Shown one piece after another: positions 1-64,000 of a stretch of DNA of 64,000 bases (position 1 is the stretch's first letter; the number at the start of each line of letters is the position of its first letter). The notes beneath the pieces were generated by a model. It was not told where the DNA came from. It saw only the letters and a list, made by a program, of their open reading frames with translations, and did not search any database. The stretch is from NCBI GenBank assembly GCA_017409575.1, contig JAFQSM010000074.1:1-64000 (forward strand), given 5' to 3'. The position numbers and the translations under genes are program-made. This DNA comes from Clostridia bacterium (lineage in GTDB: Bacteria > Bacillota > Clostridia > Monoglobales > Monoglobaceae).

Positions 1-99
1 AACCATTGCAAAAAAGACTGCACATATTAAAATTGCAGCAACAATTGTATATAAAATATTATTTTGTTTTTGTTTTTTTCGTTCGTATGTTATTGCCAT
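1..99 (-). CDS. N-terminus of a membrane protein (partial)
   Basis: Only the first 33 codons are in the window; the gene runs off the left edge. The ATG is at 97-99. The peptide begins MAITYERKKQKQNN and continues into a hydrophobic stretch (ILYTIVAAILICAVFF), so it looks like a short basic cytoplasmic tail followed by one membrane helix or an uncleaved signal anchor. An upstream ATG at 118 is in another frame and stops after 19 codons. The product family cannot be recognised from this fragment. A divisome or secreted protein with an N-terminal anchor is possible. Confidence 0.55.
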   Translation of the reverse strand, partial: MAITYERKKQKQNNILYTIVAAILICAVFFAMV

Positions 100-267
100 T
101 TGCTTTATCTTCTTTCATAATATAATTAACAAAGATTCTTAATTGAATTATATCACTATTCTACACAAAAATCAAGCATTTCACCATATTTATCAATTTA
201 AGACAAAGTTCGTGTCAAATCTGGGATAAAACTTTTAGTCGATATACAAATTAAAGCTTGCTCGATA

Positions 268-405
268 TTGTTGCTATCGCAACATGATTTGAATTGCCTT
301 AATGCACCGACAGGTGCAATTCATGGGCCGCAAGTCTCAATTCACGAAATTTTTGATTTCAATTCATGCCGAAGGCAATTCATTGAGTTTGCTTTGCAAA
401 CTCAT
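268..405. repeat. array of five short hairpins spaced by AATTCA
   Basis: Five perfect small inverted repeats follow one another: arms 270-274/279-283, 303-308/313-318, 346-350/356-360, 367-370/374-377 and 385-392/396-403. From the second hairpin on, the junctions carry the hexamer AATTCA, at 318-323, 339-344, 361-366 and 377-382. The array fills most of the 390-base gap between the left-edge gene and the ROK-like gene. No convincing gene is here; a 71-codon open frame over it has no ribosome binding site and only follows the repeat. Confidence 0.6.
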
Positions 406-438
406 TATATCACAATTTTCCATTCATTTCAATATTTT

Positions 439-481
439 AAAAAAGCACCGTCTGTAGTTTACATACAGACGATGCTTTTTT
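439..481 (-). terminator. rho-independent terminator after the ROK-like kinase gene
   Basis: Arms 440-456 and 464-480 pair with a two-base internal mismatch around a 7-base loop. A T tract follows on the minus strand and also on the plus strand, so it can work in both directions. Confidence 0.8.
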
Positions 482-489
482 AGCATTTA

Positions 490-1857
490 TTATTTAATTT
501 TGGGCAGGCTTGCTGCAGCAACTGACTGTCCCACTCTTCTTGCCTTTTCATCGGGGATATGAAGCGTTATTTTGTTATAAAGGTCGGGGTATTCCTCTTT
601 AAGCACTTGGTTTGCCTTGTCCAAAAGTATTGCGCCGCCCTTTCCGCTTGTAACTCTGCCCATAATAAGCACATGCTTTATTTCATAAAACATCGAGTAA
701 TATGCAATCGCATAGCCAAAATATGTGCCGATTGTATCATAAATATCAGCAGCTCTTTCGTCGTCCTTTTCCATAAGGCCCTGAACAACCTTAAGCTTTT
801 CGGCAGGCGACAAACTTTCATCCAGTTCAATACCCGCTCTTGGTGCAAGCTTGATAACAGCATCCTGAGAGAAATACTTTACTCCGCAGCCATAATCTCC
901 ACTCCATTCGTCAACCATAGCGCCTTTGTTGAAGTCTACAGGGACAAACGCAAGCTCATTGAGCCAGCCTGTGATATTGCCGTCTTTATCTACATATCCT
1001 GCCGCCTCGCTAGTGCCCATTGCAACACCAAATACATTGTAGTCCTCAAGGCTCATCGCACCGGCAAGTGCTGTCACATCACCATCATTGGCAACCTCAA
1101 TGGGAACATCGCCTATTTCTTTGGCTACATCAATATACATATTTTTAACTTTATTTTCAAAATCCTCGTCTGACACTTTGATAAAAAGCGATGCAACTTT
1201 GATTTTGTTGTCAATATACACACCTGCCGAAGATACACCGATTGCATCAACCCTGGGCATATATGACGCCGCAGTTTTCATAGCACTCAAAATTCCGTCG
1301 TAGTGATATTGTGGGTCAGACTCTGTTTTGGGAAACCACACAACTTCCTCTGAATATACGGTTTCCCCGTCAACAACTGCCGAAACCTTTCTGTCACTGC
1401 CACCTGCATCAAAACCGATTCGGCAGCCATCCATATTTCTGCCAACCGGTGACGACACATCGTTTTCCAGAGGTGCATCCGCTATATTTTCGACATACAC
1501 AACTTCAAACTCTTTTTCATAAACACGGGACATAAAATTATAATCAAATTCCCTTGCTCCGCCGATTCGGTAATCATCGGCAATACGGTCATAGATATAC
1601 TTTGATCCTGCGATAAATACTTTAAATCCACCCTTTGCCCAAAGGAGCGTCTTTATAATTCGCTCGGCTATTTCATAATTTTCTTCATCGTGTCCTGTGT
1701 TTTCCTTGTAAATATCCATCTTGTAAACAGCAGTAAGTCCGCCATTTCTTTCTACCGCGATATAAAGCTCTGTACTTTCAGTCTTTGCAACAGACGCCTT
1801 AAAATCATCAATTACCTTTACCATAGGCATAAATTCGGGTTCAAGTTTTGCAATCAT
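490..1857 (-). CDS. ROK/ASKHA-like sugar kinase
   Basis: Likely phosphorylates a sugar, probably an amino sugar given that nagA lies directly upstream in the same operon. The central part holds an ASKHA-type phosphate motif (GFDAGGSDRK), then VANDGDVTALAGA and AMGTSEAAGY, which resemble the Asp-containing and adenosine motifs of ROK kinases. The ROK zinc cysteine cluster is not seen, and about 140 residues precede the first motif, so it is not a standard NagK. The AAAGGAG box overlapping the nagA end places the ATG at 1855-1857 at ideal spacing; an ATG at 1863 is too close to it. Substrate is inferred from context only. Confidence 0.65.
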   Translation of the reverse strand: MIAKLEPEFMPMVKVIDDFKASVAKTESTELYIAVERNGGLTAVYKMDIYKENTGHDEENYEIAERIIKTLLWAKGGFKVFIAGSKYIYDRIADDYRIGGAREFDYNFMSRVYEKEFEVVYVENIADAPLENDVSSPVGRNMDGCRIGFDAGGSDRKVSAVVDGETVYSEEVVWFPKTESDPQYHYDGILSAMKTAASYMPRVDAIGVSSAGVYIDNKIKVASLFIKVSDEDFENKVKNMYIDVAKEIGDVPIEVANDGDVTALAGAMSLEDYNVFGVAMGTSEAAGYVDKDGNITGWLNELAFVPVDFNKGAMVDEWSGDYGCGVKYFSQDAVIKLAPRAGIELDESLSPAEKLKVVQGLMEKDDERAADIYDTIGTYFGYAIAYYSMFYEIKHVLIMGRVTSGKGGAILLDKANQVLKEEYPDLYNKITLHIPDEKARRVGQSVAAASLPKIK

Positions 1858-1859
1858 TT

Positions 1860-3005
1860 TCATTCTCCTTTATATCTTATTTCTCCGCCAAGAATTGTCA
1901 TCAACACATTAAATTTATCATCCGCAATTATTATATCAGCACGCTTTCCCTCTTTTATTGAGCCGTTTTCATCATCTTCGCCCAATGCTTTGGCAGGGTT
2001 CAGCGATGCACACTTAACCGCTTGGTAAAGTTCAAGGTCAGAATTTTCCCAAAGGTTATATACCGCCTCGTTAAGTTTCAGCACACTCCCTGCAATTGTG
2101 CCGTCGGGCATCAGACACTTTATTCCCTCTTTTTTAAGTGGTTGTCCGCCCAAAGTATAGTCTCCGTCCGGCATTCCTCCGGCTCTTACACAATCAGTTA
2201 TAAGGCAAAGTTTGTCGCCTTTCAGCTTTGCAACCATACCAAAAAGTCCCTTGTCTACATGAAAAGTATCTGCTATAAGCTCGCAACTTACATCCGGGCA
2301 GGAAAGTGCCGCTCCGACAGCCCCGGGACTTCTGTGCGAGAGAGGTGTCATCGCATTGAAAAGATGGGTTGTATGTCTTACACCGCTTTCAACACCTTTT
2401 CTTGCCTCCTCATAAGTTGCATTGGTGTGCCCCATGGATATCAAAACATCAGTATCTTTACATACAGATTCAATACACTCCTTTGCTCCGTCAACCTCGG
2501 GGGCAACGGTAAAGAGCTTTACAATATCCTTATGTTTTTTAACAAAATCGGCATCCGGCTTCAGTATATGTTCCTCTGCCTGGGCACCTTTTTTTGCCGC
2601 ATTTATAAATGGTCCCTCGCTGTTTACTCCAAGAATTCTTGCTCCGTAATATTCTTGGGAATTTTTAAGAGTTCTTACTGCATCAAAAGCCTTTTCGATT
2701 TCGGCTTTTGAAACAGTCATTGTTGTAGGGCACCATGCAGTCACACCATTTTTGACAATACCCTCTGCCATTTTTTTGATATCATCTTCATTTCCGTCAG
2801 ACACATCAAATCCAAGATATCCATGAATGTGCATATCCAAAAGACCGGGTGATACAAATTTTCCATTTGCATCAATCACCTCATACTCTGACAAATCCAA
2901 TCTTTTGGCATCACATATTTTTTCGATTTTTTCATCAAACACCACTGCAAGATTGTCAAAGGCTCCGTTTTCCAAAAGGACTGTGCCATTTACAATACAT
3001 TTCAT
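1860..3005 (-). CDS. nagA: N-acetylglucosamine-6-phosphate deacetylase
   Basis: Cytoplasmic amidohydrolase that removes the acetyl group from GlcNAc-6-phosphate, giving glucosamine-6-phosphate and acetate, in amino sugar catabolism and cell-wall recycling. Family marks are LDMHIHG (metal site near residue 57), NSEGPF, a later metal His in SMGHTNA, THLFNAMTPLSHR and the catalytic Asp region LITDCVRAGG. At 381 residues the length is usual. It is the first gene of a two-gene operon with the ROK-like kinase, with the TGA stop lying within the ribosome binding region of that gene. nagB is not visible in this window. Confidence 0.93.
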   Translation of the reverse strand: MKCIVNGTVLLENGAFDNLAVVFDEKIEKICDAKRLDLSEYEVIDANGKFVSPGLLDMHIHGYLGFDVSDGNEDDIKKMAEGIVKNGVTAWCPTTMTVSKAEIEKAFDAVRTLKNSQEYYGARILGVNSEGPFINAAKKGAQAEEHILKPDADFVKKHKDIVKLFTVAPEVDGAKECIESVCKDTDVLISMGHTNATYEEARKGVESGVRHTTHLFNAMTPLSHRSPGAVGAALSCPDVSCELIADTFHVDKGLFGMVAKLKGDKLCLITDCVRAGGMPDGDYTLGGQPLKKEGIKCLMPDGTIAGSVLKLNEAVYNLWENSDLELYQAVKCASLNPAKALGEDDENGSIKEGKRADIIIADDKFNVLMTILGGEIRYKGE

Positions 3006-3037
3006 AGATTAAGCCCCTTTCTTCTCTATCTTTGTGA

Positions 3038-3066
3038 ATTATATCACATTTTTTCTTTGAGTGCAA
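3038..3066 (-). promoter_or_regulatory. sigma-A-type promoter of nagA
   Basis: On the minus strand TTGCAC (3061-3066) and TATAAT (3038-3043) are 17 bases apart, just upstream of nagA. Confidence 0.7.
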
Positions 3067-3155
3067 CTGTTTTTAACAAACAAATGTAAACTTTTGTTGC
3101 TCGTGACAAAAAAATATTCCGCAAAAAATAAAGTTGCAGGATATACAGCATTTAA

Positions 3156-3184
3156 TTGACAAGACTCGCAAATTATTATATAAT
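3156..3184 (+). promoter_or_regulatory. sigma-A-type promoter of the creatininase-family gene
   Basis: A consensus TTGACA (3156-3161) and TATAAT (3179-3184) with a 17-base spacer precede the gene starting at 3246. It is divergent from the nagA promoter. Confidence 0.8.
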
Positions 3185-3245
3185 AATTAAAAACCGGATT
3201 ACTTTTTAATCTAAATTATCATTAAATTTCCAATGGGGCTATATT

Positions 3246-3983
3246 ATGCAACTAATTAATATGTTTCACGACCAAATTGAATATGCCGTAAAAAGAAAGG
3301 TACCGTTTATCATCCCTATCGGTACTATTGAATACCATGCACATCACGCATCTTGCGGAACAGATACCATGGTAGTAAACGGCTGTCTTCGTGAACTTGA
3401 GAAAGAAAAAGAAGTGGTTATTTGTCCGCCCATCTGGTATGGTGTTGCTTCTTATGCCGTATGCGCGCCAAAGCCTGACCATATTCATGTTGACGAAGAT
3501 ACATATGCACAATATTTGTATTGCGTTCTTAAATCAATGATTGCCGGCGGCATAAAAAACATCTATCTCGTTCCGCATCATCAGACAGAAGGCGCAGGCC
3601 TTATGCCTATGACTATCGCTTGTCACAAGGCAGCCAAAAAGGTTACAATGGAATACATGGAAGAAACCCTCGGTCAAGGTTGGTGGGGCAGCGATTCTTA
3701 TGCTGATTATTATGAAAACCTTGGCGGCGGAGAAGACCCATTCTCATACATCAAGGTTATTCCTCTTATCGGTGCTGACGCACAGATAAAATGCGGTGGT
3801 TTTGACCATGCCGGCAAATGGGAAACCAGCTTGATGATGGGCACTTATCCCGAAAATGTCGATTTGAGCCGTTGCGCACAGAATACCGAATGGTTTGCAG
3901 AAAGCGCAAAAGAAGCATCGGAAGAAACCGGAAAACACATGGTTGAATGTACTCTTGAGTGGCTCCGCGAAGCAATAAAATAA
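3246..3983 (+). CDS. creatininase-family amidohydrolase
   Basis: A 245-residue member of the creatininase/creatinine amidohydrolase family, metal enzymes that open cyclic amides; known members act on creatinine or on riboflavin, F420 and mycofactocin intermediates. Ligand-like residues are E29, H31 and D40 in IGTIEYHAHHASCGTD. The C-terminal half has DHAGKWETSLMM followed by YPENVDL, close to the true creatininase segment. The usual GHGGN or GHYEN motif is replaced by VPHHQTEG, so the second metal site may differ. It is monocistronic, has its own promoter and ends at a strong terminator. Substrate is unknown; the creatinase-like gene nearby is suggestive. Confidence 0.8.
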   Translation: MQLINMFHDQIEYAVKRKVPFIIPIGTIEYHAHHASCGTDTMVVNGCLRELEKEKEVVICPPIWYGVASYAVCAPKPDHIHVDEDTYAQYLYCVLKSMIAGGIKNIYLVPHHQTEGAGLMPMTIACHKAAKKVTMEYMEETLGQGWWGSDSYADYYENLGGGEDPFSYIKVIPLIGADAQIKCGGFDHAGKWETSLMMGTYPENVDLSRCAQNTEWFAESAKEASEETGKHMVECTLEWLREAIK

Positions 3984-4195
3984 TATAATAAACCAAAACA
4001 TCCACCTGCTTATAAGGTCGAGGCTGATAAGGCAGTATTGTCCTAAAAATCGTCTTTTTTGCAAATTTCTGTGTTTAAAACAGTCCATATCCGTCAGGAT
4101 TATGGCCTGTTTTTGCCTTGAACTTTATCAAAAAATTTCGATTTTAGGATGCTTTGCAGTTTTGAATATCTGATTTTTTGGATTAGGCAAGTAAC

Positions 4196-4233
4196 AAAAA
4201 TCTCGTAATACTGGCGTATTACGAGATTTTTTT
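4196..4233 (+). terminator. terminator after the creatininase-family gene
   Basis: A 16-bp perfect stem (4196-4211 with 4216-4231) around TGGC is followed by T residues. It sits in the 390-base gap 3984-4374; apart from this and the hairpin at 4317-4349 I see nothing in that gap. Confidence 0.75.
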
Positions 4234-4316
4234 GCGAAGCATAAACGGAAAATCAGGCTTCAAAACCATTACTTCCTTGTCAACCTCGACCTTAGGTGGA
4301 TGTTTTTTGTTATACA

Positions 4317-4349
4317 ACAAGAGCCGAAACCTAAAGTTTCGGCTCTTGT
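4317..4349 (-). terminator. terminator after the sensory-rhodopsin-transducer-like gene
   Basis: A perfect 14-bp stem, 4317-4330 with 4336-4349, around CTAAA lies just downstream of the minus-strand gene ending at 4375. The T tract on the minus strand is short and interrupted. Confidence 0.65.
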
Positions 4350-4374
4350 CTGCTTTTTAAATTTTTCATCCTGA

Positions 4375-4740
4375 TTACTCAGAATATCCAAGTGTTGTGT
4401 AGAATGCAAGGTTTGCCTGAGTGTTGTCAAGTCTTCCGTATTGCAAAACAATAGGTGTGTTGCTTGAAACTTTCATAGCATACTGTGTCTCAAAAGGAAC
4501 TTTATATCCGCACATATGCTCGATATTGTTCATTCTGAAGCACTTTACTCTTTTTGCACCAACTTCCCACACGATACCTGTGTGTGGTTCTTTGTCGGTA
4601 AAGTAGATGCTTACATCAATTTTAGCATCTGTGTCCGAATCATTAACAATAATAACAGATTCGTGACCTTTTGCAACGCCTTCGCCTTCCTGCGGAAGTT
4701 CACAGTCAGGAATTATCCATTCTTTTTTTCCTATAGCCAT
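4375..4740 (-). CDS. sensory rhodopsin transducer (ASRT) family protein
   Basis: The 121-residue sequence follows the Anabaena sensory rhodopsin transducer fold family along its whole length: WIIPD near the N-terminus, an ESVIIVNDSD turn, SIYFTDKEP, a central KRVKCFRMN strand and the highly typical TPIVLQYGRLDNTQA ending. In Anabaena the protein binds sensory rhodopsin; most homologues occur without a rhodopsin and are thought to bind small molecules such as sugars. No rhodopsin gene is present here. It lies 83 bp downstream of the M24-like gene, separated by a hairpin, and has its own GAAAGGAG site. A metabolic or ligand-binding role in this cluster is inference. Confidence 0.82.
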   Translation of the reverse strand: MAIGKKEWIIPDCELPQEGEGVAKGHESVIIVNDSDTDAKIDVSIYFTDKEPHTGIVWEVGAKRVKCFRMNNIEHMCGYKVPFETQYAMKVSSNTPIVLQYGRLDNTQANLAFYTTLGYSE

Positions 4741-4781
4741 TTTAAATAACTCCTTTCAAAATATTCTGCAAAAATTGCAAA

Positions 4782-4807
4782 CTAAGGCAGGTCAAACCCT
4801 GCCTTAG
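4782..4807 (-). promoter_or_regulatory. intercistronic hairpin between the M24-like and ASRT-like genes
   Basis: A perfect 10-bp GC-rich stem (4782-4791 with 4798-4807) lies between the stop at 4824 and the ribosome binding site of the next gene. It lacks a proper T tract, so it may be a leaky terminator or an RNA-processing and stability element that sets unequal expression of the two genes. Confidence 0.55.
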
Positions 4808-4823
4808 CCAGTATGTTTTTAAA

Positions 4824-5996
4824 TTAGAAACCTAATTCGATTATACCCTTCTTGAGGTAATCTGTCATCTTGTGGCAACCGTCTTTAGTGATAGCAGCAC
4901 CGATTTCCCATCTGCAGCCAAAACCGTCACCCATGATAAATGTATCAACCTGGAATGTCATATTTTCTTCAAGTTTGTAAGTTGAGTCTGTTTCCATCCA
5001 GGGCGGCTCAACCTCGATCATACCTGTTCCGTGGCAGGGACCGTATACATAACTGTCTTTGAAGCCGTTGTCAACATACATCTTGTAGAAGTTCTGAGCA
5101 ACTTCATTTGCCATAACGCCAGCCTTAAGCTGATCAATTGTCCAGTCGTGCGCTTCTTTACAGAATTCAACAACTCTTCTTCTTTCGCCCTCAAGCTTAC
5201 CCATAGCAATCGGGAGACCGATAGCAGGTGAGTAACCATCGATTTTAGCTGAAAGGTTAAGCTGAACGATATCGTTCTTGCCGATTGTTCTGTAGCCTGA
5301 ACGGCTTATAGCGTGGCTTGTTGACTTTTCGCTGAATACATACATAGGAAGACCTTCGTATTCTGCGCCTTCTTCATAGATAACCTTCTGAGCGATACCA
5401 ACCATCTGAAGTTCGGTTACGCCGGGCTTAAGGTTGCGGATAACTTCGTCTGTTGCGATATCAACAATTCTGAAGCCTTCCTGAATACAAGCAAGCTCAT
5501 TAGCTGACTTGATCTTTCTTAAGTTAACCATGATATCGTTGCACTTAACGATTTCTGCTTCGGGGTAGCTGTTCTTAAGACCTTCGTAGATAGGGAGTGT
5601 GCACTCTACATAGCTTCCGAGACCGATTTTGATTTTGTCGCCTGTAACACCGATAGCCTTGAATACATCGTTAAATGTATTAGCCTTAAGTTCGGGGTAA
5701 GAGGGGTCAGCTGATTCTCTGAATTCTCTCAGGCAGAATACCTTGTCAATCTTACCAACATCCTTAGCGAAGATGATACACTCAGGACCAACCATAAGTG
5801 CAGCCTCTCCTGTTGCAGAGATAGCAACACCTGCACGTTCAAACAGAGGCCAGAAACCGCTGAAATATCTTGCATTTGCGTAGTCTGACTCAGTTGAGCA
5901 TACAACCATTACATCCAGACCTTTTTCTGCAACAAGCTTTGCAGCTTTTGCAATTCTTTCTTTGTACTCATAATCCGGGATACAAATTCTACTCAT
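4824..5996 (-). CDS. creatinase/prolidase-like (M24) protein lacking metal ligands
   Basis: A 390-residue protein with an N-terminal creatinase-type domain (about 1-150) and a C-terminal pita-bread fold. The two metal aspartates of aminopeptidase P are missing: where GD-V--D-G...D is expected the sequence has NDIVQLNLSAKIDGYSPAIG. The first ligand becomes Asn and the second Ala, the same substitutions as in true creatinase. A His equivalent to the creatinase catalytic His (TSHAISRSGYRT), CHGTG and a late Glu (CRWEIGAAIT) remain. The creatinase Glu at AxER is not kept. Annotation as Xaa-Pro aminopeptidase would therefore be doubtful; a non-metal amidino- or amidohydrolase is more likely. It is probably activated by the divergent AraC regulator. 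Confidence 0.75.
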   Translation of the reverse strand: MSRICIPDYEYKERIAKAAKLVAEKGLDVMVVCSTESDYANARYFSGFWPLFERAGVAISATGEAALMVGPECIIFAKDVGKIDKVFCLREFRESADPSYPELKANTFNDVFKAIGVTGDKIKIGLGSYVECTLPIYEGLKNSYPEAEIVKCNDIMVNLRKIKSANELACIQEGFRIVDIATDEVIRNLKPGVTELQMVGIAQKVIYEEGAEYEGLPMYVFSEKSTSHAISRSGYRTIGKNDIVQLNLSAKIDGYSPAIGLPIAMGKLEGERRRVVEFCKEAHDWTIDQLKAGVMANEVAQNFYKMYVDNGFKDSYVYGPCHGTGMIEVEPPWMETDSTYKLEENMTFQVDTFIMGDGFGCRWEIGAAITKDGCHKMTDYLKKGIIELGF

Positions 5997-6027
5997 TTTA
6001 AAAATCCTCCTTTGTGGGTTTTTCTTT

Positions 6028-6056
6028 ATTATATCAATAAAAGTTAATAATGTATT
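6028..6056 (-). promoter_or_regulatory. activator-dependent promoter of the M24-like gene
   Basis: On the minus strand a good TATAAT (6028-6033) has only a poor -35 (AATACA, 6051-6056). Four bases upstream lies the first copy of a 12-bp direct repeat, the geometry of an AraC-class activated promoter. Confidence 0.6.
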
Positions 6057-6059
6057 TGA

Positions 6060-6092
6060 AATATATTAAATAGTTTTTGTAATATATTAAAT
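6060..6092. promoter_or_regulatory. direct-repeat operator, probable AraC-family binding site
   Basis: The 12-mer AATATATTAAAT occurs at 6060-6071 and again at 6081-6092, exactly 21 bp (two helical turns) apart, between the divergent M24-like gene and the AraC-family gene. Confidence 0.6.
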
Positions 6093-6102
6093 TTTTTTAA
6101 TA

Positions 6103-6132
6103 TTGACACAATAAATTTTCTTGTGTTATAAT
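6103..6132 (+). promoter_or_regulatory. sigma-A-type promoter of the AraC-family gene
   Basis: TTGACA (6103-6108) and TATAAT (6127-6132) with an 18-base spacer; AAAGGAG follows at 6138-6144. Confidence 0.75.
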
Positions 6133-6152
6133 CAAAAAAAGGAGCTTTGAAT

Positions 6153-7025
6153 ATGGAATTTAAACTAAAGGATTTTAAAACAGAGATTGCCGTTACACGA
6201 ATGGCAAATATTCATTATTTTGAGTTTATCAAAAAATACCAGACTTTCAAGGACACTCACCCATTCAGAGAGCTTATCTATGTTGACAGCGGTACGGTCA
6301 ATGTTGAGTCCGATGGATTTTCGGGGACTCTTTGCAGCAAACAGCTTGTTATTCACAAAAGCAACGAGGTCCACTCGCTTTCGTGTCTGGACCGCGACGC
6401 ACCAAATGTAATTATTATCGGTTTTGAATGTGACTCCGAAAGGCTTGATATGTTTTCAGAAAATGCAACAACTCTTTCGCCCGATTTGATTAAAATTCTT
6501 ACCGAAGTCATAAAAGAAGGCCGTTCGGTCTTTTTGCCGCCGTACGATGTTCCAAATGTTACTGATATGAAAAAACGCGAACACATCCCCTTTGGCGCCG
6601 ACCAGATGCTCAGACTTAAATTTGAAATGTTTTTGATAGAGCTTATCCGCAGCACCGAAATTACTCCGCACTCTTTAAAATCCTTTCCGCCACGCTCAAA
6701 GACCGAGGAAATTATTACCTATATCAACAATAACTACAAAGAAAAAATTTCTCTTAATGACCTTTGTTTTTTGTTTGGCACAAACAAAACAACAATATGC
6801 AAAAGTTTTAAAGAAGCTTGCGGAGATACCGTTGTAGGATATATCAATCGTTTGCGCATCAAACAGGCAAAAAAGCTTATGCGCGAAGGCGACCTCAATC
6901 TAACCCAAGTTTCGTCAAGTGTTGGGTTTTCTTCAATTCATTATTTCAGCAAAATTTTTAAGACATATGAGGGTGTTTCTCCCTCCGATTATATAAGCAC
7001 CATAAAATCCAAGCTTGATTTATAA
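6153..7025 (+). CDS. AraC-family transcriptional regulator
   Basis: The 290-residue protein has an N-terminal cupin-like effector domain (about 10-165, beginning with the YVDSGTVNVESDGF-type beta strands) and two C-terminal helix-turn-helix motifs (about 190-285, with LNDLCFLFGTNKTTICKSFK and the signature VGFSSIHYFSKIFKTYEGVSPSDY). ATG at 6153 is chosen because AAAGGAG lies 8 bases upstream; a TTG six bases earlier is too close. It is divergent from the creatinase-like gene with a direct-repeat operator between, so it most likely activates that gene in response to a small ligand, unidentified. Confidence 0.9.
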   Translation: MEFKLKDFKTEIAVTRMANIHYFEFIKKYQTFKDTHPFRELIYVDSGTVNVESDGFSGTLCSKQLVIHKSNEVHSLSCLDRDAPNVIIIGFECDSERLDMFSENATTLSPDLIKILTEVIKEGRSVFLPPYDVPNVTDMKKREHIPFGADQMLRLKFEMFLIELIRSTEITPHSLKSFPPRSKTEEIITYINNNYKEKISLNDLCFLFGTNKTTICKSFKEACGDTVVGYINRLRIKQAKKLMREGDLNLTQVSSSVGFSSIHYFSKIFKTYEGVSPSDYISTIKSKLDL

Positions 7026-7122
7026 TTTAAAAGGTAAATATTTTTTGTTGTCTTATGAATATTTATTTTGTTTTAATGGCAAAATATCTATGAAAATAAA
7101 CAACAAAAAAGGAGTTATCGAA

Positions 7123-7326
7123 ATGAATGTCATTGCTTTAATCTTGGTGATAATCGGCGCGATTAACTGGGGAAGCATCGGTCTTTTCGGCGTAGATTTG
7201 GTTGCTATGCTGTTTGGCGGTCAGCTTTCTTTGATGAGTCGCATAATCTTCACCCTTGTTGGTCTTGCAGGTCTTTGGTCGATTTCATTCTTCTTTAAGG
7301 ACTCTCCGATTATTGACAAGGAATAA
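7123..7326 (+). CDS. DUF378 small membrane protein
   Basis: A 67-residue protein with two membrane helices, beginning MNVIALILVIIGAINWGSIG, the characteristic start of DUF378 proteins (aromatic-Gly turn INWG, then GVDLVAMLFGG). ATG at 7123 is preceded by AAAAAAGGAG; longer upstream reading is not supported. The family is widespread in Bacillota and has no known function. It follows the AraC gene after about 100 bases of AT-rich sequence and ends at a shared bidirectional terminator. Confidence 0.85.
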   Translation: MNVIALILVIIGAINWGSIGLFGVDLVAMLFGGQLSLMSRIIFTLVGLAGLWSISFFFKDSPIIDKE

Positions 7327-7354
7327 TTGCTGAAGCGAGATGTAAATGATATAA

Positions 7355-7398
7355 TAAAATAAGGGAGCGGACGTCTGATTCTCCGCTCCCTTATTTTA
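7355..7398. terminator. bidirectional terminator
   Basis: A 17-bp stem (7355-7371 with 7382-7398) with A and T tracts on both sides lies between the convergent DUF378 and PqqD-like genes. The PqqD-like stop codon is inside the stem. Confidence 0.8.
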
Positions 7399-7746
7399 TT
7401 TCCATTTGATAAATTTATACGAATCCAGAATCTGAAAAAACTTGGCAAGTCGTTCATAAAGCGGTTTTGCCTTATCACCAAAATGTTCATCAACAACTTT
7501 GCCCAGCTCAATTATATTTCTTTTTCCATCAATAAGCGGCCAGACAAAACTGCCCATATCGTCAAGATGAACATAAGTAACCGGTGGCTTTTTAATAAAC
7601 TTTTGCGCCACACGATTGAAAAATCCTGTGTTTTCTATCAAAAGTACAACTCTGTTCCCATCATCTGTTTTCCAATTTAAAGCATCATTTCTCTGTGGAA
7701 TTTTTTCAAGATAATTTGGCTCAATTACATTTTTCTTCTTTTTCAT
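7396..7746 (-). CDS. PqqD-like peptide-recognition (RRE-type) protein
   Basis: A 116-residue protein with the PqqD fold pattern: a long N-terminal arm, then HLDDMGSFVWPLIDGKRNIIEL, a helix typical of KVVDEHFG, and a final helix ending FFQILDSYKFI. PqqD domains bind leader peptides in peptide-modifying systems, but stand-alone copies next to transporters also occur. It starts one base after the stop of the OPT transporter gene, so the two are one transcript. No precursor peptide or radical SAM enzyme is visible nearby, so a peptide-recognition role linked to transport is inference. Confidence 0.78.
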   Translation of the reverse strand: MKKKKNVIEPNYLEKIPQRNDALNWKTDDGNRVVLLIENTGFFNRVAQKFIKKPPVTYVHLDDMGSFVWPLIDGKRNIIELGKVVDEHFGDKAKPLYERLAKFFQILDSYKFIKWK

Positions 7747-7747
7747 T

Positions 7748-9664
7748 TTATTTATTTAATCTGTTTCCTTTTTTCCAAACCGAAAACTTAAGAACACTAA
7801 GCACCACAAGCGCAAACACAAAAAGTCCGGCTATGTTTGAAACTGCAGGATGAAGATTTAAAACCCCCGAAATGTCAATTATCTTATCAAATCCAAATAT
7901 TGCAAGTACTGCCAGAATTATGCCTATAATGCCCTCACCTGCAATCATTCCCGAGCAGAACAGTATTCCGTCATTCACCATTTTGGTCTTCTTGGTTTCA
8001 TCAGTCCTGAGTTTGTCCACAAAAAGTCTGATAAGTCCGCCGACCATAATGCAAGCATTAAGATGCACCGGCAAATACACGCCTATAGCAAAGGGAAGTA
8101 CAGGGATGCCTACAATCTCAACTGTTATGGCAACAAATATTCCGACAAGAACAAGTCCCCAGGGAAGATTTGCATTCATAACACCCTCGACTATCATCTT
8201 CATAAGTGTTGCCTGAGGCGCTGCAAGCTCGTCAGAACCAAATCCCCACGCAGTGTCAAGCAGGTATAATGTTCCGCCAATAGCCAATGCTGCCGCAACA
8301 ACGCCTACAATTTCTGCAAGCTGCTGCTTTTTTGGTGTTGCCCCAAGAAGATACCCGGTCTTGAGGTCTTGCGAAGTATCGCCGGCAATCGCTGCAACAA
8401 TACATATAATCGAACCTATGGATATCGCGCCCTTCATTCCGTGCGCCCCTGCATCACCTGTAAGCTTGAGCATCAATGTTGCAATAAGCAGTGTTGCAAT
8501 CGCCATACCCGAAACGGGGTTGTTGCTGCTTCCTACCAGTCCCACCATACGGGATGAAACCGTCGCAAAGAAGAACCCAAACACAACAACCACCACTGCG
8601 CCAATCGGCGAAACAGGAACTGCCGGAACAAGCCAGATGAACAAAGTTATTATAGCAATCGAGATGAGGACCATCTTCATACTTATATTTTTTTCGGTAC
8701 GCAAATTGCTTGTTTCCACTTTGCTTGACATACCTTTGACTGCATCAACAAATGTGCGGGCAATAATGGGGAGTGATTTAAAAAGGCTTATTATACCTCC
8801 AGCCGCCAACGCCCCTGCTCCGATATATCTGATATACGAACTCCATATTGCACCCGCACCACCGGCCTCATACATTTCACCAATGGGAACGGAACCCGGA
8901 TAAAGGATTATTTCCTTTCCAAACAGCACAATAAGCGGTATAATAACAAGCCAGCTTAAAACCCCGCCCGAAAACATATATGACGAAATTTTGGGGCCAC
9001 AGATATAACCAACACTCATAACCGCCGGATAAATCTGAGTACCTATTTCCCCCGGATAGCCTTTTATACGAAGTGCAATCTCACCCGGAACAGCCTTGAG
9101 CCCATCGATTACAAACTTGAAAATCGCCGCAAACCCCATACCTGCAAAAACGGTCGATGCATTTGCACCGCCCTCCTCACCGGCAAGCAAAACTTCTGCA
9201 CAAGCAGTACCCTCAGGATACGGCAAAACACCGTGTTCTTTGACAATCAAAGCATTTCTCAGCGGCACCATAAAGAAAACACCTAAAAGTCCGCCCAAAA
9301 GAGCAATAAGTGTGATTTCTATAATTCCGGGTTTGCCCATTACACCCTCCCTTGCCCACAAAAAAAGTGCCGGAATGGTAAATATCGCACCTGCCGCCAA
9401 CGATTCGCCGGCAGACCCGGTTGTCTGAACAATATTGCTTTCCAAAACAGAGTTTTTCTTCATAAGCACACGGATAACACCCATAGAAATAACCGCAGCA
9501 GGGATAGATGCCGAAACAGTCATTCCAACACGAAGTCCAAGATATGCGTTTGCAGCACCGAATACGATTGCAAGAATAATACCCATAACAATCGAAGTAA
9601 CAGTAACCTCCGGCGTAATTCTGTCAGCCGGAATATACGGTTTAAAATCCTTGTTTTTTTCCAT
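7748..9664 (-). CDS. OPT-family oligopeptide transporter
   Basis: A 638-residue integral membrane protein with about fourteen hydrophobic segments. It has the OPT family landmarks: EVTVTSIVMGIILAIVFGAANAYLG in the first helix region, VLPYPEGTACAEVL, and SGMIAGEGIIG near the C-terminus. It should import small peptides or metal-peptide chelates by proton symport. The ATG at 9664 is preferred, with AGAAAGG upstream; a GTG at 9688 overlaps that site. It is the first gene of a pair with the PqqD-like gene. Confidence 0.9.
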   Translation of the reverse strand: MEKNKDFKPYIPADRITPEVTVTSIVMGIILAIVFGAANAYLGLRVGMTVSASIPAAVISMGVIRVLMKKNSVLESNIVQTTGSAGESLAAGAIFTIPALFLWAREGVMGKPGIIEITLIALLGGLLGVFFMVPLRNALIVKEHGVLPYPEGTACAEVLLAGEEGGANASTVFAGMGFAAIFKFVIDGLKAVPGEIALRIKGYPGEIGTQIYPAVMSVGYICGPKISSYMFSGGVLSWLVIIPLIVLFGKEIILYPGSVPIGEMYEAGGAGAIWSSYIRYIGAGALAAGGIISLFKSLPIIARTFVDAVKGMSSKVETSNLRTEKNISMKMVLISIAIITLFIWLVPAVPVSPIGAVVVVVFGFFFATVSSRMVGLVGSSNNPVSGMAIATLLIATLMLKLTGDAGAHGMKGAISIGSIICIVAAIAGDTSQDLKTGYLLGATPKKQQLAEIVGVVAAALAIGGTLYLLDTAWGFGSDELAAPQATLMKMIVEGVMNANLPWGLVLVGIFVAITVEIVGIPVLPFAIGVYLPVHLNACIMVGGLIRLFVDKLRTDETKKTKMVNDGILFCSGMIAGEGIIGIILAVLAIFGFDKIIDISGVLNLHPAVSNIAGLFVFALVVLSVLKFSVWKKGNRLNK

Positions 9665-9807
9665 CTTTTCAAAACCTTTCTTAAACACGGGACAACCATA
9701 TCTTATCTGTGCCCCAAAGCTTTTTTTTGCACTCTCGTTATTTTAGCATATTGTTAAAAAAAAATCAATCTTTAATTAAACAAATTCAAAAATTTCCTAA
9801 AAAAGTA

Positions 9808-9836
9808 TTGCAAATTTTGCACTTCTGTGTTATTAT
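9808..9836 (+). promoter_or_regulatory. tRNA-Leu promoter
   Basis: TTGCAA (9808-9813) and TATTAT (9831-9836) are 17 bases apart, about 59 bases before the tRNA. Confidence 0.6.
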
Positions 9837-9894
9837 TATCAAGTTGCAAGCAGAATTTTATTCTTTCTATTATGTTTATTTTTTGCAACGCTAT

Positions 9895-9981
9895 GCACCC
9901 TTGGCGGAATTGGCAGACGCGCATGGTTCAGGTCCATGTGCCGGCAACGGCTTGGGAGTTCAAGTCTCCCAGGGTGCACCA
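9895..9981 (+). tRNA. tRNA-Leu (anticodon CAG)
   Basis: Full cloverleaf with encoded CCA. The acceptor arms GCACCCT (9895-9901) and AGGGTGC (9971-9977) are complementary, with discriminator A and CCA at 9979-9981. The D-loop has the class II GGCGGAATTGGCAGACGCG pattern. The anticodon stem ATGG/CCAT holds a TTCAGGT loop, giving anticodon CAG, which reads CTG. A long variable arm and a GAGTTCAAGTCTC T-arm complete it. Confidence 0.96.
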
Positions 9982-9984
9982 CAG

Positions 9985-10020
9985 AAAAGGAATACTTTCA
10001 AATAAAAGTATTCCTTTTTT
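9985..10020 (+). terminator. tRNA-Leu terminator
   Basis: AAAAGGAATACTTT pairs with the downstream AAAGTATTCCTTTT arm around a short loop, followed by a T tract, immediately after the CCA end. Confidence 0.75.
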
Positions 10021-10073
10021 ATTTTCATTATGCAGGTTTGTTGAGTGATTTCATTGTTTCGATATGCAAATGT

Positions 10074-10352
10074 TCATCCTCTTACCCTCAATTTTCTTAC
10101 TGCAAACTTAATTATCTCAACCACCACAAACGCAAGCGTCATAAGAGAATACATCAGTGCCAAAAGTCCCGGGCCTTCACTGCCGTGAGTGTTGATGCGA
10201 GACAAAATGCACCACCACACTACGCCAACAAGAATCATAAGCTCTGATAGAATTTGAGTTTTCTTAAGTTTCCAAAGACATATTCCCAAGAGCAATCCAA
10301 CGATTGTCGGCAGCACATATATCATAAAAAAGTTATAGTAAATCTGTGCCAC
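10074..10352 (-). CDS. small membrane protein of unknown function
   Basis: A 92-residue protein with three hydrophobic segments (about 7-26, 34-50 and 64-85) and a basic C-terminus. The start is GTG at 10352, nine bases after AGGAG. It follows the next membrane protein gene in the same direction by 35 bp, so it is the last gene of a three-gene set with the lipoprotein. I do not recognise the family. Confidence 0.6.
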   Translation of the reverse strand: MAQIYYNFFMIYVLPTIVGLLLGICLWKLKKTQILSELMILVGVVWWCILSRINTHGSEGPGLLALMYSLMTLAFVVVEIIKFAVRKLRVRG

Positions 10353-10387
10353 TTAGATCAGCTCCTTTCACATCTTAATCAGCTTTT

Positions 10388-10750
10388 TTAATGCTCTTTT
10401 TCTTTCGTCTTATGTTTTTTAATAATGTAAGAAACCTGAATTACAAATGCTATTGATGTTTCAAAAATAATCAGCTGATTAGGAAGAAATGGTTTAAAGT
10501 AATACTCCCATTTTTCTGTTTGAAAAATCCAAGCAAAGATACAGGATGAAGTGAAACTTAATATGTTACCAACAAGGATTATCCAAGGGCTTTTTACTTT
10601 TGAGCTTCCCCAGCACAAAACACCAAAACCAACTATCATAACCAAATAGAACCACAGTGTTCCCGTTATAGCATCTTCATTCATTGCCAAAAACACAAAG
10701 GGTATGCAATATCCCAAAAGCAACAAAATTTTTAAAAAGACCTTTTTCAA
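10388..10750 (-). CDS. membrane protein of unknown function
   Basis: A 120-residue protein with four predicted membrane helices separated by short loops and a Lys-rich C-terminal tail (KKHKTKEKEH). It starts at TTG 10750 with AAGGGGGCG seven bases upstream. It lies 14 bp after the lipoprotein gene, so the two are probably co-transcribed. I do not recognise the family; it could help export or anchor the lipoprotein, but nothing in the sequence proves this. Confidence 0.6.
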   Translation of the reverse strand: MKKVFLKILLLLGYCIPFVFLAMNEDAITGTLWFYLVMIVGFGVLCWGSSKVKSPWIILVGNILSFTSSCIFAWIFQTEKWEYYFKPFLPNQLIIFETSIAFVIQVSYIIKKHKTKEKEH

Positions 10751-10764
10751 CTTGCTTCGCCCCC

Positions 10765-11274
10765 TTACTTAATGGAAAAATACACCTCGTATATTTTCTT
10801 ATCAAAATCTCCGGCTGCTCTGAAATCCATAATTTCTTTTTTAAGGCGATAAAAACCGGGCTTTAGTTCGCCATAAGCGTATTGCCAGTCTATATTCATT
10901 TCGGTTATGTCGTTCTTTTTAATCATATAAGCCATAGCATTCCACGCCAAAGGCTGTCCGGTTTTTGTATCTACACGCTGCCATTCATCATCAACATTTG
11001 TTTCAAGGAAGTACTCCACACCTGTCTGGAGCTCGCCCGAAGAATTGCCTCCAAACTGTTTGATTTTTAATACCAGTCCGGTTGTGGTTACATTCTCAGC
11101 GTGAAGAGTTATACCCCATTTGTCTGTATTCAGACTACTGTCTTCATCTCCACTCTTGCCAACAATAACACTTGTCGGGCCGTCAGCTCCGCCTATTATA
11201 CCAATACTTCTGGCATTGCAAGCGGTAAGAAGCACGCTGCACATTATAAGAGACCAGATTAAGATTCTTTTCAT
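10765..11274 (-). CDS. lipoprotein with Ig-like domain and GIIGGADGPT motif
   Basis: A 169-residue secreted lipoprotein. The signal peptide MKRILIWSLIMCSVLLTAC ends in a lipobox (LLTAC, Cys 19). Straight after the Cys comes IGIIGGADGPTSVIVG, a motif best known from the beta subunit of sodium-pumping decarboxylases but also seen in clostridial lipoproteins. The rest looks like an all-beta, immunoglobulin-like domain, with NVTTTGLVLKIKQ and YGELKPGFYRLKKEI resembling domains found in other clostridial lipoproteins. It should not be annotated as a decarboxylase subunit. It has a good AGGAGG site and heads a three-gene operon. Confidence 0.72.
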   Translation of the reverse strand: MKRILIWSLIMCSVLLTACNARSIGIIGGADGPTSVIVGKSGDEDSSLNTDKWGITLHAENVTTTGLVLKIKQFGGNSSGELQTGVEYFLETNVDDEWQRVDTKTGQPLAWNAMAYMIKKNDITEMNIDWQYAYGELKPGFYRLKKEIMDFRAAGDFDKKIYEVYFSIK

Positions 11275-11435
11275 AGGTAAGTCCTCCTTATTTAAACTGT
11301 AAATATTATAACTCCAATTGTATTTGTCTCAAGGTTGGCAGGCATCTGTATATTTGCATCATAACACATTAAGTCAAAATTTTCAACAAACAGCATCAAT
11401 TTAATTCTCTGCTGCAGCCTTTTTCCTCCTATTAC

Positions 11436-11464
11436 TTGCTTTTAATTGAGTTGTGTGATAAAAT
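11436..11464 (+). promoter_or_regulatory. promoter of the MaoC-like gene
   Basis: TTGCTT (11436-11441) and TAAAAT (11459-11464), 17-base spacer, about 37 bases before the ATG. Confidence 0.65.
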
Positions 11465-11500
11465 ACTAAGTAATAATTATCAGGGTAAGAGGATGCACAA

Positions 11501-11935
11501 ATGTATTTTGAAGAATTTGAATTAGGCTCAAAAACAGAAATAGAGCCTGCTGTTATAAACAAAGAAGATATGATTGATTTTGCAAAAAAGTATGACAATA
11601 TTCCTCTCCACACCGACGAGGAATATGCAAGGTCGACCATTTTCAAAAACCTTATTGCACCCGGAGTTATGTCATTTATGACAGTGTGGGCAAAATATCT
11701 TGAAATTGATTTGGCAGGTGATGAGCTTCTTGCCGGCAAATCAACAAAGATTGAATGGTTTAAGCCGGTGTTTGCTGAAGATGTGCTCAAAAGCACCTGC
11801 ACGGTAACCAATCTTACAAAACGAAACGAAAAAAACGGAATTGTTGAACTTACATTTGAGGTTTTTAATCAAAACAACGAGCTTGTTCTTACCGATATTA
11901 CCGAAATGATTGTAAAATGTAAACATATCAAATAA
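11501..11935 (+). CDS. MaoC-like (R)-specific enoyl-CoA hydratase family protein
   Basis: A 144-residue single hot-dog domain. The catalytic region DNIPLHTDEEYARSTIFKNLIAPGVMSF matches the MaoC hydratase pattern D-N-x-x-H-x-D followed by G-L-I-A-x-G, and a second half covers the WFKPVFAEDVLKSTCTV strand. Such enzymes hydrate enoyl-CoA thioesters in the cytoplasm. It is monocistronic, convergent to the ACT-MBL gene and adjacent to the CoA ligase region, so it may act on CoA esters made there, but this is inference. Confidence 0.82.
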   Translation: MYFEEFELGSKTEIEPAVINKEDMIDFAKKYDNIPLHTDEEYARSTIFKNLIAPGVMSFMTVWAKYLEIDLAGDELLAGKSTKIEWFKPVFAEDVLKSTCTVTNLTKRNEKNGIVELTFEVFNQNNELVLTDITEMIVKCKHIK

Positions 11936-11942
11936 TTTCCGT

Positions 11943-11989
11943 ATATAACAAAAAGGCAGAACCTCTTAGGTTCTGCCTTTTTGTTATAT
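11943..11989. terminator. bidirectional terminator between MaoC-like and ACT-MBL genes
   Basis: A 21-bp perfect stem (11943-11963 with 11969-11989) around TCTTA, with A/T tracts inside the stem on both strands. Confidence 0.85.
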
Positions 11990-11996
11990 ATACTGT

Positions 11997-13433
11997 TTAT
12001 GAATTAACCGAATAATCTTTTTTAAATCCATGCGCGCCAAATATTTGCCACTGCCCTACACCCAGTCTTTGTACGATTGCTTTTCTTTCTTCCAAACATA
12101 ATTTTGAATCGGTGTCAACCGAAGTCATAAGTATTGGCGCATACTGATTGTATTCCGCTTGTTCTGCCGTCAAACCATGTGTGTTGATATAAATATCACC
12201 GGTAATTGCAATATGCTTTGAATAGTCTATCAAAACAATTTCACCCGGCAAATGACCGCCTTTCCCTTCATACACCTCAAAATGCAACTCTCCAAAATCA
12301 AAAAATCCTATTTGAGTAATGGCTTCGGTCAGATTTTCAACATCGTTCCACATAACAGTTATCCTTTCAGGATTTACCGCCTGATACGAAGTTAAAATTT
12401 TGCAAATATTTATATAAGGCTTGTGGAGAGGATTTGATTCTCTGTATCCGTCTTTACCTTCATATTCATTCACAAGACAATTTGCTGTTTTTTTGCTTGC
12501 AATTACTTTATCAAATATCGGCAGAAGTCCACAATGGTCAACATCTGCATGAGTTACAAGAATTGTTTTTTCCATAGTGTCGAACTTTGGGAGCATTCTT
12601 CTGAATACATCAAGCATTTCATCGGTATAGCAAGCATATCCGCTATCAACAAACAATACTTTATCATTGCTTTTTATGATGATTGTGTTGCTTCCGCAAG
12701 GTGGCTCAACAAGAATAATTTCAGTATTATCCGTTACCTTATGAGTACTTATGCGAGGATTAAAATTTTTTTCCTTGGAAGTCCCTAACAGTTCTGCAAA
12801 TTTGCTGATACTGTCAAAGGTTCGGTACGGCGATAAGCCTTGTTCATCAAGAGTCTGCATAGCAAGGTTGACATGCACCAAAAGTTCCCGGCTGACTTCT
12901 TGCGAAAGACCCATTGTCTGCGACAATCCTAAAACATAGGTGTTATAGAAAATACTGTTGTCATAGACCTTTTCAGAACTATTGTAATCTATAACCCGAA
13001 CCTTGCAAAGCTTTTCTGCTTCTTTTAAGAATTCCGAAATTTTGTCAAAATCATCAACATATAAGCCCATTTTGAAATACTGATAATCCGTTCCGTTCTC
13101 CTGCGAACTGATGTAGGAAATGTTGAAGTTGAATTTGCTTATCAGCTCAAGTATGTTCGTTACACTTCCCGGAACATCTTCGAGACAGAATTCTATCAAA
13201 ACAATGCTTGTTTTGTTTGTATTGCTTTGCAGATATCCGATTTTCCCAAGCTGTGTATCTGCTTTTTTCAGTTGTTCCTCTGTACCTTCTGCATCAATAA
13301 ACAAGGTGTGTGAATCAATCGCTTTATTGTAACTTACACGGGTAATGTTTATTCCAAGCAGAGAAAAGCATTTACTTGCCTTCAAAAATGCTCCGATATG
13401 ATTAGGCATAGAAGTCACATAGGTCTTTTTCAC
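11997..13433 (-). CDS. ACT-ACT-metallo-beta-lactamase fusion protein
   Basis: A 478-residue protein with two N-terminal ACT-like ligand-binding domains (about 1-70 and 78-150, the latter with CLEDVPGSVTNILELISKFNFNISYI), a linker, and a C-terminal MBL-fold hydrolase (about 240-475). Metal ligands are THADVDHCG, GGHLPGE, ITGD and GAHG. Start is GTG at 13433, six bases after GAGGTG; the GTG at 13442 overlaps that site. It lies 44 bp downstream of the XRE-cupin-CoA ligase gene and is probably read from the Ile T-box. I infer an amino-acid-controlled hydrolase, perhaps a thioesterase acting against the ligase; no direct proof. Confidence 0.75.
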   Translation of the reverse strand: MKKTYVTSMPNHIGAFLKASKCFSLLGINITRVSYNKAIDSHTLFIDAEGTEEQLKKADTQLGKIGYLQSNTNKTSIVLIEFCLEDVPGSVTNILELISKFNFNISYISSQENGTDYQYFKMGLYVDDFDKISEFLKEAEKLCKVRVIDYNSSEKVYDNSIFYNTYVLGLSQTMGLSQEVSRELLVHVNLAMQTLDEQGLSPYRTFDSISKFAELLGTSKEKNFNPRISTHKVTDNTEIILVEPPCGSNTIIIKSNDKVLFVDSGYACYTDEMLDVFRRMLPKFDTMEKTILVTHADVDHCGLLPIFDKVIASKKTANCLVNEYEGKDGYRESNPLHKPYINICKILTSYQAVNPERITVMWNDVENLTEAITQIGFFDFGELHFEVYEGKGGHLPGEIVLIDYSKHIAITGDIYINTHGLTAEQAEYNQYAPILMTSVDTDSKLCLEERKAIVQRLGVGQWQIFGAHGFKKDYSVNS

Positions 13434-13477
13434 TTTAATCACCTCGTTTATGTGCCAAACAAATGATTTCTGAAAAA

Positions 13478-15778
13478 TTACTTGCTCATTTTTTCAAGGT
13501 CGTTTTTGCGGATTTCAACTCGTCTTACCTTGCCGCTTATGGTTTTGGGAAGTTCATCAACAAATTCCACAATTCTTGGATATTTGTACGGAGCAGTATG
13601 TGTTTTTACATATTCCTGGATTTCCTTTTTAAGCTCGTCTGTGCCCTCGGTACCTTTTACAAGCACGATGGTAGCCTTTACAATCTGTCCGCGGACTTCG
13701 TCAGGGACAGGGGTAATTGCACATTCAAGAACATAAGGAAGTTCCATAATAACGCTCTCGATTTCAAAAGGACCAATGCGGTAGCCTGATGATTTGATAA
13801 CATCATCAATGCGTCCAACATACCAAAGGTAGCCGTCTTCGTCCATTGTTGCCTGGTCACCGGTATGATAGTATCCGTCATGCCATACTTCTTTTGTCTT
13901 TTCTTCATCCAGGTAATATCCGATGAAGAGTCCGCAAGGAACATTATCTTTCACACGGATACAGATTTCGCCGGCATCACCAATTTTACATTCATTTCCG
14001 TCAGGGTCAAGAACAACAACGTCATACAAGGGACTTGGTCTGCCCATAGAGCCGATTTTGGGTTTGGAACCAACAAAGTTTGCAATAGAGAGTGTTGTTT
14101 CGGTCTGCCCAAAGCCCTCCATTATCGTAAGGCCTGTTGCCTTTTTAAACTGATTGAATACTTCGGGATTAAGAGCTTCGCCTGCAGTTGTTGCATATTC
14201 AATTGACGAAAGGTCATACTTTGACAAATCCTCTTTGATGAAGAAACGATACATTGTAGGCGGTGCACAGAAAGTTGTTATATTGTACTTTGCAAACATC
14301 GGCAAAATATCTTCCGAATGGAACCTGTCAAAGTCATAGGTAAAGGTTGCAGCTTCACAAAGCCATTGCCCATAGAGTTTGCCCCAAAGAGCTTTCCCCC
14401 AACCGGTATCAGAGATTGTAAAGTGAAGTCCGTCAGGATTTACATTGTGCCAATGCTTTGCTGTCGGGTAATGTCCAAGCGCATATTTGTATGAATGTGT
14501 TGCGATACGGGGATAACCTGTTGTACCTGATGTAAACAGCATAAGCATCGGGTCACTGCCACAAGGAGTGTCTTCTGTGCGATTATAGTGTGTGCTGAAA
14601 CGCTCCATTTCAACATCAAAGTCATTCCAGCCATCCTTTTTGCCACCAACAAGAACTTTTATCATATCGGGGAAATTTTTAGCCGCTTTTTCAGCCTCGA
14701 GTGACACATCTCCGTCTGCAGTACAAACAATTGCTTTCACCTTTGCTGCTTTGTATCTGTATTCAAAGTCGTGTTCTACAAGCTGATTGGTCGCAGGGAT
14801 TGCGATAGCACCGATTTTGTGAAGTGCAAGCATCGAGAACCAGAACTGATAATGTCTTTTGAGAACAAGCATTACAGTATCTCCCTTTTTGATGCCAAGG
14901 GATTCGAAGTAATTCGCTGTCTTTGCCGAATACTTTTTCATATCGCTGAATGTAAAGCGTCTGTCGGTCTTATCATTTGCCACCCACATCATTGCAAGCT
15001 TGTCGGGGTCCTTTTTTGCAATAGCATCAACGCAGTCAAATGCAAAGTTGAATTTGTCTTCGTTTTTAAAAGTAATTCCGTTAAACACACCGTTTTCGTC
15101 ATAAGATGATTCGATGAATTTGTCAGCAACGGTTTCGGTCTTTTCTTTCTTTGCAGCCACTTTTGCCGCGATCATCGGTGCTTCAGGATATTCTTCGGCC
15201 ACCTGACCATCCTGAGGATTGAGTACAACTGCGTGGAATTCACAGCCACCCTCTGACACAGCAACCATACCATGAGGGATAAGACTGTTATAGAAAATAG
15301 AATCTCCTTCGTGAAGTACATCTACATGATTTCCAACCTGAACCTTGAGTGAACCTTTAACGATAACATCAAATTCCTGTCCGTTATGAGAATTGAGCTG
15401 CATCGGTGCATTCTGTTCCTCTTCAAGATATGGGAATTTCACAAGGAAAGGTTCTGCAAGCTTTCCTTTGAATTTGGGCGCAAGATTGTCATATTCAACA
15501 CCGTGCTTCTTTAAGATTTTAAGGCCCTCGCCCTTTCTTGTAATTGCAAACGAAGTAAGAGTTGTGCTTGTTCCGTCCAGAATATCAACAACCTCGACCC
15601 CACAAGCCTTTGCACACTTGTAGATAAAGGTAAAGCTGAAATCAGTTTCACCCATCTCCAGAGCTTTGTAATCCTCTGCTGACACACCTGTAAGCTTTGC
15701 AAGCTCTTCTTGTGTGTAGCCTTTTGCTTCGCGCAGGTCCTTGATTCTGCCTGCGACTTCCTTCAAACTGTAATCCAT
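13478..15778 (-). CDS. acyl-CoA synthetase fused to an XRE HTH and cupin domain
   Basis: A 766-residue three-part protein. Residues 5-65 are an XRE/Cro helix-turn-helix (YTQEELAKLTGVSAEDYKAL), 105-190 a cupin (SHNGQEFDVIVKGSL, HEGDSIFYNSLIPHG), and about 240-766 an AMP-forming acyl-CoA synthetase. The synthetase has a P-loop LFTSGTTGYPR (415-425), EGFGQTET, YHTGDQA and the C-terminal catalytic Lys in ISGKVRR (about K750). The synthetase part resembles medium or branched-chain acyl ligases. Start is ATG 15778 after AAAGGAG. A T-box with a probable Ile specifier precedes it, so I infer that it activates 2-methylbutyrate for isoleucine synthesis. HTH-cupin proteins are usually stand-alone regulators, so the fusion is notable. 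Confidence 0.85.
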   Translation of the reverse strand: MDYSLKEVAGRIKDLREAKGYTQEELAKLTGVSAEDYKALEMGETDFSFTFIYKCAKACGVEVVDILDGTSTTLTSFAITRKGEGLKILKKHGVEYDNLAPKFKGKLAEPFLVKFPYLEEEQNAPMQLNSHNGQEFDVIVKGSLKVQVGNHVDVLHEGDSIFYNSLIPHGMVAVSEGGCEFHAVVLNPQDGQVAEEYPEAPMIAAKVAAKKEKTETVADKFIESSYDENGVFNGITFKNEDKFNFAFDCVDAIAKKDPDKLAMMWVANDKTDRRFTFSDMKKYSAKTANYFESLGIKKGDTVMLVLKRHYQFWFSMLALHKIGAIAIPATNQLVEHDFEYRYKAAKVKAIVCTADGDVSLEAEKAAKNFPDMIKVLVGGKKDGWNDFDVEMERFSTHYNRTEDTPCGSDPMLMLFTSGTTGYPRIATHSYKYALGHYPTAKHWHNVNPDGLHFTISDTGWGKALWGKLYGQWLCEAATFTYDFDRFHSEDILPMFAKYNITTFCAPPTMYRFFIKEDLSKYDLSSIEYATTAGEALNPEVFNQFKKATGLTIMEGFGQTETTLSIANFVGSKPKIGSMGRPSPLYDVVVLDPDGNECKIGDAGEICIRVKDNVPCGLFIGYYLDEEKTKEVWHDGYYHTGDQATMDEDGYLWYVGRIDDVIKSSGYRIGPFEIESVIMELPYVLECAITPVPDEVRGQIVKATIVLVKGTEGTDELKKEIQEYVKTHTAPYKYPRIVEFVDELPKTISGKVRRVEIRKNDLEKMSK

Positions 15779-15839
15779 TGTTTTTGTCTCCTTTCATTTT
15801 TTGACAAATTTGATATTTGGTTACTAATTTGAATAAAAC

Positions 15840-16116
15840 AAAAAACTCGTCTCAAAAATTTTGAGACGAGTTGTTAACCCGCGGTACCACTCAAATTGCG
15901 AAAAATATTTTTCGCCACTTTCCAGGCTCTAACAAGCCTTTTGCCTTTACGCAGCATTACGGAAGGAGTCTACTAAGCATTGCCTTTCGGTCCCTCGACT
16001 CAGAAGTGATGGGTCATTGGAAAGCTCCGCCATTGCCTCGCACCACCCGGCAACTCTCTCAAGGCCTCACAATCCGACCGTCTTCGTCACAGTCTTTTTT
16101 GTGATATTCAAATTTA
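15840..16116 (-). promoter_or_regulatory. T-box leader, probable isoleucine specifier
   Basis: Minus-strand leader of the XRE-cupin-CoA ligase operon. It has the Stem I AGAGAG bulge region, a GGTGCGAGGC distal loop, the T-box AGTGGTACCGCGGG (15878-15891) and a terminator hairpin (15844-15872) with a T tract. By spacing to the closing GAG, the specifier is ATC at 16008-16010, followed by A as usual. The bases before it are CC rather than the GAA seen in the other two leaders here, so the Ile assignment is less sure. Confidence 0.85.
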
Positions 16117-16122
16117 TAATGT

Positions 16123-16151
16123 ATTATACTCCGCCATTTTCGGTTTGTCAA
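16123..16151 (-). promoter_or_regulatory. promoter of the Ile T-box operon
   Basis: TTGACA (16146-16151) and TATAAT (16123-16128) on the minus strand, 17-base spacer. Confidence 0.8.
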
Positions 16152-16173
16152 TGCTTTTTTGAAAAATTATTAA

Positions 16174-18633
16174 CTATTTTTTAAGCCCCAGAATTTCAAT
16201 AGATTCATCGCGCATTTTATACTTCAGAATTTTGCCTGCAGCATTCATCGGGAATTCGTCGACAAACAGGAAGTATCTTGGTACCTTGTGCCTTGCAATG
16301 TATGCGTTACCAAATTCACGCATTTCGTTTTCGTCTGCGGTTTCGCCCTTGTGAAGAATAATCCACGCACAGCATTCCTCACCATATCTTTCGTCAGGAA
16401 CGCCTACAACCTGAACATCACGAACTTTGGGGTTTGTCAGATAAAATTCCTCGATCTCGCGCGGATAAAGGTTTTCACCGCCGCGAATAATCATATCCTT
16501 AAGTCTGCCGGTTACTTTGTAATATCCATCAGAAGTTCTGCAGCAGATATCGCCCGAATGAAGCCATCCATCGCTGTCTATTGCCTGTGCTGTTGCTTCG
16601 GGCATTTTGTAGTAGCCTTTCATAATATTAAATCCGCGTGCAACAAATTCGCCACTTTCACCATCAGGAAGTTCTTCTCCCGTTTCGGGATCAATAATTT
16701 TACATTCAACACCTGGGAAAGCACTACCAACTGTTTCTACTCTGTGGTCAAGATCTTCATTTACCTCGCCCATTGTGCAACCTGGCGAAGCTTCTGTCTG
16801 ACCATAAACCGAAATAATTTCACGCATATTCATTTCATCAGCCGCGCGACGCATCAAATCTGCAGGGCAGTTGGCACCTGCCATAATGCCTGTACGCATA
16901 TACGAAAAATCCGTTTTTGCAAAATCAGGGTGATTGAACATTGCAATAAACATCGTCGGCACGCCATTGAAACAGGTTATATGCTCGTCATTCACGCAAG
17001 CAAGCGATGATTTTGGTGAAAAATACGGAATCGGGCAAAGTGTTCCGCCATGGGTCATCATTGAAGTCATCGAAAGTACCATCCCAAAGCAATGGAACAT
17101 CGGCACCTGAATCATCATACGGTCCGCTGTTGACAAATCCATTCTGTCACCAATTATTTTGCCGTTGTTTACGATATTCCGGTGTGTAAGCATAACACCT
17201 TTGGGGAATCCTGTCGTTCCCGAGGTGTACTGCATATTGCAGACATCGTCAGGTTTAACCAACGACGCACGTCTTCTTACTTCCTCGCGCGGAACAAGCG
17301 AAGAACGCGAAAGCATCTGTTCCCAACTCAGACAACCGGGCATTGAAAAGCCTGCTGTCACAACATTCCGGAGGAACGGAAGATTTTTCGAATAAAGAGG
17401 CTCGCCCGGAGTAAGAGACTCAAGCTCGGGGCAAAGCTCCTGTATAATTTCTCTATAATTGATGTCCTTGCAGTCCTCTATCATAACAAGAGTATGTGTA
17501 TCAGACTGTCTTAACAAATATTCGATTTCATGAATTTTGTATGCTGTATTTACGGTAACAAGCACTGCGCCGATTTTTGTTGTTGCCCAGAATGTAATAA
17601 ACCACTCGGGCACATTGGTTGCCCACACCGCAACATGGTCGCCTGCCTTTACTCCAAGCGAGATAAGAGCTGCGGCACATTCGTCAACATCGCGTCGGAA
17701 CTGTTTGTATGTTCTTGTATAATCAAGGGTCGGATACTTAAAAGCATACTGATCAGGGTATTTCTCTGCCATTGTATCAAGTACATCCGCAAAAGTTACA
17801 TCAATAACATCATACTTTTTCCATACAAAAGTACCTGTTTTTGACCTGTTGTAATATGCACGGTCAAAACTTTTCTTTTCGCGCTTGAGTGCCGAGATAT
17901 AATTTGCAAAATGAGTCAGTACAATATCAGCATCATTGATATCTTCGTTCCAGGCAGCACAGATATATCCGTCAAAATTGAGTGACGAAAGTGCATTTAC
18001 CAAATTTTCGACGGGGAGTTCTCCCTCGCCGATCAAAACTGTTTTTCCATCCTTCATATCACCCAGACGTACATATTTTATATACGCACCAAGTGTCTTG
18101 ATTGTTGATTCGGCAGTTTCGCCGGTACCAAAATATGTGCCTCGCACATTCCATGATGCGCCGATTGCCGCCGAAGAGAAAAAGTTGATTATGTCAACAA
18201 CATTTTCAGTATTCGAAAGGTATCCTACTGTCTCGAACAAAATTCCGACATCTGCCTTTTCGGCGCGTTTTATTGCATCCAAAAGCTTTTCTTTAAGCGC
18301 CTCAAACGATGTCTTTTCTTCTACACGCACAATAACATTTTCAATTCCTGCATTTGCTGCCATATCTACATACTTAAGCACGGTCTCCGCTGTAACATCA
18401 GGATTTTCAACCGGCAAAGGCATACGAAGTGCAGGAACACAAAGACCTCTGTTGAGAAGTTTTCTTTTTGCATCAGAGGTTTGTTCGCGGCGCAATACAC
18501 TGTCGTGGTGCTGAATGCGCTCTTTTAACGCATCATATATCTCAAAACCTTCAAATCCATAGTCATAAGCATAACGGCATATATCAAGAAAGGATGCGCG
18601 ATTTACATTCTTTGTCGAAAATACAATCTTCAT
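16174..18633 (-). CDS. TIM-barrel (xylose isomerase-like) domain fused to an AMP-forming acyl-CoA synthetase
   Basis: An 819-residue fusion. Residues 1-255 look like a sugar phosphate isomerase/epimerase-type TIM barrel (MKIVFSTKNVNRASFLD, then DVGILFETVGYL and YICAAWNEDI). About 270-815 form a full acyl-CoA synthetase with MQYTSGTTGFPKG, VYGQTEASPG, LHSGDIC, the GRLKDMIIRGGENLYPREIEE hinge pattern and the catalytic Lys in NAAGKILKYK. ATG 18633 follows GAGGAGG and sits 1 base after the stop of the LeuA-like gene, so they are translationally coupled under the Leu T-box. I infer isovaleryl- or related acyl-CoA formation; the barrel role is unknown. Confidence 0.82.
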   Translation of the reverse strand: MKIVFSTKNVNRASFLDICRYAYDYGFEGFEIYDALKERIQHHDSVLRREQTSDAKRKLLNRGLCVPALRMPLPVENPDVTAETVLKYVDMAANAGIENVIVRVEEKTSFEALKEKLLDAIKRAEKADVGILFETVGYLSNTENVVDIINFFSSAAIGASWNVRGTYFGTGETAESTIKTLGAYIKYVRLGDMKDGKTVLIGEGELPVENLVNALSSLNFDGYICAAWNEDINDADIVLTHFANYISALKREKKSFDRAYYNRSKTGTFVWKKYDVIDVTFADVLDTMAEKYPDQYAFKYPTLDYTRTYKQFRRDVDECAAALISLGVKAGDHVAVWATNVPEWFITFWATTKIGAVLVTVNTAYKIHEIEYLLRQSDTHTLVMIEDCKDINYREIIQELCPELESLTPGEPLYSKNLPFLRNVVTAGFSMPGCLSWEQMLSRSSLVPREEVRRRASLVKPDDVCNMQYTSGTTGFPKGVMLTHRNIVNNGKIIGDRMDLSTADRMMIQVPMFHCFGMVLSMTSMMTHGGTLCPIPYFSPKSSLACVNDEHITCFNGVPTMFIAMFNHPDFAKTDFSYMRTGIMAGANCPADLMRRAADEMNMREIISVYGQTEASPGCTMGEVNEDLDHRVETVGSAFPGVECKIIDPETGEELPDGESGEFVARGFNIMKGYYKMPEATAQAIDSDGWLHSGDICCRTSDGYYKVTGRLKDMIIRGGENLYPREIEEFYLTNPKVRDVQVVGVPDERYGEECCAWIILHKGETADENEMREFGNAYIARHKVPRYFLFVDEFPMNAAGKILKYKMRDESIEILGLKK

Positions 18634-18634
18634 A

Positions 18635-20023
18635 TTATGCCTCCTCGAATACAATCTTGTTAAGTGCATTTATATATGCTCTTATGCTTGCTGCAACAAT
18701 GTCTGTCGAAATTCCGTTGCCGGAATAAAGTTTTCCGTTGTTGCGAAGCTTTACAATCGCTGAACCAAGTGCTTCTTTGCCCTCTGTCACCGCCTGCACC
18801 TGAAAATCATCAAGCTCATAATGATGACCAATGCACTGTTCAATCGCACGGAATGCAGAGTCAATAGGACCATCGCCTGTGCTTACACCGCACATAGATT
18901 CACCGTTGCAGCTAAGTACTACCTGCGACATAGATGTTGTAAGGTTGCTGCTGTTTGTGGTATAACTTTCAAGATGATAAGTCGACGGAGCCTGCATTGC
19001 AGAGCTTGCAATAAGTGCCTCAAATTCTTTTGCTCCAACTTCTCCCTTCTTTTCACAAACCTGCATAAGTGCCTTATGCACATTTCCACAGTCCGAATCC
19101 GAAAGTTCATATCCCAAAATCTGTGCTGCTTGTACAACCTGTGTGATTGTGCTGTCAGAGTCAAGCAGGATTTTCTTCTTTTCGCTTACTGCACTCTCGC
19201 TCTCATATGCTTCATGATTGATATTTGCAAGCATATCGTCAACACTTGCATGAATTTTTGTTTTATCCAGATTTATTTCTGCTCCAATTTCTGTTGAACA
19301 AGCATTTATTGCATCCGAAATTTCACCTGCCAAAAGGACATTCTTGCCCACCATAGCACATTTAATTCCGTCAACGCCACCCGATATTGCCGAAACAGCC
19401 GAAGCAACACCCATATTTATACGGTCCGAAACCTGAACATATACCAAAGCATTTACTGAAGCCTTTAACTTTTCAACCATTGACACAATCTGCCCGGGAA
19501 GCGATGCGCCTGCATCGTCACATACCGTAATTATCCCAGCACCATTTGCTTCTGCTTCCTTTGCTGCCGCAACAAGAAATTTCTCGTCTGCGCGTGTTGC
19601 ATCAAGCGCCACAAATTCCACATCCTCACAAAGTTCTTTTGCTTTCTTTGTAAGCTCTGCAATTTTCACAAGCATTTTGTCACTTTTTATATGATATGTA
19701 TACTCCATCTGCACTGTAGATACCGGGACCTCAATCTGAAGACGCGGTTTTTTTGCATCTTTAATACATTCCCAAGCTGTTTCTACATCCTCTGTGCTGA
19801 AACCTGCAGGGATGGCAAGTACAGCATTTTGTATATTTTGCGCAATAGTCTTATAAATAATGGTATCCTCGCGAAGATTTTTTACGCCGGCAAGCTCTAC
19901 GGCATCTGCACCAAGGGAATCTGCACAAACAGCAATCGCGGTTTTTTCTCGGAATAAAAGAGCAACCTCACGCTCCTCAGAAAGTTTTTTAAGCGTAATG
20001 TCTGTAACATTGATTTTTTTCAT
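18635..20023 (-). CDS. LeuA-like protein with degenerate catalytic domain and intact leucine regulatory domain
   Basis: A 462-residue homologue of 2-isopropylmalate synthase. The N-terminal barrel keeps the outline (VDGIKCAMVGKN, VCDDAGASLPGQI) but not the catalytic signs: the R-D-G-x-Q motif after DITL is LKKLSEE, and the HxH metal pair of GHND-type sequences reads QVSDR. The C-terminal third is a typical LeuA allosteric domain (GVSTGDGPIDSAFRAIEQCIG, then GKLYSGNGISTDIVAASIRAYINAL). ATG 20023 has AAAGGGG at good spacing. Under a Leu T-box and coupled to a CoA ligase, it may be a leucine sensor or regulator of the ligase rather than an enzyme; that is inference. Confidence 0.78.
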   Translation of the reverse strand: MKKINVTDITLKKLSEEREVALLFREKTAIAVCADSLGADAVELAGVKNLREDTIIYKTIAQNIQNAVLAIPAGFSTEDVETAWECIKDAKKPRLQIEVPVSTVQMEYTYHIKSDKMLVKIAELTKKAKELCEDVEFVALDATRADEKFLVAAAKEAEANGAGIITVCDDAGASLPGQIVSMVEKLKASVNALVYVQVSDRINMGVASAVSAISGGVDGIKCAMVGKNVLLAGEISDAINACSTEIGAEINLDKTKIHASVDDMLANINHEAYESESAVSEKKKILLDSDSTITQVVQAAQILGYELSDSDCGNVHKALMQVCEKKGEVGAKEFEALIASSAMQAPSTYHLESYTTNSSNLTTSMSQVVLSCNGESMCGVSTGDGPIDSAFRAIEQCIGHHYELDDFQVQAVTEGKEALGSAIVKLRNNGKLYSGNGISTDIVAASIRAYINALNKIVFEEA

Positions 20024-20059
20024 TTTGAAAACCCCTTTCAAATTTCAAATACTGTTTTA

Positions 20060-20330
20060 CCAACAAAAAAACGCCCCCGCCTCCTTGTTGATTCAAAGAG
20101 ACGAAAACGCTCGTTTCCGCGGTACCACTCTTCTTCATCCCAGAGGGATGCCCTTTAGATGCAAACACATCTCAACTCTGTTACGGGAGTTCCCGTCTGC
20201 CCCTACTACACTGTTCGCAGCAGCCGCTCCGCGGTGAGTTCTGCAAATCTCCCCCAATGCCTCGCACCACCCGGCATCTCTCTCAAGGCGAAAGTTTTTG
20301 CGTACTATTCCACATCACTGCGTTTATAAC
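20060..20330 (-). promoter_or_regulatory. T-box leader, leucine specifier (CTC)
   Basis: Minus-strand leader of the LeuA-like and TIM-CoA ligase operon. Stem I has GAGAGAGATGCC and GGTGCGAGGC; the specifier loop reads GAA-CTC-ACC with CTC at 20236-20238. The T-box AGTGGTACCGCGG (20118-20130) is followed by a terminator (about 20066-20110) whose stem uses several G-U pairs and ends in a T tract. Confidence 0.92.
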
Positions 20331-20336
20331 AAAAAA

Positions 20337-20365
20337 ATTTTAACACAATGCTTTTTATTTGTCAA
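20337..20365 (-). promoter_or_regulatory. promoter of the Leu T-box operon
   Basis: TTGACA (20360-20365) and TAAAAT (20337-20342) on the minus strand, 17-base spacer. Confidence 0.8.
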
Positions 20366-20378
20366 TAGATTTTTGAAA

Positions 20379-20416
20379 AAATGTGTGGCAAAATGTTTTT
20401 ATTTTGCCACACATTT
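20379..20416. terminator. terminator after the ACT-domain gene
   Basis: A 16-bp perfect stem (20379-20394 with 20401-20416) just downstream of the gene ending at 20428 on the minus strand. Confidence 0.75.
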
Positions 20417-20427
20417 ACTTGTTTGAT

Positions 20428-20859
20428 TTATAACTTTTCTATATCTGCCTCTGTAATAAGATGGAACCCTGCTTTTTCAAGTGCAGCTTCGGCAACTGCA
20501 TTGTCCTCCACCCTCAAAACAACATAAGCATGTTTTTCGGTGCGCGCCATAAATGCATAAAGATATTCTACATTTATGCCCTCTTTATCAAGCACACCAA
20601 GAGCCGCTGTAAGCTTGCCCGGAGCATCGCCGATTTTGACACCGACAACATCAATAGTCTTTATCAGATACCCCTCTTCCACGAGCTTCTTACGAGCAGT
20701 TTCTTCGTCATTTACAATAAGTCGGAGCATACCAAAATCCTGGGTTTCCGCTATCGAAAGTGCCCTTATATTTACATTATTTTCAGCAAGAGTATTTGTT
20801 ACCGAAACAATCGATCCTTGTCTATTCTGAACAAAAATTGTTAACTGCTTTATTGCCAT
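20428..20859 (-). CDS. tandem ACT-domain amino acid-binding protein
   Basis: A 143-residue protein made of two ACT domains: residues 3-65 (IFVQNRQGSIVSVTNTLAENNVNI) and 70-140 (VKIGDAPGKLTAALGVLDKEGINV), each with the Asp/Asn-x-x-G start of the ligand loop. Such proteins commonly accompany phenylacetate-CoA ligase and indolepyruvate oxidoreductase genes. It lies 28 bp after the phenylacetate-CoA ligase gene under the Phe T-box, with an AAGGAG site. I infer that it binds phenylalanine or a related aromatic compound and controls the ligase or a later enzyme. Confidence 0.85.
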   Translation of the reverse strand: MAIKQLTIFVQNRQGSIVSVTNTLAENNVNIRALSIAETQDFGMLRLIVNDEETARKKLVEEGYLIKTIDVVGVKIGDAPGKLTAALGVLDKEGINVEYLYAFMARTEKHAYVVLRVEDNAVAEAALEKAGFHLITEADIEKL

Positions 20860-20887
20860 TTAAAAAACTCCTTTCTGATATTATATA

Positions 20888-22195
20888 TTATATCAACTTA
20901 CGCTTATCAATCACGCGAACAGCCTTGCCTTCGCTGCGGGCAATGCTCTTGGGAGCAACAAGATGCACGGTCGGGTTGATTCCCAGCATAGTTTTCATCG
21001 CATTTGCAAGAGATTTTTCCATTGCAAGAACCTCGCTGACTTTGTCGGTGAACTGTTCGGGATTCATTTCTACATTTACATCAAAGGTATCAGTATTATT
21101 TGCGCGGTCAACAACAATCTGATAGTTTGGCTGATAACCCTCATTAAGAAGTACAGTTTCAATCTGGCTTGGGAACACATTTACGCCACGAATAATCAGC
21201 ATATCATCTGTTCTTCCCATCGGCTTTGCCATTTTAATAAGTGTACGGCCGCAAGAGCATTTTTTGCGCGAAAGTACGCAAATATCACGAGTACGGTATC
21301 TAAGAAGCGGGAAAGCCTCTTTGTCAAGAGATGTAAATACAAGCTCTCCTTTTTCGCCCTCAGGAAGAACTTCGCCTGTATCGGGGTCAATAATTTCAGC
21401 AATGAAGTGGTCTTCGTTAATATGCATACCTGTTTGCTCGCTGCATTCAAATGCCACTCCGGGTCCCGATGATTCGGTAAGTCCGTATATGTCATAGGCT
21501 TTTATCCCAAGAGTTTCTTCTATGTTCTGACGCATTTCCTCTGTCCAGGGTTCTGCACCGAAAATACCAGCCTTAAGCGGAATATTCTCCGGCTTGTATC
21601 CTTGTTCTTTCAAGGTTTCGCCTATGTATGCAGCATAAGACGGAGTACAGCAAAGAATTGTTGCACCAAGGTCTGTCATAAACTGAATCTGTCTTTCTGT
21701 ATTGCCCGAAGACATAGGAAGTGTAAGGCACCCTACCTTGTGCGAGCCGCCATTAAGACCAAAACCCCCTGTAAAAAGTCCATATCCATATGCAACCTGA
21801 CACACATCTTTGTTTGAGCCGCCTGCCGCAACAATTGCACGGGCACAGCAATCCTCCCACAAATCAACATCATTCTGAGTATAAAATGCAACCACACGGC
21901 GTCCTGTTGTACCCGATGTTGAATGAATACGAACACATTCGTCAAGAGGTTTGGCAAGAAGCCCGTAAGGATATGCATCACGAAGGTCAGCCTTTGTAAG
22001 AAAAGGCAGCTTATGCAAATCTTCGATGCCGTGAATATCCTCCGGCTTTACACCTTTTTCGTCCATAAGGTTGCGGTAATATTCAACATTTTCATAAACA
22101 TGCTTAACCTGTTTAACTAATTTTTCTGACTGAAGCTTTTTCATTTCAGGCACAGACATAGTCTCAATTTCTTTTTGATAGTACTTTTGTTCCAT
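20888..22195 (-). CDS. paaK: phenylacetate-CoA ligase
   Basis: The 435-residue protein has the usual length and motifs of PaaK-type AMP-forming ligases: KADLRDAYPYGLLA near residue 70, the P-loop IHSTSGTTGRRV, YGLTESSGPGV, RYRTRDI, and GRTDDMLIIRGVNVFPSQIE at the domain hinge. It makes phenylacetyl-CoA (or another arylacetyl-CoA) from the acid, CoA and ATP in the cytoplasm. ATG 22195 follows AAAGGATG. The gene has a Phe T-box, so expression rises when charged tRNA-Phe is scarce; this points to phenylalanine synthesis by reductive carboxylation rather than breakdown. No paaA-E oxygenase genes are here, fitting an anaerobe. Confidence 0.9.
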   Translation of the reverse strand: MEQKYYQKEIETMSVPEMKKLQSEKLVKQVKHVYENVEYYRNLMDEKGVKPEDIHGIEDLHKLPFLTKADLRDAYPYGLLAKPLDECVRIHSTSGTTGRRVVAFYTQNDVDLWEDCCARAIVAAGGSNKDVCQVAYGYGLFTGGFGLNGGSHKVGCLTLPMSSGNTERQIQFMTDLGATILCCTPSYAAYIGETLKEQGYKPENIPLKAGIFGAEPWTEEMRQNIEETLGIKAYDIYGLTESSGPGVAFECSEQTGMHINEDHFIAEIIDPDTGEVLPEGEKGELVFTSLDKEAFPLLRYRTRDICVLSRKKCSCGRTLIKMAKPMGRTDDMLIIRGVNVFPSQIETVLLNEGYQPNYQIVVDRANNTDTFDVNVEMNPEQFTDKVSEVLAMEKSLANAMKTMLGINPTVHLVAPKSIARSEGKAVRVIDKRKLI

Positions 22196-22299
22196 TTTTA
22201 TCATCCTTTCTTTTATCATCAACCAATCCGGTAGTGTTATCATATAAGTAAAGATTTCCATCAGGTTTGTTGTTCAAGGAATCAAAAAGCGATTTTGGG

Positions 22300-22593
22300 T
22301 AAAAAAAACACGCCTTCCGTATTCCTTGTCTAAGAATACAGAGGACGAGACAAATCCCGTGGTACCACCTCAGTTTACCGTTTTCTCACGATTGCGGCCT
22401 TAGAGAGTGTCAAACAACACCCTTGTTCTGTAACGGGAACACCCGTTGCATCCTACTGAAAAGCCTCCTGCTTTTGTTCAGCGCACTGCTCACAGGATGA
22501 ATTCATAATGGCCACCCCATTGTCTTGCAGCAACCGACAACTCTCTTTAAGGGTTTTTCCAAAACTACTTATTCCTGCTCAAACGCATTTAAT
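22300..22593 (-). promoter_or_regulatory. T-box leader, phenylalanine specifier (TTC)
   Basis: Minus-strand leader of the paaK and ACT gene pair. Stem I begins with the AAAGAGAG bulge; the specifier loop reads GAA-TTC-A. The T-box is GAGGTGGTACCACGGG (about 22356-22371) and a terminator with an eight-T run follows (about 22301-22345). Reading TCA instead would give Ser, but the GAA before and the A after fit TTC. Confidence 0.9.
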
Positions 22594-22599
22594 GATAAT

Positions 22600-22628
22600 A
22601 TTTTAGCACTTTATACCTCTAAAGTCAA
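22600..22628 (-). promoter_or_regulatory. promoter of the Phe T-box operon
   Basis: TTGACT (22623-22628) and TAAAAT (22600-22605) on the minus strand, 17-base spacer. Confidence 0.78.
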
Positions 22629-22704
22629 TAGCTTTTTTTTTCTGCAGAAATATACTATCTTAAACTTATAAGCCCTTTTTGTCAAGTTTTGAACTTTATT
22701 TTTT

Positions 22705-22735
22705 AACTTTTAAACAAAATTTTAGTTTAAAAGTT
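22705..22735. promoter_or_regulatory. 11-bp inverted repeat, possible operator
   Basis: AACTTTTAAAC (22705-22715) and GTTTAAAAGTT (22725-22735) form a perfect inverted repeat between the divergent paaK and HTH-aminotransferase promoters. It is a candidate site for the HTH domain of the aminotransferase protein. Confidence 0.5.
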
Positions 22736-22755
22736 GTTTTTTGCCGAATTTTTTC

Positions 22756-22784
22756 TTGACTTTATGGCATTTTCGTGTTAAAAC
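22756..22784 (+). promoter_or_regulatory. promoter of the HTH-aminotransferase gene
   Basis: TTGACT (22756-22761) and TAAAAC (22779-22784), 17-base spacer. Confidence 0.65.
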
Positions 22785-22817
22785 ATCGGAAAAATAAACT
22801 TTTAGCAGGTGATTTTT

Positions 22818-24302
22818 ATGAACAATTCAACTTTTTGTGAAAGATTTAATTCCGCATTAAAACAAAAAGGTTTAAAAGCAGTGGATATTGTCCGTCTGGC
22901 AGAAAGCAACGGCATCAAGCTTGGCAAAAGCAACATTTCGCAATATATGTCAGGCAAAGCGACCCCACGAAAGGAAACTCTTAGTTTTCTGGCAAAAAGT
23001 CTGGGGGTGTCGGAGGAATGGCTTCTTGGTACTGATACCACCTCATCAAATATACTCGAGAACGCGTCTTCATCTGTCACCGAAAAGCGAACTTTCAGCA
23101 AGTCAGCAAGGCTGGAGAATGTTCTTTACGATGTTCGCGGGCCTGTTGTTGACGAAGCTGCACGAATGGAAAAAGAGGGTACTGCCGTGCTCAAATTAAA
23201 CATCGGCAATCCTGCACCTTTTGATTTTAAAGCTCCTGATGAAGTCATATACGATATGCGTAACCAGCTGACTGACTGCGAGGGATATTCTGACTCAAAA
23301 GGACTGTTTTCTGCCAGAAAAGCTATTATGCAGTACGCCCAACTCAAAAACATACCAAATGTAACACTTGATGACATATATACCGGCAACGGCGTAAGCG
23401 AACTTATAAATATGAGCATGTCGGCACTTCTCAACTACGGTGACGAAGTTTTGATTCCCTCACCCGACTATCCGCTTTGGACCGCCTGCGTTACTTTGTC
23501 GGGTGGAAAAGCCGTTCATTATATTTGCGACGAACAAGCCGAGTGGTATCCGGACATTGACGATATCAAACGTAAAATCACGTCAAGAACAAAGGCTATT
23601 GTAATCATCAATCCCAATAACCCGACCGGTGCTTTGTACTCAAAAGAAATGCTTATGCAAATTGTCGAAATCGCAAAACAGCATCAGCTTATCATATTTT
23701 CCGACGAGATTTATGACCGTCTGGTTATGGATGACGAAGAGCGTATTTCAATTGCATCACTTGCTCCGGATTTGTTTTGTGTCACATACAGCGGTCTTTC
23801 GAAATCACATATGGTTGCCGGTTTCCGTGTTGGCTGGATGATTTTGAGCGGCAACAAAAGCATAGCAGCAGACTATATCAAAGGTCTTAATCTGCTTTCC
23901 AATATGCGTCTTTGCTCAAATGTTCCGTCTCAGTCAATTGTGCAAACAGCGCTTGGCGGATATCAAAGCGTCAAAAACTATATTGTCCCCGGTGGAAGAC
24001 TTTATGAACAAAGGGACTTTATATACAACGCCCTAAGCGATATCCCCGGAATTTCTGTAGTAAAACCCAAGGCTGCATTTTATATATTCCCCAAAATCGA
24101 CGCCAAAAAGTTTAATATATCAAATGATGAGCAATTTTCTATGGACCTGTTAAAAGATAAAAAAATACTGCTTATCAACGGCAGAGGCTTTAACTGGAAA
24201 GACCCCGACCACTTCCGCATTGTCTATCTGCCAAGAGTCGAAATTCTTGCAGATGCCACCGAAAAATTAGCCGATTTTTTAAGCTATTACAAGCAAAAAT
24301 AA
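22818..24302 (+). CDS. class I aminotransferase with N-terminal XRE helix-turn-helix
   Basis: A 494-residue protein: an XRE-type HTH (about 1-70, with LGKSNISQYMSGKATPRKETL) joined to a fold-type I PLP aminotransferase like AlaA. PLP residues are clear: NPNNPTG, FSDEIYDRL, and the Schiff-base Lys in YSGLSKSHMVAGFRVGW. Start ATG 22818 has AGGTG six bases upstream. It should transaminate a 2-oxoacid with alanine or glutamate. Divergent from the Phe T-box operon, it could supply the last step of amino acid synthesis from 2-oxoacids and also bind DNA. HTH-aminotransferase fusions of this order are known in Bacillota; the substrate is unknown. Confidence 0.88.
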   Translation: MNNSTFCERFNSALKQKGLKAVDIVRLAESNGIKLGKSNISQYMSGKATPRKETLSFLAKSLGVSEEWLLGTDTTSSNILENASSSVTEKRTFSKSARLENVLYDVRGPVVDEAARMEKEGTAVLKLNIGNPAPFDFKAPDEVIYDMRNQLTDCEGYSDSKGLFSARKAIMQYAQLKNIPNVTLDDIYTGNGVSELINMSMSALLNYGDEVLIPSPDYPLWTACVTLSGGKAVHYICDEQAEWYPDIDDIKRKITSRTKAIVIINPNNPTGALYSKEMLMQIVEIAKQHQLIIFSDEIYDRLVMDDEERISIASLAPDLFCVTYSGLSKSHMVAGFRVGWMILSGNKSIAADYIKGLNLLSNMRLCSNVPSQSIVQTALGGYQSVKNYIVPGGRLYEQRDFIYNALSDIPGISVVKPKAAFYIFPKIDAKKFNISNDEQFSMDLLKDKKILLINGRGFNWKDPDHFRIVYLPRVEILADATEKLADFLSYYKQK

Positions 24303-24320
24303 GATCTGATATTTACAATC

Positions 24321-24360
24321 AAAAAGCTCCTTGCAACTTTTTGTTGCAAGGAGCTTTTTA
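24321..24360. terminator. bidirectional terminator, original lysS terminator
   Basis: A 16-bp stem containing CTCCTTGCAA and TTGCAAGGAG with A and T tracts on either side. It ends the HTH-aminotransferase gene. On the minus strand it lies 9 bp after the displaced lysS 3' end (stop 24370-24372), so before insertion it served lysS. Confidence 0.85.
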
Positions 24361-24385
24361 GTTTTGAATTTATTTGTTTTCGATA

Positions 24386-24401
24386 GGCTTCATTGTGGGG
24401 A
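24386..24401. repeat. left attachment-site core of the lysS-integrated element
   Basis: GGCTTCATTGTGGGGA here matches 37398-37413 exactly. Read on the minus strand, the chromosomal side encodes PTMKPIENK-stop, a displaced LysS C-terminus. Toward the element an inverted repeat ATTGTGGG/CCCACAAT (24392-24399, 24410-24417) surrounds a 10-bp centre, as expected for integrase core sites. Confidence 0.85.
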
Positions 24402-24432
24402 TTTCAATTCCCACAATCACATAACTTATTAT

Positions 24433-24548
24433 AAGTCTTCATAACCCTTTTGTCAAGCCGTTGCTTTCTCTTTGTTCTTTGCGCAAGTCTTCATAACTCT
24501 TCATAAAATGTGCTCCGTTTGGCGTAAGTTATGGCGTAAATGGCGTAA
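24433..24548. repeat. left arm-type repeats of the element
   Basis: TGGCGTAA occurs at 24520-24527, 24532-24539 and 24541-24548, matching three copies at the right end. AAGTCTTCATAAC is duplicated at 24433-24445 and 24485-24497. These are probable integrase arm-binding sites in the 255-base gap between the terminator and int. Confidence 0.7.
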
Positions 24549-24557
24549 GGTTACATT

Positions 24558-25796
24558 TTATGTCCATGCAAATCTGTTCTCTAATACATCGACTTCCTGA
24601 CGCTTTTTTACTTCGGTTACATGGGTATAAATCTCTAATGTTGTCTTGATTTCTTTATGTCCCATGACATTTTGTATTACCGATAGATTTATATCCGCTT
24701 CGCATAATCTTGTGGCGAATGTGTGCCGAAGGTTATGGCAACTGAAGTTGGGGATTAAGACTGGGTTTTCTTCTTTTAACAATGCTTCGTCATTGTAGTC
24801 ACGGACAATTCTGCGGATTGCTTTGTTGACAGTTCCGTAATGCTGCACACTGCCGAAGCGGTTGACAAATATGAAATCAGTGTAGCAATCAATGGTTACC
24901 TGACAATTAACACCTGTTTCTTCCTGATTTGCTTTTTCAAGGAGGAATGCTTCCTTTACAAAGTCCATCATCGGAATTTTGCGGTATCCCTTTTTCGTTT
25001 TAGGTGTGTTGATTGCGAACTTGCATTTCTTGCCTTTGCCTGTGCTGTAGTAGACGAGAGTGTGATTGATGTCAATAATGCCTTCTTCCAGGTCAATGTC
25101 GCACCATCTAAGCCCCGATACTTCACCAATTCGCATTCCGCTGCCGAACATTACAGCGAATAGAGGATACCAATGATTATACTGAGGCTTTCTTTTCAAA
25201 AAGTCCAGAAATAATCTTTGCTCATCTGCCGTTAATGCTTTTCGCTCTTTGATTTCGAAATCATGAGCTTGCTTCAGTTCTTTGAGCATCTTGTCAGTAG
25301 GGTTTGAGCGGATGCAGTTATCATCCACTGCTAAATCGAATACCTGATGCAATACATTGTGAATTGTATCGATGGTGGATATAGATAACATTCTTTCGTC
25401 TGCGAGGGTGTTATAAAACCTTTTCACATCCGATTTCTTTACATCCGCAATCCTATTCTTGCCGAAACCGTCTCTGACATAGTTGTTATACATATATAGA
25501 TAGTTTTTAAATGTGTTATCTTTCAGCCCTCGTTTTAAGTCGCACCAGGTATCAAACACATTGTTAACTGTCAGCTTCTTTGTTTCGGTTTTGATTCCAT
25601 CGTGTTCGTCAATCACAGTTTCTTTTTCAAGCTCTCTTAATTCTTCCAGGGTAGGGGCATATACAGCATGCCTTACTCCGTCAGGGCCAACCCATCTGTA
25701 ATCGTAAGTTCCGTTCTTTCTTTGCGACTCGCCCTTGCGAAGCACCCTTCGGTTACTGTCAAACCGTTTGTTCTTTTTACCTTTCTCTATATTCAT
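24558..25796 (-). CDS. int: tyrosine-recombinase integrase
   Basis: A 412-residue Tn916-type site-specific recombinase that inserts and excises the element. It has an N-terminal arm-binding region (about 20-60, KNGTYDYRWVGPDGVRHAVY), a SAM-like core-binding domain (about 75-165) and a catalytic domain with Arg in GSGMRIGEVSGLRW, HNLRHTFATRL (His-x-x-Arg) and GHKEIKTTLEIYTHV (His and nucleophile Tyr). ATG 25796 follows AAGGAG by 6 bases; the upstream ATG at 25823 has no good site. It lies at the left end next to the attachment core. Confidence 0.95.
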   Translation of the reverse strand: MNIEKGKKNKRFDSNRRVLRKGESQRKNGTYDYRWVGPDGVRHAVYAPTLEELRELEKETVIDEHDGIKTETKKLTVNNVFDTWCDLKRGLKDNTFKNYLYMYNNYVRDGFGKNRIADVKKSDVKRFYNTLADERMLSISTIDTIHNVLHQVFDLAVDDNCIRSNPTDKMLKELKQAHDFEIKERKALTADEQRLFLDFLKRKPQYNHWYPLFAVMFGSGMRIGEVSGLRWCDIDLEEGIIDINHTLVYYSTGKGKKCKFAINTPKTKKGYRKIPMMDFVKEAFLLEKANQEETGVNCQVTIDCYTDFIFVNRFGSVQHYGTVNKAIRRIVRDYNDEALLKEENPVLIPNFSCHNLRHTFATRLCEADINLSVIQNVMGHKEIKTTLEIYTHVTEVKKRQEVDVLENRFAWT

Positions 25797-25920
25797 AATT
25801 AACTCCTTCCTAATGGCTTGCATCGGAAGGAACCTTAACTATCGATATTCATTATACTATATTTTAGCTGTGTAGTCCAGGAATTTCAGTACAAGCCATT
25901 GTAAAATTTAATATAATTTT

Positions 25921-26115
25921 TCATATCGAGTATTGCTCCTCTATGTATTTAAGGAATTTATTTTTCTTGATAAGTCGTTTGGATCCAATCCATAATACAA
26001 AATCGCAATCCTCGTTATCGGTGAGGTCACGTAATTTCTGCTGTCCGATACTAAAATACGCTGCAGCTTCCTCTAAGGTTAAGTTAGCCTTTTCCCAAAA
26101 AGGAATTTCTTTCAT
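25921..26115 (-). CDS. xis: excisionase (Xis-like)
   Basis: A 64-residue winged-helix protein of the Tn916 excisionase type: FWEKANLTLEEAAAYFSIG, then LRDLTDNEDCDFVLWIG and a C-terminal LIKKNKFLKYIEEQ helix. It directs the integrase toward excision. ATG 26115 follows GGAAAGGTGG; an upstream in-frame start is not supported. It lies 124 bp before int, the usual order for this group. Confidence 0.88.
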   Translation of the reverse strand: MKEIPFWEKANLTLEEAAAYFSIGQQKLRDLTDNEDCDFVLWIGSKRLIKKNKFLKYIEEQYSI

Positions 26116-26296
26116 ATTACGCACCCACCTTTCCGATTCTTGCAAATCTCATGTGAGTTCTCCTTTCAATTTACTAAGTCATATATTTAATACTCAAATC
26201 ACCGAAAGTTTGAGTTTCTCCTTTCTTTTAGATTTTTGACCGCCGTACATTAAAGATAATCGGTGAATGTGTAAGTATTATCAAGTTAAGTTTGCT

Positions 26297-26395
26297 TTAC
26301 ATCAAAACGGAAGCAGCACCTTCCCACAGGAGTTTCACCTCAGCCCATTCTGATGGCCTGCCGTCCAATTCAATGACGAGTTCAAGACGGGAGTA
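26297..26395 (-). pseudogene. short coding remnant
   Basis: An open frame of 32 codons without a start codon, closed by stops on both sides, encodes LELVIELDGRPSEWAEVKLL and on to a final ASVLM, with normal coding character. It is probably the broken end of a gene from a related element. The rest of the gap 26116-26850 holds no gene I can support; the stretch is richer in G+C than its surroundings and contains the hairpin at 26760-26785. Confidence 0.35.
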
Positions 26396-26759
26396 TCATT
26401 ATTAGCAACAATGGTCTTCGCATAACGGTTTGCAAGTCCGCCTTATTGCATGAAGTTTATCGCTCGCTTTCTACGGAGTAGAGAAGGTCTTCGCGCCTTT
26501 TGCAAAACTGCTCACATTATTGCTTATGTGTTTTGATGTTGTTATTCAATTTTCGAGGTTCAACTTATATATTTCAGCTAAGATTTTCTACTTGGGCTAT
26601 TATTATAGCGTGTGAACCTAGGGGTCTGTCAAGGCCTTTTTGCCCGCGTCACGAATTTTTAACAAAAGTGCAGCGAACGCGCAATAATTAAAAATTTTTA
26701 TAGTTGATATTTTGCTTCTTGTAACCGCTTTATATATCGCATTTTTTATTAACAAAAGA

Positions 26760-26785
26760 GCAGGTGGGGTAATTACCCTACCTGC
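26760..26785 (-). terminator. terminator after the DUF6809-like gene
   Basis: A 13-bp self-complementary stem (26760-26772 with 26773-26785, one G-U pair) is followed on the minus strand by CTCTTTTG. It lies 65 bases past the stop at 26851. Confidence 0.5.
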
Positions 26786-26850
26786 GTGAGTTTGGTCTTT
26801 GACGTCCTTTAAGAGCCTTTGTAACTCGGCCTCAAAATCGATTTTATGAG

Positions 26851-27138
26851 TTAGTCTTCATCGTATATGTCGCTATTATTCTCAAAGCATGCAAACACAA
26901 ACCTTGCCCCAAGTTTGAATCCCTTAATAAATGTTTGACACTCTGTAGTCTGTATCATCTCGTCATAGCAAGCCTTATATTTTTCAAACACCTCTTTTTC
27001 TTGTTCGTTTAAGTTTTCAAGTAACTTTTCTTCATTTTTAGTAAGTAATCTGAAAGCTTTATCAAATCTCCTTTGCTTTTGAAATGGTCTTTCCGCCGGA
27101 TTGATATTCCCATACCAGAATTCTTCAAGTATATCCAT
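26851..27138 (-). CDS. DUF6809-like protein
   Basis: A 95-residue acidic helical protein. The start MDILEEFWYGNINPAERPF and the C-terminal FIKGFKLGARFVFACFE resemble a family (DUF6809) commonly carried by integrative elements of Clostridia. Function is unknown. It is coupled to the upstream gene by a TAATG overlap (stop 27138-27140, start 27138). I am confident that the gene is real and only moderately of the family name. Confidence 0.7.
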   Translation of the reverse strand: MDILEEFWYGNINPAERPFQKQRRFDKAFRLLTKNEEKLLENLNEQEKEVFEKYKACYDEMIQTTECQTFIKGFKLGARFVFACFENNSDIYDED

Positions 27139-27380
27139 TATTTTTCCTCCTTACGCAAAGAGAGCGACTCAAGTTCCGGTATATCCGAAATTGAGTCGCC
27201 CTCTTCAATCATTCTTTTTGCTGTCAGCAGTGCGTGCTTGACGTAAATCATATTCAATTGTTCTCGTATTGTTTTGGCATCAACTTTCTGTTCCGCCAAT
27301 TTGAATACTTCTACAAACACAGCACTTTCAATTCCATATTTGTCGCCGTACATAATTTCTTCTAATGTGTACTTAGCCAT
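27138..27380 (-). CDS. small element protein of unknown function
   Basis: An 80-residue protein, mostly helical, beginning MAKYTLEEIMYGDKYGIESA. ATG 27380 has AAGGAGG eight bases upstream; the longer frame starts inside that site. It overlaps the DUF6809-like gene by one base. I do not recognise it; the pair is likely an accessory function of the element. Confidence 0.65.
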   Translation of the reverse strand: MAKYTLEEIMYGDKYGIESAVFVEVFKLAEQKVDAKTIREQLNMIYVKHALLTAKRMIEEGDSISDIPELESLSLRKEEK

Positions 27381-27520
27381 ATTTTCACCTCCTTGTGGCA
27401 CAAACAGTATCACAAGAAAGAGTACAAGTCAACGAAGGAATTTATAACCTTGCTAACCTCCTTTATAACCTTTACGATACTATGAGTCCATAACAACAAA
27501 GTAAATATTCTCATCAAACA

Positions 27521-27549
27521 TTGACTTCGGCCTAAAAATGTGCTATAAT
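27521..27549 (+). promoter_or_regulatory. promoter of the methyltransferase operon
   Basis: TTGACT (27521-27526) and TATAAT (27544-27549) with a 17-base spacer. Confidence 0.8.
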
Positions 27550-27551
27550 TA

Positions 27552-27565
27552 GACTAAAATTAGTC
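27552..27565. promoter_or_regulatory. palindromic operator at the transcription start
   Basis: GACTAA (27552-27557) and TTAGTC (27560-27565) around AA lie directly after the -10 box. The layout, and the GACT...AGTC half-sites, resemble C-boxes that control restriction-modification operons. Confidence 0.55.
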
Positions 27566-27581
27566 CTAGGAGTTTTTGGTT

Positions 27582-27767
27582 ATGAGTAAAGAGTTGATCT
27601 ATCTAGATACATATGTATTACAACAAGATATGCGAATTAGATTACCTAAATCTATAATCGCAAATATGTCTGCTGAAAAAGGAAAAACACAATTTAAGAT
27701 CTTTTTAGATAATGAAAAAAACGAGCTAATATTAAGAATAGCACAGGGGGATAACGATAATGAATAA
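27582..27767 (+). CDS. small protein leading the restriction-modification operon
   Basis: A 61-residue protein whose middle (MRIRLPKSIIANMS and QFKIFLDNEKNELILRI) has the strand-PK-helix-strand rhythm of AbrB or MazE-type swapped-hairpin DNA-binding proteins. This is a weak match. ATG 27582 follows CCTAGGAG. It overlaps the first methyltransferase gene by 8 bases, and a palindrome sits at its transcription start, so I infer that it autoregulates the operon like a control protein, though it is not an XRE-type C protein. Confidence 0.55.
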   Translation: MSKELIYLDTYVLQQDMRIRLPKSIIANMSAEKGKTQFKIFLDNEKNELILRIAQGDNDNE

Positions 27768-28617
27768 CATTGATGTTTTGCCTCTGAATATGATCTTAAA
27801 TGAAGATTGTTTGGTTGGGATGAAAAAGATTCCTGACAATTCTATTGACTTAATTATTGCCGATCCTCCATATAATCTTTCTAAAGGTGGAGAATGGAAA
27901 TGGGACAATAGTGTTAAGTTAGATGGCATGGGCGGAAACTGGAACAAAGCGAAAGAAGATTGGGATGATTTTTCTTTTGATTCCTATTTTGAGTTTACAA
28001 ATGCTTGGCTAAAAGAAGCAAAACGAATTTTAAAATCTACAGGATCAATGTGGATATTTGGCACTTATCATAACATGGGTATCATTAATGTAATATGTCA
28101 AAAACTAAACATTGAAATTATTAACGAAGTTATTTGGTATAAGAGAAATGCTTTTCCTAATCTGTCTGGCAGAAGGTTAACAGCTAGTCACGAAACAATA
28201 TTATGGTGTAACAAAGGCGGAAAAAAGCGAGAGTATTATTTTAATTATGAGTTTTCTAAAAATGGAGATTTTTCTAGTGATAATTTAAAAGCCCCTGGAA
28301 AACAAATGAGAACAGTATGGGATATGTCTAACAATAAAAGCAGAGAAGAATTACTTTATGGAAAACACCCTACTCAAAAACCTATAAAAATTTTGGAAAG
28401 ATTAATTAAATTATCTTCTAAAGAAGGAGATGTCATGTTAACACCTTTTGCAGGTTCAGGAAGCGAATGTGTAGCAGCTAAGGTTAATTCACGAAACTAT
28501 ATTGGATTTGAAATTGAAAAGGAATATTATGATATTGCAATCGAAAGATTAGAAAATGCATTGCCTAATTCTAATCAAATAACATTTTTGGATAATGTTA
28601 ACATGTTGGAGGATTAA
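27760..28617 (+). CDS. site-specific DNA adenine methyltransferase (beta class)
   Basis: A 285-residue N6-adenine (or N4-cytosine) methyltransferase with catalytic motif IIADPPYNL at 35-38 placed before the SAM motif TPFAGSGSECVAA (about 228-240), the beta-class order. The segment KHPTQKPIKILERLI is typical. It protects DNA against the partner nuclease, presumably at the same site as the next methylase; two-methylase systems such as DpnII use one alpha and one beta enzyme. ATG 27760 follows AGGGGG. Confidence 0.92.
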   Translation: MNNIDVLPLNMILNEDCLVGMKKIPDNSIDLIIADPPYNLSKGGEWKWDNSVKLDGMGGNWNKAKEDWDDFSFDSYFEFTNAWLKEAKRILKSTGSMWIFGTYHNMGIINVICQKLNIEIINEVIWYKRNAFPNLSGRRLTASHETILWCNKGGKKREYYFNYEFSKNGDFSSDNLKAPGKQMRTVWDMSNNKSREELLYGKHPTQKPIKILERLIKLSSKEGDVMLTPFAGSGSECVAAKVNSRNYIGFEIEKEYYDIAIERLENALPNSNQITFLDNVNMLED

Positions 28618-28619
28618 AA

Positions 28620-29423
28620 ATGTTTCAACCAGTAATAAAGTGGAGTGGCAGTAAACGAAGTCAAGCAAACACCATCCTTTCGTATTTGCCACAAGAATTT
28701 AATTGTTATTATGAACCATTTTTAGGCGGTGGTTCTATGCTATATGCAATAAATCCATCAAAAGCAATTTGCGGAGATGTTTGTGAATCATTAATTGATT
28801 TATGGAATAAAATCAAAGCCGAACCAAACGAATTAGCACAATCTTATCGCACGAGATGGGAAAGGTTGCAGGAGGAAGGGTATTTAGCTTATTATTCGAT
28901 TAGAGATGATTACAATCTCTCAAAAAAAGCAGAAGATTTACTTTTTTTATCCCGAACTTGTGTCAATGGATTAATAAGATTCAATGCTGATGGTGAATTT
29001 AATAATTCTTTACATCATACTCGTTCTGGTATTCATCCTGATAAATTGGAAAAAATTATTAAAGATTGGTCTACCCGCATACAAAACAGCACCTTTATAT
29101 CTGCGGATTATGAATATACAACACAAACTGTAAAAGAAGGTGATTTAGTATATTTAGATCCTCCATACTTTCATACAAAAGGCAGGTATTATGGTACAAT
29201 AGATTATGATAGATTTTTAAATTATCTTGATTTCTTAAATAAAAGAGGTGCCAAATATATATTATCTTTTGATGGAAAAAGAGGCGACGATGATTTCACC
29301 GTCGCCATTCCAAAAGATCTTTATAAACGTCACGAATTTATTCCTTCGGGAAAGTCCAGTTTTAAAAAGGTTATGGACAAAGAATATTTAGAAGTATACG
29401 AGTCTCTCTATTTAAACTGGTAA
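28620..29423 (+). CDS. Dam-family DNA adenine methyltransferase (alpha class, D12)
   Basis: A 267-residue MethyltransfD12 protein: the N-terminal KWSGSKRSQ and PFLGGGSMLYAI SAM site precede the catalytic YLDPPYF (about 177-183), the alpha-class order. RTCVNGLIRFN in between corresponds to the target recognition part. It starts 2 bases after the beta-class methylase with GGAGG, so both are made together. Its stop is 1 base from that of the convergent nuclease gene. Confidence 0.92.
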   Translation: MFQPVIKWSGSKRSQANTILSYLPQEFNCYYEPFLGGGSMLYAINPSKAICGDVCESLIDLWNKIKAEPNELAQSYRTRWERLQEEGYLAYYSIRDDYNLSKKAEDLLFLSRTCVNGLIRFNADGEFNNSLHHTRSGIHPDKLEKIIKDWSTRIQNSTFISADYEYTTQTVKEGDLVYLDPPYFHTKGRYYGTIDYDRFLNYLDFLNKRGAKYILSFDGKRGDDDFTVAIPKDLYKRHEFIPSGKSSFKKVMDKEYLEVYESLYLNW

Positions 29424-29424
29424 T

Positions 29425-31464
29425 TTATTTTATAACTATATTAGATTGTGAAATGTGTGACATTTCTTCAATAAATGTTTGCTTAATCATTTTCGTTCTA
29501 GGTGTGGATGGGATTATTTCGATTTCCCATCCATTTTCTTTTGGATCCATAATGAAAAGCATGTCACACTTTGAATTATTGAATACTATACTGTTCGATT
29601 GTGCTGTTGTCTTCAAATATGCGGCACACGATATCATTTCATATTCTTTCAGATTAACTTTTCCTGATGCACGGCTCCAAGTTCCTTTGTGAGGTAATAT
29701 GGCTCTCTCAACATTAGGAACAAAGCTCATCAATTTTTTAACATAATTAATTAAATTCGTACCTACATTTTCTTCTAAATCTCTTGAATGTTCTTTTGAT
29801 TCCACAATAAGCAGTATAGGCTTAGGTAGAATTTTACTAAGCTGGAATATATGATCTGGTCTTTTTCCGCTTATAATCTTGCTTTCTCTAGGCAAAGATA
29901 ACCATCTTTTTTCCTTGTTATCCGGAGATATTACAGAAAAACCACTCCAATCGCCTCCCGGCGGATTACACATGCCTTCAAAACAAAAACCATTGAACAA
30001 ATGGGTAAAAAGATAATGCAATCCAGTATCCACATCATCTTCATGGTATTCTTGAGGGATACTTGAAAACACAGAATTATGTAATGTTTCGCAATGGATT
30101 GAGTTCGAATATTCTTGCTTAAACATACTTGTATCAAGCAATTCATTAATATCGTAAGGTGTTTTCGCGATTATTTTTGAGTCCAGCAGAATATAATCAC
30201 TTAATCCAATGATAGATTTCCAAAAACCATTAAAACGGCATAATATATTTGGTTCTTTTAATAATCGCAAATAATTATGCTCAATAATTGGACCGTAAAT
30301 AAATGCCATAGTCTCGGTATTGGGAGGAAGTAGCATTGAAACTAAAGGTAATATTCCTCTATCAGGTCGGTTATCATCACCACCAGGTTTAAATCCCTTA
30401 ATAATACATAATACAAGGTGACTGTTTTCATTAGCAATTTTTTCAATTATTTTGTCATCACATTTTGAATATAACTTTTTCAAATCGTTAGCAAATCTTT
30501 TTCTGAAATTTGCAGGAATTATTCCAAACGGCAAATCTTGTTTCGCTATTCCAATACTATATTTATCTACAATTTTTAAGAAGCGAGAGGTCTTGCCATG
30601 TTGGCTTTTTGCAGCAATTGTTTTATTAAACTTAAACTTATTCTTTTGAATAGAATAATCTAGTATATTCTGTTCTGATGCAAAAAATTCTTTCCAGTCT
30701 TTTCTTGAAAAACATGTTGAGTCTTCCTTTTCTTTGGTTAAAAAAAGCATAACATTTAAATTTTTTCTCAAAATTTCATGTTCTTCCTTTTTGGTATTCA
30801 GATTAAGCATCTTTTTAATCATATATGCAGCAAATTCTTTTTCTGCGAAATTTGATTCATCAAACTTCGCTAGTGATGCATCCTTTGATTTATCAAATTC
30901 TTCTGAACGAACATATACTTGTGCAACAAAATTATTAATTGCATGACTAAAATTTACATAGCTAAATGGAACTATTGGATTAGGGTATCTTAATGCTTTT
31001 CGTTCTCGTGACTTTGGTTCAAGCTCATATTTAACAAACTCAACCACATATAAATACGGGCATCCTGCTCGGCCTGTTGAAAATGCTCTGCCACTTCTTT
31101 GCCACGCTTGATTTCCGGCTTGCAATGCACTACAGAATTCTACAGCAAATAATATTTCCTCAACATCATTTTTAACTGAAGTTATTATAGCATCTGGTGT
31201 TTCGTCCAAAAAACTACCATTGTTCCTTAGTGCTTTAAAAATATCATCCTTCCACCGGTGTCGATTCGCCTTATTAAAACCTGGCAATAGTTCTAAACGC
31301 CAAGAACAATTTATATTTTCATATTCAAAGTCAATTTCAATTACAATTGTTGATGGTGACATAGTAAAAAAATTGATTGAAGTAGGATTTGTCTCGTTAA
31401 TAATTATTTGTGCAATTCTTTCACACTCTACAATGTTATCACCATGAATTCTATATAAATCCAT
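29425..31464 (-). CDS. large PD-(D/E)XK nuclease-like protein, probable restriction endonuclease
   Basis: A 679-residue protein convergent to the two methylases. Near the C-terminus KRPDHIFQL and ILLIVESKEH give the PD...ExK nuclease pattern (D537, E555, K557). An upstream region with GNQAWQRSGRAFSTGRAGCPYLY suggests a dedicated DNA-binding or recognition domain. I do not recognise a named enzyme. Its place beside two methylases makes it the likely cutting subunit. It is followed on the same strand by no other gene and is 14 bp downstream of the 600-residue protein gene, so the two form an operon. Confidence 0.7.
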   Translation of the reverse strand: MDLYRIHGDNIVECERIAQIIINETNPTSINFFTMSPSTIVIEIDFEYENINCSWRLELLPGFNKANRHRWKDDIFKALRNNGSFLDETPDAIITSVKNDVEEILFAVEFCSALQAGNQAWQRSGRAFSTGRAGCPYLYVVEFVKYELEPKSRERKALRYPNPIVPFSYVNFSHAINNFVAQVYVRSEEFDKSKDASLAKFDESNFAEKEFAAYMIKKMLNLNTKKEEHEILRKNLNVMLFLTKEKEDSTCFSRKDWKEFFASEQNILDYSIQKNKFKFNKTIAAKSQHGKTSRFLKIVDKYSIGIAKQDLPFGIIPANFRKRFANDLKKLYSKCDDKIIEKIANENSHLVLCIIKGFKPGGDDNRPDRGILPLVSMLLPPNTETMAFIYGPIIEHNYLRLLKEPNILCRFNGFWKSIIGLSDYILLDSKIIAKTPYDINELLDTSMFKQEYSNSIHCETLHNSVFSSIPQEYHEDDVDTGLHYLFTHLFNGFCFEGMCNPPGGDWSGFSVISPDNKEKRWLSLPRESKIISGKRPDHIFQLSKILPKPILLIVESKEHSRDLEENVGTNLINYVKKLMSFVPNVERAILPHKGTWSRASGKVNLKEYEMISCAAYLKTTAQSNSIVFNNSKCDMLFIMDPKENGWEIEIIPSTPRTKMIKQTFIEEMSHISQSNIVIK

Positions 31465-31478
31465 ATTGTTTCACCTTT

Positions 31479-33281
31479 CTATTCTATATTTTTATTTTTG
31501 TAAAAATGGTATATTGGAAAATTCATAAAACTTTCCTTGTTTTCCTCTGATAAACTTTCAAAAATTTCTTTAGCTTCAGTCTGTTCATCAAGCAGTAAGA
31601 ATGCACCTATTTTTAATAAGTCATCTCCTGTGGATATTATATCATGGAGAAGCTGTTTCTCCTGATATGACAATGGACGTTGACGTAAAATAATTTGTAG
31701 CTTATTAATGGTGACAACTTCTTTTGAAATATAACTAGGTTGTGACTCCATCCATTCCATTAATTCGTATGCTGTTGAAAGAAGGTCTTGAGAACTATTT
31801 TTATCGTATGCTTTCAACATTTCAAGGACTAACATATTTGCAGAATTTACTACGGCCTCTTGTGGCTTTATTCGTTTGTAATCATCTGTGATCGCTTGTA
31901 AATTCAAGTTGTCAACAGACAAAAAATCTGCTTCTGTCATGATAGAATACTGCGATGTTGGATACTCTTTCCCTTCATCATTCACAACTTTTACTGGAAG
32001 TTGTTTATTAAAATAGTCCCAGATGTTATAACTCCCGTCTTTGTTTTTCTTGCAGATAAGTGCGAGGTGTACGCCGGGAATATTCAGGTTTACTATTATT
32101 GGAAGATTACCTTTTACTTTGTGAATAGGTTTACCGCTTTCAATAGCTTCTATCAGTGAATTTAATTTCCAAAAATCTTCAGGGGTAAATTTGTCAAGAT
32201 CTAAATCTTTTTTTACATGGAGAGTATCTAATACTGATTGTGCACGTTTATATCCAGATAGCATTTTAGTATACTCACTGGGATTTAATTTCTTTAATTC
32301 ATCTTCATCAAAAACAGCAGGAAATTCATATTCTCCTATATTGAATCTTTTGTTTTCTAACATAGCAATTAAAAACTCTAATGATTGAATCCTCTGTGTT
32401 AATGTTCCGGAAATTTTAACATTAAGTTTAACTGGATCAATATCATCCGGGGTGTCTGAATTTCTGAAACTGAGTTTTACACTGCTGCCTATTTCCAATA
32501 CTACCTTTTCTGCTGTCGTTACTATACTATATTTATCATAATATGTAACTCCGTCCACGCTTACAGGAGTATCATCTTCCCTTGACATAGTAACCTGTTG
32601 GATACTATCATAATATTGTACCGGAATAGGGGCAGATCCGCCTTTTATATTCACGTATAGAGTCATTTCTTTTCCATCAATAAGTTTTGGAAACAATGCC
32701 TTTGGAAAATGCTTCCGAAAGCCAGTATAATGCAAGGATAAACTCTCTAATACACCCTGTTTCTGTAACTGCTCAATAGTAGGAATATCCCTTCCTGCGA
32801 AACTTGCTTGCCTTTTAGCCTCTGAATAAAAATTCAGAAAAATCTCTGTTTTTTCACAAGCATCTTCCGGGAATGATTTAAAAGAAACACTATATGATTT
32901 CTTCTCTGATGACTTGTCCTTCATAATTTCCATAATCTTAAATGGTGTCAAAGCAGAATAATAAATTTGTTTTGTTTCACCTGTGCCTTTATCTATGTAA
33001 ACCACGAAAAACATCGTACCGCCATTATGCATATATGCTTTTAAATCCGTAGCACTTACAGGATATTTAATGGTTGATTTTACTTTGGCAGAAACTCCTT
33101 TGCCTTTGACTTGTGTTGCAACCTTTTTAATATCCTTTTTAGAATGTTTATTATCACTATGTATATATATGTTTCCGTCCCAAACGGGTTCTTTATCACC
33201 GCTATTTATAAAACTACTTAATCGTTCTGTTTTAGAAATAGAAGATTCGACTGCAGTCGTTGCAAGTTTTTCCCAATCCAA
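31479..33281 (-). CDS. DUF4365-like nuclease-fold protein
   Basis: A 600-residue protein. The first 100 residues fit a DUF4365 or related PD-(D/E)XK-type domain: a helix with a conserved Glu, EPVWDGNIYIH carrying the metal Asp, and ATQVKGKG carrying Gln-x-Lys, followed by YYSALTPFKI. The rest is an unrecognised multi-strand region and a helical C-terminus. A TTG at 33281, six bases after GGAGGTG, is chosen; a GTG at 33290 overlaps that site. It is probably the partner or regulator of the restriction nuclease downstream, or a separate anti-phage effector. Confidence 0.65.
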   Translation of the reverse strand: MDWEKLATTAVESSISKTERLSSFINSGDKEPVWDGNIYIHSDNKHSKKDIKKVATQVKGKGVSAKVKSTIKYPVSATDLKAYMHNGGTMFFVVYIDKGTGETKQIYYSALTPFKIMEIMKDKSSEKKSYSVSFKSFPEDACEKTEIFLNFYSEAKRQASFAGRDIPTIEQLQKQGVLESLSLHYTGFRKHFPKALFPKLIDGKEMTLYVNIKGGSAPIPVQYYDSIQQVTMSREDDTPVSVDGVTYYDKYSIVTTAEKVVLEIGSSVKLSFRNSDTPDDIDPVKLNVKISGTLTQRIQSLEFLIAMLENKRFNIGEYEFPAVFDEDELKKLNPSEYTKMLSGYKRAQSVLDTLHVKKDLDLDKFTPEDFWKLNSLIEAIESGKPIHKVKGNLPIIVNLNIPGVHLALICKKNKDGSYNIWDYFNKQLPVKVVNDEGKEYPTSQYSIMTEADFLSVDNLNLQAITDDYKRIKPQEAVVNSANMLVLEMLKAYDKNSSQDLLSTAYELMEWMESQPSYISKEVVTINKLQIILRQRPLSYQEKQLLHDIISTGDDLLKIGAFLLLDEQTEAKEIFESLSEENKESFMNFPIYHFYKNKNIE

Positions 33282-33290
33282 ATCAACCAC

Positions 33291-33854
33291 CTCCTTATAT
33301 TTAGATATACTTCTACAGATATATTATAACATATTACTCGACATCTTTCAACATTTTGGTAATTTTTCTAAATTTGTAGGCAGCATCTTGTTTTTTATCT
33401 TTTTCTAAAAACAAGCTACAAACGCCCTAAGACACCACCCAAAATACCATCCAAACCGCTTAACCATCGCATAAACCAAGTCATTTTCACCAAAACAGCA
33501 CCAATTGCTATTTTTTGACACCATCCGAACGGCACTGCCGGTCGGGGTTTGAGTGCACAGGAGGCGGTTTACGACACCAGTGCTTTTTCCTGCTTCAATT
33601 TATTTTGACTGATTTTCGACCAAGTTGAGCCCATTCTTACCTCAACTTGTTTTATGTTTTTTATACAAATTTTTATTTGGTTATTGGAATAAAAAGTAAT
33701 TGATTCGCAAATCTCTATAAGAGGTGACAATCAATTAAATCATCACACTATTTTATTGCCTATATTATTCTTATCCAATAACCCTATGTTATTATTAACT
33801 TAGTATTATTTGTAGCCGTTTTTCACACCACCTAAGTCAAAAAACAACCACCAT
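33291..33854. other. 564-base intergenic region inside the element
   Basis: No gene or RNA is recognised. It contains the promoter region of the minus-strand nuclease operon near 33291-33340 and a C-rich, repeat-poor stretch. GACACCA appears at 33431, 33517 and 33573 at irregular spacing. It could be the remains of a plasmid-type origin, as a replication-initiator-like HTH gene follows, but this is weak. Confidence 0.3.
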
Positions 33855-34151
33855 TTATTCAAGCACTTTGTCGGTCAACCGATAGAGATTAGATGTGGAA
33901 CATCCATTGCTCTTTTTGCGATTTACCTTGATTATGTAACCTGACTCAACCAACTTGGATATCGTATTTTTAACAGTTGATAAACCAATACCTGTATCCT
34001 GATGTATAGTATCAAGCGAGGGGAAGCAGGAGTTGTCAGTTCCTGACCTCATACAGAGATAACACAGTATCTTAAATTCGTTTCCGCTGATACTTTTATC
34101 CGTAATAATCTTATTGAGTATAGTTGTAAATTTACCTTTTAGTTTTTGCAT
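33855..34151 (-). CDS. winged helix-turn-helix protein (replication initiator-like)
   Basis: A 98-residue protein with a single winged HTH: ISGNEFKILCYLCMRSG, then CFPSLDTIHQDTGIGLSTVKNTISKLVESGYI and a wing ending in NLYRL. The layout is that of the N-terminal domain of plasmid or phage replication initiators and related HTH_36 proteins. AGGAGG precedes the ATG. It could be a truncated initiator or a regulator of the neighbouring SIR2 gene. Confidence 0.75.
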   Translation of the reverse strand: MQKLKGKFTTILNKIITDKSISGNEFKILCYLCMRSGTDNSCFPSLDTIHQDTGIGLSTVKNTISKLVESGYIIKVNRKKSNGCSTSNLYRLTDKVLE

Positions 34152-34216
34152 TTTTTTGACCTCCTTTTTGCAAATAAAAAAGCCGTACCATTTCTGATAC
34201 GACTTTGATAAATTTT

Positions 34217-37144
34217 TTATATTTCAGGTTTATAAAAATATTTATAATAGATCCTTTTTATATGGTCTGTTGGTCCCTCATTCATTGCCTCTAAATATTT
34301 GGGATATAAAATTTCCTTGTTACTTAGTGCATACTCTTTATAGGGATTTTCGTTAAGATAATCACTCCAATTAATATCAAATTTATTATAATCAAACTCG
34401 CCAGGAAAACATACAAAATCAAAAAGTAAATATTTGTTTTTAAATTCTTTAAAACAATACACATCGTCCAAAATTTTTTTATTATATAACACCACTATGG
34501 TGTAAAGGGGATTACTGGTATCATTTTCAAAATTCCCACTATAAGATTGACATAACTGGTAGATTCTTCTTTCTAGAAGTATTTTATCTACATTTACCCC
34601 AAACCAAACCATATTACATATATCTGCCGAAGTTGCTTGGGATATATGTCTTGATAAATATGTGCATATTTCTAATTTCTTTTTACCAGAACACAATGGA
34701 TAAATTTGATATAGATACTTATAATAGTATTGAGGAAACTTAGTTTCAAATTTTATCAACGAAGATTCTACATAATCATCCTCTAATGTTAACTCCGTAT
34801 ATTTGTCTTCTTTTATGGTAATGGCAACATTTCCTATAATATTGATCTTATTTAATAAGTCCAATATATAAGGTATGTTGTTCTTATCCAAACTGAATTG
34901 ATCTATAACATTCCGCAAAGCAATAAATATGCAATCTGCATTAATAGATTTATTTTTTTGACAAAAATCCATCCAGAAGGTCAAAATATTTATTATTGAG
35001 TTATTACACATTGTATAGTTATAATCGCTTTCTATGTGGTTCAATACTAAAATTAATTTGGAAAATATATTTGTAATTGAATCTATTTGTTCTTGTGTAA
35101 ACTCCACATAATTCAGTAATAGAAAAATATTTTCTAACAATTTACAAACAGAGCTTATTTGATAATGTAACAAGTACTCGCTATTTATATATTCTGTAAG
35201 ATTATCTGCCATTTCAATCAAACAATCAATTCTTTCGATATCAATCCTTAAATTTGTTATTTCATGTTTTTTTAACAATAAGCTTAATTGTTCTTTAGAG
35301 CAATAGAACACTAACGCAAAAAGATTAAATTCATTTAATTCCGTTCGCTCGTATTCAATAATTTCTCCTCTAGTTTTATATTTCATTTTACTTTTTGGAG
35401 AAATAAAATATAACGACAAATCGTTAAATTCATATATTGCCTCTTTTAATTTTGAAATATTTTGTTCACTTCCACAAATCGTAGAAAAATACATATTATT
35501 TTCATTAAAATATGTCAAAATATCTTCAAGTTGCGAACGCAAACTTTTATACTTTAAATTCTTTACTTTTGTTTCACGGGATATATGGTGAGTATATGGT
35601 GTTAATTGATTTGCAATTGTTGATTTATAATTCACAATATCAACGTAAAGATTATTCATCCCATCAAAATAACGATTAAGTAAACCATATGCTTGTTTTT
35701 CTTCCTCGTCCATTACATCTTTAACGTTGAAAAACATAGCTCGTTCGGTCATACAATGCATAAAACAATTATAGCAACAAATCGTTTGTTGAAATAAGTT
35801 GTTTTCTTTTTTAAATTCTCTTAGTAAATTAGAATATTCTTCAACAGGTTTTGAATCTGCAAGAAATATTTCGAAAAATCCTTGTAAAAATAACTTCCGT
35901 AATTTATCAAGAGGTTTTTTAGAACTGTTTAAATCTTTTTCGAGTTCTTTTAATTTCGTATAATTAAATTTGAAAAAATGTTGAGATAGAGTACTTTCTT
36001 TTATTTTGCTATAAATTACATTGTCTCCAACACATAATCTCGAAATATGTGTTTTTTTCAATGCATTTTCGACTTCATGTATTCTATCTTCCTTAAGTAA
36101 GTTCTTGATAGCTTCTTTTTTGCCCAAGTGTCCAAAATCAGTTTGGACTATTCCGTTAATATCAAAATAACAATATTCAGGAATTGATAGGATTTTCAAA
36201 ACACTTTTAGCATCTATATAATTCATATTATCTAAAAGTTTAAGATTACTGATGATTTCATCAATGTCCTCATAATAATAAGAGGTTCTTGATATATATT
36301 CACAAATCCTATTTAAATTATTTGCAACATCAGAATCGTAATGCTTTTTTGTTTTAAAATCGTCTGGAATATCAAATGAATTTATTATTTTGATATTTTT
36401 CTTATTGTAGTAATCTACTTCATAATCCGAAAGTTTTCCCTCAGGATTAATAAAAAAGTGAGGCTTTCTATTTGTTTCTTTGCTGTTTTTGACAAGATTA
36501 TCTACCCAAGACATAATAAGTTTTAAATTCGTATCAGACAAACTGTACCCTACAAAAACAAACGAATGATTTACAAGGAGAGATTTTATGTAGGTCTCTA
36601 TTAATTTATGTGTCTCTGAGTATGTTAAGTAATCATCTTCTTTTAAGACAATATTCTCAATGTCACGCAAATCCCCATGCATTTTTATTAACAAATGACT
36701 ACTTGATATATCTACTAAATCGTTATCAGAGTGAATTACTTCAAAGGCTCTCTTTTCATTTGTATATAATGGGTTGTATCTTTCGATGGCCAATTCAATC
36801 AAATTATCATAGTTTGTAGTAATAATGTGTTGTGGATTGAGCGACATAAGTGAGTCCAATATCGGATTCTGTGTCTCATCACTCAATTTGAATTGTTCTA
36901 AAAGAACCTCATAGTATTTTGCTTCGTTTGAAAAAGCATACTGAGGAATTTTTAGCATTTCATCTGATGAATACTTCTTAATAGAAGGATCTTCTGAATA
37001 GCTAATTACTTTATCAAATTCACGAACTAGCCCCTCCCAAGATGGATACCCAGAATTGCGTGATACGCCTGATCCTATAAAAAGAACTAACTTTCCCTGG
37101 TCGGCATATTTTTTTATTTCTTTAATACTTTTTTTGATTTCCAT
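34217..37144 (-). CDS. SIR2-domain anti-phage defence protein
   Basis: A 975-residue protein with an N-terminal SIR2-like NAD-binding domain (about 15-260): GSGVSRNSGYPSW (24-36), TTNYD (109-113), MHGDL (155-159) and VGYSLSD (198-204). The remaining 700 residues are helical with no recognised motif and probably sense infection. Proteins of this size and layout (DSR-type and other SIR2 effectors) kill infected cells by degrading NAD+. Base use is AT-rich, unlike the chromosome on either side. It sits next to the right attachment site in a defence island. Assignment to a named DSR subtype cannot be made by eye. Confidence 0.85.
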   Translation of the reverse strand: MEIKKSIKEIKKYADQGKLVLFIGSGVSRNSGYPSWEGLVREFDKVISYSEDPSIKKYSSDEMLKIPQYAFSNEAKYYEVLLEQFKLSDETQNPILDSLMSLNPQHIITTNYDNLIELAIERYNPLYTNEKRAFEVIHSDNDLVDISSSHLLIKMHGDLRDIENIVLKEDDYLTYSETHKLIETYIKSLLVNHSFVFVGYSLSDTNLKLIMSWVDNLVKNSKETNRKPHFFINPEGKLSDYEVDYYNKKNIKIINSFDIPDDFKTKKHYDSDVANNLNRICEYISRTSYYYEDIDEIISNLKLLDNMNYIDAKSVLKILSIPEYCYFDINGIVQTDFGHLGKKEAIKNLLKEDRIHEVENALKKTHISRLCVGDNVIYSKIKESTLSQHFFKFNYTKLKELEKDLNSSKKPLDKLRKLFLQGFFEIFLADSKPVEEYSNLLREFKKENNLFQQTICCYNCFMHCMTERAMFFNVKDVMDEEEKQAYGLLNRYFDGMNNLYVDIVNYKSTIANQLTPYTHHISRETKVKNLKYKSLRSQLEDILTYFNENNMYFSTICGSEQNISKLKEAIYEFNDLSLYFISPKSKMKYKTRGEIIEYERTELNEFNLFALVFYCSKEQLSLLLKKHEITNLRIDIERIDCLIEMADNLTEYINSEYLLHYQISSVCKLLENIFLLLNYVEFTQEQIDSITNIFSKLILVLNHIESDYNYTMCNNSIINILTFWMDFCQKNKSINADCIFIALRNVIDQFSLDKNNIPYILDLLNKINIIGNVAITIKEDKYTELTLEDDYVESSLIKFETKFPQYYYKYLYQIYPLCSGKKKLEICTYLSRHISQATSADICNMVWFGVNVDKILLERRIYQLCQSYSGNFENDTSNPLYTIVVLYNKKILDDVYCFKEFKNKYLLFDFVCFPGEFDYNKFDINWSDYLNENPYKEYALSNKEILYPKYLEAMNEGPTDHIKRIYYKYFYKPEI

Positions 37145-37223
37145 AGTCTTTTACCTACTTGTCTTTACAATTTCATTTGTATTTTTATTATAACAATAGA
37201 AATGAAAACATTCAATATTATCA

Positions 37224-37258
37224 AAAACTCCTTGCAACATTACTTTTGCAAGGAGTTT
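37224..37258 (-). terminator. element-borne look-alike of the lysS terminator
   Basis: The hairpin has arms CTCCTTGCAA and TTGCAAGGAG, the same stem core as the chromosomal terminator at 24321-24360. It lies inside the element, 124 bases after the lysS stop. Confidence 0.7.
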
Positions 37259-37301
37259 AATAGTTAAGGTTCCTATCTAGTGCATAACCTTTTGCATATT
37301 A

Positions 37302-37330
37302 TGGCGTAAGTTTGGCGTAAATTGGCGTAT
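37302..37330. repeat. right arm-type repeats of the element
   Basis: TGGCGTAA at 37302-37309 and 37313-37320 and TGGCGTAT at 37323-37330 match the triplet at the left end. They are probable integrase arm sites. Confidence 0.7.
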
Positions 37331-37381
37331 ATTTTCGTTTTGCCAACTTGTCAAATCCGCTATTTTACTGCACTTTTTTGA

Positions 37382-38887
37382 TTATTTGTTATCAAGCGGC
37401 TTCATTGTGGGGAAAAGCAAAACATCACGGATTGATGCGCTGTCGGTAAGGAGCATAATAAGTCTGTCGATACCGATTCCAAGTCCGCCTGTGGGGGGCA
37501 TGCCATATTCCAAAGCGGTAACAAAATCTTCGTCCATCATATTTGCTTCTTCATCGCCTTTTTCGCGCTTTTCAACCTGCTTCATAAAGCGTTCTTTCTG
37601 GTCGATGGGGTCGTTGAGCTCGCTGAATGCGTTACCGTATTCGCAACCGAGAATAAATACCTCAAATCTTTCGGTGAATGTTGGGTTATCCTTGTATCTT
37701 TTTGCAAGCGGAGAAACCTCAACCGGATATTCATAGATAAAGGTCGGCTGAACAAGGTTGTCCTCAACCTTTTCTTCAAATGCAAGGTTGATAATCTCGC
37801 CTCTGGTCATACCCTTTTCAACTTCAATTCCAACAGATTTTGCCAAAGCTTCGGCCTCGGCGTCTGTAGTTGTTTCGGCGAAGTCGATTCCTGCAAACTT
37901 CTTGATTGATTCCATCATGGTCATTCTTGCCCAACCCGGTGCCAGATCAATGTCTTTGCCCTGGTATGTAATCTTTGTTGTTCCCAGAACTTCCTGAGCA
38001 ACTGTCGAAATAAGGTCTTCGGTAAGATTCATCATACCCTCGTAGTCGGTGTAAGCCTCATACACTTCCATTGTTGTAAACTCGGGATTATGCTTTACAT
38101 CCATTCCCTCGTTGCGGAACTGTCTGCCCATTTCATAAACTCTCTCAAAACCGCCAACGATAAGACGCTTCAGGTAAAGCTCGGGGGCAATACGCATATA
38201 CATATCAATATCCAGCGTATTGTGGTGGGTAATAAACGGACGAGCCGCAGCACCACCCGGGATTGTGTTGAGGATTGGTGTGTCAACTTCCATATATCCT
38301 CTGGTGTCAAGATAATTGCGGATTGCAGTAATCACCTTGCTTCTGATTTCAAAAGCACGCTTAACCTCGGGATTTACAATAAGGTCAACATAGCGCTGAC
38401 GGTATCTCAAATCCGTGTCGCGAAGACCATGGAACTTTTCGGGAAGAGGCAAAAGCGACTTACTGAGGAGTGTATATCCGTTTGTGCGAACAGAAATTTC
38501 GCCTTTCTGTGTTACAAACACTTCACCTGTAACGCCAACCAAATCGCCGATATCAAGTCTTTTGAACTTTTTGTAAACTTCTTCACCCATATCGTCACGG
38601 GTAACATAAAGCTGAACCTTGCCGCATCTGTCACGAAGGTCAAAGAACGAAGCCTTGCCCATAACACGCTTTGACATAAGACGACCGGCAATGCTGACTT
38701 GTTTTCCCTCCATCTCGGCAAAGTTTTCGATTATATCGCTTGTGTGATATTCCTGATTGTAAGTGGTCACATCAAAGGGATTTTCGCCTTCTGCCTGAAG
38801 TTCAGCAAGCTTGTCGCGTCTCACCTTCATAAGCTGACCGACATCCTGTGTTTGTTCCTGATTATTTTGTCTGCCGTTTTCGTTCAC
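37382..38887 (-). CDS. lysS: lysyl-tRNA synthetase, class II
   Basis: A 501-residue enzyme that charges tRNA-Lys. An N-terminal OB-fold (about 55-155, [23 protein letters not shown]) binds the anticodon. The catalytic core has class II motif 1 ([25 protein letters not shown] region), motif 2 ([18 protein letters not shown]) and motif 3 ([14 protein letters not shown]). The start is GTG 38887 with AGGAGA upstream. The last codons (after FPTMKP) are supplied by the integrated element, which changes the ending from IENK to LDNK. It is the second gene of a greA-lysS operon. Confidence 0.97.
37398..37413. repeat. right attachment-site core within lysS
   Basis: GGCTTCATTGTGGGGA, identical to 24386-24401, inside the last codons of lysS. 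The chromosome lies to its right and the element to its left. Confidence 0.85.
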
Positions 38888-38902
38888 AGTTCATTCTCCT
38901 AT

Positions 38903-39379
38903 CTATTTGTTTATGCTAAGTATCTTGAATTTGACAACTCCGCCGGGAGTATCTACATCAACTGTATCTCCGACCTTTCTGCCTATAAGAGCTCTGCCCA
39001 CGGGTGATTCGTCCGAAATTTTGAAAAGGTCCGGGTCTGCCTCGGTCGAGCCTACGATGCTGTATTCAAGTTCTTCGTCAAATTCTTCGTCATATACCTT
39101 TACTCTTGTTCCTATGCTTACTTTGTTGAGGTCAATTTCGTCCTGGTCGATTACCTTGGCATTTTTAAGCATGTTTTCAAGATGCACAATCCGAGCCTCA
39201 ACCTGTGCCTGTTCTTCTTTTGCTGCATCATATTCGGAGTTTTCTGACAAATCGCCAAAACCTCTTGCAACTTTGATTTTTTCAGCTACTTCCTGACGTT
39301 TTTTTGTCTTCAGGTTTTCAAGTTCCTGCTCAAGTTTCAAAAGGCCCTCATCTGTCAGCATAATCTGTTTGTTTTCCAT
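38903..39379 (-). CDS. greA: transcription elongation factor GreA
   Basis: A 158-residue factor that rescues backtracked RNA polymerase by stimulating transcript cleavage. The N-terminal coiled coil (about 1-75) ends in the acidic tip [16 protein letters not shown]; the C-terminal domain (80-158) has GTRVKVYD and [19 protein letters not shown] 39379 gives the standard length, with AAGGAAGGA upstream. It precedes lysS by 15 bp, a common arrangement in Bacillota. Confidence 0.97.
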
Positions 39380-39462
39380 ATCTAATCCATTCCTTCCTTT
39401 GCTTAGTGCAAAATAACAATTTGAAAGAAAATTTGGGTCATCAACTAATATGCAACCCATAT

Positions 39463-39491
39463 ATTATATATCAATCGTTCTTCAAAGTCAA
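39463..39491 (-). promoter_or_regulatory. promoter of greA-lysS
   Basis: TTGACT (39486-39491) and TATAAT (39463-39468) on the minus strand, 17-base spacer; the -35 overlaps the stop of the upstream gene. Confidence 0.75.
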
Positions 39492-40237
39492 CTTATTTTT
39501 TTGTGGCTGTAAATCCACGCGATTTTTTGTGGTTTAAATTCTGTCAAAAGGCCTGCTGCACGCACGTTACTGACCTGATATTCCCCAAAATCAAAACCCA
39601 GATTTGCATCCCTTACATACAGGTCCGCCCCGAATTTCAATTCATTCGCATCTGCATCAATGCAGATGTCTGCCGACTTTTCATCATAATCAAAAACATT
39701 TACCAAAAGTCCTGTTTCTTCATAAAACCTGTCGCAAATATCTTTGGCAGTTTTTTTGTTTTTGGTGCAAAGAACTATTCTTTTTGTGTCAAAACAAAGT
39801 TCCCGCATCAAATACTCACTTATTCTGCCCGCATTAAACTCCCTTATACAAATTATTGATTTTAATAAATCAATCCCGCATTTCTCTGCTGTATATCTTA
39901 TGCAATCAGGTGATTTTTTTAAGAAAAACAAGTTTTGTCCGGTTTGTTGGTATGGCAAAAAAGTTTTCTTGGCAAGTATTTTTTCTAAAAAGTCAGAATA
40001 AATAATTTGGTCAACATTGCAATTCTTCAAGCGATTGCAATATTTTGTTATCAATTTTTCAAGACGGTATGATGACATTTCTTCTAAAGTTTCTTCCGAA
40101 AACGGTATAACTTCCACTATCAAATCAAACGGATTTTTATCGCTTTTTTCCATCTTTTTGAGTTTTTTTCTTGAAAGTCTCTTTAAAAAATTTCGTCTGC
40201 TGTACTCTTTTGTCTGAGTCACAAGACCTATTGTCAT
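39488..40237 (-). CDS. conserved-looking protein of unknown function
   Basis: A 249-residue soluble protein with a basic N-terminal segment (about 8-35, RRNFLKRLSRKKLKKMEK) and an alpha/beta remainder with several cysteines. The C-terminal part has alternating strands (KRIVLCTKNKKTAKDI, then NVFDYDEKSADICIDADANE). It starts 13 bp after ctpA, so it is in that operon. I do not recognise the family. Confidence 0.6.
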   Translation of the reverse strand: MTIGLVTQTKEYSRRNFLKRLSRKKLKKMEKSDKNPFDLIVEVIPFSEETLEEMSSYRLEKLITKYCNRLKNCNVDQIIYSDFLEKILAKKTFLPYQQTGQNLFFLKKSPDCIRYTAEKCGIDLLKSIICIREFNAGRISEYLMRELCFDTKRIVLCTKNKKTAKDICDRFYEETGLLVNVFDYDEKSADICIDADANELKFGADLYVRDANLGFDFGEYQVSNVRAAGLLTEFKPQKIAWIYSHKKIS

Positions 40238-40250
40238 CTTTCACATCCTT

Positions 40251-41423
40251 TTACTCTTTATTTTGGGCAAGCTCCTCAACAGCATACTTAAGCTGAATAT
40301 CTTCATCAAGCGAAAGTTCCGAAATCCTGGAATAACTATCATCGCTCATCTTTATTTCCACATCCGGCTCGATACCTGTTTTGTCAATGCATATGCCATC
40401 CGGAGTATAATACCTTGAATCTGTTATTTTAAGCAAGCTTCCGTCATAAAAACTTTGGGTTATCTGTGTAACGCCCTTACCAAAGGTTTTTTCACCTATA
40501 CTCTTTGCAAGTCCATAATCTTTCATTGCTCCGACAAATATCTCGGACGCGCTGGCGCTTCCGTTGTTGGTAAGTATCCGCATAGGAACTTTTGACGCTC
40601 CCTCGGTTCCCATATAGTCGCGCTTGTTTCCGTATTTGTCCAGTGTGTAGACAATCTCGCCCTCGTCCACAAAGCAGTCTATGATTTCTACCGCAACCTC
40701 GACATATCCGCCCGGGTTGTTGCGAAGGTCAACAACCAAAGAATTCATACCGGCTTTCGCCAATTGGTTAAAATGATTTATAAATTCGTCATAGGTGTTT
40801 ACTCCAAACTGAGTAATCTGGATATATCCTATATTTTTTTCAAGAAGTTTTGAATTAACTGTTTCGCGTTTTATGGTTTTGCGCACAAGAGACAGTTCAA
40901 CCTTTTGGTCAGTAGCTTTTTTAAGTACCTTCAGTTTGACCTCTGTTCCCTCTTTGCCTTTCATTTTGGCTGCCGCCTCGTCAATAAACTCGCCACTGAC
41001 TTCCTCACCGTCAACCTCTAAAATTTTATCTCCTGTGACAATTCCTGCCTTTTCTGCAGGCGAGCCCGAAAGTGGTGATACAACTGTAACAAAGCCGTCT
41101 TCGTTACTTATATAAAGACCTACCCCGGTATAATCATCGGATTCCACACTTTCCAAAAAGCTGTCCGCGCTTTCTTTGTCCATATATACTGTATACGGGT
41201 CCTCGGTGCTAAGTGATGCGCCAAGCAATATACCATCCAAAAGCTTGTCACCATCAATATCCTCATAATAGTACTTTTTGAGAGTATTAATGCCTGTACC
41301 AAACTTGAAAAAATCATCAAACTCAAGTACGCCAAACGGATTTACGAGCATAATTGTTCCCAAAAAAGTTGCTGCCACCAGCAATATTGAGCACACTATC
41401 AACACAGATTTTTTTATATACAT
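40251..41423 (-). CDS. ctpA: S41-family C-terminal processing peptidase
   Basis: A 390-residue membrane-anchored protease: an N-terminal hydrophobic anchor (about 5-27), a PDZ domain (about 90-170, GVGLYISNEDGFVTVVSPL and GSPAEKAGIVTGD) and a catalytic S41 domain with the nucleophile Ser in NNGSASASEIF and the general-base Lys in GEKTFGKG. It trims or degrades exported proteins outside the membrane. ATG 41423 follows AAAGG. It lies downstream of an EnvC-like M23 protein and ftsEX, an association seen often; it may process the cell-wall enzymes. Confidence 0.93.
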   Translation of the reverse strand: MYIKKSVLIVCSILLVAATFLGTIMLVNPFGVLEFDDFFKFGTGINTLKKYYYEDIDGDKLLDGILLGASLSTEDPYTVYMDKESADSFLESVESDDYTGVGLYISNEDGFVTVVSPLSGSPAEKAGIVTGDKILEVDGEEVSGEFIDEAAAKMKGKEGTEVKLKVLKKATDQKVELSLVRKTIKRETVNSKLLEKNIGYIQITQFGVNTYDEFINHFNQLAKAGMNSLVVDLRNNPGGYVEVAVEIIDCFVDEGEIVYTLDKYGNKRDYMGTEGASKVPMRILTNNGSASASEIFVGAMKDYGLAKSIGEKTFGKGVTQITQSFYDGSLLKITDSRYYTPDGICIDKTGIEPDVEIKMSDDSYSRISELSLDEDIQLKYAVEELAQNKE

Positions 41424-41441
41424 AAATTTTGACCTTTCCAC

Positions 41442-41482
41442 ATTACAGTCACCTGCATAAAATATATGCAGGTGACTGTAAT
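41442..41482 (-). promoter_or_regulatory. intercistronic hairpin between the EnvC-like gene and ctpA
   Basis: A perfect 18-bp stem (41442-41459 with 41465-41482) lies right before the ctpA ribosome binding site. It lacks a T tract, so it is more likely to affect mRNA stability or ctpA translation than to terminate. Confidence 0.6.
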
Positions 41483-41490
41483 TTATTCAT

Positions 41491-42642
41491 TTAAAAAAAT
41501 TGCATCGGGTCAACCGCAGCACCATTTATAAGCACCTCAAAATGAAGATGCGGTCCTGTCGAATTTCCTGTAGAGCCAACCGACCCTATGCGCTGGCCCT
41601 TCGAAACCTTTTGTCCTGCAGAAACACTGTATGAACTCATATGCCCATATAGTGTAGCTTTGCCGCCGCCATGGTCAATAATAACACAGTTGCCGTAACC
41701 CGAGTTCCAGCCCGCAAGCGTAACTGTTCCTGCGTTAGCCGCCACAATAGCCGCTCCGTATGAAGCACCTATATCTGTACCGGTATGGCGTTTGTATATG
41801 CCGGTTACCGGATTTTTTCGTCTGGGTGAAAAATTCGATGTTATGTAATGGCAGCTTGGCGTTGGCCAGGTAAATTCTCCGCCGACATATTTTGCACCGC
41901 CCGAAGAAGAGCTGAGCGAACCTGATACCGATGCGCGAAGAGCTGCCATTGCAGCATCCGCCTCGTCAATTATCTTTTGATAAGCCGCGGTGTCTTTTTC
42001 AAGTTCTCTTATGTATGCTGCCTGCTCGTTTTGTTTTTGTACAAGAGCAGCTTTTTGACTTTCCAAATCCTTTGCCGAGGCTTCCTGTGTTTCTTTAAGC
42101 TTTTCAATCTCGTCACGCGCCTGTTCTATTTCACGGCGAACCTTGTCCATCTCGTCAAAAACTTGTTTGTCATATCGGGATATTTCTTTCATTATTTCGG
42201 CTTTGTCAACAAAATCACCAAAACTTTTTGCCGAAAGCAGCATCTCGAGATAACTTACATCGCCATGCTCGCACATAACGCGGAAACGTTCCTGAAAGAC
42301 ATCGTATTTTTCATTTGCCTTTTCTGTCGCCACATCCAGTTTTTTCTGTTCTTCAGCCAAATCTGCTTTTGTTTCGGCGATTGTTTTGTCAAGGGCCTCG
42401 ATTTGAGTCTGAAGCTGTCCTGCTTCTTTTTCAAGGCGTTCTTTGTCAGCAAGGGTTTTTACTTTTTTGGTGTTTGCCTCGTTTATCTTTTTCTGAGCGT
42501 CTTTTTTCTTTTGCTCGGCTGCATTTATTTTTTGCTGAGTTGTCTCAGCATAAGCAAGTTCAAAAAGTATTGACGATATTGTTCCAAAAACAAATATTGC
42601 TGCAATAATCAGCGAAATCCAACGAACTGTTTTTTTGTTCAA
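41491..42642 (-). CDS. EnvC-like murein hydrolase activator (coiled coil plus LytM/M23)
   Basis: A 383-residue exported protein: signal or anchor (about 8-30), a long coiled coil (about 35-250, rich in Gln, Glu and Lys) and a C-terminal M23 domain with HTGTDIGA, YGHMSSY and HLHFEVL, the zinc ligands of an active LytM peptidase. It starts at TTG 42642 with GGGGG upstream. Placed 15 bp after ftsX, it is probably the periplasm-side partner that FtsEX controls during septal wall splitting. Confidence 0.9.
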   Translation of the reverse strand: MNKKTVRWISLIIAAIFVFGTISSILFELAYAETTQQKINAAEQKKKDAQKKINEANTKKVKTLADKERLEKEAGQLQTQIEALDKTIAETKADLAEEQKKLDVATEKANEKYDVFQERFRVMCEHGDVSYLEMLLSAKSFGDFVDKAEIMKEISRYDKQVFDEMDKVRREIEQARDEIEKLKETQEASAKDLESQKAALVQKQNEQAAYIRELEKDTAAYQKIIDEADAAMAALRASVSGSLSSSSGGAKYVGGEFTWPTPSCHYITSNFSPRRKNPVTGIYKRHTGTDIGASYGAAIVAANAGTVTLAGWNSGYGNCVIIDHGGGKATLYGHMSSYSVSAGQKVSKGQRIGSVGSTGNSTGPHLHFEVLINGAAVDPMQFF

Positions 42643-42657
42643 AATCAGCTTCCCCCT

Positions 42658-43548
42658 TTATACATGCAGATGCTTTCGTATGGACATTGCACTTCCTGCC
42701 ATTCCAATAGCAGTTCCCATAAGCAAAAATCCAATAACAATTATATCGCTGATTTCTGCGGTTTCAAGCAATTTTATGTTTCCCATAAATCCCTGGACAG
42801 ACGGCAAAACCGAGCCGTATCCAGCCATAACCACTATCACCGCAATCCCTGCACCAAGTGCACCTAAAATCATTCCTTCAATTATAAACGGCCATCTGAT
42901 AAACCAATCAGTTGCGCCGACAAACTTCATTATATTGATTTCCTTGCGTCTTGAGAACATTCCAAGCTTGATGGTGTTGGAAATTATAAAAACCGCAATA
43001 GCTGCAAGGATTACAAGAAGCCATATGCTCACATGCTTGATGGTGTTTGTGATAGAAAGTATGGTCTTTATCAAATCCTGACGGTTTGTAACTTCTTCGA
43101 CACCCTTAATTTTTGCCGCTTGCTCTGCGACTTGGTTTGCCTGTCTTACATCGGTAAGCGACAAAACATATGCGTCACGCAAAGGGTTGTCCGTCTCCAG
43201 TGTTGTTATAACTGCCGCCTGGTCCTGACGAATACCCTCTTTGTAGTTCTGAAGCCTTTCTTCCTTTGTGTAAAGCTGAGCTTCTTTTACAAATTCAAGT
43301 TCGCCAAGCTGACTTCCGATAGCACGGACATCATCACGGCTCATATCATTGGGCATATATACATTTATTTCACACTGGTCCTTTATCTGAGTACCAACAC
43401 TGTTGATATTGAGTCCAAAAAGCACAAAAACGCCAAAAAGAACCAGGCTTGCGACAACTATACCTATTGATGCAAGAGTCATAAGGCTGTTTGAAACAAG
43501 GCCTTTAACCCCCTGAGTAACAAAGTACTTTATATTTCTAAATATCAT
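42658..43548 (-). CDS. ftsX: cell-division protein FtsX
   Basis: A 296-residue membrane protein with the FtsX layout: an N-terminal helix (about 22-48), a large extracellular loop (about 50-165), and three C-terminal helices (about 170-290) including the FSRRKEINIMKFVGATDWFIRWPF signature segment. It passes the ATPase signal of FtsE across the membrane to cell-wall hydrolases. It overlaps ftsE by 11 bp. Confidence 0.95.
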   Translation of the reverse strand: MIFRNIKYFVTQGVKGLVSNSLMTLASIGIVVASLVLFGVFVLFGLNINSVGTQIKDQCEINVYMPNDMSRDDVRAIGSQLGELEFVKEAQLYTKEERLQNYKEGIRQDQAAVITTLETDNPLRDAYVLSLTDVRQANQVAEQAAKIKGVEEVTNRQDLIKTILSITNTIKHVSIWLLVILAAIAVFIISNTIKLGMFSRRKEINIMKFVGATDWFIRWPFIIEGMILGALGAGIAVIVVMAGYGSVLPSVQGFMGNIKLLETAEISDIIVIGFLLMGTAIGMAGSAMSIRKHLHV

Positions 43549-44227
43549 AGCCGTAAGTTCCTTCCTCTTCGTCTCTTACAAGAACCCCATTCTCAATTGC
43601 CAGAACTCTTCTGTGCATTTCGTCAACAAAGTTTTTTGCATGGGTTGCGACAATCATTGTCGTTCCACGCTTGTTTATCTCGACAAGAAGCTGCATAATC
43701 TCATTTGCAGTATCGGGGTCAAGGTTTCCGGTAGGTTCGTCTGCTATAATCACAGGAGGCTTATTTACAAGAGCGCGGGCAAGCGAAACCCTTTGCTGTT
43801 CGCCACCTGAAAGCTGACTTGGTTTCATTCTGGCTTTGTGGGCAAGCCCCACAAGTGACAAAACATTGGGGACATTTCGCCTTATCTCGCTGCGCGATGC
43901 ACCTATAACCTGCATTGCAAAGGCAACATTCTCATAAACAGTCTTGTTTGGAAGAAGCCTGAAGTCCTGAAAAACCATACCTATACTTCTTCTCAAATAC
44001 GGAGTTTTGTTTTTGGGAAGCGAGTTAAGGTCAAATCCGTTGATAGTTATTTCGCCGCTGTTTGGAGTTTCTTCTTTTATAAGAAGCTTGGTCAAAGTTG
44101 ACTTTCCTGCGCCGGAAGGACCAACCAGAAAGACAAACTCACCCTTATCAATAAAAAATGATACATCATTAAGAGCTTGTACGCCGGTATCCTCATAAGT
44201 TTTGGAAACATTTTTAAATTCTATCAT
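43538..44227 (-). CDS. ftsE: cell-division ATP-binding protein FtsE
   Basis: A 229-residue ABC ATPase with Walker [10 protein letters not shown] (about 36-44), signature LSGGEQQRV (about 139-147), Walker [13 protein letters not shown] and the H-loop ATHAK. It starts [15 protein letters not shown] like other FtsE proteins. It powers FtsX and so controls the EnvC-like hydrolase activator downstream. First gene of ftsE-ftsX-envC-like-ctpA. Confidence 0.96.
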
Positions 44228-44272
44228 ATTTTGTGCCCTTTCCGCCCATAAGAAATTTTTTTCTGTAATCGA

Positions 44273-45358
44273 TTATAATCTTGTGGGCTCCGAGGTCAGG
44301 TACTTGTTGACCATCATAGCAACTTTAAATATAATTGCATCGTCAAATTCGCGAAGGTCAAGACCTGTAAGTTTTTTGATTTTGTCCAGTCTGTACACAA
44401 GCGTATTTCTGTGAACAAACAATTTTCGTGAAGTCTCGGATACATTGAGGTTGTTTTCAAAGAACTTCTGGATTGTGTATATTGTTTCGCTGTCCAGAAC
44501 AGATATTGATTCTTTTTTGAAAACTTCGTTCAAAAACAACTCGCAAAGTGTTGTAGGAAGCTGATAAATAAGTCTTCCTATACCAAGATTGTCATAGCTT
44601 ATGATATTCTTTTCGGTATCAAACACCTTTCCTACTTCAAGAGCGATTTTTGCTTCGCGGTAAGCACGGGCAAGGTCCTGTATTGTTTCAACTATTGTAG
44701 AAATACCAATCGAAACTTTTACCATGGTCTCGGATACAACAGTATCATGAAGTTCGCGGACAGTCTGCATAATCGACTGCATATCCGCCGAAGGCTTAAC
44801 CTCGTACACAACAGCGACATCGCGGTCATCAATTCTTATTACAAAATCCTTTGCACTGTCCGGAAAAATGCCCTGAAGAACATCAACCATAGAGACTTCT
44901 GCTGTTTTTTGCGAATGTATAATCAAAACAACTCGCTTTGCCTCCACCGACAATTTAAGTTCGCGAGTCTTATAAATCAAGTCGCTTGCAAGAACATTGT
45001 CCAGAATAATATTTTTTACAAAGCTGTTGCGGTCGTATTTTTCGTCATAGTATTGCTTGATTGTCATAAAATGGGTCGCCAGAAAAGCTGCAAAACCTTT
45101 TGCAAGCTCGTCTTCGCCCTCGCAAAATACTACATAAAGATTTTTGTTGTAGGTCTCAATCTTTTTGAAAACATATCCGCCGCCAACAAAATCATCGTTG
45201 CTTGCTTCAAAATGAGCAATCACATTCTCCCTTTGAAATCCAACCTTTTTTTCATCGCTGCACGCAATTATATAACCATTTTCGTCCATAATACCAAGTT
45301 TGCGGTGAATATCCTTTTTAAGTTGATTACAAGCATTCTGAAAAATTCTGCTTTGCAT
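44273..45358 (-). CDS. PucR/CdaR-type transcriptional regulator
   Basis: A 361-residue protein with an N-terminal sensory region, a central GGDEF-like regulatory domain (about 150-270) and a C-terminal PucR helix-turn-helix (about 300-355, FFENNLNVSETSRKLFVHRNTLVYRLDKI). ATG 45358 follows GGAGG. It is 45 bp upstream of ftsE, so it may be co-transcribed with it. Homologues respond to sugar diacids or purines; the signal here is unknown. Confidence 0.87.
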   Translation of the reverse strand: MQSRIFQNACNQLKKDIHRKLGIMDENGYIIACSDEKKVGFQRENVIAHFEASNDDFVGGGYVFKKIETYNKNLYVVFCEGEDELAKGFAAFLATHFMTIKQYYDEKYDRNSFVKNIILDNVLASDLIYKTRELKLSVEAKRVVLIIHSQKTAEVSMVDVLQGIFPDSAKDFVIRIDDRDVAVVYEVKPSADMQSIMQTVRELHDTVVSETMVKVSIGISTIVETIQDLARAYREAKIALEVGKVFDTEKNIISYDNLGIGRLIYQLPTTLCELFLNEVFKKESISVLDSETIYTIQKFFENNLNVSETSRKLFVHRNTLVYRLDKIKKLTGLDLREFDDAIIFKVAMMVNKYLTSEPTRL

Positions 45359-45431
45359 ACTTAATACCTCCGTTAAATCCTTGCTACACTTTTTAACGAA
45401 AAGAATTTTGAACAAATCCTCATTCTGTTCT

Positions 45432-45460
45432 ATTATACTTCATTTTTTTCAGGATTGCAA
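45432..45460 (-). promoter_or_regulatory. promoter of the PucR-type regulator gene
   Basis: TTGCAA (45455-45460) and TATAAT (45432-45437) on the minus strand, 17-base spacer. Confidence 0.7.
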
Positions 45461-45567
45461 GATTTTTTGTAGGATTTTTACAAAACTTTCACATTTTTTA
45501 TGTCGTTTTTCGTTTTTTTCTTGCCATTTATGTCAAACTTTTAATTCTTTTGTATTTTCTAACAAAA

Positions 45568-45600
45568 AAATGACTGTGACAAAAATCGTCACAGTCATTT
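45568..45600 (-). terminator. terminator after topA
   Basis: A 13-bp perfect stem (45568-45580 with 45588-45600), followed on the minus strand by a seven-T run; 3 bases after the topA stop. Confidence 0.85.
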
Positions 45601-45603
45601 CCC

Positions 45604-47736
45604 CTATTTCAAATTACTTTTTGACATAAGCTCTTCAAAATTGCAATTTTCATTAAAACATACATATTTTATGGGGCCTCTGCCTTTAAACGGTCTCTTT
45701 TTCATAATTGCTCCGCCACACTGGGGACATTTCAGCTTTGTGGGTTCGTCCCACGAAATCAAACAATCTGTTCCGCTTTCGCAGGTGTAATATTTTACCC
45801 CTTTTCTGGATTTTCGTACCTCAACTGCTTTTCCGCATTTAGGGCAGGGAGCATCAACTTTTTCGGCAATAGTCTTGGTGTTTTTACATTCCGGATATCC
45901 GGGGCACGCCAAAAACTTGCCAAAACGGCCCTGCTTGTAAACCATCATTCTGCCGCATTTTTCGCACACAACATCCGATACTTCGTCCTGCACCTCAACC
46001 TTACCTATAGCTTCCTCTGCATCAGCAAGAGTCTTTGAAAACGGTCCGTAAAATTCGCGGATTATTTGTTTCCACTCTTTTTCACCATCTTCAATACAGT
46101 CAAGGCGTTCTTCCATATTAGCGGTAAACTCAACATCAACTATATCCGAAAAATGTTCTTCCATAAGCTCGGTAACAATTGTACCAAGTTCGGTCGGATA
46201 AAGAGTCTTGCCTTCTCTTGCTACATAGCCCCTGCTTGTTATGGTTGTGATTGTCGGAGCATAAGTACTTGGTCTTCCGATACCGTCTTCTTCCATAATC
46301 TTTATAAGTGATGCCTCGGTATACCGTGCAGGTGGCTGAGTAAAGTGTTGCATTGTCTCGATATCCTTGAACAAAAGGCTTTGTCTGTCTTCGATTTTTG
46401 GCATTTTGCCTTCCTTTTCTTCGGCAAAATCCTTGCCCTCGACATAAACCGCCATAAATCCGTCAAATCTTACGGTCGAGCCGCTTGCCTTGAGGATATA
46501 TTCATCAGCTTTTATATCCGCCTGAAGTGTATCAAACACAGCGTCCGGCATCTGACTTGCAAGGAATCTGTTCCAGATAAGCTTGTAAAGCTTGTATTGG
46601 TCGGGTTTTAACGAATCTTTTATTTTTTCAGGGTCATACACGATTGATGTAGGTCTGATAGCTTCGTGTGCGTCCTGAGCGCTTCGCTTTGACTTATAAA
46701 ATTTGGGTTTTTCAGGGACATATACTTCGCCGAATCTGCTGCCGATATATCCTCTGCACTCCGAAATTGCTTCATTTGCAATGCGAAGCGAGTCAGTTCT
46801 CATATATGTTATAAGTCCGACACTTCCGCTTCCCTTTATGTCAATTCCCTCATAAAGCTGCTGAGCCGTTGCCATTGTACGCTTTGCGGTAAAGCCAAGC
46901 TTTCGTGCGGCTTCCTGCTGCAATGTACTTGTGGTAAACGGCGGTGACGGGAATCTCTTCTTTTGTCCCTCGGTTACGCTTTGAACTGTATATTGTGCCG
47001 ACTTCAACTTTTCGGCTATTTGTATTGTTGTTTTTTCATCGGCAAGATTCATCTTTTTCTTGGAATCCTTGCCATAAAACTTTGCGACAAACGGAGACTT
47101 TCCCTTTTCGTTTGTCAGTTTTACATCTATTGTCCAGTATTCTTCTTCTTTAAAAGCTTCTATCTCGCGCTCGCGATCTACAATCAGTTTTGTAGCAACC
47201 GACTGAACTCTGCCTGCGCTGAGACCTTTTTTCACTTTTTTCCAAAGAAGAGGGCTGAGCTGATATCCGACAATTCTGTCCAGGACACGCCTTGCCTGCT
47301 GTGCGTCAACCAAATCTGAATCTATCGCTCTTGGTTTTGTCACCGCTTCTTTTACCGCATTTTTGGTAATCTCATTAAAGGTTATACGGCAATCAGAATC
47401 CGGGTCGACTCCCAAAAGGTTTGCCAGATGCCACGAGATTGCTTCGCCCTCGCGGTCAGGGTCAGTTGCAAGAAAAATCTTTGCCGAGTTTTTTGCATCT
47501 TTTTTAAGCCCTGCAATAAGGTCACCTTTGCCTCTTATGGTAATATACTTAGGCTCGAAATCATCCTCAATATCAACCCCCAGCTGACTTTTAGGAAGGT
47601 CCCTGAGGTGCCCCATCGAAGCCGTAACCTCGTACTTTGAGCCAAGGTATTTTTTTATAGTTTTTGCCTTTGCCGGTGACTCAACAATGACAAGATTCTT
47701 CTTTGGTTTTGTTTCTTTACTTGCAGCTTTTGCCAT
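45604..47736 (-). CDS. topA: DNA topoisomerase I
   Basis: A 710-residue type IA topoisomerase that relaxes negative supercoils. Toprim domain: VIVESPAKAKTI and TDPDREGE; the active-site Tyr is in GLITYMRTDS (about 295). Three C-terminal zinc-ribbon modules follow: CEKCGRMM with CPGYPEC; CPKCGKAVEVRKSRKG with later cysteines; CPQCGGAIMKK with a last Cys pair. ATG 47736 gives the usual start MAKAASKETKPKKNLVIVES. It follows dprA on the same strand, the order common in Bacillota. Confidence 0.97.
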   Translation of the reverse strand: MAKAASKETKPKKNLVIVESPAKAKTIKKYLGSKYEVTASMGHLRDLPKSQLGVDIEDDFEPKYITIRGKGDLIAGLKKDAKNSAKIFLATDPDREGEAISWHLANLLGVDPDSDCRITFNEITKNAVKEAVTKPRAIDSDLVDAQQARRVLDRIVGYQLSPLLWKKVKKGLSAGRVQSVATKLIVDREREIEAFKEEEYWTIDVKLTNEKGKSPFVAKFYGKDSKKKMNLADEKTTIQIAEKLKSAQYTVQSVTEGQKKRFPSPPFTTSTLQQEAARKLGFTAKRTMATAQQLYEGIDIKGSGSVGLITYMRTDSLRIANEAISECRGYIGSRFGEVYVPEKPKFYKSKRSAQDAHEAIRPTSIVYDPEKIKDSLKPDQYKLYKLIWNRFLASQMPDAVFDTLQADIKADEYILKASGSTVRFDGFMAVYVEGKDFAEEKEGKMPKIEDRQSLLFKDIETMQHFTQPPARYTEASLIKIMEEDGIGRPSTYAPTITTITSRGYVAREGKTLYPTELGTIVTELMEEHFSDIVDVEFTANMEERLDCIEDGEKEWKQIIREFYGPFSKTLADAEEAIGKVEVQDEVSDVVCEKCGRMMVYKQGRFGKFLACPGYPECKNTKTIAEKVDAPCPKCGKAVEVRKSRKGVKYYTCESGTDCLISWDEPTKLKCPQCGGAIMKKRPFKGRGPIKYVCFNENCNFEELMSKSNLK

Positions 47737-47787
47737 TTTAAAAAACCATCTCTTTCTTAAGCCGTGGGAAATCAAACCACACAAGCC

Positions 47788-48912
47788 TTAAATTAAAACA
47801 TATCTGTTTCCGCTTTCCTGACGCAGTTTTCCTTTTATGCACAGGATTGTAAGCCTGCCGCTTAAAACATTTATACTGATTTTGCAGTTTTCTGCAATTT
47901 CTTCGGCAGTTGCAATTCTGCCGGATTCTCTTAAAAATTCAAGAATTTTTTCGTCCTCACTTAATATTTTTTCTGGTTTGCTGTTTTTTATTGAAGGTTT
48001 CTGAGGCTCTTTGAGGACCACTAAGTCAGGATATCTTTCTTTATAGGATTGTGCAACAATATCTTCCCCAATCACCATCTCGGCGCCCTCGCTGATCAAT
48101 TTGTTGGGGAGCTCGGACTGCCAAAGCACAGGGTTGCCCGGCACCGCAAAAACATCCTTGTTCTCATCAAGCGCCAGCCTTGCGGAAATTCCTGTTCCGC
48201 CGTCAATCTTTCCTTCAACTACAACCGTGCCGCTTGTCATTCCTATAATTATACGGTTGCGCTGCTGATAAAAATATCTTTTGACGAAAGTTTTAGGTGG
48301 CCTTTCTGAAACAATTGTGCCGCCGTTTTCAAGAATTCGGTGGTACAGACGCTCGTTTGATTTGGGATAAACCTCATCAACACTGCCTGCCAGAACAGCA
48401 ACAGTTTTTGCACCCGCATCAAGTGCACCCCAATGTGCCTCTGTGTCTATACCCTCGGCAAGACCACTTGCGACAGTTATATTGTTTTGTCCCAGGCTTT
48501 TGCCTATCATTCTTGCAAAAGTCTTTCCGTGCTCTGTCGGCTTTCGGCATCCAACAACCGCCACCCCTATTTCGTTTTCGCGCTTGATTTCTGCCCCTTT
48601 TGCAAACAAAATCCGGGGAGGCAAATTGATATGCTTCAAGCTTTGCGGATATTCGGGCGAGTCGGGTGTTATAATCCTTATCCCATTATCACAACAATAT
48701 TTAATTATTTCTTTTGCTTCTTTAAATACTTCGGCATCACTCATCCGATTTGCAAATTCGCCCGAGAGTCCGATCTCTTTAACAAGCTTTCTGTCCATAT
48801 CACCCGAAGTAAAGGTATTTGTTGTTCTTTCAAAAATCGGTGCAAGCTTTGCAACCACTTCGGGTTCGAATGTGGCTATACTGTGAAGCCACACTTCATA
48901 CAAAAGTTCCAT
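47788..48912 (-). CDS. dprA: DNA-processing protein DprA
   Basis: A 374-residue RecA loader for incoming single-stranded DNA in natural transformation. The Rossmann core carries VVGCRKPTEHGKTFAR, SGLAEGIDTEAHWGAL, VLAGSVDEVYPKSNERLY and GTGISARLALDENKDVFAVPGN. The C-terminal winged helix (about 310-374) is the DprA_WH type. It lies between an RNA methyltransferase gene and topA. Confidence 0.95.
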   Translation of the reverse strand: MELLYEVWLHSIATFEPEVVAKLAPIFERTTNTFTSGDMDRKLVKEIGLSGEFANRMSDAEVFKEAKEIIKYCCDNGIRIITPDSPEYPQSLKHINLPPRILFAKGAEIKRENEIGVAVVGCRKPTEHGKTFARMIGKSLGQNNITVASGLAEGIDTEAHWGALDAGAKTVAVLAGSVDEVYPKSNERLYHRILENGGTIVSERPPKTFVKRYFYQQRNRIIIGMTSGTVVVEGKIDGGTGISARLALDENKDVFAVPGNPVLWQSELPNKLISEGAEMVIGEDIVAQSYKERYPDLVVLKEPQKPSIKNSKPEKILSEDEKILEFLRESGRIATAEEIAENCKISINVLSGRLTILCIKGKLRQESGNRYVLI

Positions 48913-48948
48913 TTATCTCAACTCTTTGATTTATTTTCAGGCAGGGTG

Positions 48949-49725
48949 TCAGGCTAACCAGTGCATTACTATCCCTGCTGCAACGGCAGCATTCAGGGAT
49001 TCCGCCCTGCCTTTCATTGTTATTTTAACTTTAAAATCAGATATTCCCAAAACCTCGTCGCTTACGCCATGCGCCTCATTTCCTATAACAACTGCAAACT
49101 TTTGAGGCGGAGTGAATTTTTCAAGAACAGTATCTCCGCCGGGAGTTGTGGAAATAATTGCGAATCCTTTTTGTTTCAGTTCTTCAAGGTCATTCACTGC
49201 GCAGTTTGCCTTAAACTTCATCCGAAACAACGACCCCATGGTTGCCCTGACAGTTTTGGGCGAATATATGTCGGCGCAACCTTTGACAAGATATATCCCG
49301 TCAAAGCCAAGAGCCTCGGCAGTACGGATTACAGTGCCTAAATTTCCCGGTTCGGAAACGCCGTCAAGAACAACAAGCTTGCCCAAAGGTTGCTCAGGAA
49401 GAATTTCTTCCTCGCAAATATTAACAACAGCTAAAACTCCCTGAGGAGTTTCGGTGTCTGACAGTTCGTCAAAAACGCCCTCAGGAACAACAAAGACTTT
49501 GCCGCAAATCTCATCTGCTTTTTTTATTATATCCGTTTCTGTTTCGGCAAAGTTTTCGGATGCCACTACGCAAAAAATCCGCTTGGGAATGTTTTCAAAC
49601 GCCTCGAGTACTATTTTTTTGCCCTCGGCAATAAACTTTTTTTCTTCTGTCCTTATGCTTTTTCGTTTAAGTTGCCTGATTGTTTTGATTGTTTGGTTAT
49701 GCTTGCTTGATATATTATATATCAT
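48949..49725 (-). CDS. TrmH/SpoU-family RNA 2'-O-methyltransferase
   Basis: A 258-residue SPOUT-fold enzyme. The N-terminal substrate-binding domain (about 1-100) precedes the knotted catalytic domain with VLDGVSEPGNLGTVIRTAEALG, VIGNEAHGVSDEV and SLNAAVAAGI (motifs 1, 2 and 3). It methylates a ribose in rRNA or tRNA; the target cannot be told by eye. It is followed by dprA-topA on the same strand. Confidence 0.9.
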   Translation of the reverse strand: MIYNISSKHNQTIKTIRQLKRKSIRTEEKKFIAEGKKIVLEAFENIPKRIFCVVASENFAETETDIIKKADEICGKVFVVPEGVFDELSDTETPQGVLAVVNICEEEILPEQPLGKLVVLDGVSEPGNLGTVIRTAEALGFDGIYLVKGCADIYSPKTVRATMGSLFRMKFKANCAVNDLEELKQKGFAIISTTPGGDTVLEKFTPPQKFAVVIGNEAHGVSDEVLGISDFKVKITMKGRAESLNAAVAAGIVMHWLA

Positions 49726-49784
49726 TTGTGTTCTCCATATTTTAAAACATTCAAATTACTTTTTACTTTAGTATATTATGAGCG

Positions 49785-49820
49785 AAAAAGTTATATCACG
49801 CACGCGTGATATAACTTTTT
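49785..49820. terminator. terminator after rplT
   Basis: A 16-bp perfect stem, 49785-49800 with 49805-49820, around CACG, with A and T tracts in the stem ends. Confidence 0.85.
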
Positions 49821-49831
49821 GAAAGAATATT

Positions 49832-50176
49832 TTATTTTACTTTTTCAACCAGCTTAGCAAAAGCTGCAGGGTCAGATACTGCAATCTCTGCAAGCATCTT
49901 TCTGTTTATTTCGATACCGTTTGTCTTGAGTCCATTCATGAACTTGCTGTAGCTGATACCGTTCATTCTTGCAGCAGCATTGATTCTTGCGATCCAAAGC
50001 TGTCTGAAGTTTCTCTTCTTTTGCTTTCTGTCACGGTATGCATAGCTGAGCGACTTCATAACTGCCTGATTTGCAGTTCTGAAAAGCTTGCTCTTTGCTC
50101 CTCTGTATCCTTTAGCCAATTTCAATATTTTCTTATGTCTTTTTCTGGTGTTCATAGCACCTTTAACTCTTGCCAT
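49832..50176 (-). CDS. rplT: 50S ribosomal protein L20
   Basis: A 114-residue protein of standard length with the L20 start [24 protein letters not shown] and the [13 protein letters not shown] segment. It binds 23S rRNA early in assembly. In many Bacillota it also represses its own operon by binding the infC leader. Last gene of infC-rpmI-rplT. Confidence 0.98.
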
Positions 50177-50267
50177 ATCTAAAGACTCCTTTCATCTAAA
50201 TCCAATTTGCGGAAATCCGCAGAAGTTTTTTCTTGCAGCACTTGCTGCTCTCGCACAAAGCTGATCC

Positions 50268-50465
50268 TTATTTGTAAGGAATCATGCTCTTGATTGTTGC
50301 AGCATTTGCACTTGCGAGATATCCGTTCTTTCTGAGCTTTCTTTTTCTCTTTGTTGTCTTCTTGTTGAGAATGTGGCTTCTGAAAGCCTTTCCTCTTTTG
50401 ATTTTACCATTTTTTGTAACGCTGAAGCGTTTTGCAGAGCCTTTATGTGTCTTAATTTTCGGCAT
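50268..50465 (-). CDS. rpmI: 50S ribosomal protein L35
   Basis: A 65-residue very basic protein, [20 protein letters not shown] at the start and [10 protein letters not shown] near the end, typical of L35. ATG 50465 follows GGAG at normal spacing. It lies between infC and rplT. Confidence 0.98.
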
Positions 50466-50525
50466 CTTTTTTTCTCCTTCCATAAATAAAGTTTTGAAAG
50501 CTTTTGTCCAAAGTTACTTTGACTT

Positions 50526-51041
50526 TTATGCTTTTTTGGGCGATACAAACATAGCCATACTTCTTCCTTCGAGTTTGATGTCCTTTTCAACAACACCGAC
50601 CTCAGCCATCTGCTCTTTTACTTTGAGCAAAAGTTCTTTTCCGCTGGCACTGTGCGTAATCTCACGACCTCTGAAACGGACCGAAACCTTGACCTTGTCA
50701 CCTGCTTTTAAAAATTTGATCCCCTGATTAACTTTTGTATTGAAATCATGTTCATCAATATTAGGACTGAGTCTTACCTCTTTAATATTGATAACCTTTT
50801 GATTTTTGCGGGCTTCTTTTTCCCTTTTTGCTATTTCGAACTTGTGTTTGCCATAATCCATAACTCTGCAAACAGGGGGCTTTGCCTGAGGCGCAATCTT
50901 TACAAGGTCAAGATTGTGTTCCTCTGCAATTTTCTGAGCCTCTTTGCCCGAAACAACACCAAGTTGTTCGCCGTCAGGACCGATAAGACGGACCTCTTTG
51001 TCTTTGATTTCTTCGTTAATCATCAACTCTTGCTTAGCTAT
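50526..51041 (-). CDS. infC: translation initiation factor IF-3, ATA start
   Basis: A 171-residue IF-3: an N-terminal domain with INEEIKDKEVRLIG and PPVCRVMDYGKHKFE, and a C-terminal domain with EVRLSPNIDEHDFNTKV and VRFRGREITH. The first possible ATG (51026) lies 22 bases from GGAGGTG, far too far. Codon ATA at 51039-51041 is 7 bases from it and gives (M)AKQELMINEEI, matching the B. subtilis start (M)SKDFIINEQI. infC is known to use rare AUU, AUA or AUC starts so that IF-3 can limit its own synthesis. Annotation from the ATG would miss five residues. Confidence 0.93.
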   Translation of the reverse strand: MAKQELMINEEIKDKEVRLIGPDGEQLGVVSGKEAQKIAEEHNLDLVKIAPQAKPPVCRVMDYGKHKFEIAKREKEARKNQKVINIKEVRLSPNIDEHDFNTKVNQGIKFLKAGDKVKVSVRFRGREITHSASGKELLLKVKEQMAEVGVVEKDIKLEGRSMAMFVSPKKA

Positions 51042-51059
51042 ATCTAAACACCTCCAGAA

Positions 51060-51203
51060 TAATCTGCACTTTTTAAATCACACAACTTTTATGTGAAAAA
51101 AAATAAGTGCGAAAGCATAAAATCTCCGCACTTGAAAAAAAATCAAATTTTCTTACCCTTTTGCCAAATTTGCTGAGGGGAGAAGCGGACCTTCTGCTTT
51201 ACT
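51060..51203 (-). promoter_or_regulatory. infC-rpmI-rplT leader with attenuator (L20 leader-like)
   Basis: The leader between the promoter and infC has a 5' hairpin region (around 51177-51205, AGAAG pairing with CTTCT) and a rho-independent terminator (arms 51105-51111 and 51127-51133, T run opposite 51096-51104) ahead of the ribosome binding site. This fits transcription attenuation by L20; the exact family match needs a covariance search. Confidence 0.65.
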
Positions 51204-51209
51204 CCCGAA

Positions 51210-51238
51210 ATTTTATCACATTCTTTTATGTTTGTCAA
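51210..51238 (-). promoter_or_regulatory. promoter of infC-rpmI-rplT
   Basis: TTGACA (51233-51238) and TAAAAT (51210-51215) on the minus strand, 17-base spacer. Confidence 0.78.
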
Positions 51239-51268
51239 TATTTTTCTGAGAATTTTTTTATTTTTTTG

Positions 51269-51298
51269 CTTGCATATTAAGTTTTGTTGTGCTAATAT
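51269..51298 (+). promoter_or_regulatory. promoter of the membrane protein gene
   Basis: TTGCAT followed at 17 bases by TAATAT (about 51293-51298). Confidence 0.45.
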
Positions 51299-51345
51299 AG
51301 TGTTTGTATACTCATTTCAATTGTATACTCAATTTTCAAAAAAGG

Positions 51346-51807
51346 ATGGTCCTGAAAAAGTTTATGCCTATACTTATCCGTTCAATCGTAGAAACAATAA
51401 AGACTTTTGTAGTGGGCTGTATTTGCTCGGTTGTATTTTCTTTGATGATTTACAGTGACCTTGCAATTTCAGACACGTTTGTTTGCCTTGTTTTGAATAC
51501 AATTGCCCTGTTCTTATTTTTGCATATTCATTTTGTCAACTGGTCGGGGTTGTTTGTCGAAGCAAGAAACAAAAAACAATATTTTATTCCAACCATTACT
51601 GCATCATCTGTATACATAATTGTCTCATCTTTTTTCTACTCAAGGCGGTACAAATTATATATGTGGTTTTTCCTGCCCACTCGTTTTCTTGAGCCCAAGC
51701 TCAACATAGATTATGCAGTTCTGTCAGTAGTAATTGCCCACACTTTGTTTTTCCTTCTGGCGATTTTTACTCCGAAGATTTACAATCGTCAAAAGAACAA
51801 AAGATAG
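51346..51807 (+). CDS. multi-pass membrane protein of unknown function
   Basis: About 153 residues with four hydrophobic segments (VETIKTFVVGCICSVVFSLM, LVLNTIALFLFLHIHF, TASSVYIIVSSFFY, AVLSVVIAHTLFFLLAIF). The start is uncertain: ATG 51346 sits on a possible AAAGG site, and ATG 51364 is also in frame. Its 3' end overlaps the convergent trmB gene by 41 bases, which is unusual. I do not recognise the family. Confidence 0.6.
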   Translation: MVLKKFMPILIRSIVETIKTFVVGCICSVVFSLMIYSDLAISDTFVCLVLNTIALFLFLHIHFVNWSGLFVEARNKKQYFIPTITASSVYIIVSSFFYSRRYKLYMWFFLPTRFLEPKLNIDYAVLSVVIAHTLFFLLAIFTPKIYNRQKNKR

Positions 51808-52432
51808 CCTCGCATCTGTAAATTGGCTGACCTTTTTCGGAAAACAGTTTTTCATATTCGGTCATAACATTACCTTCAAATTTGCTGTTGTGTAAATCGA
51901 GGGTAATGTTTTTTAATTTCATGCCAAAATCCGAAAAAGAGTTGAGAGAGAATTCAAAGAGCGGTGCATTGTCCGTTTTAAAATGTATCTCGCCCGAATC
52001 TTTCATAATTCTCTCATATATTTCAAGATATCTCTTATACGTAAGGCGTCTTTTTCTGTGTCCCCACTTGTGCCAAGGGTCGCAAAAATTTATATAAAGC
52101 CTCTCTATGCTTTTTTGTTCTTCAAGCTGGGCAAGAATTTCGGCATCACCCGGAACAAACCTGACATTTTCAAGCCCCTTTTCAGACACCTTTTCCGTCG
52201 CAAGCACCAAAACATCTAAGTTTTTCTCAAACGCTATGTAATTTACCTCAGGGTTAAGCTCCGCAATGGTGCTTATAAACCCACCCTTTCCGCATCCGAT
52301 TTCCATATGCAACGGAAAATCTTTTGGAAATATGTCCTTCAGGTTTTCTTTATACTTCAATATGTCTTTTATAATAATGTCCGAACAGTTTTCCATCCGT
52401 TCTTCCCTGTGTTTTTTCCTTCTCATTCTCAT
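51767..52432 (-). CDS. trmB: tRNA (guanine-N7-)-methyltransferase
   Basis: A 221-residue SAM enzyme forming m7G46 in tRNA. Motifs: MEIGCGKGGFI (SAM site, about 43-53), FCDPWHKWGHRKRRLT, IHFKTDN and TEYEKLFSEKGQPIYR. ATG 52432 follows GGAGG. It is monocistronic and convergent with the membrane protein gene. Confidence 0.95.
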   Translation of the reverse strand: MRMRRKKHREERMENCSDIIIKDILKYKENLKDIFPKDFPLHMEIGCGKGGFISTIAELNPEVNYIAFEKNLDVLVLATEKVSEKGLENVRFVPGDAEILAQLEEQKSIERLYINFCDPWHKWGHRKRRLTYKRYLEIYERIMKDSGEIHFKTDNAPLFEFSLNSFSDFGMKLKNITLDLHNSKFEGNVMTEYEKLFSEKGQPIYRCEAIFCSFDDCKSSE

Positions 52433-52491
52433 AATTACATTCCTCCGTTTTTACGCACCTTATTTTAACAAATGCGCGTCTTGTTGTCAAG

Positions 52492-53040
52492 CTATCCATT
52501 GATAGTAAAAGCATTGTATGTATCTGTCAGTATGTTCCAAAGTTCGCGGTCAACAATCCCGCTACTTTCTTTGCCATAAAGTCTACTGAAATCCTTTACC
52601 GCCTGAGAGGTTTTGTTGTCGTATACCCCGGTCAATTCCGGCATAGTTACATTTTTAAAGATTTTGGCTATGCGTCTCAGCATAATTTGCAAAAGATAAA
52701 TCTCCTCAAAGTCGTCGCCCTCCTTAAGATGCGGAATCTCGGGAGGATACCCTAAAATTCCCTTGGGGAACATATTCTTTCTTTTTAGTTCATCATAAAA
52801 ATCCACAATAGCTGTCCATGTTTCAAAATCCGCCTCACCGCTTTGCGAAAGTCCCGTCTTTTTTTGAAAAGCCGATACCGCTGCCCGTGTTTCGGGTCCA
52901 TAAATTCCGTCGGGGACTACAGTCGGTATCCCATCAGTATTTTGCGAAATGTATCTCAAAAACTGTTGTAATTCGTTTATATTGGCAGGTTTATCCCTGA
53001 AAGAATAGTATTCCCTGTCTGATATATTTCCGTTTGCCAT
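52492..53040 (-). CDS. peptidoglycan-binding domain protein
   Basis: A 182-residue protein with two PG_binding_1-type repeats: about 15-80 (VPDGIYGPETRAAVSAFQKKTG) and about 105-175 (ELTGVYDNKTSQAVKDFSRLYG). There is no signal peptide or catalytic domain. ATG 53040 follows GGAGG. It lies 6 bp downstream of a larger protein with the same repeats, so the two are in one operon. Likely a coat, cortex or cell-wall associated structural protein. Confidence 0.85.
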   Translation of the reverse strand: MANGNISDREYYSFRDKPANINELQQFLRYISQNTDGIPTVVPDGIYGPETRAAVSAFQKKTGLSQSGEADFETWTAIVDFYDELKRKNMFPKGILGYPPEIPHLKEGDDFEEIYLLQIMLRRIAKIFKNVTMPELTGVYDNKTSQAVKDFSRLYGKESSGIVDRELWNILTDTYNAFTING

Positions 53041-53052
53041 CAATACTCCTCC

Positions 53053-54447
53053 TTAATTTACTGTATATCCCGGATTTTGGCCCGAGGTCTTCTGGTCGCC
53101 ACTTTGCAGATTGAAATAGGTATCCTCAATCAGTTTCCACGCACCGGGTCCAACAATTCCTTTTTCGGGAAGTCCCACATCGCGAAGGAATGAGTTCACC
53201 GCATTTACAGTCTGTTCGCCATAGTATCCGCTTGGCTCCACATACTCGATATTTTCAAAAAAACCTGAAATAAAGTCAAGTCTTTCCTGCAAAACTCTGA
53301 CCGCTTCGCCCGAACTTCCCAGAACAAGAGGTGTGCCCGGATATGGCACCGGAACATTTGACAGAAACTCCGGCGGATTACTTTGGATTATTCCCAGATA
53401 AACCTCGCTCAGCTTATCCCACGTAGTTTCGTCAACAACGCCTGTCTGTGGGAGACCATAAGCACTCTGAAACTCCCTGACCGACGCAAGTGTTGCCTGA
53501 CCGAATGTACCGTCAATTGCCGGTGCCGACACCGCATTGTTATAGGCGGCAATAAACGCCAGATAATACTGAAGCACCCTGACCGGATCCCCGGAATTCC
53601 CAAGCCTTATGTCCGAAACAAACTGTTTGGGGATATCCTCAATTCGTATCCCTTCAGAATTCAGCTCGGCAAGGTTTGCTACTGCAACATATATATACTT
53701 TATTTTGTACCAGGTCGCCTTGCCTATTATCCCATCAGGGGTCAGGTTGAAAATCCGCTGAAATTCCCTGACTGCATTTTCGGTCTGCACGCCAAAAACT
53801 CCATCCGTCGCCGAAATTTTGGGGATTGACGGGTAATCCTTTGAAATTCTGTTGAGCTGAGTTTGTATGTTCCTGACCTCTTGTCCCGAGCTGCCAAGTC
53901 TCAAAAGCTCACCCGGATACGACTCGGAGATATTTTGAACAGGCGCATCCCTGACCAGTTCAATGTCATTTCCATAATAATTTGTCAATATCTCATATGG
54001 TGTATATCCTGCATTGGCAAGGTCCACACTTCCCCATTGCGAAAGTCCGTCGCAAGTCACCTCGCGGCCGTCACAAAACGCTGCAAAAAGCGGTTCAAGG
54101 TTGCCTTGCCTTCGGATGTAATCATTAAAAATCTCATCTACTATCTGACTTATATTTTCAAATATATCGCGGTTTCTTACAAATGACTGGTCAAATGCCG
54201 TTGAGTTGGTTATATCAAAATCATAGCCCCTTGACCTGTACCACTCGGTATAGACTCTGTTTAATGCATACGAAATCTGCGCATATATATTTGCCCTGAT
54301 TGCGTTTTCGGGCCAGGTGGGATAAATTTCGCTTGATGCGACATTTTTTATGTAATCTGCAAAATTGACAGTCACATTTTCGGCGTTTGAGTCAGGTGCT
54401 CCAAGATGAACTGTTATTGTTGCTGGTATGTAAGGTCTGCCTACCAA
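53053..54447 (-). CDS. SpoIID-like domain plus peptidoglycan-binding repeats
   Basis: A 464-residue protein. The N-terminal part (about 1-170) resembles the SpoIID/LytB domain: YIKNVASSEIYPTWPENAIRANIYAQISYAL, then CDGLSQWGSVDLANAGYTPYEILTNYYG. Three PG_binding_1 repeats follow (about 190-255, 280-350 and 375-450), each with the D/Y-G-x-F/Y-G-x-x-T pattern. TTG 54447, six bases after GAGGTG, is the preferred start; GTG 54456 overlaps that site. SpoIID-type enzymes are lytic transglycosylases in sporulation; there is no signal peptide, so it may act in the mother cell or be released otherwise. Confidence 0.8.
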   Translation of the reverse strand: MVGRPYIPATITVHLGAPDSNAENVTVNFADYIKNVASSEIYPTWPENAIRANIYAQISYALNRVYTEWYRSRGYDFDITNSTAFDQSFVRNRDIFENISQIVDEIFNDYIRRQGNLEPLFAAFCDGREVTCDGLSQWGSVDLANAGYTPYEILTNYYGNDIELVRDAPVQNISESYPGELLRLGSSGQEVRNIQTQLNRISKDYPSIPKISATDGVFGVQTENAVREFQRIFNLTPDGIIGKATWYKIKYIYVAVANLAELNSEGIRIEDIPKQFVSDIRLGNSGDPVRVLQYYLAFIAAYNNAVSAPAIDGTFGQATLASVREFQSAYGLPQTGVVDETTWDKLSEVYLGIIQSNPPEFLSNVPVPYPGTPLVLGSSGEAVRVLQERLDFISGFFENIEYVEPSGYYGEQTVNAVNSFLRDVGLPEKGIVGPGAWKLIEDTYFNLQSGDQKTSGQNPGYTVN

Positions 54448-54462
54448 AAAAATCACCTCATA

Positions 54463-54861
54463 TCAAAGATTTGGCTCGCGCTCGACTACCGAGATTTTTT
54501 TGCCTTGTTCCTCGTCTTGCGGAAGCGGAATAAGTGCCACCGGCTGAATTGATGTCTGCCCGTCAAAAATCGGCACATCAAGATTTTCCATTGTATAATA
54601 CCCCGGATAATCCACCCGTACATTATAGACATAGTATCTTGTTCCGCCATCAGGCTTTTGCGAATTTGCCGCAGGCGGCGCAGAAAGTGCAAGGGCTTCG
54701 GTCTTTCCGCTACGGTCTGTCTGCATCACCTTAACAAGTTCTTCGCCGTCAGGAGTGGTTTTTGTCACCAGAACATGTGCGCCCTCTATTGGAAGCGCCT
54801 GGTCCGCCGTATACACCTGAAGCACCAAAAATCCCATTGGCTGAAGGTTTGTCTCTGCCAT
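54463..54861 (-). CDS. beta-sandwich (carboxypeptidase regulatory-like) protein
   Basis: A 132-residue protein with a single all-beta domain: GFLVLQVYTADQALPIEGAH, a turn DRSGKTEALAL, then YYVYNVRVDYPGYYTMENLDVPIFDG, as in carboxypeptidase-D regulatory or transthyretin-like domains. ATG 54861 follows GGAGAG; the longer frame lacks a site. It leads the operon with the two peptidoglycan-binding genes and may be a structural partner of them. Confidence 0.72.
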   Translation of the reverse strand: MAETNLQPMGFLVLQVYTADQALPIEGAHVLVTKTTPDGEELVKVMQTDRSGKTEALALSAPPAANSQKPDGGTRYYVYNVRVDYPGYYTMENLDVPIFDGQTSIQPVALIPLPQDEEQGKKISVVEREPNL

Positions 54862-54996
54862 AACAATCTCTCCTCGTTTTATTTTTATACATATTATATG
54901 TTTCATCTCCCCTCTTTGTGCCGTGTCCGTCGGCAAGCGAGCATATATTTTTTATTTTTGGAAATACTTGAAAATATATTTTTGTGAGGTGAGCAG

Positions 54997-55686
54997 ATGT
55001 TTACGGCCTTTATACGCACTATTATAATGTATTTTTTTGTAGTTTTGACACTCAGGCTGCAGGGAAAGCGCCAGATAGGAGAGCTTGAGGCATCAGAGTT
55101 GGTTGTGACTATTGTAATATCCGAGGTTGCCGCTCTTCCCATACAAGACACCTCCCAACCGCTTATCAACAGTCTTGTGTCCATTTTTTTGCTGGTTATT
55201 CTTGAAGTGCTGATTTCGTTTGGGGCTTATAAGAGTTTTGCCCTCAGAAAGATTTTTTTTGGCACACCAAGTGTTTTTTACGAAAAAGGAAAAATAAATG
55301 AATCCGAAATGGAAAAGCATCGTTTCAACCTTCACGATTTGATGGAATGTGTGCGAAACACCGGAGCAACAAACCTTTCGGAAGTGGATTTTGTAATTAT
55401 GGAGACAAACGGAAATGTAAGTGTGATACCCACCCCACAGAAAAGGTCTCTGACTCCCGAGGATGTCGGGATTTCTCCGTCGGCTTCGGCCTTAAGTTAT
55501 GTGATAGTAGACAATGGGTGCATTAATTCGCACAACCTGAAAACACTTGGCTTTGACGAAAACTGGCTGCGTAAACAGCTTTCCTTAAAAAAAGTGTCCG
55601 GTCTTGCTGATATCTTTTGTATGACGGCAACAAAAGACGGTGATGTCATAATTATACCAAACAACAAAAGGAGGAAAAACCGATGA
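54997..55686 (+). CDS. YetF/DUF421-family membrane protein
   Basis: A 229-residue protein with three N-terminal helices (about 3-80, including the family segment GKRQIGELEASELVVTIVISEVAALPIQD) and a cytoplasmic two-domain C-terminus (about 85-225). The family is common in spore formers and has no settled function. It overlaps the DUF4363 gene by 4 bp, a frequent pair. Confidence 0.9.
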   Translation: MFTAFIRTIIMYFFVVLTLRLQGKRQIGELEASELVVTIVISEVAALPIQDTSQPLINSLVSIFLLVILEVLISFGAYKSFALRKIFFGTPSVFYEKGKINESEMEKHRFNLHDLMECVRNTGATNLSEVDFVIMETNGNVSVIPTPQKRSLTPEDVGISPSASALSYVIVDNGCINSHNLKTLGFDENWLRKQLSLKKVSGLADIFCMTATKDGDVIIIPNNKRRKNR

Positions 55687-56063
55687 AAATACTCCGCGCA
55701 GCAATAATAATACTTCTTGTTATGTGTATATTCATTGGAGTCCACTCCTTTTTGATGAACAAAATGGGAAAATCCCTTGGGGCAAAAAATGACGAGGTCT
55801 TCAGACTTGCATCAGCGGAAAACTGGGAGACTGTGCGTTTTAAACTTGAAGGAATCCGGCAGGAATGGGAAAAATACAGCATTTGGGCATCCCTGACCAT
55901 AAGCACGGAAGATATTGAGCAACTTGAAATTTCGCTTGCACAGGCTGAGGCGTTTGCCGATTTGGAAGAAAAGACCAACTTCTTTGGCGAATTTATTATG
56001 TTCTCAAAATTAGTCAACCATATTCCACATCGCGAGGGATTTCATATCGAAGAAATTTTATAA
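55683..56063 (+). CDS. DUF4363-family protein
   Basis: A 126-residue protein with one N-terminal membrane helix (about 4-25) and a helical outer domain with WETVRFKLEGIRQEWEKYSIW and FIMFSKLVNHIPHREGFHIEEI, the DUF4363 signature. Function unknown. It is translationally coupled to the YetF-like gene (ATGA overlap, GGAGG site). Confidence 0.88.
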   Translation: MKILRAAIIILLVMCIFIGVHSFLMNKMGKSLGAKNDEVFRLASAENWETVRFKLEGIRQEWEKYSIWASLTISTEDIEQLEISLAQAEAFADLEEKTNFFGEFIMFSKLVNHIPHREGFHIEEIL

Positions 56064-56082
56064 AGCATTTTTAAAAAAATTC

Positions 56083-56111
56083 TTGACTTTATCAATTTAT
56101 TGTGCTAAACT
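56083..56111 (+). promoter_or_regulatory. promoter of the aromatic amino acid operon
   Basis: TTGACT (56083-56088) and TAAACT (56106-56111), 17-base spacer, 31 bases before the leader peptide ATG. Confidence 0.8.
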
Positions 56112-56142
56112 ATTATGCAAATAACCGAAAGGGTACAGGAAT

Positions 56143-56262
56143 ATGAATTTAATTGATTCTTTAAATCAGACAATTAAATATTTCTTCTACTTTATCAGCC
56201 TTAGCTTTTACTTTAGCTATGGTTATTTCTTTATGCCGAAAAAATTGTGTATAATGAGCTGA
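56143..56262 (+). CDS. Phe/Tyr-rich leader peptide of the aro operon
   Basis: A 39-codon frame with GAAAGGG nine bases upstream. Residues 13-30 read YFFYFISLSFYFSYGYFF: 7 Phe and 5 Tyr in 18 residues, the mark of an attenuation leader peptide. The stop TGA (56260-56262) overlaps the 5' arm of an antiterminator. The peptide should have no function of its own; ribosome pausing on it reports charged tRNA-Phe and tRNA-Tyr levels. Confidence 0.9.
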   Translation: MNLIDSLNQTIKYFFYFISLSFYFSYGYFFMPKKLCIMS

Positions 56263-56311
56263 TTTGGTTGATTTTTTGCTGAATCTTGTAACTTTTTTGA
56301 GAGCTCGTTAT
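56251..56311 (+). promoter_or_regulatory. antiterminator of the aro operon attenuator
   Basis: ATAATGAGCT (56251-56260) pairs with AGCTCGTTAT (56302-56311) over ten consecutive positions, one being G-U. The 3' arm shares bases 56302-56309 with the terminator stem, so the two structures exclude each other. The 5' arm would be masked by a ribosome at the leader stop codon. Confidence 0.82.
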
Positions 56312-56330
56312 ACAAACGGGCTCTCTTTTT
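56299..56330 (+). terminator. attenuator terminator of the aro operon
   Basis: GAGAGCTCGTT (56299-56309) pairs with AACGGGCTCTC (56315-56325, one G-U), followed by TTTTTATTTT, ahead of the aroF ribosome binding site. Confidence 0.9.
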
Positions 56331-56357
56331 ATTTTATATTTAAAGGGAGAGATAAAA

Positions 56358-57374
56358 ATGGTAATTGTAACAAAAACAACTATTCCGCAAAGTCATCTTG
56401 ATTCTATGATTGAGGAATTTAAAACAAAGGGATTTGAACTTAACATAATCCGAGGCAAAGACAGCATTGTTATCGGTCTTATAGGTGACACACACGCACT
56501 TGACGCCGACAGACTTTTGCTTAATCCTGATGTCGAGCGCATTATGCGTGTTCAGGAACCTTTCAAAAAGGCAAGCCGCAAATTCCATCCTATGAACACT
56601 TCCATAAAAGTCGGCAATGCTTCAATCGGTGACGAAAAATCCTTTGTTGTTATGGCAGGTCCTTGCAGTGTTGAAAGCAAAGAACAGATTTTGACTGTAG
56701 CAAAAAGTGTAAAGGAAAGCGGTGCTGCAATTCTTCGCGGTGGTGCTTACAAGCCACGCACATCACCGTACTCCTTTCAGGGGCTCGAGCTTGAAGGTCT
56801 TGAACTTTTAAAAGAAGCCCGTCGCGAGACAGGTCTGCCCATTGTAACCGAAATTATGTCGCCTCACCTTGTAGAAATCTTCGAAAACAATGTTGATATA
56901 ATCCAGGTCGGAGCAAGAAACATGCAGAACTTTGACCTTCTTAAAGAGCTTGGAAAGACCACAAAACCGATTCTTTTAAAACGCGGACTTTCTTCCACTA
57001 TTGAGGAATGGCTTATGTCTGCCGAATATATTATGGCAGGCGGAAACCCAAATGTAATCCTTTGCGAAAGAGGCATCCGCACATTCGAGACCTATACCCG
57101 CAACACACTTGACCTGAGTGCAATCCCTGCGGTCAAAAAACTTTCGCATCTGCCGGTTGTTGTTGATCCGTCACATTCGGCAGGTATAAACTGGATGGTT
57201 GAATCGTTGTCACTTGCTGCTATGGCAGTTGGTGCAGACGGACTTATTGTTGAGGTCCACAATGACCCCAAATCAGCCTTGTGCGATGGTGCTCAGTCAC
57301 TTGACCTTGACCAGTATGCAAATCTTATGAAAAAACTTGGTGCAATGAGCACACATTTTGGAAAGCAAATGTAG
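56358..57374 (+). CDS. aroF: 3-deoxy-7-phosphoheptulonate (DAHP) synthase
   Basis: A 338-residue family I-beta DAHP synthase, the first step of the shikimate pathway (phosphoenolpyruvate plus erythrose-4-phosphate). An N-terminal ferredoxin-like domain (about 1-70) is followed by the TIM barrel with VMAGPCSVES, LRGGAYKPRTSPYSFQG, QVGARNMQNF, LKRG and VDPSHSAG. No chorismate mutase domain is fused. It has a strong AAAGGGAG site and is first in a nine-gene aromatic operon controlled by the leader-peptide attenuator. Confidence 0.97.
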   Translation: MVIVTKTTIPQSHLDSMIEEFKTKGFELNIIRGKDSIVIGLIGDTHALDADRLLLNPDVERIMRVQEPFKKASRKFHPMNTSIKVGNASIGDEKSFVVMAGPCSVESKEQILTVAKSVKESGAAILRGGAYKPRTSPYSFQGLELEGLELLKEARRETGLPIVTEIMSPHLVEIFENNVDIIQVGARNMQNFDLLKELGKTTKPILLKRGLSSTIEEWLMSAEYIMAGGNPNVILCERGIRTFETYTRNTLDLSAIPAVKKLSHLPVVVDPSHSAGINWMVESLSLAAMAVGADGLIVEVHNDPKSALCDGAQSLDLDQYANLMKKLGAMSTHFGKQM

Positions 57375-57391
57375 AAAGTGACGATTTGAAA

Positions 57392-58255
57392 ATGGATACT
57401 CCTGACTTTAAAATTACAATAATCGGTCTTGGCATAATCGGTGGTTCTATGGCTTATGCCCTTAAAGGCTTTCACTCTGCCAAAATCTGTGGATGTGATA
57501 TCGACCCCGAAACCCGACAAAAAGCACTTGAAAACGGTGCCGTTGACGAGGCTGTTGAAAATCCCCGCGATGCAATCAAAAAAGCCGACCTTGTCATTCT
57601 TTGTACCTATCCTGAGGTGACACTTAAAATAATCAAAGAAAATGCATCTGTATTTAAAAAAGGTGCGGTGATAACAGATGTTTGCGGCGTAAAAACAAAG
57701 CTTGCACAGCAAATAGAGGCTGTCCTCCCCGAGTTTTGTGAATATGTCGGCAGTCACCCTATGGCAGGGAAAGAAACTCACGGCTTTGACAGTGCCGTTC
57801 CCGAGCTTTTTGGTATGTGCGGCTTTATAATCACTCCGGGCAAAACCTCGACAGATTATGGTGTGGGACTTATCGAAGATATGGCAAAATATATCGGTGC
57901 AACACGCATAGCGAAAGCCACCCCCGAGGAACACGACAGCGTCATTGCCTACACAAGTGACCTTATGCATGTTTCTGCTGCAGCACTTTGCCTTGACTTT
58001 AATGAGAAAATGAATCGTGCATATACAGCAGGCGCGTTTCGCGACTGCACACGAATTGCAAATATCAATCCAAAGCTATGGAGCGAATTGTTTTTAGAAA
58101 ATCGGGATTTTTTGCTTAAAGAACTTGACCGATACATAAGTTCTTTGGTAAAATTTAAGAATGGAATTGAAAACTTTGACAAAGACGAACTCGAAAAGCT
58201 TTTGTCAAGAGTGCGAACAAATAAACTTGATATGCAGGAAAGAGAGCCAAAATAA
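57392..58255 (+). CDS. tyrA: prephenate dehydrogenase
   Basis: A 287-residue NAD(P)-dependent enzyme converting prephenate to 4-hydroxyphenylpyruvate for tyrosine. Rossmann motif GLGIIGGSMAYALKG (about 11-25), then GSHPMAGKETHGF with the catalytic His region, and a helical C-terminal dimer domain with SDLMHVSAAALC. There is no C-terminal ACT domain, so direct feedback by tyrosine may be absent or use another site. ATG 57392 is preferred to the TTG six bases earlier. Confidence 0.94.
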   Translation: MDTPDFKITIIGLGIIGGSMAYALKGFHSAKICGCDIDPETRQKALENGAVDEAVENPRDAIKKADLVILCTYPEVTLKIIKENASVFKKGAVITDVCGVKTKLAQQIEAVLPEFCEYVGSHPMAGKETHGFDSAVPELFGMCGFIITPGKTSTDYGVGLIEDMAKYIGATRIAKATPEEHDSVIAYTSDLMHVSAAALCLDFNEKMNRAYTAGAFRDCTRIANINPKLWSELFLENRDFLLKELDRYISSLVKFKNGIENFDKDELEKLLSRVRTNKLDMQEREPK

Positions 58256-58256
58256 T

Positions 58257-59312
58257 ATGAACATACTCAAAGTAAATATTCCTGGACGGGAATATGACAT
58301 AAAAATTCAAAAAGGAATTCTGGATAATGCAGGTGTTTTGATTGCCGAGGTCTCGCCTGTTGGTAAGGCAGCTGTTGTTACCGACGAAAATGTCGCGCCA
58401 CTTTACGCCGAAAAACTGCTGGACTCTCTTAAAAAATCCGGGTTTTCACCATTTCTGGTGACTGTCCCTGCAGGCGAAAGTTCAAAATCACTTAAGTATC
58501 TTGAATTCTTGTATGCAGAGCTTCTTTCAAACAAAATCACCCGCAGCGACATAGTAATCGCTCTTGGCGGCGGAGTTGTCGGGGACCTTACCGGATTTTG
58601 TGCATCAACGCTTCTTCGGGGGATACCGTTTGTTCAAATACCCACAACACTTCTTTCGCAGGTGGACAGCAGTGTTGGAGGCAAGGTTGCAATCAATCTG
58701 CCTGCCGGGAAAAATCTTGCAGGTGCATTCTATCAGCCCAGGCTTGTAATCATTGACCCCAACTGTCTTGACACACTTTCTGACAAAATTTTTTCAGATG
58801 GAATGGCCGAAGTCATCAAATACGGTGCTATTCTTGACGAAAACTTTTTTGCAAAACTGGAAAATTCGGCGTCGCGTGCAAAGGTTATGGAAATTATCGA
58901 GGATGTAATATATCATTCCTGCGACCTCAAACGGCAGGTTGTCGAGGACGACGAGCTTGACCTTGGCGGAAGAATGATTCTTAACTTTGGGCACACATTT
59001 GGGCACGCAATCGAAAAGAAATATAACTTCGAAACCTACACCCACGGCGAGGCAGTTGCTGCCGGAATGGTTATGGCAGCAGAATATGGCGAATCACTTG
59101 GTATAACAAAAGATAATTCCAAGGACCGTATACGCTCCCTTATTTCAGCTTTTGGTCTGCCCGAAGAAATCGACATTGATGAACAGACTCTTTCGGGCTC
59201 AATCGCTGTTGACAAAAAAGGGAAGGGCGACTTTGTAAGTCTTATTCTTCCTGAAAAAATCGGCAAGGTGATAATAAAAGATATAAAGAAGGACCATATA
59301 TGGACAAAATAA
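58257..59312 (+). CDS. aroB: 3-dehydroquinate synthase
   Basis: A 351-residue NAD- and metal-dependent enzyme turning DAHP into 3-dehydroquinate. Motifs: PAGESSKSL, GGGVVGDLTGFCASTLLRGIPFVQIPTTLL (in part), VDSSVGGKVAIN, and metal ligands in GHTFGHAIE and THGEAVAAGM. ATG 58257 follows the tyrA stop by 1 base; a longer frame overlapping tyrA is not supported. Confidence 0.97.
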   Translation: MNILKVNIPGREYDIKIQKGILDNAGVLIAEVSPVGKAAVVTDENVAPLYAEKLLDSLKKSGFSPFLVTVPAGESSKSLKYLEFLYAELLSNKITRSDIVIALGGGVVGDLTGFCASTLLRGIPFVQIPTTLLSQVDSSVGGKVAINLPAGKNLAGAFYQPRLVIIDPNCLDTLSDKIFSDGMAEVIKYGAILDENFFAKLENSASRAKVMEIIEDVIYHSCDLKRQVVEDDELDLGGRMILNFGHTFGHAIEKKYNFETYTHGEAVAAGMVMAAEYGESLGITKDNSKDRIRSLISAFGLPEEIDIDEQTLSGSIAVDKKGKGDFVSLILPEKIGKVIIKDIKKDHIWTK

Positions 59313-60571
59313 CAATCACGCCCTGTCCTCTTTCGGGCAGTGTTAAAATTCCACCGTCAAAAAGCTATGCACACCGTGCAATCATATCCGCTTTTTTGTC
59401 GGGCGGAGACTGTAAAATTGAAAATATCAAGCTGTCAGACGACATTTCGGCAACCCTGTCTTGTATGAAAGCCCTTGGTGGGGAATATATATATGACCCC
59501 CAAAGTTTGACACTTAATATAAGCCGAAAAACCAAACCCTTAACCAAAAAAGTCCGGCTTGACTGTTTGGAGAGTGGCTCTACCCTCAGATTTTTTATTC
59601 CCATTGCACTCTCTCTTGGCACAGAATTTGAATTTTCGGGAAAAGACAGGCTTTTGTCAAGGCCTCTTGACCCATACTTTAAAATTTTTGACCACCTTGG
59701 CATCGAATACCATCAAACAGAAAACTCTCTTTTGATAAGCGGAAGTCTTAAGCCGGGAAAATTTGTAATCGACGGCTCGGTAAGTTCGCAATTTGTGACA
59801 GGTCTTCTTTTTGCACTTCCTCTTCTTGACGGGACCAGTGAAATAGCAATCGACGGCAATCTTTCGTCAAAAGGCTATATTGATATAACTCTTGATGTTC
59901 TTAAAAAGTTTGGCATAAAAATCAAAAATGACAATTACAAAACCTTCATTATAGAAGGAAATCAAAAATATAAAGCTCAAAACTATGTTGTGGAGGGTGA
60001 CTTTTCTCAAAGTGCGTTCTTCCTTGTCGCAGGGGCACTTGGCTCTGATATCACAGTCTCGGGTCTTAACCCCGACAGTCTGCAGGGAGATAAGAAAATC
60101 CTTGATATCATCAAAGAAACCGGGGCAAAAATTGAACAAGTCTCAAAATCTGACTTTAGCGCCATATGCACTTCCCTTATGCACGGCATAACGATTGACG
60201 CGGATGAGGTACCTGACCTTGTTCCTGTTCTGGCAGTTTTGTTTGCTTTTTGCAAAGGCGAAAGCCGTATAACAAACGCATCTCGCCTAAGGCTGAAAGA
60301 AAGCGACCGTCTTTCAACAACCTGTGATGTGCTTAAAAAAATGGGAGCAGATATTGAAGAAGGCGAAGATTTTCTTGTCATAAAAGGCAAGCAAACTTTA
60401 AAAGGCGCCGAAGTTTCTGCCCACAACGACCATCGTATTGCAATGGCAGCTGCCATTGCGGCTTGCCGCTGCGAGGGCGATGTAATTATAGACGGAGCGG
60501 AAAAGGCAGTAAGCAAATCCTATCCCGACTTTTTTGAAGACTATAACAATCTTGGAGGTAATGCAAGATGA
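59300..60571 (+). CDS. aroA: 3-phosphoshikimate 1-carboxyvinyltransferase (EPSP synthase)
   Basis: A 423-residue enzyme joining phosphoenolpyruvate to shikimate-3-phosphate. Key segments: PPSKSYAHRAIISAFLSGG (about 17-35), LESGSTLRFFIPIA, VSSQFVTGLLFALP, DEVPDLVPVLAV and RLRLKESDRL, and NDHRIAMAAAIAA. The phosphoenolpyruvate-site motif reads GSTLRF where many enzymes have GNAGT-type residues, as in class II forms. It overlaps aroB by 13 bp and aroC by 4 bp. Confidence 0.96.
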   Translation: MDKITITPCPLSGSVKIPPSKSYAHRAIISAFLSGGDCKIENIKLSDDISATLSCMKALGGEYIYDPQSLTLNISRKTKPLTKKVRLDCLESGSTLRFFIPIALSLGTEFEFSGKDRLLSRPLDPYFKIFDHLGIEYHQTENSLLISGSLKPGKFVIDGSVSSQFVTGLLFALPLLDGTSEIAIDGNLSSKGYIDITLDVLKKFGIKIKNDNYKTFIIEGNQKYKAQNYVVEGDFSQSAFFLVAGALGSDITVSGLNPDSLQGDKKILDIIKETGAKIEQVSKSDFSAICTSLMHGITIDADEVPDLVPVLAVLFAFCKGESRITNASRLRLKESDRLSTTCDVLKKMGADIEEGEDFLVIKGKQTLKGAEVSAHNDHRIAMAAAIAACRCEGDVIIDGAEKAVSKSYPDFFEDYNNLGGNAR

Positions 60572-61635
60572 ATACCTGGGGAAATAAAATAAAAATCAGT
60601 ATTTTCGGAGAGTCTCACGGAGGCGGAATCGGAGTCGTTCTTGACGGAATTCCGTCAGGGCTGGAGCTTGACACCGAATTTATAAAAGCCGAAATGACTC
60701 GCCGTGCCCCCGGAAGAGACAATCTGTCTACACCCAGAAAAGAAGCAGACGAAGTCGAAATTCTGTCAGGTGTTTTTGATGGAAAAACCTCGGGGACTCC
60801 AATTTGTGCTGTAATCCGCAACACAAATACAAGGTCAAAAGACTACTCGCCAAACATTCTCCGTCCCGGCCATGCTGACTTCACCGGTTTTGCAAAATAC
60901 GGCAAAGCACATGATTTTCGCGGCGGCGGACATTTTTCGGGCAGGATTACTGCAGGATTGGTTTTTGCAGGCGCAGTTGCAAAGCTTTGCCTTAAAGAAT
61001 CCGGCATAACTGTCGGCTCGCATGTCAAAAAAATACATACCGTTTCGGAAGACTCTTTTTCTGACCTTTCCCTTACCCCCGAGCTTTTGAGTGAGATTTC
61101 GCAAAAAGGATTTCCGGTTATTGACGATTCGGTCGGCGAAAAAATGAAAGCGGAAATACTTGCTGCCTCAGCCGACAAAAACTCGGTCGGCGGAATTATC
61201 GAATGTGCGGTTTTGGGGGTTAAACCCGGAATCGGCTCGCCGTTTTTTGCATCGCTCGAAAGCCGGATTTCGTCACTTATCTTCTCGGTCCCTGCAGTAA
61301 AGGGCATCGAATTCGGATGTGGCTTTGATTTTGCTGATATGTATGGCTTTGACGCAAACGACCAATTTGAAACCGACGGAAAAGAAATTTATACCAAAAC
61401 AAATCACAACGGAGGAATAAATGGCGGAATATCAAACGGAATGCCGATTATGTTCACGACCGTAATCAAACCCACTCCGTCAATAGCAAAACCGCAAAGC
61501 ACCGTTGACCTTGAGAAAATGGAAAACACCACACTTGAAATCACCGGCCGGCATGACCCCTGCATTGTTCAGCGTGCAGCGGTGGTAATCGAAAGTGCTG
61601 CTGCTCTTGCGATTTTGGATGCACTATATGACTAA
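60568..61635 (+). CDS. aroC: chorismate synthase
   Basis: A 355-residue FMN-dependent enzyme making chorismate from EPSP. Signatures: FGESHGGGIGVVLDGIPSGL, RAPGRDNLSTPRKEADEVEIL (in part), RPGHADFTGFAKYG with the RGGGHFSGRITAG block, and RHDPCIVQRAAVV. Length is near the usual 350-360 residues. Overlaps aroA by ATGA. Confidence 0.97.
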   Translation: MNTWGNKIKISIFGESHGGGIGVVLDGIPSGLELDTEFIKAEMTRRAPGRDNLSTPRKEADEVEILSGVFDGKTSGTPICAVIRNTNTRSKDYSPNILRPGHADFTGFAKYGKAHDFRGGGHFSGRITAGLVFAGAVAKLCLKESGITVGSHVKKIHTVSEDSFSDLSLTPELLSEISQKGFPVIDDSVGEKMKAEILAASADKNSVGGIIECAVLGVKPGIGSPFFASLESRISSLIFSVPAVKGIEFGCGFDFADMYGFDANDQFETDGKEIYTKTNHNGGINGGISNGMPIMFTTVIKPTPSIAKPQSTVDLEKMENTTLEITGRHDPCIVQRAAVVIESAAALAILDALYD

Positions 61636-61653
61636 GTTGAAAGGAGCCTTTTA

Positions 61654-62790
61654 ATGTACGATATAGATTCTTTAAGACAGGAAATCGACAAAATTGATGC
61701 CGAACTTCTTCCTCTGTTTCTCAAAAGAATGAATTGCAGTCTTGGTATTGCAGAATACAAGCGGCAAAACAATCTGCCTGTTTTGGATAAGCAACGGGAA
61801 GAAAAAATATTAAATGACAAAATGTCAAAGGTAAGTGAGGAGCTCCGGATTCCTGTCCGTGATTTTTTTGCAGGAATAATGAAAATAAGCCGCAACGAAC
61901 AGACAAAGGCACTGGCTGACACTCAATACGCACTTTCGCTCCTTGACAATTTTGAAAATGCTACAGATGTCAAAAAACCGCTTGTTGCATACCAGGGCAT
62001 TCCCGGTTCAAACAGCGAAACAGCACTTATGCAGTTTTTTGGCGAGTCCTCTGAAAAAACCAATGTTATGACCTTTGCTGAGGTTCTGGACGCGGTAAAT
62101 GATAATAAAGCCGATTTTGGAGTTATACCGCTTGAAAACTCCTCTACCGGCTCAATTTCGGCAACTCTTGACCTGCTTGAAAAACGCAGTCTTTACATAG
62201 TCGGCGAAACAGAGGTAAACATCGACCACTGTCTTGTCGGGTTGCCTGCCGCAGAACTTCGGGATATCAAAAAAGTATACTCGCATGAGCAAGGATATAT
62301 GCAATGTAAGGCATTTTTTGCAAAACACCCCAAAATGCAATTCGAGCCATATCACAACACCGCATTGGCAGCAAAAATGATTGCCGGAAATGGCGACCCC
62401 TCCGTCGCTGCAATTTCGGACCGTCGTGCAGCTGAGCTCTATGGTCTTAAAATCCTTGCCGAAGGGATAAGCTCGATTGATGTAAATAAAACACGCTTTA
62501 TTGTAATTGCAAAAAAAGGTCAGCTTGCCCCGGAATTTGACAAAGTCAGCATACTTTTTACTCTTCCTGACCGAAGCGGTATTCTTAACGAAGTTTTGTC
62601 GGTTTTTGCGCAAAGCGGAGTAAATCTTTTGAAGATTGAGTCAAGGCCAAGCCGTGACGGGTCGTTTCATTATATGTTCTTTGTTGATTTTGAGGGCAAC
62701 TTGCAGGATGAAAAGATAAAAAATGTTATTTCGCAGCTTTTGAATATGACTGCATCACTCAAAATCCTGGGCAACTATAAATCCTGCTGA
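61654..62790 (+). CDS. pheA: bifunctional chorismate mutase/prephenate dehydratase
   Basis: A 378-residue P-protein: an AroQ-type chorismate mutase (about 1-90, LRQEIDKIDAELLPLFLKRM), prephenate dehydratase (about 108-285, YQGIPGSNSETA, IPLENSSTGSI and the NKTRFIVIA end of the domain) and a C-terminal ACT domain (about 298-372) with the phenylalanine-binding ESRPSRDGSFHYMFF motif. It commits chorismate to phenylalanine and should be feedback inhibited by Phe. Good GGAG site after a gap of 18 bases. Confidence 0.97.
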   Translation: MYDIDSLRQEIDKIDAELLPLFLKRMNCSLGIAEYKRQNNLPVLDKQREEKILNDKMSKVSEELRIPVRDFFAGIMKISRNEQTKALADTQYALSLLDNFENATDVKKPLVAYQGIPGSNSETALMQFFGESSEKTNVMTFAEVLDAVNDNKADFGVIPLENSSTGSISATLDLLEKRSLYIVGETEVNIDHCLVGLPAAELRDIKKVYSHEQGYMQCKAFFAKHPKMQFEPYHNTALAAKMIAGNGDPSVAAISDRRAAELYGLKILAEGISSIDVNKTRFIVIAKKGQLAPEFDKVSILFTLPDRSGILNEVLSVFAQSGVNLLKIESRPSRDGSFHYMFFVDFEGNLQDEKIKNVISQLLNMTASLKILGNYKSC

Positions 62791-62804
62791 GGAGGGGCTT
62801 TTAA

Positions 62805-63305
62805 ATGAAAAATATTGTCCTTATCGGCATGCCCGGCTCGGGCAAAACCACAATCGGCAAGCTTCTTGCAAAAAAACTTGGTCTTTTGTTTTTTGACTCG
62901 GACCAATATATTGAAGAAGCTCAAAACTTGACCATCCCCCAAATCTTTGAACAGTTTGACGAAGACCACTTCCGAAAGCTTGAAACCGACGCGCTTAAGG
63001 ACCTTTCTCAAAAAACAAACTCTGTGATATCAACGGGCGGCGGAATTGTGGAAAGGGAAGAAAATACCGATATTTTAAAAAAATCATCTGTTGTGATTTT
63101 TATAAACCGACCCCTAGAAAATCTTTTGAGTGATATTGACACAAAAAACAGACCGCTTCTGAAAAGCGGCAAAGAAAAACTTGTCGGTCTGTTTGAGCGA
63201 AGATTTGAGCTTTACAAAAAAGCCTGCCACGCCGAAGTTCTGAACAACGAATCTTTGGAAAATGTACTAAACAAAATAATAAGTGAGGTTTTGAAAAATG
63301 ACTAA
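62805..63305 (+). CDS. aroK: shikimate kinase
   Basis: A 166-residue P-loop kinase: Walker A GMPGSGKTTIGKLLAKKLG (about 6-24), substrate residues DSDQYIE, FRKLETDAL and STGGGIV, and a lid near KNRPLLK. It phosphorylates shikimate at O3. It overlaps aroQ by 8 bp. Confidence 0.96.
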   Translation: MKNIVLIGMPGSGKTTIGKLLAKKLGLLFFDSDQYIEEAQNLTIPQIFEQFDEDHFRKLETDALKDLSQKTNSVISTGGGIVEREENTDILKKSSVVIFINRPLENLLSDIDTKNRPLLKSGKEKLVGLFERRFELYKKACHAEVLNNESLENVLNKIISEVLKND

Positions 63306-63741
63306 AATTTTGGTAATAAACGGACCTAACCTGAATATGCTTGGTATTCGTGAGCCCGAAGTATATGGGAAAAAAACCTATGCTGATCTGGAAAACTATA
63401 TCGAGGAATACTGTCGCGAAAAAGGTGCCGAGGCAACCGTTCTGCAAAGCAATGGTGAGGGCGAGCTGATTGATTTTATCCATCATTCGCAAGGCAATTT
63501 TGACGGCATAGTTATAAACCCGGGCGCATACACCCACTACAGTTATGCCATCCGCGATGCACTTTCGTCAATCGAAGTTCCTGCCGTTGAGGTGCACATC
63601 AGCAACATTCACAAGCGCGAAGAATTTCGCCATACCTCTGTAACCTCTCCTTCATGCATCGGTCAAATTACCGGTCTTGGCTTTAAAGGATATCTTTTGG
63701 CGATTGATTATCTTTTGGAGGAGGCTTTAAAGCGTGACTAA
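63298..63741 (+). CDS. aroQ: type II 3-dehydroquinate dehydratase
   Basis: A 147-residue small dodecameric-type enzyme: INGPNLNMLGIREPEVYG with the catalytic Tyr, QSNGEGELIDFIH, INPGAYTHYSYAIRDAL and VHISNIHKREEFRHTS with the catalytic His. It dehydrates 3-dehydroquinate to 3-dehydroshikimate. Overlaps aroE by 8 bp. Confidence 0.97.
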   Translation: MTKILVINGPNLNMLGIREPEVYGKKTYADLENYIEEYCREKGAEATVLQSNGEGELIDFIHHSQGNFDGIVINPGAYTHYSYAIRDALSSIEVPAVEVHISNIHKREEFRHTSVTSPSCIGQITGLGFKGYLLAIDYLLEEALKRD

Positions 63742-64000
63742 ACTGCGTTTGGATGTTGTCGGCGACCCCATAAGTCACAGCAAGTCACCATATATTCACG
63801 AAACAGTTTTGAAAGAGCTTGGATTTGAGTACGAGTACCGGAAAGTACAGGTTAAAAAAGGTGAGCTTTCGAAATACCTGTTTGAAGCAAAAGCTCTTGG
63901 ACTGTGTGGATTCAACCTTACAATGCCTCACAAAACGGATATAATCCCTTTTCTTGATTCTATTGACGACGAAGCACTCCGTTTGGGCTCGGTCAATACA
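63734..64000 (+). CDS. aroE: shikimate dehydrogenase (partial, cut by window end)
   Basis: The first 89 codons of AroE, starting at GTG 63734 within the end of aroQ. The start TKLRLDVVGDPISHSKSPYIH carries the shikimate-binding SHSKSP motif; further on come GFNLTMPHK with the catalytic Lys and SIDDEALRLGSVNT. It reduces 3-dehydroshikimate to shikimate with NADPH. It completes the pathway from DAHP to Phe and Tyr precursors. Confidence 0.95.
   Translation, partial: MTKLRLDVVGDPISHSKSPYIHETVLKELGFEYEYRKVQVKKGELSKYLFEAKALGLCGFNLTMPHKTDIIPFLDSIDDEALRLGSVNT

Follow-up and report, generated by a model that had tools for sequence, protein, structure and literature searches.

A predicted Phe/Tyr leader-peptide attenuator precedes the aromatic biosynthesis operon of a Clostridia bacterium and its relatives

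The window analyzed here is a stretch of 64,000 nucleotides from a Clostridia bacterium (Monoglobaceae; contig JAFQSM010000074.1), which ends in a series of genes for aromatic amino acid biosynthesis that overlap or sit at most a few tens of bases apart (Table 1). An earlier note, made from the sequence alone, had described a nine-gene aromatic operon at this place. Pfam and NCBIfam matches support the first eight genes, and the ninth, aroE, was named by motif alone. The region between the promoter and aroF contains a short open reading frame (ORF), two mutually exclusive RNA hairpins and a third hairpin within the ORF itself.

Table 1. Positions of the leader elements, the aromatic operon genes and the T-boxes in the window
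Feature	Position	Strand	Basis
Promoter, sigma-70-type, TTGACT - 17 nt - TAAACT, TG ahead of the -10	56083-56111	+	Sequence
Shine-Dalgarno of the leader ORF, GAAAGGG	56127-56133	+	Sequence
Leader ORF, 39 codons, MNLIDSLNQTIKYFFYFISLSFYFSYGYFFMPKKLCIMS	56143-56262	+	Sequence; peptide conserved across the family
Regulatory Phe/Tyr codons of the leader ORF	56179-56232	+	
Hairpin P1 within the aromatic codons (56197-56206 with 56215-56224)	56197-56224	+	Consensus fold
Region 2, antiterminator 5' arm (codons 36-39 and first stop-codon base)	56248-56260	+	
Region 3, antiterminator 3' arm (within terminator 5' arm and loop)	56302-56314	+	
Intrinsic terminator, 11-bp stem (56299-56325) and U run	56299-56333	+	
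aroF, DAHP synthase (type I, B. subtilis-like)	56358-57374	+	Pfam PF00793 and PF18152; TIGR01361
tyrA, prephenate dehydrogenase	57386-58255	+	Pfam
aroB, 3-dehydroquinate synthase (start codon inferred)	58257-59312	+	Pfam
aroA, EPSP synthase	59300-60571	+	Pfam
aroC, chorismate synthase	60568-61635	+	Pfam
pheA, chorismate mutase-prephenate dehydratase	61654-62790	+	Pfam
aroK, shikimate kinase	62805-63305	+	Pfam
aroQ, type II dehydroquinase	63298-63741	+	Pfam
aroE, shikimate dehydrogenase, cut by the window end	63734-64000	+	Translation, motif only
T-box	15859-16099	-	
T-box	20094-20327	-	
T-box	22338-22592	-	

The short ORF between the promoter and aroF is enriched in putative regulatory codons and is predicted from its sequence to be translated. 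It carries 7 Phe and 5 Tyr codons within 18 codons, a density with a binomial p of about 5e-10 against the 7.6% F+Y of nearby genes, where the p value refers to this single fixed 18-codon stretch. The promoter, the GAAAGGG site and the 39-codon peptide with this Phe/Tyr cluster had all been proposed in the earlier note, and direct reading of the sequence bore them out. The -35 CTTGACTTTA and the extended -10 are kept in nine species of the window's genus, and relatives have a purine-rich GAAAGG or AAGG at the site equivalent to the Shine-Dalgarno. Gaps in the coding core of the alignment (A1) are multiples of three, and the whole leader folds 4.7 standard deviations below dinucleotide shuffles.

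An intrinsic terminator lies 5' of aroF, the first structural gene, which starts about 25 nt past the U run. The 11-bp terminator stem includes 6 GC pairs and is followed by TTTTTATTTT. Region 2, at the end of the leader ORF, can pair with region 3 in an unbroken 13-bp helix with one G-U pair, and this helix outscores all 200 dinucleotide shuffles of the upstream sequence (p = 0.005). The terminator and the 2:3 antiterminator share bases from 56302, so they are mutually exclusive. A terminator that overlaps an antiterminator, and an antiterminator 5' arm that reaches the leader stop codon, had both been claimed before and agree with the pairing found here. The antiterminator pairing itself also stands, with a correction to its length: the 10 bp given previously are the inner part of the 13-bp helix.

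To follow the leader in relatives, AroF was searched in 60 related genomes, and the upstream DNA of 30 loci was read. An aromatic-rich leader ORF was present at all 26 same-family aroF loci with readable upstream DNA and absent at three loci of another family of the order (L028-L030). The first scan found a terminator and a 9-14 bp antiterminator at 25 of the 26 family loci; at the 26th (L026) the terminator was missed under the first-scan rule, and both elements were present in the second scan. For five family leaders, three of which are near-identical, the best single helix reached just p = 0.07-0.11 against shuffles. A nucleotide model of the leader (R1) gave exactly one match in 31 of 37 family genomes, and three genera had no leader match in this search.

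In a MAFFT alignment of all family leaders, region 2 does not line up in one set of columns across genera; covariation of the 2:3 helix was therefore counted only within the window's genus, and shuffle tests were used elsewhere. In the genus alignment (A2, nine species), each of the 12 aligned 2:3 pairs can form in every species (108 of 108 cells), and two positions have changed on both sides in a compensated manner; as a control, sliding one arm by 1-3 columns left 33-47% paired. Between genera the arm sequence differs wholly (UGUAUAAUGAGCU, GUAAAGCCCG, CUUUGAGCCUG or GAACCUG) while its complementarity to the terminator arm is kept, and five leaders from five genera gave a combined 2:3 helix p of 1.9e-7. 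The terminator is 98.5% paired across the family (25 sequences), with double changes in seven of eight counted pairs. The earlier note had staked its reading on finding the aromatic codons and the competing pairing conserved upstream of aroF in related genomes, with covariation of the stems. Both proved to be conserved, and the mutually exclusive antiterminator co-varies.

The effect of ribosome position was analyzed by placing a ribosome at each codon in turn and folding the RNA 3' of it, with about 12 nt assumed to be protected beyond the A-site codon. When region 3 has just emerged, the probability of the 2:3 helix is 1.0 with the A-site at any of the Phe/Tyr codons. The helix is mostly lost at codon 34; with the ribosome anywhere between codon 35 and the stop codon, both included, its probability is 0, leaving the terminator as the one hairpin able to form. 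The folding itself therefore puts the switch point after the last Phe codon and ahead of the stop. That Phe codon ends 15 nt 5' of region 2, and this gap gives the geometry that a codon sensor requires. All 29 family leaders tested in the same way still had over 10 base pairs with region 3 at each core aromatic codon. In silico, the position of the ribosome thus appears to decide which hairpin forms, and the folding supports the previous proposal that a ribosome finishing the peptide blocks the antiterminator while a stalled one leaves region 2 free. In equilibrium folding the full-length RNA nearly always favours the terminator, so antitermination must be kinetic; presumably the polymerase escapes before the RNA rearranges.

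Taken together, the leader is very probably a ribosome-mediated transcription attenuator of the trp/phe type that controls the aroF-aroE operon. Because the window's leader has no aromatic codons other than those for Phe and Tyr, we hold with about the same high confidence that Phe and Tyr are the amino acids sensed. In the proposed mechanism, the polymerase would transcribe the leader while the ribosome translates the leader peptide. With ample Phe-tRNA and Tyr-tRNA, the ribosome would reach the stop codon and cover region 2, and with region 2 covered the terminator (3:4) would form ahead of aroF. If Phe or Tyr ran short, the ribosome would stall at the regulatory codons and leave region 2 free; the free region 2 would then pair with newly transcribed region 3, giving readthrough into the operon. 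All nine genes would be expected to respond to Phe/Tyr. We infer that ribosomes stall in vivo on uncharged tRNAs and that antitermination then wins kinetically.

The element had been called a complete classical attenuator, a description that fits its ORF, terminator and antiterminator; no clear 1:2 hairpin of the classical type was seen. A 1:2 protector hairpin was considered as a candidate, and its pairing was weak (5-6 bp) and non-uniform, with part of it missing in two species of the genus (L148 and L149). A local hairpin, P1, was seen instead. P1 is paired in 96% of cells among 25 family sequences, and its covariation is weak, with four of nine pairs invariant.

The codons in this stretch are also unusual. 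In the aromatic core of leaders from other groups, 79% of Ser codons are AGC and 82% of Gly codons are GGC, compared with 27% and 36% in the adjacent aroF genes, and the preference holds even in AT-rich Clostridium. Such a bias points to selection on the RNA besides the peptide in the aromatic-codon stretch, and the embedded hairpin accounts for part of it. As a conjecture, the likeliest role of P1 is to pause the polymerase until the ribosome has caught up. The finding of a hairpin within the regulatory codons, biasing Ser and Gly toward AGC and GGC, is new here and had been overlooked in the earlier note.

The codon bias bears on another explanation, in which the nascent peptide would arrest the ribosome in response to an aromatic amino acid or another ligand, in the manner of TnaC or the Erm leaders, instead of sensing charged tRNA through its codons. 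Conservation at great distance of Gly (62 of 71 leaders), of Ser and often of Cys-x-Lys after GYF would fit such a peptide. However, the aromatic positions exchange F, Y and W freely, and the conserved Ser and Gly residues are the ones whose codons are biased relative to aroF and lie within an RNA hairpin, so RNA structure explains much of their conservation. Peptide arrest would also need to raise, not lower, the expression of a biosynthetic operon, and we consider it improbable. Less probable still is a leader ORF that acts as in attenuation but is read out mainly by Rho-dependent termination or translational coupling; the strong 11-bp stem with its U run argues against this, and the stem with its overlapping antiterminator is what co-varies. 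That the hairpin is merely the terminator of an upstream gene, with the short ORF incidental, is hardly credible: an ORF at 55683-56063 does end upstream on the same strand, but a conserved promoter lies between it and the leader, and the terminator, the peptide and the 2:3 helix move together in the family and stay with the operon even when it lacks aroF.

Leaders of the kind expected for a Phe/Tyr-codon attenuator also occur outside the window's Monoglobus-like family. A scan of named genomes with AroF gave 80 loci, 79 of them with enough upstream DNA, and at least 8 F/Y/W in 18 codons were found upstream of aroF at 53 of the 79 loci (shuffles average about 4). These loci come from the window's family and also from Clostridium, Sporomusa, Phascolarctobacterium and other Acidaminococcaceae, Anaerotruncus and Epulopiscium; the leaders of Flavonifractor have somewhat fewer aromatics. 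Records with a leader of the same design include those of Clostridium tyrobutyricum, C. magnum, Sporomusa acidovorans and Phascolarctobacterium faecium. The peptides align on the core F-Y-F-S-x-G-F-Y-F-S-x-G-Y-F-x-C-x-K, and F, Y and W swap at aligned positions, as expected for codon sensing. A T-box was considered as an alternative regulator of aroF homologues without a clear leader, and none was found in 20 such or similar loci.

In Clostridium, the cores of region 2 (UAAUGAG) and region 3 (CUCAUUA) are near that of the window's genus. Unlike in the window, the ORF of several Clostridium leaders stops 20-50 nt beyond region 2 (in L043, L078, L088 and L099 it runs on for about 30-55 nt), so a ribosome parked at the stop would not cover region 2. 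In leaders of the Phascolarctobacterium type the simple-helix test was negative, which makes the mechanism less certain there.

A 24-column peptide profile was then used in a blind search against 391 genomes of the class and 398 of the phylum, and it gave one match per matching genome (42 class genomes and 10 phylum genomes). All 38 distinct profile-match loci that were read sit directly 5' of an aromatic-pathway gene, which was aroF in 30, pheA in 3, tyrA in 2, aroB in 2 and, in 1, a second type of DAHP synthase named by its sequence. Three species of the window's genus with incomplete genomes (L148, L149 and L150) gave no AroF match by protein search and carry the same leader directly before tyrA-aroB-aroA-aroC-pheA. 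A related leader that has a terminator/antiterminator pair of its own stands before pheA in one family member and in two genomes from another family of the order. The leader therefore travels with the pathway and not with one gene.

A wider reading joins these observations. One homologous leader, peptide and RNA switch together, may have been inherited since a Clostridia/Negativicutes ancestor as a default regulator of the shikimate/Phe/Tyr genes; the embedded hairpin, constraining the Ser and Gly codons, would stand in for the 1:2 hairpin, and in Clostridium, with the stop well past the antiterminator arm, the terminating state would be set by ribosome movement or release. We put this joint reading forward tentatively and think it rather unlikely to hold in all its parts. 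If it were true, the terminating state in Clostridium would not come from a ribosome parked on the stop.

The same genome contains seven T-box matches, one of them before pheS. This match (L115; G000:C68:33684-33919, minus strand) is T-box-like and scores 88 bits, under the 93-bit cutoff. With a T-box-like match at pheS and the leader at aroF, Phe-tRNA synthetase and Phe biosynthesis appear to be under different sensors in this genome. The three T-boxes in the window precede genes for a helix-turn-helix/AMP-binding protein (named by eye), a 2-isopropylmalate synthase-like protein and a phenylacetate-CoA ligase (paaK), and these genes may be amino-acid catabolic. The minus strand of the window also carries a match to the Rfam pemK RNA (RF02913) at 26324-26402 (56.8 bits, cutoff 34.8). 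At 52492-54456, again on the minus strand, the translations of two ORFs (183 and 467 aa) resemble repeated peptidoglycan-binding-like modules, and these ORFs possibly encode a spore-cortex or cell-wall protein.

At the window leader, the Rfam scan found no known element: among the amino-acid operon leaders (Trp, His, Leu, Thr, Phe) the best was Trp_leader with 18.7 bits against a cutoff of 41, and the T-box model (RF00230) had no match there, though it matched the three T-boxes elsewhere in the window. The leader peptides had no meaningful match in Pfam and NCBIfam. Because the design recurs across gut and soil anaerobes and has no Rfam, Pfam or NCBIfam match, the window leader may represent a widespread regulatory RNA family that as yet has no name. 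It provides a simple rule for annotating an overlooked small ORF, and with it one could ask whether these bacteria couple transcription to translation tightly enough for classical attenuation. T-boxes are the usual account of amino-acid control in Clostridia, and here a translated leader would serve the aromatic biosynthesis operon.

In enterobacteria, pheA is preceded by the leader pheL and pheST by pheM, and the trp attenuator belongs to the same class. The window's leader resembles these attenuators in having codons for the product amino acids in the leader ORF, an antiterminator that overlaps an intrinsic terminator, and a switch between the regulatory codons and the stop. It differs in using both Phe and Tyr codons, in standing before a whole shikimate/Phe/Tyr operon headed by aroF, and in lacking a clear 1:2 hairpin and having a hairpin inside the regulatory codons. 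T-box riboswitches (RF00230) likewise sense uncharged tRNA and act on a terminator/antiterminator pair, whereas sensing by the window's leader is proposed to occur via translation.

Leader-peptide attenuators for other amino acids have been reported in Bacillota: His attenuators at hisS/hisZ in bacilli (PMC2965389) and at the his operon in the B. cereus group, Eubacteriales and Erysipelotrichales (PMC9413887), and Leu-rich ilv attenuators in S. aureus and Listeria (PMC5794164, PMC5864092). They share the leader peptide, terminator and antiterminator with the window, and differ in their amino acids and operons and in a narrower reported distribution. Since these His and Leu systems were already reported, the contrast that the earlier note drew between enterobacterial leader peptides and the T-boxes or TRAP of Bacillota is weaker than implied.

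For a Phe/Tyr leader in Clostridia, the literature search returned only candidates from two genome surveys, and an earlier prediction of this leader in some Firmicutes may exist. One is uORFC-13-1, a candidate before Acholeplasma aroF with 24 representatives, at least one Phe codon and a terminator (PMC8632094); the other paper gives two candidate Phe/Tyr uORFs at shikimate genes, with C. novyi among the five genomes surveyed (PMC6429828). By their descriptions in the available parts of these papers, the candidates resemble the window in placing a uORF that contains Phe (and Tyr) codons ahead of aroF or other shikimate genes, and differ in that an antiterminator switch is not described there. 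The kind of regulator is thus already known; what appears to be new is the architecture as worked out here, together with its covariation, the hairpin embedded in the regulatory codons and the wide distribution.
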